A DNA stretch of 20,982 nucleotides from a virus. The notes below the pieces were generated by a model. It worked only from the letters and a program-made list of their open reading frames with translations. It did not search any database and had not been told where the DNA came from. Where the stretch lies: positions 1-20,982 of IMG/VR virus record IMGVR_UViG_3300028394_000360. One strand, 5' to 3'. The position numbers and the translations under genes are program-made. Numbering within the stretch: the first letter of the stretch is position 1; each line of letters opens with the position of its first letter. Shown one piece after another: positions 1 to 20,982 of this stretch.

Positions 1-2797
1 CGAGTTCTGCCTGAGTAATCGCAGCGTCGGCATCAACTTGCTGAGACCCACCCTGTTCGATACCCGTAGCGATGCAGTCCAGCATCTGGGGAGTGCGAAC
101 AAAGAATACGCAGTTTCCGCAACGGCTAGTCTGTGCTTCTTCTACAGTGGTATTCCACTTGTCTGCTTTATCCTGCCAAAACTCGTCGTTTGGCTCTTTG
201 GGGTTGAGGGGGCCGTAGCCGACGTTGTCAATAGCGTTCTGACGGTTCTTGAGGTTCAATTCAATGTTCTGCGTGGCAGGAGGACACGTTTCCCCGTCAA
301 CCGCTGCAGTGAGGGGCATGTCTTCGAGAAGAAGGTCAGTCTCAGGGCTATATCCGAGGTCAATGGTGGTGCGACCAGCAATGAAGTTCACCTTGTCAAT
401 AGCGTCTTGGCGACGAGCGCTAAGAACCATCATGGTATTGATTTCTTCAGAGTTGCGGAGAACATCGGTGCTGTACACACGACCGTCAGGCTCTTGATAC
501 GAGAGTTCACGGTTACGCTTATCTCCGGGCCAGAAGCCGTCCATCTCCTTGTGACGGAGAGCACAGTACCCCTTAGCACGCGGGCCAAGGTACTTCTTGA
601 GGTTACGGACACAGCGGGTCCAGTCGCCAGGAGTATTCCAGCGAATCTTTAGTCCACCCTTGCCAACAGTCCAGTATTTGCGAAGTTCTTCAGCGTTACC
701 ACGGTTACGGTCAAGACCGCCCGCTGCAACGAGAGCCAAGAAGTCATACTTCTCACCGATGAGAACGGCAACTGCAAGGTCGAGGCTATACGCCGAAGCG
801 GCTACAGTCTTGACATCTTCTTCGCGTCCTTCAGGAGCCTGTGCAGTATCGACCTGATTGAGAACATCGTTGAGAACGGTCTCATCGAGGGGGACAACGG
901 GGGGAGGAGTAGCCGAGTTAAGGTCTGCGAGAGTACGCACATCCTTGACCCACTTGCCTGCCTCGCGAGTCCACACCATTGGTTCGTTCGACTTTGTGTT
1001 CTCGGGAACGAGAACCGACAACTGCATGACAGCGCGAGGGTCATCAGGCGAAACGATAGCCATGTAGATGGGCTGAACGTCCGTAGTCTCGGGAGTAATT
1101 TCAACAGCAAGGTCCTTGCCCGCTGCTGCGAGAATGGGTCGGTACCAGATGGAGTTGGAGACGCCAGTATTCTTGTCCTTCTTTTTCAGCCAGTTCTTGA
1201 GAAGTGGGTGCTTGTAGGCGTCGAGTGTAAGTTCCTTACCAACTGAGTCTTCAAGTGCCTCGCCATACGCACCCTTGTTCGTCGGGTCAAAGGTAGGGTT
1301 CTCGACTCCACCAGCGTTTGGGAGTGGCTCGCGGTACAGAGCACGCTGTGACGAAACCCACGAGGGCCAGTCAGCAAGCATGTTGTGGAGGTCGGCGGGG
1401 GTAAGTGCGGGAAGAGTTCCAGGAAGTTGAGCGACAGGTCGCCCCATCGGAGTACGGGGCTGACCAAGAATTCCAGAGAGGTCAAGCGGGTTGTACGTGT
1501 CTGGGAGAGGAGCAGGAGTAGTCGGGTAGACATTTTGGTTAGGTGTATCTACCTGTCGTCCAGCAACCGTAACCGTACTTCCGCTATCAAGTTTGACATT
1601 GACAGTCCCCGAAGCGCGGTCAGTGCTTGTGATAGTTCCCTGCTTGGAGTTATCTCCGCCGACAGCAACGCGAGCGCCAGCCTTAGCGAACTGCCCAGAA
1701 GCATTACGGACCTGCGTAGTAGCAGCCTTTGAACGCTCTTCGGGAGTGTACTCGGCGTTAGCCTTAGTGGTGTCTCCAGCAGCAGTCATCGCAAGGTTGA
1801 CAATGTTCCAGTCAATCTCGGGGAGAGCATCCATAGCCATACGGGCTTCTTCTTCTCCGTCATCGAGGTCTTCGACAGAGACAGTACGGAACGGGTCCTC
1901 TTGGAAGAGGGCAGCAATGGTAATTGCAGACTCTGGGTCAATAGTGACGTGAGTCTTTTCTACGGTGTCATCTGCTCCGTCGAGTTCAGCATCACGAGTC
2001 CAGATATCTTCGTGCATACTGCCGAGGTCATCCCACGAGCCGTTATCCCACACGTAGACGTTTCCGTCATCATCAATTTTGTAGAGACGGTCAATTCCCG
2101 AACCATCCATACGAACACGGGCAATGAAGTCAGGGGCATAAACATCGTCACGACCGAAGTCGTTGATATCGCCGACATACTGGTCGTTGTATGCCTGTGC
2201 GTCAGGAATAGCCTCGTATGTGGGAAGTGTATAACCGTCAGCAGTAATCGCCTTCTTGTTCTCGGACTCAACAATGGCAGATGCCCAACGCTGACCAGCG
2301 TCGCCACCCCACAGAGCCCATGCGATACGACCGTTCGAGGGGAAGCCATCTTCCTTGGGGCTATAACCCTTGCCCTTTTTGTCGACTTCGTGACGAGGGA
2401 AATACTTGGCAATGTGGCGGACCTTTTCGAGGCCAATCTGTCCACCCTTAGCGAGGGTACGGGCAGTATTGAGACCGACAGGAGTTCCACCACGCTTGTG
2501 CTTTTTGCGCCATTCAAGAGCCTTCTTGGCTTCGGACTGTACGCCAGAAGGAATAGTGTACTTGCGACCAGATGACGCTATAACACCAATGTCCAACATT
2601 GAAAGAGATGCCTCAGCGAGTTCTACCGCCGAGTCAGGGACATCAACGTCGTACTCAGAAATGCTCCAAGATTGCTCAGATGACAGCACATCAACACGTC
2701 CAGTTTTGAGAACCATGTTGAGGGCGGGGTCGATAATGGCACCATTGCGCTCATTAGCGAAGAAAAGAAGGCTTCCGTTGCTTCCTACGTATTCCAC
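1..2797 (-). CDS. Large composite phage virion (head-associated) protein, 3' end cut by window edge
   Basis: An uninterrupted minus-strand frame runs from a GTG at 2797 to the window edge: at least 932 residues, C-terminus missing. The start is chosen because an in-frame TAG lies just upstream and AGG sits 6 nt before the GTG; it begins 7 nt after the preceding stop. Visible modules: residues about 130-170 carry RHEVDKKGKGY and AWALWGGDAGQRWA, a motif pair I know from phage head/prohead proteins; about 360-420 has a GQFAKAG segment followed by a KOW/SH3-like strand-rich stretch (GARVAVGG...GTITS); about 690-760 carries LDRNRGNAEELRKYW, then RCVRNLKKYLGPRAKGYC and FWPGD, a module I recall from actinobacteriophage capsid-region proteins; about 895-910 begins a Cys cluster (CGNCVFF...MLDC), resembling HiPIP-like Cys modules of phage proteins. 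Module identities rest on recalled similarity. A structural or internal virion role is inferred from position and modules; the exact role is unknown. Confidence 0.8.
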   Translation of the reverse strand, partial: MEYVGSNGSLLFFANERNGAIIDPALNMVLKTGRVDVLSSEQSWSISEYDVDVPDSAVELAEASLSMLDIGVIASSGRKYTIPSGVQSEAKKALEWRKKHKRGGTPVGLNTARTLAKGGQIGLEKVRHIAKYFPRHEVDKKGKGYSPKEDGFPSNGRIAWALWGGDAGQRWASAIVESENKKAITADGYTLPTYEAIPDAQAYNDQYVGDINDFGRDDVYAPDFIARVRMDGSGIDRLYKIDDDGNVYVWDNGSWDDLGSMHEDIWTRDAELDGADDTVEKTHVTIDPESAITIAALFQEDPFRTVSVEDLDDGEEEARMAMDALPEIDWNIVNLAMTAAGDTTKANAEYTPEERSKAATTQVRNASGQFAKAGARVAVGGDNSKQGTITSTDRASGTVNVKLDSGSTVTVAGRQVDTPNQNVYPTTPAPLPDTYNPLDLSGILGQPRTPMGRPVAQLPGTLPALTPADLHNMLADWPSWVSSQRALYREPLPNAGGVENPTFDPTNKGAYGEALEDSVGKELTLDAYKHPLLKNWLKKKDKNTGVSNSIWYRPILAAAGKDLAVEITPETTDVQPIYMAIVSPDDPRAVMQLSVLVPENTKSNEPMVWTREAGKWVKDVRTLADLNSATPPPVVPLDETVLNDVLNQVDTAQAPEGREEDVKTVAASAYSLDLAVAVLIGEKYDFLALVAAGGLDRNRGNAEELRKYWTVGKGGLKIRWNTPGDWTRCVRNLKKYLGPRAKGYCALRHKEMDGFWPGDKRNRELSYQEPDGRVYSTDVLRNSEEINTMMVLSARRQDAIDKVNFIAGRTTIDLGYSPETDLLLEDMPLTAAVDGETCPPATQNIELNLKNRQNAIDNVGYGPLNPKEPNDEFWQDKADKWNTTVEEAQTSRCGNCVFFVRTPQMLDCIATGIEQGGSQQVDADAAITQAEL

Positions 2798-2804
2798 GAT
2801 GCGC

Positions 2805-3425
2805 CTACTCTACGGGAGTTACGTAGTCGGAAATTTCCTCGGCAGTGAGGGGAGCAGCGTCAAACTTTGCAACAAGTTCTTCTGCAGTCTCGGCATTAAC
2901 GGAGTGCGGGGTCGCCATCTCGAAAGACATGTCACCAGGAGCGACAGCAATCCACGTACCAGTAACACGCTTGTACATCCCGAAACCATTGATGTAGGAG
3001 AGACCGATAACGGTACCATCCTCACGCGTAAGCGCATACATTTCTTCGGTGCCGTCTTTGAAATAGGTAGCCATTGGCTGTTCCCTTTCTTCCTTGGTGA
3101 GGTGGTTCTCTGGACTAATCAGAGCCTTGACGGCCTGAACAGGCAACGAGATACCATATTGTGATAACTTGACCCCGTCGGTGGTGTCAATAGGGCGGAT
3201 AGTGATATCGCCCTCTTGAGTAGAAAATGACATTTTTTCTACCATAGTGCGTTCTGCAAGAATGAGAGCGTCGTATGTCAGTTCTTCTCCATCAGAAGTA
3301 ACTGCGACAATGTTGGATGTTCCGCTGGGAATATACGCATACAGAATCGGAGTATCTTCTCCGTCGACGGAGAGCATCCCAATGCTTGGGTAGACAAGGC
3401 GTCCGTCTGGGCGCTGAATCACCAT
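2805..3425 (-). CDS. Hypothetical protein of head operon, 206 aa
   Basis: No family recognised. The product is acidic and strand-rich, with no membrane segment. Residues 118-165 (MATYFKDG...GMYKRVTGTW.AVAPGD) resemble the short 'Y.K...G.W' modules found repeatedly in the 2300-aa neighbour, suggesting a related small beta domain. The start at 3425 is preceded by GGAG 4-5 nt upstream. An alternative ATG at 3074 (MATYFKDG) has a good AAAGGG site about 8 nt upstream and would give an 89-residue protein, so the 5' half may be translated separately, or two products may be made from one frame. Its stop is 7 nt before the next gene. A palindrome and a TACAAT box lie just upstream (3444-3463), so it may have its own promoter within the operon. 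Confidence 0.75.
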   Translation of the reverse strand: MVIQRPDGRLVYPSIGMLSVDGEDTPILYAYIPSGTSNIVAVTSDGEELTYDALILAERTMVEKMSFSTQEGDITIRPIDTTDGVKLSQYGISLPVQAVKALISPENHLTKEEREQPMATYFKDGTEEMYALTREDGTVIGLSYINGFGMYKRVTGTWIAVAPGDMSFEMATPHSVNAETAEELVAKFDAAPLTAEEISDYVTPVE

Positions 3426-3443
3426 GAACTCCGTTTCGTTGGC

Positions 3444-3463
3444 TAAGACCTAGTCTTATTGTA
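3444..3463 (-). promoter_or_regulatory. Palindrome and TACAAT box before the 206-aa gene
   Basis: TAAGAC-CTA-GTCTTA (3444-3458) is a perfect 6-bp inverted repeat with a 3-nt centre. TACAAT (3463-3458, minus) lies next to it; the -35 is poor (GAAACA). It could be an internal promoter/operator or a small RNA hairpin in the intercistronic gap. Confidence 0.4.
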
Positions 3464-3468
3464 TCTTA

Positions 3469-3837
3469 TTATGAAGGATTTGTTTCCGACTGGTCTGGAT
3501 TTTCATACAAGCCAATCCACTCATCTGAATCATCGTCGCCACCAAAGTTGTAGTCCAAGTCCTCTTCAAATGTTTTAGGAGGATTTTTGGCATACTGCTC
3601 ACTTGCGCGTTGATACAGGTCTGCTAGGTCCTCTGCATCCTGATAAACCGAGTCTGCAACATCTACTTCAATTCCGTCATCCGCAGAATCAACTATGGTC
3701 TCAAAAGGACCCCTATCAAAGTAGTCTTCTACAGACTGTTTGGTGGCAATTTCACCTTTTTCAGACACGATAACACTATCTCCAACCTCCGCCCAGTTGA
3801 GGCCGTAGATTAAGTATTTTGCTTTTAGGCTGACCAT
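3469..3837 (-). CDS. Hypothetical acidic protein of head operon, 122 aa
   Basis: No family recognised. The protein starts MVSLKAKYLIYGLNW and becomes very acidic towards the C-terminus (YNFGGDDDSDEW), with a helical middle (DLADLYQRASEQYAKN). I place the start at the ATG ending at 3837, two bases after the stop of the 2300-aa gene, because AGG lies 5 nt upstream. An ATG 15 nt earlier (3852) would overlap the upstream gene and has no ribosome site at normal distance. Tight coupling to the giant virion gene suggests a head-assembly accessory, possibly a chaperone or scaffold-type acidic protein, but that is inference from charge and position only. Confidence 0.72.
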   Translation of the reverse strand: MVSLKAKYLIYGLNWAEVGDSVIVSEKGEIATKQSVEDYFDRGPFETIVDSADDGIEVDVADSVYQDAEDLADLYQRASEQYAKNPPKTFEEDLDYNFGGDDDSDEWIGLYENPDQSETNPS

Positions 3838-3839
3838 GA

Positions 3840-6800
3840 TTACCTGTTCCATCCATTCTGTTGCTGAGCATTCCTAAATTCTTCATTCCTACGTCGAAGT
3901 TTCTCCATGAAGGCAAGACTTTCCTCGAGAGTTGGAATACGGCGGTCTCCATGCCAGCCAGTCTCAGCCATGATTTCTCTACCAAGAGTACCTCCACGAG
4001 TAGGATAATACTCCAATTGTCCAGGAATAGTAGCAATTTCATTTGCAGTAGGTCGGTCACTACCCCCGCGTAGCGCTCGCTGAATGAGGTTTTCAAGATA
4101 CATAGCATCCTGCATTCGACCCTCAGAAATTGCCAGCGATAGTTGATTCTTCATGTTTCGAACAATCATCGGTGGAACTACATTCTCAGTAAAATCAAAT
4201 CCAGCGTTACCCCAAGTGTAGCCACCCTCAGTGAGACCAGCACCAACATGTACGTTCTGGATTCCAAGTGCACGATAGAGGTCATACAGTGCTTCTGTAT
4301 AGTTGCTGGAGAACCCGTCACCACGGGCGCTCTTGACCAACTCCATGTACGCATTGTAGACATAAAGGTTGCCGTTCTCATCAAATCTAAACTCACGGCT
4401 AGTTGTCCCAACGGTCCTACCACTGGGGGTCACTATCTTTGCGCTAAATGACCTTTCTCCAACACGAATATCATATAGTTCGTACTTTCCAAAAGTTTTT
4501 CCTTCTAGGTGTCCTAGGATAATTTGGCGTAGTGCTGCAGTATCGCCAGAACGAATAATCTGTACAAACTGTTCAGGAGTCACGTCCGTCTGGTATGAGC
4601 CGGGCGTATAGGTAATCGAAGTTTCCGAAGTACTGTTGGGACGACGAGTTCCTTCTCGGGCAGGCGTGGCTCCCCGCTGACCAGCAGTGGGCTGGCTAGA
4701 CGGTGCAAAACGATTCACGTCATTGCCAGTGTTGACTACAGTTCCTCGACGAACTGCCTGCATAACCTGTTCATCAGTCCAGTAACTAGGAGAACCGTTA
4801 CGACTCTGCACATACCATTTGCCGTCACTATTACGAGTAAACCGTCGATAGTATCCTGCTGGCGTTGCTCCATGTAGCATTGCTCCAATAGGATATTCAC
4901 GAAGTTGACTCAGTGACGTCACCCTAGCAGGTAGAGCCGTGGTGTCTTCTGGGGGAAGAGCACTAAACGTGTTGACTTCCGAGTTTTGGAAACGGTGGAG
5001 CAGTTGCTCGTTAGTGAACTGTCGACTAGTGTTTGCCAGTTCCCACTTACCATTGCCCAGTTTCGAGAACTTTAGAGGCTCAGAGCCATCTGCCAGTTGA
5101 AGCGAGACACTGCTACCAATTGGTGCAGAGGTGATGTAGAAAGCATCAGAGATGACAGAACCTTCAGGAAGGAGTTCCCACACACGGGGGGCCTCCTCTT
5201 CACTCTGCTGTTCTGTACGAGACGTCAGTCCCAGCGAGCCAAGAGTTTCTGAAGAGTAACCAATCGACGTAAAGGAACCAGTAGTGGGGTACCACTTACC
5301 GTCATCCTTCTTCTCGTACTCAACATTAGCAAGAGTCACCTGAGTTCCAACAGGAGCACCAGAGAACCAGTCAGGGTTATTTATTTGAGTTCCAGCAGGA
5401 ACATCTACCCAACCAGCAGAAACGTCGGGGGTAATTTCAGACAACGGACTTGGAACCATTGCATCTGGGTTGCGGTCACCTTCAGCGGACACCTGTGCGC
5501 CCGGCGGGAGGACTGTAGGCGCAGCACCTCCAACATACAACTGTCCTGTCAGGACTCGGTCCCTAATCAGATTTTCAGGGAAAGCCTCCGTCGTAACCTG
5601 ACCAGAAACAACTCGTCGCCAAACTCCTTCAGAGTCTTTCTCGTATATACGACCAGAACTAGTTGACCAGATTTGAGTTCCAGTTGGGGCACTGTTCAAC
5701 CACTCTGGGTAAAGAATTTGAGTACCATTCATAGACTCAGGAACAGCGCCTCGAGGTGTTTCACGAGTAGCGGGGGCTTCTGATACAGATGGGGCTTCAG
5801 GAGTAGTTCCTACATCCTCTGAAACGGGCTGTGAAGCAACGATGTTAGCACCATCCGCGAGAGCACCAAACTCCTGCGAGGCATCAGCGTTGTTGTTACG
5901 CTCTGCTTCAACCGACGCAATGTCAGCAAGCATGGCAGCATCCTCGGCACGGTTCGGCTGGCGGTCAGGAAGAGCACGGAGTTCCTGAATGATGTCAGCA
6001 AACTCTTCGCGAGAAAGAGTCGTAGCCATTTCTGCACCAAAACCATTCAGTATATTCGTGTAGACGGCGTCACGGCGAAGTCCAGCAGGCAGTTCTCCAT
6101 TCTCATTGAGGAGTTTGCTACCAAGAAGTTCAAGCACTTCATTTACTTGAGCAGGAGTGGCTCGGTCGATGGCACCCTCGTCAAAGTATGTGGAAACTTG
6201 CACATACTCGTTAGGGCCAGCAGTAAACGTGACACGCTCCACCTTATAGGTACCATCACTCTGACGAATAGCAACAGGAACGGTATACCCGCTACTAATT
6301 GCGTTCGGAACAGCATCAGCCAGAACTGGGGCCTGAACCATGCTCGTATTGTCATTGAGCATTCCAATGAAGTCTCCGCGAACAAGTTCGTCAGGAGTTC
6401 GAATAATCGCAAAAGGACGAGCGCCAATGAGGTGCTCAGGAACAACCGTTCCATCTTCAAGAACAAGTTCCGAGTTATCGTTACGAGTAGCCTGCTGAGT
6501 GCTAGGTCGAACGGGCTCAGCGGGAATTAGAGCAGGGCTTGGGACTACTATATCTTCGGGACGTGCAACTGAAGTTCCGTAGTCAGCGCGAGGGTCTTCG
6601 TACCCGTCACGGTAGCCAATACGCTCCGAGCCGTCAGTACCATCAGCAGTCTGGATAAGGCGGTTCATACGCGACGTAGTCCACGAGGTGTCGCCATTGT
6701 TCCACTTGACCTCGACATAGTCGGAGTAGCGGTAACGACCCAGCGAGTCAACCCAACCAAGACGCTTACGGACAGTACCGCGACGACCAGTGGCGTCGTG

Positions 6801-9800
6801 CTCGACGGTATCGCCAGCATCCAGTGGAGTGCGCTGGTCAAACGAAACCCATGTGCCATAACGGTCGAGGTTGTTCTGGTTCATCATGTGGGCTTCGTAG
6901 ACATCAGCAACCTGATACATGTATGCCTTGTCGATGTTACGACCATACTTTCGGCTGATACGCTCAGCCATAATTCCCATCCACTTGTCATTCAAGCGGT
7001 ACTTAGAGATAGCACTAAGGATTGAGCGCATAACGGCATCCTCGGCTCGACGTGCCTCGTTCGTCGAGGGAGGGTTGATACCAAGCAGTGCTCGGATGTT
7101 AGCCATAGTCTGGGGGTTGTGCTGAATTTCTTTGGCGTGGACCCACTGATTAGTGTCAGGGTCCATGACATCGCGCTTCTTACGACGACGAGTAGCGTCT
7201 GCATCAAACCAGTTGACGGGGCCCTTGCCATTGAAGAACGAAGCGTGGAACTTAGCAATCTCGCGGCGGTAGTTGTTAAACGTCGCGTAAGGAGACTGGC
7301 TCATGTGTCCGACACGTGCGGACCATGACTGACCTGTAGTCAAGTTGGTTCGACGAACGTAGGTGTAGAAGTACTCGTCAGCAGTGCGAGTGACGACAAC
7401 CTCGAAGCGGTACTGAATTCCAGTAGCAGGGTCAGTGTACTCGTGGGTCTCCGTAACAACTTCGTCATCGCCACGACGCTCTCCGTTTGGAAAGAGTTCA
7501 GCCATCTTGTCGAGAATGTTGAAAGTTACACCAGCACGCTCGAGAGTACGCATAGCCTCGAGGTCTCCACCAGACACGTGCATCCACGCATCATTAGCGA
7601 TGGCCTCGTCAATGGCGATTTCTTCGTCTTGTTCACTACCAAACTGGAAGACGTGAGCACTAAAGTCGTAGCCGGGGTCCTCGTCGTGCGGGTCTCCATC
7701 ATCGATTTCTATGAGTACTTCAGGGTCGGCGTCACGAGTAATCTTACGAATAATGGCTGCGGTGGTTTTTCCCGTAGCCGCAGGGTTATTCATTTCGTAC
7801 CACTTGCCGTCTTCACGACGCTCGAAGCGCTGGACATCACCGTTCTTATCGATGAAGTAGACGTCGCGGAAGTCCTGCGAACCTTGGTTCAAAACATCGC
7901 GCCAGTCAGTACGAGGCTGAGCAGATGCCATAGCATCCTCGACGGTCAGACCAGAAGCCTCAGCAACCTGCTCGCGGGCTTGCTGGTTGCGCTCAACATT
8001 TCCATCAACGGTGTCCATGTCGTACCCATTGTCGACAAGACGCTGACGCACTTCTTGAACAGAGATGTCTACGTTAGAAGTTCCTCGGAACTCGGGCATG
8101 CCAAAGTTCCGCAAAGAGATAGTAATAGTGTCTTCACCATTGCCCGTTGCAGAAATGTACGCGAGGATAACATCAGCAATAGGGGCAGTAGAAATCCATG
8201 TATTGAGAACCTCTTGAGGAGAGGGCTGTCCAGTAGTGCCCTCCTCTTCACGGGTAATATCGGATGTTCCCTGTCGACGAGCCTGAAGAGCATCTAGATT
8301 CATAGAGCCACCGTAGACGCTATCAAGAACGCCAGCAATATAAACTTCCGTGTCAAAATTGTCAGAGTTATAGAGAGCAAGCGCCACAGAATTCAGCGGG
8401 TATGTTTCTCCGCCTAACGTGACTTCTTGCTTTCCGTTGACCGCTGCTTCGCGGATTGCTTCACGAAGTTCAGCAGTACTAAAGCCGTCAAGCGAATCAG
8501 CAAGACGAAGGTCCTCTGCCGTCGGGTTGACATAGTCAAACTCATACTCGGAAATAGTTGGAATCTCAGTTACAGGCTCGTTGGGAACCTCAGTGATTTC
8601 GGGGTTGGTGTCGACAACAGGGATATCAGCGTTGACCGAATCAACAACACTGTTGATGGCGTCTTTACGCTGTTCGAGACGAACAACGTCTGAGACGCTA
8701 CCGCTATCCATTGCACTACGAACATCGGCACTCAGGTCGGGGGCGTCATCAATGGCGGGCGGGTTACTGTCACGAAGTTCTACTGCTCGCTTAAGAACAG
8801 CCATCTCTCCGCTGTGACGAGGCTCCGCTACTCCACGGATGAACTCTGCCATCCTCCAGTACGGGTCATACCCCGAAGCAAAGCCAGTGTTCTGCGCGAG
8901 TAGGTTAGCATAGACCTCATCGTACGAAGCGCCACTATCAAACAAGGCGCGGGCAGAACCGTCCGCGTCATACTGCGAGAAAAGGCCATCAAGTTTTTCA
9001 GGATTAGCAGCATCAATGGTCTGCTGTGCATTGTATGCTCGAACGCTTGACTTCAAATTCTGAATGGCACTATTGCCATACTGGTCGCCATAGAGGCCCT
9101 CAAGAACGAAGTAGCGCAATGCTTCGGGAACGATGACACCGTCTACACTGGAAATTTCGTTAACTGCATTCTGCATTTCAGTGCCGTAGTCTTGACCGTT
9201 GTCCCCAAAGTTCTCAGGAAGTTCTCCAGTACGGAAAGCACGCTGTGCATCCTCACGCACTCGGGCGCGAAGTTCCTCTACCTTATTGGGACCACCGTTA
9301 TCAATCCACGACTGAAGACGGGTTGCTGCCTCTTCCTGCTGGCGAGCACGGTTTTCTGTTGCTAGTCGAGCCTGAGCCTCGCGGGCTTGAGTTTCCGCAA
9401 TGCCCTCGGGACTATTAGCGCGGTCCTGCTGGTCTTGGTTCTCCTGACGCATCTCTCCGTGCATCTTAAGGAGGTCGTCATAATTTTGAATATCCCGCTG
9501 GGTTGCAGCATCTTGGTCTGGGGACAACGCACCAAGTCGGTCACGAAGACTTTGAACCTCAGCCTGAACTTCATCGTTGGGGCGAGTATCTGCTAAGGCC
9601 CGTTGACCAACACGGAGACGGTTTCCCGACTGGTCAGCAATCATGGGGTAGTTGGTCCGAATGTCAGAGACGATTGCATCGAGGCTATCAGTGTTCTCTG
9701 CAACGGCAGGGGCCTCGGTTGCAGGGAGTTCAGCAACAGGGGCTTCAGGAGCCTGCTTAGGAATCTCTGCAACAGGAGTCGCAGGAGCCTCAGACTTGCT

Positions 9801-10742
9801 GGGGTCACGAACAAAATCAGCGTTGTCAACAAACCAGTCGCCCTCATAGCCGTCGGGCTCAAGTTCAGCGCGAGCATCCATCTCGTCAAGAATCTGGCTG
9901 GCACGCTCACGGTCAGCAAGGGGGAACGGTCGTCCATCTGCACCAAACAACGTGCTTCCCTCGGCGGTGAGTTCAGCATTGGTCATTCCAGCAGGGTCAG
10001 CCAAGTTTTGCTGAAGAAGTTCTGCAACAGGGGCTTCAGGTGTTGACGGTGCAGGGGTCGCAGGGGCTTCTCCCTCAGCAGGCTCATAGTTCGAGCGAGT
10101 CGAGTCAATCTGGTAGACAGCCTTCAGAGCGTTAGTGAGACCTTCAACATTACGGATGGGCTGTGAGCCACGGTCAAGATTGTCGTAAACATCGTAAAGT
10201 CCAGAGCCATCGCCCGCGATGCTGATGTCGCCATCTTCTGAGTTGTACGAGTCATTGCTGGAACTCGACGCGGTAAACCCTGGAGGCGCTTTCATGTAGG
10301 CAACTCGGTCGGTGCTTGGAATGTCCTCGAGGGTACGCTTTCCAACAGCGTTTCCACTGGCGTCCTTACCAAGTTCAATTCCTCGCTTGGCGAGGTACTC
10401 TGGGTCAAGGCTTGCAAGAACCTCGCGGAAGTTGTTTCCTTCAATCTCGTAGAAACCATCAGGGATGTTAGCGTCATCCTTGACGTACATCCAACCCGAC
10501 GTATCCGTGTTACCAGCACCGACATAGACACCTTGGACGTTGACCTCTTCACCAGCACGGCTACCGTACTCGGAACCAAGACGCAACTTAAACTTCATCA
10601 GACCAAACATCTCGGCGAAACGTCCAAAACGGTCACGACGCTGAGCACGAGCACGAGCCGAACGCTCTGCGAACGAGTTTCCACCAGAGTAAGAGGCGAT
10701 GAGGGCGTTCAATTCCTCGATGATTTTGTCGTGGTTATCCAT
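3840..10742 (-). CDS. Giant multi-module virion-associated protein, 2300 aa, possible GNAT-like C-terminal domain
   Basis: Largest gene of the window. ATG at 10742 has GGAG 8 nt upstream. Order seen: Arg-rich N-terminus with RDRFGRFAEM (about 30-45) and a small beta region to about 110; Ala/Pro/Glu linkers with repeated APVAEL (about 225-350); charged coiled coil rich in Q, E, R (about 385-490); long unassigned middle; KOW/SH3-like segment (GDTVEHDATGRRGTV, about 1306-1362); four degenerate modules of 60-75 residues between about 1670 and 2000, built on P.GT...Y.K...GKWY; C-terminal domain about 2080-2190 containing ARGDGFSSNYTEALYDLY and GAGLTEGGYTWGNAGFDF, which I recall as a GNAT-like fold at the ends of phage head proteins; helical tail to 2300. 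No signal peptide or membrane segment. Position two genes after the portal favours a minor capsid or internal/ejected protein. Neither MuF nor protease motifs are recognisable to me. Confidence 0.88.
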   Translation of the reverse strand: MDNHDKIIEELNALIASYSGGNSFAERSARARAQRRDRFGRFAEMFGLMKFKLRLGSEYGSRAGEEVNVQGVYVGAGNTDTSGWMYVKDDANIPDGFYEIEGNNFREVLASLDPEYLAKRGIELGKDASGNAVGKRTLEDIPSTDRVAYMKAPPGFTASSSSNDSYNSEDGDISIAGDGSGLYDVYDNLDRGSQPIRNVEGLTNALKAVYQIDSTRSNYEPAEGEAPATPAPSTPEAPVAELLQQNLADPAGMTNAELTAEGSTLFGADGRPFPLADRERASQILDEMDARAELEPDGYEGDWFVDNADFVRDPSKSEAPATPVAEIPKQAPEAPVAELPATEAPAVAENTDSLDAIVSDIRTNYPMIADQSGNRLRVGQRALADTRPNDEVQAEVQSLRDRLGALSPDQDAATQRDIQNYDDLLKMHGEMRQENQDQQDRANSPEGIAETQAREAQARLATENRARQQEEAATRLQSWIDNGGPNKVEELRARVREDAQRAFRTGELPENFGDNGQDYGTEMQNAVNEISSVDGVIVPEALRYFVLEGLYGDQYGNSAIQNLKSSVRAYNAQQTIDAANPEKLDGLFSQYDADGSARALFDSGASYDEVYANLLAQNTGFASGYDPYWRMAEFIRGVAEPRHSGEMAVLKRAVELRDSNPPAIDDAPDLSADVRSAMDSGSVSDVVRLEQRKDAINSVVDSVNADIPVVDTNPEITEVPNEPVTEIPTISEYEFDYVNPTAEDLRLADSLDGFSTAELREAIREAAVNGKQEVTLGGETYPLNSVALALYNSDNFDTEVYIAGVLDSVYGGSMNLDALQARRQGTSDITREEEGTTGQPSPQEVLNTWISTAPIADVILAYISATGNGEDTITISLRNFGMPEFRGTSNVDISVQEVRQRLVDNGYDMDTVDGNVERNQQAREQVAEASGLTVEDAMASAQPRTDWRDVLNQGSQDFRDVYFIDKNGDVQRFERREDGKWYEMNNPAATGKTTAAIIRKITRDADPEVLIEIDDGDPHDEDPGYDFSAHVFQFGSEQDEEIAIDEAIANDAWMHVSGGDLEAMRTLERAGVTFNILDKMAELFPNGERRGDDEVVTETHEYTDPATGIQYRFEVVVTRTADEYFYTYVRRTNLTTGQSWSARVGHMSQSPYATFNNYRREIAKFHASFFNGKGPVNWFDADATRRRKKRDVMDPDTNQWVHAKEIQHNPQTMANIRALLGINPPSTNEARRAEDAVMRSILSAISKYRLNDKWMGIMAERISRKYGRNIDKAYMYQVADVYEAHMMNQNNLDRYGTWVSFDQRTPLDAGDTVEHDATGRRGTVRKRLGWVDSLGRYRYSDYVEVKWNNGDTSWTTSRMNRLIQTADGTDGSERIGYRDGYEDPRADYGTSVARPEDIVVPSPALIPAEPVRPSTQQATRNDNSELVLEDGTVVPEHLIGARPFAIIRTPDELVRGDFIGMLNDNTSMVQAPVLADAVPNAISSGYTVPVAIRQSDGTYKVERVTFTAGPNEYVQVSTYFDEGAIDRATPAQVNEVLELLGSKLLNENGELPAGLRRDAVYTNILNGFGAEMATTLSREEFADIIQELRALPDRQPNRAEDAAMLADIASVEAERNNNADASQEFGALADGANIVASQPVSEDVGTTPEAPSVSEAPATRETPRGAVPESMNGTQILYPEWLNSAPTGTQIWSTSSGRIYEKDSEGVWRRVVSGQVTTEAFPENLIRDRVLTGQLYVGGAAPTVLPPGAQVSAEGDRNPDAMVPSPLSEITPDVSAGWVDVPAGTQINNPDWFSGAPVGTQVTLANVEYEKKDDGKWYPTTGSFTSIGYSSETLGSLGLTSRTEQQSEEEAPRVWELLPEGSVISDAFYITSAPIGSSVSLQLADGSEPLKFSKLGNGKWELANTSRQFTNEQLLHRFQNSEVNTFSALPPEDTTALPARVTSLSQLREYPIGAMLHGATPAGYYRRFTRNSDGKWYVQSRNGSPSYWTDEQVMQAVRRGTVVNTGNDVNRFAPSSQPTAGQRGATPAREGTRRPNSTSETSITYTPGSYQTDVTPEQFVQIIRSGDTAALRQIILGHLEGKTFGKYELYDIRVGERSFSAKIVTPSGRTVGTTSREFRFDENGNLYVYNAYMELVKSARGDGFSSNYTEALYDLYRALGIQNVHVGAGLTEGGYTWGNAGFDFTENVVPPMIVRNMKNQLSLAISEGRMQDAMYLENLIQRALRGGSDRPTANEIATIPGQLEYYPTRGGTLGREIMAETGWHGDRRIPTLEESLAFMEKLRRRNEEFRNAQQQNGWNR
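4740..5735 (-). repeat. Tandem degenerate protein-coding modules (4 copies) in the 2300-aa gene
   Basis: Four consecutive protein modules share a layout: hydrophobic-P-x-G-T/S opening, a Trp/Tyr region with AP.GT or equivalent, then Y/F-x-K/R...GKWY/GVW, then a Thr-rich strand and a short helix. Openings are GTQILYPEWLNSAPTGTQIW, GTQINNPDWFSGAPVGTQV, GSVISDAFYITSAPIGSSV and LREYPIGAMLHGATPAGYY; the partner motifs are YEKDSEGVW, YEKKDDGKWY, FSKLGNGKWE and FTRNSDGKWY. A possible solitary relative lies near residue 960-1000 (FERREDGKWY). Divergence at DNA level is high, so this is an old duplication of small beta domains. Function unknown; repeated surface or ligand-binding domains are plausible. 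Confidence 0.7.
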
Positions 10743-10777
10743 GTTGTTATCTCCAGTAGGCTCTAAAGTCAGATTTT

Positions 10778-10796
10778 AGTATACCAGTTATGGTAT
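10778..10796 (-). promoter_or_regulatory. Extended -10 and palindrome before the 2300-aa gene
   Basis: TGGTATACT on the minus strand is an extended -10 (box at 10783-10778) without a clear -35. It overlaps the palindrome ATACCA-GTTA-TGGTAT (10781-10796), directly after the stop codon of the upstream gene. This is the only gap of more than 50 nt inside the head operon, so an internal promoter with operator is plausible. Confidence 0.45.
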
Positions 10797-11330
10797 CTAT
10801 ACGATTCGAGTAAGGATGTCGGGAGCGCCCACCTTCAGACGAGCAACCGCAAACTTATACTCTATGGACGAGGGGTCATTCGAGAGAACGGAGGCAACAA
10901 GAGCCTTAGTCTGAGGAGATACGTCAAGAGTTCCAGCCTCCCAGCCAGCACGCTCTTCAACATACGCTGAAGCAGTGATTGCTCCATTATTGGGAAGAAG
11001 TGGGTGTCCAAGGGGGAGCAAGTCAACGTGAGGAGTCGAGGAGATATTCTGCGTAGCAACTGAGAGGAAATTCTCGACGGCACGAATGATTCCAAAGTGT
11101 GCGGAACTCTTCTCTTGACCAACACGAGCGTTGTTCTCTCGGATGACGACGGCACGAATCGACGAACGGGGAGCGTGACGAGCGGGTCCAACCTGAGAGT
11201 TGGCACTAGCAGTGAGGGCTAATGCATACTCCATGATGGACGGAGACTTCCCCATCGAAAGAACTTGCTTATTCTTATTGGACGAATCCTGAATAATAGA
11301 GTCGAGGTCGTTTTGTGACTCGTAATACAT
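10797..11330 (-). CDS. Hypothetical head-operon protein, 177 aa
   Basis: No family recognised. Soluble, mixed composition, without signal peptide or membrane segment. It starts at the ATG ending at 11330, 2 nt after the upstream stop, with AAGAAGGG about 9 nt upstream. Its place downstream of the portal and upstream of the giant virion gene, inside the translationally coupled operon, suggests a head or connector function. A central stretch (about 75-120) carries IIRAVENFLSVATQN and DLLPLGHPLLPNN. It could be a capsid or decoration protein, but nothing in the sequence decides this. Confidence 0.78.
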   Translation of the reverse strand: MYYESQNDLDSIIQDSSNKNKQVLSMGKSPSIMEYALALTASANSQVGPARHAPRSSIRAVVIRENNARVGQEKSSAHFGIIRAVENFLSVATQNISSTPHVDLLPLGHPLLPNNGAITASAYVEERAGWEAGTLDVSPQTKALVASVLSNDPSSIEYKFAVARLKVGAPDILTRIV

Positions 11331-11332
11331 AA

Positions 11333-11830
11333 TTAGTTTCCCTTCTTGGGGAGCAGGTCAGCGTCGTGTGCGCTGTACAGGTCAACGGCGAGTGAGCGGG
11401 TGCGCTCGAATGGGTTGTCGTTCTCACGAACGGCACGAAGCCACGTCGCGCGGAACGCGGGGATAACCTCAAAGCCAAGACCAGCGTACGCCGTGATAGC
11501 AAAGATAGCATGCTCAGGCGTCGCATAAAAAGACTCGTCTTGAATTGCAATGTTTGTCCCAGCAGACACAGCACCAGCAGTGAGAGCCTGCAAGTCCATG
11601 TCCTTGTTACTACGGGACTTGAGGTGGTCAAGAACGCGGGTCATCGCCGACTCGTGAATCGAGAGCGAGTCAGAGCCCTTGCTCGACGCAGCGCCTCGGT
11701 AGTAGACGGTCTTGAGTTCCGACAGCGAGCAGTCGCGGGCGTAGTCGCCAGCCTTACTGCGACGGACAAGAGAGACGAGTTCTTCCTCGGTAGTCGAAGA
11801 GAAATGAAGTCGGCGTGATGGTGTTGACAT
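11333..11830 (-). CDS. Hypothetical protein coupled to the portal gene, 165 aa
   Basis: Its ATG overlaps the portal stop by one base (TAATG), a typical termination-reinitiation arrangement. The protein is mostly helical by eye: an N-terminal basic segment (MSTPSRRLHF), charged middle, and Ala/Gly-rich helices around residues 85-125 (AVSAGTNIAIQ, ITAYAGLGFEVIPAFRATW). No recognised domain. Strict coupling to the portal and conserved order portal - this gene - next gene make a connector or head-completion role plausible, but that is inferred from context only. Confidence 0.78.
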   Translation of the reverse strand: MSTPSRRLHFSSTTEEELVSLVRRSKAGDYARDCSLSELKTVYYRGAASSKGSDSLSIHESAMTRVLDHLKSRSNKDMDLQALTAGAVSAGTNIAIQDESFYATPEHAIFAITAYAGLGFEVIPAFRATWLRAVRENDNPFERTRSLAVDLYSAHDADLLPKKGN

Positions 11831-13506
11831 TACTGTGGCTCCGCTAATGGAATAGGTGGTGCTTCGGTGGGCTGAGTTTGGACGGGAGTAGATTCTGGGA
11901 TGGGAGTAGTTTCAGGTGCAGGAGTTGCCTCTGAGGCAGGAACGGGCTGACCAGCAAGAATGTTCTGAACCTCAGTAGGGACAGGAGCAACCGAATTAGC
12001 CTGCTGTGAGGCACGGGCTGCTTGGAACAAGTCAGGGGCAATCGTGTTGAGCAGAGCCTCGGAAAGTTCGGGAGTAATTGCTCCGCGTTGGAACAAAAGG
12101 CGCAGGGCGATTTCCGTAGGCTCAGGAGCATCGGCATCCGAGAAGCCGTGAGTACGACGCCACGTATCGAGGCTGATTGCCATTTTCTCGAAACCAGAGT
12201 CAGCATCAGCAGCGCGGTCATTGCGGGTGCTGATTGCTGAGGGGTCGAACCAAACCACGATGCGCTGGACGTCAGAATCTTCGTACCCGACGGACTTGAG
12301 GTAGGGGCGGAGGTAGACAACCGTCAGAGCATCGGAGATGAGGAGGAGAAGGGGTTCGATGTGCGCCTTGTAAAGGCTTTCGTCAATCTGGACGGCGTTC
12401 GAATAACGGACGTTGGCAAGGCCAGTGACGATGTCCTTGGGAACATCGAGTCCCTGAAGGATACGCTCAAGAACACGGTCAGCACGCTGAGCAAGAGCAG
12501 GGTCGAAAGAACGCTCAAATTTAAACTGCTTGATTTTGTCGCCAAGTTCTGCGGGTCCTCGAATAATCAGTGGCACCACCGCTGAAGCCGAGGCTTCATC
12601 GCTGATGGGGGTCGTCATCGCGTCAATGAGTTGGTCCTCAAACTCATCCTCGGCGCTCTCGGGAGTATTGACAACATCGTCAGCAGGGTCGAAAGGATAG
12701 TCGGGGTCGGCTGCTGCCGAAGTGGACAGACCGTCTGGCAAGTAAAGAGCACCAGCGTTGAGACGCGAGCGAGCAGTCGCACGGAAGGTGCGGTTCAGAA
12801 GAAGAAGTTCGTCACAAAGGTCCAAGAGGCCCTTAAGGCTCGACTCGGCATCCTCCGAGTAGCGGGGGTGTGAGCGCCAGATTCGACCAACAAACGCAGT
12901 GTTAGGAAGTTTGATGACACCCTTTTTATTGGCAGTCGAAGACGCAGCCTGTGCGAGGTCAGCGCGAGGAACAATGGTGACGTTGCCCCGCTGGTCGACG
13001 GTCAGTTCATCAGTCGAACGGATGTCCCAACTTTCAGGGAGTCCAGTTCCAATCAGTTCGGGGCGCTGAACGAGATAGCACTCACCCGTGACGTTGAGGT
13101 TGAGGGCAGCGTCGCGGAGAAGTCCCGCCTGTCCGCCGTAAGCAGAGTTGAGGCGCTCGAGTGCACGCTCGGCAGCAGCAGATAGTTGAGGGTCAACAGT
13201 GCTGGAGTTACGAATCGGAACAGGCGCTTCAGCGGGGTCGTCGATTACAGCAGTGTAAAGACGGACACGCGAGACAACGGAAGCGACGAGGTTGAATGCA
13301 TATTTGATTTCACCGATAGCGTCGTAATACTCCCACGCCTCGCCTTGCCACTTGTTAGCGTAAGCAGAACGGCGGTCCCGAAACTGCTCCATTTCCTTCT
13401 TGTCATCGATGCGAATGGATGCAGCAGCGGCAGTAAGAGGTCGCGGAACAGAGTACAGAGGGGTGGTTGTAGGGATGAAACCCTCACCCTTACGGAATAC
13501 AGCCAT
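11830..13506 (-). CDS. Phage portal protein
   Basis: 558 residues, within the usual range for portal proteins, which form the dodecameric DNA channel at the capsid vertex and dock the terminase. Recognisable portal features are an N-terminal helical segment (WEYYDAIGEIKYAFNLVASVVSRVRLY), the NLNVTGECYL strand/turn typical of the wing, the FVGRIWRSHPRYSEDAESSL segment, the long stem/clip helices (RVLERILQGLDVPKDIVTGLANVRYSNA, with the usual 'GL.NV.YSNA' motif), and the IEPLL..ISDALT helix. The C-terminal 60 residues are a Pro/Ala/Thr-rich low-complexity tail. It lies downstream of the DUF1360 gene by 15 nt and overlaps the next gene by one base. The ribosome site is weak (GAAAGCGG). Assignment is from recalled family sequence patterns. 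Confidence 0.88.
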   Translation of the reverse strand: MAVFRKGEGFIPTTTPLYSVPRPLTAAAASIRIDDKKEMEQFRDRRSAYANKWQGEAWEYYDAIGEIKYAFNLVASVVSRVRLYTAVIDDPAEAPVPIRNSSTVDPQLSAAAERALERLNSAYGGQAGLLRDAALNLNVTGECYLVQRPELIGTGLPESWDIRSTDELTVDQRGNVTIVPRADLAQAASSTANKKGVIKLPNTAFVGRIWRSHPRYSEDAESSLKGLLDLCDELLLLNRTFRATARSRLNAGALYLPDGLSTSAAADPDYPFDPADDVVNTPESAEDEFEDQLIDAMTTPISDEASASAVVPLIIRGPAELGDKIKQFKFERSFDPALAQRADRVLERILQGLDVPKDIVTGLANVRYSNAVQIDESLYKAHIEPLLLLISDALTVVYLRPYLKSVGYEDSDVQRIVVWFDPSAISTRNDRAADADSGFEKMAISLDTWRRTHGFSDADAPEPTEIALRLLFQRGAITPELSEALLNTIAPDLFQAARASQQANSVAPVPTEVQNILAGQPVPASEATPAPETTPIPESTPVQTQPTEAPPIPLAEPQ

Positions 13507-13521
13507 TGAACCGCTTTCGTC

Positions 13522-13812
13522 TTAGTTATCGAGTTTTGTGCTGATGTAGCCAGTGACGGCAGATAGTGCAAGCACGCACGCGACAGGTATAGTTACCGTT
13601 GGTACTATTGTATAGCATATGAAGACGAATGTTCCCACGTACATGCTCAAACAGTGGTAGCAGGTCAATAGATATCCGAACTGGGTGCTGGGGGAAACTT
13701 TTGAGAAGAACCAGTTTCGGGGTGCATCCAAGATGCGGTCCTCGATAAGGAGTCTACAAATTCGATACGTCGCCAGCGCGAGGATGACAAACTCAAGCAG
13801 TGAGGGAATCAT
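13522..13812 (-). CDS. DUF1360-type membrane protein, 96 aa
   Basis: Small membrane protein with the pattern of DUF1360 proteins: LALATYRICRLLIEDRILDAPR near the N-terminus, then GYLLTCYHCLSMYVG containing the CxxC/C pair, then hydrophobic segments. Three membrane helices are likely (about 5-20, 52-70, 73-92). I use the ATG ending at 13812, which has GGAG 5 nt upstream inside the preceding gene and a 20-nt overlap with it; a longer start at 13848 would overlap more and lacks support. The family occurs in bacilli and many actinobacteriophages; its function is unknown. In this operon it sits directly before the portal, as in other actinophage genomes I recall. Confidence 0.85.
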   Translation of the reverse strand: MIPSLLEFVILALATYRICRLLIEDRILDAPRNWFFSKVSPSTQFGYLLTCYHCLSMYVGTFVFICYTIVPTVTIPVACVLALSAVTGYISTKLDN

Positions 13813-14146
13813 ACGGTCTCCATGTTCGTAGTCGGGAACCGCAACCACACGAGTTGTCCTTGCGGAAAGCGAAACGCTTCCCTTGGACCGTCGTGACAGT
13901 GGTGTCGTCAGTTTTTGATGCAGAGCCGTGGAATGTGGTGGGAATGATTTCCTCTTTGAACACGAGAGACGGCCCGTGCGGGGAGTCTTGGGCTATAAGA
14001 ATGTGCGTGTCGGAGACCACGATGCGAACGGAGTCCATACGACGGATAGAGGGGTGGTTCGGGGATGTGTTCGAAGTGATGGGGTCTCGGTAGTCCGAAC
14101 CAGCGAGGACAAACAGGGCGGGGAAAACGTCGCACTTTACTTTCAT
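13793..14146 (-). CDS. Small conserved phage protein with CGCGSRL motif, 117 aa
   Basis: Begins with ATG overlapping the stop of the upstream regulator (ATGA). The product reads as beta-rich: VRIVVSDTHILIAQDSPHGPSLVF in the middle and a C-terminal FRKDNSCGCGSRLRTWRPYDS, a motif I recall from small conserved proteins next to the packaging/head genes of actinobacteriophages. Two Cys two residues apart could bind metal but the protein lacks a complete Cys4 set. Function unknown. Its last 20 nt overlap the DUF1360 start, so the three genes are translationally coupled. Confidence 0.8.
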   Translation of the reverse strand: MKVKCDVFPALFVLAGSDYRDPITSNTSPNHPSIRRMDSVRIVVSDTHILIAQDSPHGPSLVFKEEIIPTTFHGSASKTDDTTVTTVQGKRFAFRKDNSCGCGSRLRTWRPYDSLTA

Positions 14147-14658
14147 TTGGCTACCTTACCAAGACGCTTCGCCATTGCGCGATAAGTGACGCCAGTCGCG
14201 TCGGCGAGTTCCTGAACCGTCACGCCTTGCTCGTGGAGTTCTTTGGTCAGGTCAGTCAGCCAGTAGTTGGCAAGTCTGGCAGGGTGGTTGGGGGACATCT
14301 TTGAACGGAAAGTCTTAGCGTGCGGGCCGAGTGTCTGTAGTTTGTCGCGGTCCTCCTCGGAGATACCCGGTGAAACTGGACGGCGGGGAACGTACTCGGC
14401 TGGGGTGACGAGCGTCGGCGACGGAGGAGTATGTTCAAGGACATCGGGACGGCTATATAGATGTGCACGCTCAACCCACGTACGAATTGTGGAACGGGGA
14501 CGAGGATTCGGGAGGGCCTCCCCGATGGAGCGGAGGGGCCAACCTGCCTGATACAGGACGAGACAACGTACATCTATATCTCTTTGGTCCTTCAGGCTAC
14601 GCAGGAACTCCACCTCTGAGAGGGGGATAGATTGTCCTCTGGCTGGCCTGCGAGTCAT
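14143..14658 (-). CDS. Two-HTH DNA-binding protein, first gene of head operon
   Basis: 171 residues from the ATG ending at 14658. Two helix-turn-helix segments flank a Pro-rich linker: N-terminal about 30-66 (YQAGWPLRSIGEALP...TIRTWVERA), C-terminal about 140-167 (GVTVQELADATGVTYRAMAKRL). The linker contains LQTLGPHAKTFRSKMSP, matching the layout of the protein at 20376-20903 (LRELRPLASQVRGKSP), so the two are paralogues. This type is frequent in actinobacteriophages and is thought to bind DNA as a regulator, or as a small-terminase-like factor when next to packaging genes; neither is proven here. The start is chosen because TATACT lies exactly 6 nt upstream, predicting a leaderless mRNA; a GTG 15 nt earlier would include the -10 box. 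Its stop overlaps the next start. Confidence 0.8.
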   Translation of the reverse strand: MTRRPARGQSIPLSEVEFLRSLKDQRDIDVRCLVLYQAGWPLRSIGEALPNPRPRSTIRTWVERAHLYSRPDVLEHTPPSPTLVTPAEYVPRRPVSPGISEEDRDKLQTLGPHAKTFRSKMSPNHPARLANYWLTDLTKELHEQGVTVQELADATGVTYRAMAKRLGKVAK

Positions 14659-14664
14659 TAGATT

Positions 14665-14670
14665 AGTATA
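14665..14670 (-). promoter_or_regulatory. -10 box of the head operon, leaderless start
   Basis: TATACT on the minus strand ends 6 nt before the ATG at 14658. No convincing -35 is seen at 17 nt (ACAGTA). Transcription would begin at or next to the A of the ATG, giving a leaderless message for the first gene of a transcription unit of more than 14 kb. Confidence 0.55.
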
Positions 14671-14694
14671 CACTGGGACTAGGTATGTACTGTG

Positions 14695-14768
14695 GAGAAG
14701 TTATAGTACCTTACCGATTTTTGGATTTGACCCCGGAGCAGGCTCCGCCCCATTCCGGGCAACTTCTC
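14695..14768. other. 74-nt element closed by perfect 8-bp inverted repeat
   Basis: GAGAAGTT at 14695-14702 pairs with AACTTCTC at 14761-14768. Inside, CCCGGA (14732-14737) pairs with TCCGGG (14754-14759), one base from the outer stem, and an alternative GGAGC/GCTCC hairpin exists. The size is tRNA-like, but no T-loop, anticodon stem or D-loop can be fitted on either strand. It could be a structured RNA or a DNA recognition site. Confidence 0.4.
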
Positions 14769-14858
14769 ATTTGTTTCCTAAAAAAGAGGCTGCACCATCA
14801 AAATTTTCTGCGACCAGACAAAAATTATTCACACTCAAAATAAAAAACATATGGCAAC

Positions 14859-15019
14859 TAGGACATAAGCAAACTCATCAGCCTGCCAAGCGAAACTCAT
14901 TAGGACATAAACAACCTGCCTACCTACCCAGCCACCGCCCAGCAATAAAAATTGTTGGGGCACAAACAAAATCAACAACTCATATTCACTCATCTACAAA
15001 ATTATTAGGACACTAACGA
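14859..15019 (+). repeat. Four degenerate copies of TAGGACATAARCAA
   Basis: Copies begin at 14859 (TAGGACATAAGCAA), 14901 (TAGGACATAAACAA), 14956 (TGGGGCACAAACAA) and 15006 (TAGGACACTAACGA), spaced 42, 55 and 50 nt. The same orientation and near-regular spacing recall iterons, but divergence of the last two is considerable and the intervening DNA is low-complexity. Confidence 0.4.
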
Positions 15020-15437
15020 CCTACTCATCTAGTCATTCACTTGCCTACTAGCCCAGCCACTTATGACAGCCATTCACGATAGCCCCAGCCCACCAGTCAG
15101 CCCACCACCGACAGCCCCAGAATTATCGTCACCGCATGATTACAGTAAGTCCCAGATATTCACCTAGCCAGCCCCTATTAGTAGTCAGCCCAGCCCAGAC
15201 AGACAGCCCGACTACATAATGCGAAACAACACACGACATAGACACACAACACAGACACAACACATCAACATAGGTACACGACAGCCACGCCAGACCGCCC
15301 GCCCTAGACCGACCGACTGACTGACTTACATAGACACAGACAGACAGCCCGCGACCACGCGATAGACCGCGCATACCTAGCCCGCACGACTATGCCAGTC
15401 ACCCCCGCCGACCGCCCGCGATTACCCGCACGGCAAG

Positions 15438-15455
15438 GCGCGACACGCCCGAGAT
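15438..15455 (+). repeat. 18-bp element upstream of plus-strand promoter, copy 1
   Basis: GCGCGACACGCCCGAGAT recurs at 16695-16712 with one change. Here it ends 9 nt before the putative -35 at 15465. Both copies are followed by an A-rich stretch (AAAAAATA). Likely binding site for an activator or repressor of these two promoters. Confidence 0.6.
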
Positions 15456-15464
15456 AAAAAATAG

Positions 15465-15493
15465 TTTGTAATGTCGGCGATATAGGCTAAGTT
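15465..15493 (+). promoter_or_regulatory. Putative sigma70-type promoter for the 96-aa gene
   Basis: TTTGTA (15465-15470), 17-nt spacer, TAAGTT (15488-15493). It is a weaker match than the others, but aligns base for base with the promoter at 16723-16751, including the 18-bp element upstream. Leader of about 45 nt to the gene start. Confidence 0.5.
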
Positions 15494-15545
15494 AGGTACT
15501 ACCGAGTTAGTCAACCAGACATACTCATCAGCAAGGAGATACAAA

Positions 15546-15836
15546 ATGACCAACACCACCGCACTCAGCCCCGAAGCACAGCGGGCAGTCACCGCTCTGG
15601 CTACCGCCCGCAAGATGGTTGCCGAAGCCAAGCGCATTGAGGATGCCGCGAAGGCAGTCATCAACGCCGAACTGCCCGAAGGCGCACTTGGAACTGACGG
15701 CAACGGAACGGTTATCGTGGAACGCGCCATTGGAACGAATGGCTCGTTCGACCGCAAGGCTCTCGAAACGCTTTACAACGAAGCCTTCACCGCCACCTTC
15801 CGCACCACGACCTACACCAAACTGGTAGTCAAGTAG
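15546..15836 (+). CDS. Small helical phage protein, 96 aa
   Basis: ATG at 15546 with a perfect AAGGAG 7 nt upstream. The N-terminal half is an Ala-rich amphipathic helix (EAQRAVTALATARKMVAEAKRI). The C-terminal half reads DGNGTVIVERAIG...SFDRKALETLYNEAF...TTTYTKLVVK, a layout of short strand, D-K-x-L helix and final strand that I recall from small accessory proteins, and C-terminal domains, near phage recombination exonucleases. That similarity is weak and no function is assigned. First of three rightward genes in the otherwise leftward region; own promoter, GC-rich hairpin and terminator, so transcribed alone. Confidence 0.8.
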   Translation: MTNTTALSPEAQRAVTALATARKMVAEAKRIEDAAKAVINAELPEGALGTDGNGTVIVERAIGTNGSFDRKALETLYNEAFTATFRTTTYTKLVVK

Positions 15837-15842
15837 TCACCC

Positions 15843-15864
15843 GCCCGCCCCGCAAGGGGCGGGC
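15843..15864 (+). terminator. GC-rich 9-bp hairpin after the 96-aa gene
   Basis: GCCCGCCCC and GGGGCGGGC form a perfect stem around a GCAA tetraloop, 7 nt after the stop codon. There is no T-tract, so it may stabilise the 3' end rather than terminate on its own. Confidence 0.55.
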
Positions 15865-15902
15865 AACCCCACCGCCCACACCGCCACGACCTAGACCCGA
15901 AG

Positions 15903-15935
15903 CCCCCCGTCAGCCCACCAGCCAGCGGGGGGTTT
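15903..15935 (+). terminator. Rho-independent terminator candidate
   Basis: CCCCCCG (15903-15909) pairs with CGGGGGG (15926-15932) around a 16-nt loop and is followed by TTT. It likely ends the 96-aa transcript. Confidence 0.55.
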
Positions 15936-16143
15936 CGCTATGCCCGCCAGCCCAGCCCGCCAGCCACCCGCGTACGCCACCAGCCCGCGCCACAGCCCCG
16001 CGCACACCGCGCCCCACACTCACACCCACCCAGACCCGCACAGCCCCACACAGCCCGCCCCAGCCATTCGCCCACAGTCACACCCGCAAGCACCCAGACC
16101 ACCGCCGACCGACTGCCCCGCCGACCGACCCGCCCGCCAGCCA
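15936..16143. other. Gene-free C-rich tract with G-quadruplex motif on minus strand
   Basis: Low-complexity CAGCCC/CACCC DNA, nearly all C and A on the plus strand. Minus-strand positions 16061-16035 carry four G runs of 3-4 bases with loops of 1, 6 and 6 nt, which fits the canonical G-quadruplex pattern. The Pro/His-rich open frame on plus and the Gly/Arg-rich one on minus are composition artefacts. Confidence 0.55.
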
Positions 16144-16161
16144 CTCAAAAAACATACACTT
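16144..16161 (-). repeat. Junction repeat copy 1 (AAGTGTATGTTTTTTGAG)
   Basis: First of seven copies of an 18-bp sequence found only between transcription units. It lies after the terminator of the 96-aa gene and before the promoter of the WGR gene, reading towards lower coordinates (opposite to both flanking genes). Position 8 is T. Confidence 0.9.
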
Positions 16162-16239
16162 TTGTCGGACTGACAAACCCACCGCCCACCGCACGAAACC
16201 TGGCATAAAAAAGTTTTTTGACCAATTTGTCGTTTTGGC

Positions 16240-16267
16240 TTGCGAATTGGTAAATGTGTGATAGAGT
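16240..16267 (+). promoter_or_regulatory. Sigma70-type promoter of the WGR-protein gene
   Basis: TTGCGA (16240-16245), 16-nt spacer, TAGAGT (16262-16267). Upstream DNA is A/T-rich (AAAAAAGTTTTTT, a short palindrome at about 16207-16219), possibly an UP-like element. Confidence 0.65.
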
Positions 16268-16278
16268 GAACTTACAAG

Positions 16279-16292
16279 CGGGGGAAACCCCG
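16279..16292 (+). promoter_or_regulatory. GNRA-capped hairpin in the leader of the WGR gene
   Basis: CGGGG and CCCCG form a 5-bp stem closed by a GAAA tetraloop, right at the predicted 5' end of the mRNA. It is likely a stability element or protein-binding hairpin. Confidence 0.45.
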
Positions 16293-16319
16293 ACAAACTA
16301 AAAAGGGAAGAAGGACAAA

Positions 16320-16559
16320 ATGACGAAAACGGTTCTCGTCGCTACATCGCAAGGTGAGCGCGGACAAGACGGCAAGAAGAAGATTTACGAGATTGTCGTC
16401 GAAGGCAACACCGTCACTCTGATGTGGGGCAAGGCAGAAGAAGCCCGCCGTCAGACCAAGCGCGAGTGGTTCACCAGCAACTCATTCGCCCAGATGTTCG
16501 CAAACGAAAAGAAGTGGGAAAAGGTAAACAAAGGCTACACCGTAGCGTTCACCGCCTAA
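16320..16559 (+). CDS. WGR-domain-like protein, 79 aa
   Basis: Almost the whole protein matches the layout of a WGR domain: KKIYEIVVEGNTVTLMWGKAEE, a middle region with RQTKREWF, an FAQMFANEKKWEKVNKGYT helix, and a final strand. The signature tripeptide reads WGK here. WGR domains bind nucleic acid ends or act as accessory domains in DNA-repair proteins (PARP-type) and occur alone in phages and plasmids. ATG at 16320 has AAGGA 4 nt upstream. Monocistronic: own promoter at 16240, own terminator at 16572, and junction repeats on both sides. Role in the phage unknown; a DNA-binding or PARP-pathway-interfering role is conceivable but not shown. Confidence 0.8.
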   Translation: MTKTVLVATSQGERGQDGKKKIYEIVVEGNTVTLMWGKAEEARRQTKREWFTSNSFAQMFANEKKWEKVNKGYTVAFTA

Positions 16560-16571
16560 CCCCCCGAGAAG

Positions 16572-16597
16572 CCCCCCGCCAAGCGCGGGGGGTTTTT
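16572..16597 (+). terminator. Rho-independent terminator of the WGR gene
   Basis: CCCCCCGC (16572-16579) pairs with GCGGGGGG (16585-16592) around a 5-nt loop, followed by TTTTT. It begins 13 nt after the stop codon. Confidence 0.85.
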
Positions 16598-16645
16598 CGT
16601 TGTCCGCGCACCGCCCGCGACGCCGAGAAAAATCACCGCGTCCAA

Positions 16646-16663
16646 AAGTGTACGTTTTTTGAG
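16646..16663 (+). repeat. Junction repeat copy 2 (AAGTGTACGTTTTTTGAG)
   Basis: Lies 48 nt after the terminator of the WGR gene and 59 nt before the -35 of the next gene, same direction as both genes. The variable position 8 is C here. Confidence 0.9.
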
Positions 16664-16694
16664 TAGCACCCCGCGACCGACACCGCGCCACCGA

Positions 16695-16712
16695 GCGCGA
16701 CACTCCCGAGAT
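16695..16712 (+). repeat. 18-bp element upstream of plus-strand promoter, copy 2
   Basis: GCGCGACACTCCCGAGAT, 17 of 18 identical to 15438-15455, ending 10 nt before the -35 at 16723. Confidence 0.6.
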
Positions 16713-16722
16713 GAGAAAATAC

Positions 16723-16751
16723 TTGATAATTCCAACAACCCCTGGTAGATT
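16723..16751 (+). promoter_or_regulatory. Sigma70-type promoter of the 55-aa Cys4 gene (plus strand)
   Basis: TTGATA (16723-16728), 17-nt spacer, TAGATT (16746-16751). Leader of about 30 nt. Confidence 0.7.
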
Positions 16752-16788
16752 TCTATTAGCAAGAAAACACCACGACGAAAGGTACAAA

Positions 16789-16956
16789 ATGGACACCTAC
16801 GACAACTACTACGACGCCTGCGGTTGCGGGTTCAGCGGGCGCGTCCCCGCCGAAAACATCTACACCGAGCGTTACGACGAAACGGGCGAGGACTTGGTTT
16901 CTTGGGTCTGCGCCGACTGCGACGCAACGCACCAGACGCCGTACGCACTCGCGTAA
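16789..16956 (+). CDS. Cys4 zinc-ribbon-like mini-protein, 55 aa
   Basis: ATG at 16789 with AAAGG 6 nt upstream. A longer in-frame start near 16711 is rejected because it would read through the promoter. Four cysteines in two close pairs, C11-G-C13 and C41-A-D-C44, separated by an acidic, Tyr-rich stretch, suggest a small zinc-binding fold. It resembles small phage proteins annotated only as hypothetical. Monocistronic: promoter 16723, terminator 16971, junction repeats on both sides. Confidence 0.78.
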   Translation: MDTYDNYYDACGCGFSGRVPAENIYTERYDETGEDLVSWVCADCDATHQTPYALA

Positions 16957-16970
16957 GCGCCAAAAGCAGA

Positions 16971-16997
16971 CGCCCCGCAACCGACGCGGGGCGTTTT
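16971..16997 (+). terminator. Rho-independent terminator of the plus-strand 55-aa gene
   Basis: CGCCCCGC (16971-16978) pairs with GCGGGGCG (16986-16993) around a 7-nt loop, followed by TTTT. It faces the convergent terL stop at 17047. Confidence 0.8.
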
Positions 16998-17026
16998 GCT
17001 TTGCGTCCGTTCCGACGCGCTTTTGA

Positions 17027-17044
17027 AAGTGTAGGTTTTTTGAG
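17027..17044 (+). repeat. Junction repeat copy 3 (AAGTGTAGGTTTTTTGAG)
   Basis: Lies between two convergent units: 29 nt after the terminator of the plus-strand Cys4 gene and 2 nt from the terL stop codon at 17047. Confidence 0.9.
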
Positions 17045-17046
17045 CG

Positions 17047-18456
17047 CTACCGCGAGCCGAACAACCGCCCGCCCGTTCGCCCACCGCGTCCAAGCGTGAT
17101 GCGCTTTCCCGCCACCGAGCGAGCCGTAATGTTCCCGCCCAAGAAACCAGCGGGGGGCTTGATGAGCAACGCCGTAAGCGCGTGAACAAGCGCGTCCACA
17201 CGGTCTGGGGATTTGCCCTCGCCCGGTATCCACGACGTCATCTGACTTTCGAGTTCAGCAATAAAACCAATATGGTGAACGCGCCCTTGTTCATACGCGA
17301 GCGTAATCGGTTCTGCCCTCAACGCTTTTCCGTACTTCGAGTGAACTTCCAATACTTGGATTGTCGGGTCGATTGTTTGGATTGCGTTCCGCACGAGCGC
17401 ACCACCTTGATTGACTTCCGCAACGACGGGGCAACCCCACTTGCGAGCCATTGCCACAACCCGTTGCGCCCACACCGTAGGTGAGCCAAGTACCGACGCG
17501 TCTTCGAGTACCCACGATTGACGCTTGTAAAGGTCACGTTCACTTGTTGACGCGACAACGATAATCCCACACTCATCTCGCGGGTTCTCTGCCACCGACG
17601 GGTCGACGCCGATTACGCGCAACGGTACACCCGACGGCATACTGTTCTGTCTGTGGTTCTCAATGAGTTCATCTGTCCACAACGCGCCCTCAACCGAGTC
17701 CAGCATCTCACCATAAAGTTCTTGACGAGCCAACCGCGTACCCGCGTAGACGCCCGTGATTGCTTCCATATACGCACCCGACAAGTTACCCGCGTTGTCC
17801 ATTGTCGAACCGCGTGATATCCAGATTTTCTTGCCCGCTTCTTTTTCCGCGATTAGGTCGTACAAAACTTTTACGCGCTTCGGCGTTGTCGTCGCAAAGA
17901 TTTGCGGGTTGCTTCCCAAACGAGTAGCGACGCGCAAGTTATCCCACGACGTCATTCCCGCAGCGTCTGGCGTCTGACGCCACGCTGCCAATTCATCTGC
18001 CCACGAGTAATGTGCTTGGACACCACGCAAGGAGTCTGGTTCATCTGCCGTTGCGAGCAACGCCGTGTTCCCATTTGGCCAGGTCAGTCGTCGCTTCGAC
18101 GGTTCATACAAAGGTCGTTCCGACGGCGGGGTGACATTCAGAATTCCCGAATCGCCCTCAACGATAACGTCACGAACGTCCGCTGCGGTACGAGCAACTA
18201 AAAGAAAACGCAAACGCCCTTGCGAACTGTCCTTCGCTTTTTCACGAACCCACTCTGCCGCAGCGCGGGTCTTGCCCGCACCACGTCCACCGAGATAAAG
18301 TCCGACGTTCCACGAAACGTCCATTGGTGGTCGTTGTTCGGGTCGTCCCCAGAACTGCCAGTCCCATAAAAGATTGTCGGGGTCAATACCCGCGAGTGCT
18401 TCCGCTTTCTCCCCTTCGGGGAGTTCAGAAATGATTTGCGCGAGTGACTTTGCCAT
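17047..18456 (-). CDS. terL: Terminase large subunit (ATPase-nuclease)
   Basis: 469 residues, normal for a phage large terminase, the motor that cuts and packages DNA into the prohead through the portal. ATPase: Walker A GGRGAGKT (56-63), Walker B ending HYSWADE with the catalytic Glu at 155, and coupling motif TTTPKR (189-194). Nuclease: VIGVDPS (Asp 285), AEVNQGG (Glu 347) and SPDRVDAL (Asp 421). All key residues are present. The start is the ATG ending at 18456: TATGAT lies exactly 6 nt upstream and GGA 4 nt upstream. A longer frame to 18519 would translate the junction repeat and lacks support. terL stands as its own unit between two junction repeats, about 2.4 kb and three opposite-strand genes away from the portal operon; no recognisable small terminase is adjacent, though the two-HTH proteins are candidates. 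Confidence 0.95.
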   Translation of the reverse strand: MAKSLAQIISELPEGEKAEALAGIDPDNLLWDWQFWGRPEQRPPMDVSWNVGLYLGGRGAGKTRAAAEWVREKAKDSSQGRLRFLLVARTAADVRDVIVEGDSGILNVTPPSERPLYEPSKRRLTWPNGNTALLATADEPDSLRGVQAHYSWADELAAWRQTPDAAGMTSWDNLRVATRLGSNPQIFATTTPKRVKVLYDLIAEKEAGKKIWISRGSTMDNAGNLSGAYMEAITGVYAGTRLARQELYGEMLDSVEGALWTDELIENHRQNSMPSGVPLRVIGVDPSVAENPRDECGIIVVASTSERDLYKRQSWVLEDASVLGSPTVWAQRVVAMARKWGCPVVAEVNQGGALVRNAIQTIDPTIQVLEVHSKYGKALRAEPITLAYEQGRVHHIGFIAELESQMTSWIPGEGKSPDRVDALVHALTALLIKPPAGFLGGNITARSVAGKRITLGRGGRTGGRLFGSR

Positions 18457-18462
18457 TGTTCC

Positions 18463-18468
18463 ATCATA
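18463..18468 (-). promoter_or_regulatory. Extended -10 box of terL, abutting junction repeat 4
   Basis: TGGTATGAT on the minus strand is an extended -10 (TG-N-TATGAT). It starts 3 nt after repeat copy 4, whose 5' end occupies the -35 position at a 17-nt spacing. The ATG follows after 6 nt, predicting a leaderless message. Confidence 0.6.
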
Positions 18469-18471
18469 CCA

Positions 18472-18489
18472 CTCAAAAAACCTACACTT
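18472..18489 (-). repeat. Junction repeat copy 4 (AAGTGTAGGTTTTTTGAG), inside the terL promoter
   Basis: Lies 21 nt after the T-tract of the upstream unit's terminator and 3 nt before the extended -10 of terL, in the direction of terL. It is the only copy that forms part of a promoter. Confidence 0.9.
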
Positions 18490-18510
18490 CTGTCGAAGCC
18501 AAGACGCACG

Positions 18511-18540
18511 GCAAAACAAAAACCCCCGCCGAAGCGGGGG
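18511..18540 (-). terminator. Rho-independent terminator after the two-TM gene
   Basis: On the minus strand CCCCCGC (18540-18534), TTCG loop, GCGGGGG (18529-18523), then TTTTTGTTTT. It lies 14 nt after the stop codon. Confidence 0.88.
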
Positions 18541-18554
18541 CTTTGTGTTCGGGC

Positions 18555-18794
18555 TTACCCGCGTGAGCGAGCGTAGCGGGGTCGGTTGTAGGTGACGGCG
18601 TTCCAGCCGAGCAAGGCAAACCCAATGCCGTATGCCCAGATGGCTTCCCAGAGTGCCATTCCGCCGAGGTAGAACGAAAAATTCTCGTTGTAACGAACGG
18701 CGTCGGCAATGATGTAGAGCGAGATGTAAACCGCGACACCAAACGAGATAAGAGCAAAGGTGGCGCGGGTCTTGCGTGCTGTGTTTGTATTCAT
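18555..18794 (-). CDS. Small two-TM membrane protein, 79 aa
   Basis: Starts at the ATG ending at 18794; a TTG 6 nt upstream is not needed. The basic N-terminus (NTNTARKTR) is followed by two hydrophobic helices, about 12-31 (FALISFGVAVYISLYIIA) and 42-67 (LGGMALWEAIWAYGIGFALL), and a basic tail (YNRPRYARSRG), suggesting an N-in/C-in hairpin in the cell membrane. Family not recognised. Its promoter (TTGACA-N17-TAGACT) lies partly inside the 3' end of the upstream 59-aa gene and its -10 is exactly 6 nt before the ATG, so a leaderless message is expected. It could be a holin-like or superinfection-related protein, but no neighbour supports lysis. Confidence 0.8.
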   Translation of the reverse strand: MNTNTARKTRATFALISFGVAVYISLYIIADAVRYNENFSFYLGGMALWEAIWAYGIGFALLGWNAVTYNRPRYARSRG

Positions 18795-18800
18795 AATCAA

Positions 18801-18829
18801 AGTCTACCAGACTACTTTATCTTTGTCAA
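18801..18829 (-). promoter_or_regulatory. Sigma70-type promoter of the two-TM gene, leaderless
   Basis: TTGACA (18829-18824), 17-nt spacer, TAGACT (18806-18801), then 6 nt to the ATG. A near-consensus promoter whose -35 lies inside the coding end of the 59-aa gene. Confidence 0.8.
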
Positions 18830-18991
18830 GTCAATTGGCTCGTAACCGAGAGCGTGTCCGATTTCGATACCATTCTTCCGCGCGTAAATGCGAGCGTTCA
18901 CGAGCGAGTTGGACGTGATTTTTACTGTGTCGAATTCGAGTGCCGTAGTACCGAGCGCCTCGAACTCAAATGTATATGCGTTGTTTGTCAT
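18812..18991 (-). CDS. Unrecognised small protein, 59 aa
   Basis: A frame just under 60 codons, starting MTNNAYTFEFEALG and ending EPIDLTKIK. It is supported by a near-consensus promoter (TTGACA-N17-TACTTT) placed exactly 6 nt before the ATG, by the junction repeat upstream, and by the second promoter tucked into its 3' end. The N-terminal half looks strand-rich (TFEFEA, LEFDTVKI), the C-terminal half holds a short helix (VNARIYARKNGIEIGHAL). No family recognised. It lies 17 nt upstream of the two-TM gene in the same direction and shares its terminator, so the two probably form one unit with an internal promoter. Confidence 0.72.
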   Translation of the reverse strand: MTNNAYTFEFEALGTTALEFDTVKITSNSLVNARIYARKNGIEIGHALGYEPIDLTKIK

Positions 18992-18997
18992 CTCATC

Positions 18998-19026
18998 AAA
19001 GTATCAAGTCACATTGGAGTTGTCAA
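18998..19026 (-). promoter_or_regulatory. Sigma70-type promoter of the 59-aa gene, leaderless
   Basis: TTGACA (19026-19021), 17-nt spacer, TACTTT (19003-18998), 6 nt to the ATG at 18991. Confidence 0.8.
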
Positions 19027-19061
19027 GCAACCAGACTTGCGTGTCGCCCTTCTCCCCGCGA

Positions 19062-19079
19062 CTCAAAAAACCTACACTT
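19062..19079 (-). repeat. Junction repeat copy 5 (AAGTGTAGGTTTTTTGAG)
   Basis: Lies 21 nt after the T-tract of the preceding terminator and 35 nt before the -35 of the 59-aa gene, in the direction of transcription. Confidence 0.9.
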
Positions 19080-19100
19080 TCACCCCAGCCGACGCCGAGC

Positions 19101-19131
19101 AAAAGAAAACCCCCCGCCCGAAGGCGAGGGG
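19101..19131 (-). terminator. Rho-independent terminator of the minus-strand 55-aa Cys gene
   Basis: Minus-strand stem CCCC-T-CGCC / GGCG-G-GGGG with TTCG loop (19131-19110, one mismatch), then TTTTCTTTT. It begins 14 nt after the stop. Confidence 0.82.
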
Positions 19132-19145
19132 TTGTGGGGGAAGAC

Positions 19146-19313
19146 TTAGTAGTCTTCGCGCGGGTCGTACCCGCCTGCCCCACGCGCCACATTGTGGCAC
19201 GGAAGACAGCGTTCCACGGGGTCGCCCGCGTGGAAGAACAGCACGGGGGAAAAGTCCCCGCATGCCTCGCACTCGCGCTCGCGAGTGAAGGGGTTTTCGT
19301 CGAGGTCGAACAC
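19146..19313 (-). CDS. Cys4 HNH/zinc-finger-like mini-protein, 55 aa
   Basis: The start is the GTG ending at 19313, because AAAGGA lies 7 nt upstream and the predicted transcript starts near 19336; a longer frame to 19352 would begin inside the -10. Two CxxC pairs, ECEACGDF (C15, C18) and ERCLPCHN (C36, C39), followed by His, form a small treble-clef or zinc-ribbon-like fold similar to the metal-binding half of HNH-type proteins ('C..C....C..C'), but no HNH catalytic His-Asn-His set is present. Acidic C-terminus (GGYDPREDY). Monocistronic with promoter, terminator and flanking junction repeats. Confidence 0.75.
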   Translation of the reverse strand: MFDLDENPFTRERECEACGDFSPVLFFHAGDPVERCLPCHNVARGAGGYDPREDY

Positions 19314-19342
19314 GAGAAAATCCTTTCGGTTGGTGGAACACC

Positions 19343-19371
19343 AGACTAACACACATCACACACAAAGTCAA
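19343..19371 (-). promoter_or_regulatory. Sigma70-type promoter of the minus-strand 55-aa gene
   Basis: TTGACT (19371-19366), 17-nt spacer, TAGTCT (19348-19343). The spacer end and -10 (GATGTGTGTTAGTCTG) are nearly identical to the promoter at 19975-20003. Confidence 0.82.
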
Positions 19372-19402
19372 GTGACAACGCACCGCGCACACCCGCGCTG
19401 GG

Positions 19403-19420
19403 AAGTGTATGTTTTTTGAG
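19403..19420 (+). repeat. Junction repeat copy 6 (AAGTGTATGTTTTTTGAG)
   Basis: Lies 21 nt from the T-tract of the terminator on its right and 31 nt from the -35 at 19371, reading opposite to both flanking genes. Position 8 is T. Confidence 0.9.
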
Positions 19421-19441
19421 TCCCCCGCGCGACGCGCCCCG

Positions 19442-19473
19442 CACAAAAAAAGAAACCCCGCCCGAAGGCGGGG
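19442..19473 (-). terminator. Rho-independent terminator of the DUF6011-like gene
   Basis: Minus-strand CCCCGCC (19473-19467), TTCG loop, GGCGGGG (19462-19456), then TTTCTTTTTTT. Confidence 0.88.
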
Positions 19474-19485
19474 CTTCCTTTCGAG

Positions 19486-19938
19486 TTACACTCGGCGGGC
19501 GCACACCGGGCCGATACCCGCTTCGACGGACTTCGGGTCGGTGAGGAACGCGCTACACACACAGCAGATACCCGTTTCCACGCCCCACGCTTTCGCGTCT
19601 GCGAGCGTCATACGGTCGTCGGCGGTGAGCAAACGCATTGCGCCCGACTCAAAGACGAACGTGTTGTTCGCCCAATCGAGTTTCTTGGCGTACAAACGTC
19701 CGCTCTCACGCGAACGCTGAACGCGGTAAATGTCGCCGTTTGCGAGGCGGTACATTCCGAGTTCGAGTTCGACGAACGAAACCCGCGAGGCGGGCTTGGG
19801 CATTGCGAGCAAAAACTCAATGAGTTCGCTCGCTTCGCGGACGGTCAAGCCAGCGGGGTTGCGCTCGGAGAGGTCGTACTCGCGCTCGCTTGCGAGCGTG
19901 TTGAGGAACGAAATCTGGCGGGGGCTTGCGGGGTTCAT
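19486..19938 (-). CDS. DUF6011-like protein with C-terminal Cys motif, 150 aa
   Basis: ATG at 19938 with AAAGGA 6 nt upstream. The C-terminus reads GICCVCSAFLTDPKSVEAG followed by IGPVCARRV, matching the 'GiC..CG..LtdpeSv..GiGP.C' signature of DUF6011-like proteins; C125/C126, C128 and C146 may bind zinc. The N-terminal part (SPRQISFLNTLASERE ... LTVREASELIEFLLAMP) is the helical region often joined to this motif in phage and plasmid proteins, and the middle (about 52-110: YRLANGDIYRVQRSRES...RLLTADDRM) is beta-rich. Function unknown; association with DNA-processing genes is common. Monocistronic. Confidence 0.85.
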   Translation of the reverse strand: MNPASPRQISFLNTLASEREYDLSERNPAGLTVREASELIEFLLAMPKPASRVSFVELELGMYRLANGDIYRVQRSRESGRLYAKKLDWANNTFVFESGAMRLLTADDRMTLADAKAWGVETGICCVCSAFLTDPKSVEAGIGPVCARRV

Positions 19939-19974
19939 CTTGTGTCCTTTCGGTGGTGGGTACTTCGTGCGTTC

Positions 19975-20003
19975 AGTCTAACACACATCTACGACAAACG
20001 CAA
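19975..20003 (-). promoter_or_regulatory. Sigma70-type promoter of the DUF6011-like gene
   Basis: TTGCGT (20003-19998), 17-nt spacer, TAGACT (19980-19975). Leader of about 30 nt containing CCACCGAAAGGA. Confidence 0.78.
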
Positions 20004-20058
20004 GTGCCGACATACCCGCGTGTCGAGGGGGACGCCAGCCGAAGGCGGGGAGCCGGGA

Positions 20059-20076
20059 AAGTGTAGGTTTTTTGAG
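20059..20076 (+). repeat. Junction repeat copy 7 (AAGTGTAGGTTTTTTGAG)
   Basis: Lies 55 nt upstream of the -35 of the DUF6011-like gene and about 104 nt after the terminator of the 32-aa gene, reading opposite to both. The rest of this gap (20077-20180) holds no gene I can support. Confidence 0.9.
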
Positions 20077-20180
20077 CAAGGCGGCTTGCGAAGGCGCAAC
20101 TTCTTATATTCTTCTGCCAATGTAGAATGTGTGTCGTACCTTCGCTTCGCCTCATCTTGTGCTACAATACCCGCGCACAA

Positions 20181-20206
20181 AAAGAAAAACCCCCGCATAG
20201 CGGGGG
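20181..20206 (-). terminator. Rho-independent terminator of the 32-aa micro-gene
   Basis: Minus-strand CCCCCGC (20206-20200), 3-nt loop, GCGGGGG (20196-20190), then TTTTTCTTTTT. It begins 8 nt after the TAA. Confidence 0.88.
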
Positions 20207-20214
20207 CTTCCTTG

Positions 20215-20313
20215 TTACCACCAGACTTCGACGAGAGTCGATTTCTTGGTGAACGGAATGGGAATGTAAATTGCCAGTCCGCGTTGAGCAAAGATTTCCT
20301 TGATGAGTTTCAT
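20215..20313 (-). CDS. 32-residue micro-protein
   Basis: ATG ending at 20313, stop TAA at 20217-20215. The protein begins MKLIKEIFAQRGLAIYI and ends TKKSTLVEVWW: a basic N-terminal helix, an IYIPIP hydrophobic centre and a terminal Trp pair. The frame alone is too short to trust, but it is surrounded by every expected signal at correct distance: promoter TTGACA-N17-TAGAGT at 20374-20346, ribosome site GAGGA 7 nt upstream, and a strong terminator 8 nt downstream. No family recognised. It could be a membrane-active peptide, an inhibitor of a host protein, or a leader peptide without a downstream gene. Confidence 0.7.
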   Translation of the reverse strand: MKLIKEIFAQRGLAIYIPIPFTKKSTLVEVWW

Positions 20314-20345
20314 CTTGGCTTCCTCTCTTTGTAGTTGTCGTACCT

Positions 20346-20374
20346 ACTCTATCAGAGATAAACCAACTTGTCAA
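20346..20374 (-). promoter_or_regulatory. Sigma70-type promoter of the 32-aa gene
   Basis: TTGACA (20374-20369), 17-nt spacer, TAGAGT (20351-20346). The -35 lies within 2 nt of the upstream regulator's stop codon. Confidence 0.8.
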
Positions 20375-20375
20375 G

Positions 20376-20903
20376 TTATGACTTTGATTTCAGCACTTGG
20401 TATGAACCACCGTCGCCGTTCAGTTGGGGCATATACCCGTACCGAGCCAGACGGAAGCGGATACTCGCGGGCGTTACGCCCAACCGCTTTGCCAGACGAT
20501 AAATTGTCACGCCCTCGACCGTCCGAGCGTGGTTGAGTAGTCGTGAGAACTCCTCGCCCTCTGCCCGAAACGCGGGAGATTTTCCGCGCACTTGGGAAGC
20601 GAGCGGACGCAATTCACGCAACCGCGCAAGAGTTTTTTCGCTTGGCTCGATATAGACGGGCTTCATCTTTTCGGCAACGACGGGCGGAAGCGGGATATGG
20701 TCGAACACAATTCCGACGGCAGTAGCCGACGCAATCTGTCGTACTCGTTCCCGCGTAATTCCCGTTGCCTCGGAAATACTTTGGAGTGTCCACCCCGCGT
20801 TACGGAGTGCCGTGATGTAATCGTTTCGTTCGTTGATACCTAGCGTTGTAAACTTTTTATGGACTTCGCTAGGCAAGGTTAGGTTCGTTTTTCGAAACCG
20901 CAT
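20376..20903 (-). CDS. Two-HTH DNA-binding regulator, 175 aa
   Basis: ATG at 20903 with AAAGGA about 10 nt upstream. N-terminal sigma-region-4-like HTH at 35-60 (NAGWTLQSISEATGITRERV), linker with LRELRPLASQVRGKSP (95-110), C-terminal HTH at 131-156 (GVTIYRLAKRLGVTPASIRF). Same architecture and linker motif as the regulator at 14143-14658, so a paralogue. It probably controls transcription; an inverted repeat overlapping its own promoter (20929-20956) suggests autoregulation. It could also be the protein that binds the 18-bp junction repeats, but nothing direct shows that. It has no terminator before the micro-gene promoter. Confidence 0.85.
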   Translation of the reverse strand: MRFRKTNLTLPSEVHKKFTTLGINERNDYITALRNAGWTLQSISEATGITRERVRQIASATAVGIVFDHIPLPPVVAEKMKPVYIEPSEKTLARLRELRPLASQVRGKSPAFRAEGEEFSRLLNHARTVEGVTIYRLAKRLGVTPASIRFRLARYGYMPQLNGDGGSYQVLKSKS

Positions 20904-20928
20904 TGCTTTGTGTCCTTTCGTTGATTAT

Positions 20929-20956
20929 TAGTGTTGACTTCACTAGACTAACACTA
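20929..20956. promoter_or_regulatory. Inverted repeat over the regulator promoter, candidate operator
   Basis: TAGTGTT (20929-20935) and AACACTA (20950-20956) form 7-bp arms 14 nt apart. The right arm covers the start of the -10 and the end of the spacer, the left arm the early leader, which suits a repressor site for the two-HTH gene. Confidence 0.5.
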
Positions 20957-20973
20957 CCAAATACAAAAGTCAA
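20945..20973 (-). promoter_or_regulatory. Sigma70-type promoter of the two-HTH regulator
   Basis: TTGACT (20973-20968), 17-nt spacer, TAGTCT (20950-20945). Confidence 0.82.
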
Positions 20974-20982
20974 GCCCGCCAC

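Follow-up and report, generated by a model that had tools for sequence, protein, structure and literature searches.

Sequence comparisons support the conclusion that a short repeat, dispersed at the junctions between most early genes, is a conserved part of the promoter of terL, the gene for the large terminase, in two lineages of large actinobacterial phages that we call F1 and F2. The starting point is a virus record of 20,982 bases, itself a fragment and hereafter the window, in which the 18-mer AAGTGTANGTTTTTTGAG has seven exact copies, four on the plus strand and three on the minus strand, where dinucleotide shuffles give a chance expectation of 0.03. The copies and the elements around terL are these:

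16144-16161, minus strand: junction repeat, exact match, antisense to local transcription.
16646-16663, plus strand: junction repeat, exact match, sense.
17027-17044, plus strand: junction repeat, exact match, between convergent units and adjoining the terL stop, with no promoter nearby.
17047-18456, minus strand: terL, large terminase, matching PHROG terminase large subunit families with E down to 2e-24.
18463-18471, minus strand: extended -10, TGG-TATGAT, read from the sequence; columns -16 to -7 (10/10) are invariant in the four F1 genomes.
18472-18489, minus strand: terL copy of the junction repeat, AAGTGTAGGTTTTTTGAG, exact match, kept in the relatives L008-L010.
18519-18544, minus strand: intrinsic terminator of the upstream unit, an 11-pair stem with a T tail that ends about 30 nt before the repeat and lies in the same place in L008-L010.
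19062-19079, minus strand: junction repeat, exact match, sense.
19403-19420, plus strand: junction repeat, exact match, antisense.
20059-20076, plus strand: junction repeat, exact match, antisense.

Read along the minus strand, AAGTGTAGGTTTTTTGAG (18489-18472) is followed by TGG (18471-18469), TATGAT (18468-18463), GGAACA (18462-18457) and the ATG of terL (18456-18454), with TATGAT starting 3 nt after the repeat. Because only 6 nt separate this -10 from the ATG, the terL message is predicted to be leaderless. The sequence confirms the proposal of the first-pass annotation that a repeat is built into the terL promoter, in that a copy abuts the -10 and a -35 is absent: a promoter scan found no sigma70-type promoter pair at terL. 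Some details had to be amended. The repeat was said to end 3 nt before TGGTATGAT, which fits the T-run only, as the whole 18-mer directly precedes TGGTATGAT and ends 3 nt before TATGAT. Its start had been placed where a -35 would stand at 17-nt spacing, and the hexamer found there is AGAAGT, unlike TTGACA, the best match over spacings of 15-19 nt reaching 2/6. The statement that all other units have a separate -35 is true of five of the six; the exception, the copy at 17027-17044, sits promoterless between convergent genes. Read-through from upstream as the sole source of terL message is unlikely, since a strong terminator precedes the repeat.

We also considered a host origin of the repeat and rejected it: the exact pattern was found in genome contigs in 33 stretches of unrelated bacteria and archaea, one copy each, which looks like chance. 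A second short element, GCGACACGC or a close variant, occurs in the window at 15440-15448, 16697-16705 and 19039-19047, as well as in G006, G009 and A3Wally, and in several lineages it often precedes promoters by a few tens of bases. The idea that every lineage shares this site was dropped: it is mildly enriched in some lineages, with 8 copies versus 0.8 in G006, and absent in the Cece stretch.

The closest relatives, L008, L009 and L010, have a TerL 87-88% identical to that of the window and form with it the four F1 genomes; all three keep AAGTRTAGGTTTTTTGAGTGGTATGAT, then 6 nt, then ATG, upstream of terL. Themselves fragments, they contain, with up to 3 mismatches allowed, 18, 23 and 22 copies of the repeat respectively. 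Most F1 copies separate the terminator of one unit from the TTGACN-17-TANNNT promoter of the next, and those not at terL stand at variable distances of 13-90 nt from complete TTGACA-type promoters. Relative to local transcription, 28 F1 copies are sense and 36 antisense, four convergent copies being left out. GG is the central dinucleotide of 21 of the 28 sense copies versus 1 of the 36 antisense ones (TG or CC are mostly antisense), a link whose p-value of 5e-10 is too small because orthologous junctions were treated as independent. In each of three relatives one repeat copy (L141:10326-10343, L142:9321-9338 and L144:8888-8905) falls within coding sequence, near the 5' end of a gene, and encodes in frame the peptide SLKKGTL or SLKKDVL.

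More distant relatives, the F2 lineage, carry CCTGGGTTGCCANTTTTTCNNTG at the same place upstream of terL. A pattern derived from it has 13, 17 and 6 dispersed copies in G012, G016 and G017, versus 2, 5 and 0 for a reversed control, and the looser consensus GGTNNCCNNTTTTTCCATG recovers 54 copies, 50 of them intergenic, with 24 sense and 22 antisense. On these patterns F2 has a junction repeat of its own, similar in build to that of F1 and different in sequence, with one copy again in the terL promoter. F2 repeats often form facing pairs that could fold into a hairpin (G012:73295/73335, 77894/77934 and 82818/82859; G016:70407/70448).

What sets the terL copy apart is its position. Taking a repeat as abutting when a -10 matching at least 5 of 6 bases lies within 5 nt of it, a -10 is abutted by 4/4 terL copies versus 1/66 others in F1 (70 copies), and by 3/3 versus 0/51 in F2 (54 copies), with the reservation that copies within one lineage, like orthologous junctions, are not independent. 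In all seven terL cases, four from F1 and three from F2, the -10 starts 3 nt after the repeat, in the same orientation and with a leaderless start. The one other abutting F1 copy, at L141:8806 in a relative, is 5 nt from its -10 (TAGAAT) and is leaderless as well. Conservation follows the same limits: upstream of terL in F1, 26 of 28 columns from repeat to -10 are invariant versus 16 of 76 further upstream, and in F2 the repeat and -10 box have 17 invariant columns of 24 versus 3 of 76.

Two of the rival explanations leave this position unexplained. In the first, the repeats would be linkers, conserved boundaries for cassette swaps by homologous recombination, with the terL copy one of many. 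Most cassette borders do carry one copy, the genes of the region being small and variable, and the blocks of terminator, repeat and promoter look like a shuffling cassette. However, 18 bp with changing bases offer poor homology, and linkers would explain neither the conservation of the terL copy nor its being the only one 3 nt from a -10 in both lineages, whose repeats differ; we consider this explanation improbable. The second would have the repeats organise the genome, as sites for a partition, nucleoid or replication protein that are intergenic by chance. Having 18-23 sites scattered over about 20 kb in both orientations would suit such a role, but their placement follows terminators and promoters, the site is asymmetric and the fixed terL geometry would go unexplained, which makes it the least probable of the readings, and a very improbable one.

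Homologues of terL were found in 154 viral stretches, and the nearest to the TerL of the window in the phage collection are those of Actinomycetia phage DSL-LC01 and of large Microbacterium phages, Cece and A3Wally among them. L011 and L012, both of which are without the arrangement, group with F1 in the TerL tree, and F2 lies elsewhere; F1 and F2 are not sisters, lineages that lack the arrangement coming between them. The arrangement either arose twice or is old and was lost several times. It is not a universal feature of terL: the stretch upstream of terL is not dispersed in G009, G011, G013, G014, G015, G018 and G020, and in DSL-LC01 the repeat is absent upstream of terL. G014, G015, Cece and A3Wally have junction repeats that differ in sequence. 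The repeats of DSL-LC01, G011, G009 and G013 include a -10 and all point in the same direction, upstream of genes. In the first part of DSL-LC01 (L176, positions 1-46000) there are 32 copies of CTAAAGWTGTTATAATWG, for instance at 33229, 34361 and 40583, upstream of genes on the coding strand and often flanked by GATTC and GAATC; it appears to be a dispersed phage promoter with TATAAT. In Cece (L177 28000-42000, and L181), genes 11-45 recur near the other end of the record as genes 313-347, so the region with the junction repeats may form a long terminal repeat.

Among 33 distinct terL upstream sequences, most of them without a repeat, the -10 scores 4.33 of 6 versus 2.78 in shuffled sequence and lies mostly 6-7 nt from the ATG, and the best -35 scores 2.36 versus 2.90 shuffled. 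The first-pass annotation held that the terminase promoter lacks a normal -35 and carries the repeat instead. The absence stands; the repeat as substitute for a lost -35 does not, because lineages free of the repeat are also without a -35 at terL, and the repeat is then not the cause of its absence. Judging from these sequences, the -35-less state is a property of this terL promoter, and in F1 and F2 the repeat occupies a position where other lineages have no -35 either.

We tentatively read the repeat as a stoperator-like site of a putative lineage-specific phage DNA-binding protein, with the role of an operator at terL; this is quite possible, if short of probable. The same protein would bind every copy. 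Bound between units, in the order terminator, repeat, promoter and in either orientation, it would form a roadblock or an insulator. At terL, whose leaderless extended -10 promoter has no -35, the copy spans about -33 to -16, and a protein bound there would therefore control terL initiation, presumably by occluding RNA polymerase, with terL off while the protein is present and on later. Since the site overlies the spacer and reaches the TG of the extended -10, such a binder is more likely to repress than to activate. The arrangement suggests that the binder would also time the start of packaging. The sequences show the repeats, their placement, the geometry common to the two lineages and the absent -35; that a protein binds, which way it acts and its part in timing are inferred. 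Counting against an operator are the terL promoters of other lineages, which have no repeat, and the lack of orientation bias of the repeats here.

The reverse effect has a precedent. T4 middle promoters consist of a MotA box and a -10, without a -35, MotA being the activator and AsiA its co-activator. The terL promoter resembles them in having a conserved box just upstream of the -10 and no -35, and a box at about -30 replacing the -35 is found here as well, a likeness limited to the geometry of the terL promoter. The repeat could accordingly be the box of a phage late activator that replaces the -35 contact, the -10 being weak without it. That terL has no -35 in any lineage speaks for this, as does the repeat at terL, which in F1 and F2 alike sits right before the -10 and always points the same way, its orientation being variable elsewhere. 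But with its end 3 nt from the -10 the site overlies the spacer, a usual position of repressors; the other copies lie near complete promoters that should need no help; and other lineages manage without the repeat. MotA boxes, besides, are promoter elements, whereas most repeat copies here are outside promoters. On balance we regard an activator, the main rival reading, as unlikely, though less so than linkers.

As candidates for the protein that would bind the repeat, the first-pass annotation had put forward two proteins of the window:

20376-20903, minus strand: two-HTH protein A, its first HTH matching Pfam Sigma70_r4 above the cut-off, followed by a second HTH (model pLDDT 87).
14143-14658, minus strand: two-HTH protein B, a distant paralogue of A by Pfam and cross-lineage alignment.

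Both are genuine candidates for DNA binding and are widespread, and in the cross-lineage alignment their recognition helices (TRERVRQI; RFRLARYGY) are almost unchanged across lineages with unrelated repeats. Since these nearly invariant helices do not covary with the repeat, A and B are unlikely to be its binders. Protein A had no match in the complete DSL-LC01 genome, and a PDB fold search with its model returned none at E<=0.001. Pfam found no HTH or other DNA-binding domain in 20 proteins from the early regions of relatives. Protein B has an apparent leaderless promoter of its own at 14659-14670 (TATACT, 6 nt, ATG), without a clear -35 and without a repeat; this promoter and a long block upstream of it are conserved in three relatives.

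The nearest parallel to the stoperator-like reading is in cluster A phages, in which it is established that one protein binds sites in promoters and in intergenic gaps (PMC9283540). As with the stoperators of L5 and TipsytheTRex, about 20 asymmetric sites per genome that lie mostly in short intergenic gaps and in a few cases within promoters, with a consensus that differs between lineages (PMC9283540, PMC6550527), the F1 repeat is a non-palindromic 18-mer with 18-23 copies in three fragmentary relatives, in line with the roughly 20-30 occurrences per genome expected of such sites. Stoperators, however, are 13-14 bp long, oriented with transcription and bound by the immunity repressor of temperate phages, which in cluster A is a two-domain monomer. 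Their blocking depends on orientation (PMC9283540). The repeat is 18 bp long and follows no orientation rule in F1 or F2, for which reason we do not class it as a stoperator; nor is an integrase or repressor annotated in the stretches of Cece that were examined.

Two other clusters offer partial likenesses. Microbacterium cluster EC has an asymmetric 18-bp motif in 12 copies within small intergenic regions, including the space between terminase and portal genes (PMC7302621), but it lies 22-30 bp upstream of start codons (PMC7302621), unlike the terL repeat, and its consensus, TAGaCTATaGGTgTaAgC, compared by eye, is unrelated to those of F1 and F2. The sections of PMC4351075 drawn on here describe 17-bp repeats in cluster O mycobacteriophages, phages not obviously temperate, with more than 30 dispersed copies, many of them intergenic. 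In those sections they are palindromes (7-bp inverted repeats around a 3-bp spacer), about a third in coding regions, and no place in a terminase promoter is described for them. Neither the F1 nor the F2 repeat is palindromic. The function of both the EC motif and the cluster O repeats is given as unknown (PMC7302621 and the same sections of PMC4351075).

Several actinobacteriophage clusters thus have dispersed intergenic repeats without an assigned function, and the constant arrangement at a single essential late gene, common to two lineages whose repeats differ, would tie such a repeat to the transcriptional control of packaging. A broader reading, which we hold doubtful, is that throughout this group of large actinobacterial phages a dispersed site that changes across each genome together with its putative binder forms a single switch, closing early units and controlling the first packaging gene, two lineages having independently come to carry their own version of the site at terL. 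The leaderless, -35-less terL promoter is conserved over a large group of phage contigs, and its arrangement in F1 and F2 would lend itself to a simple reporter test of what the repeat does.
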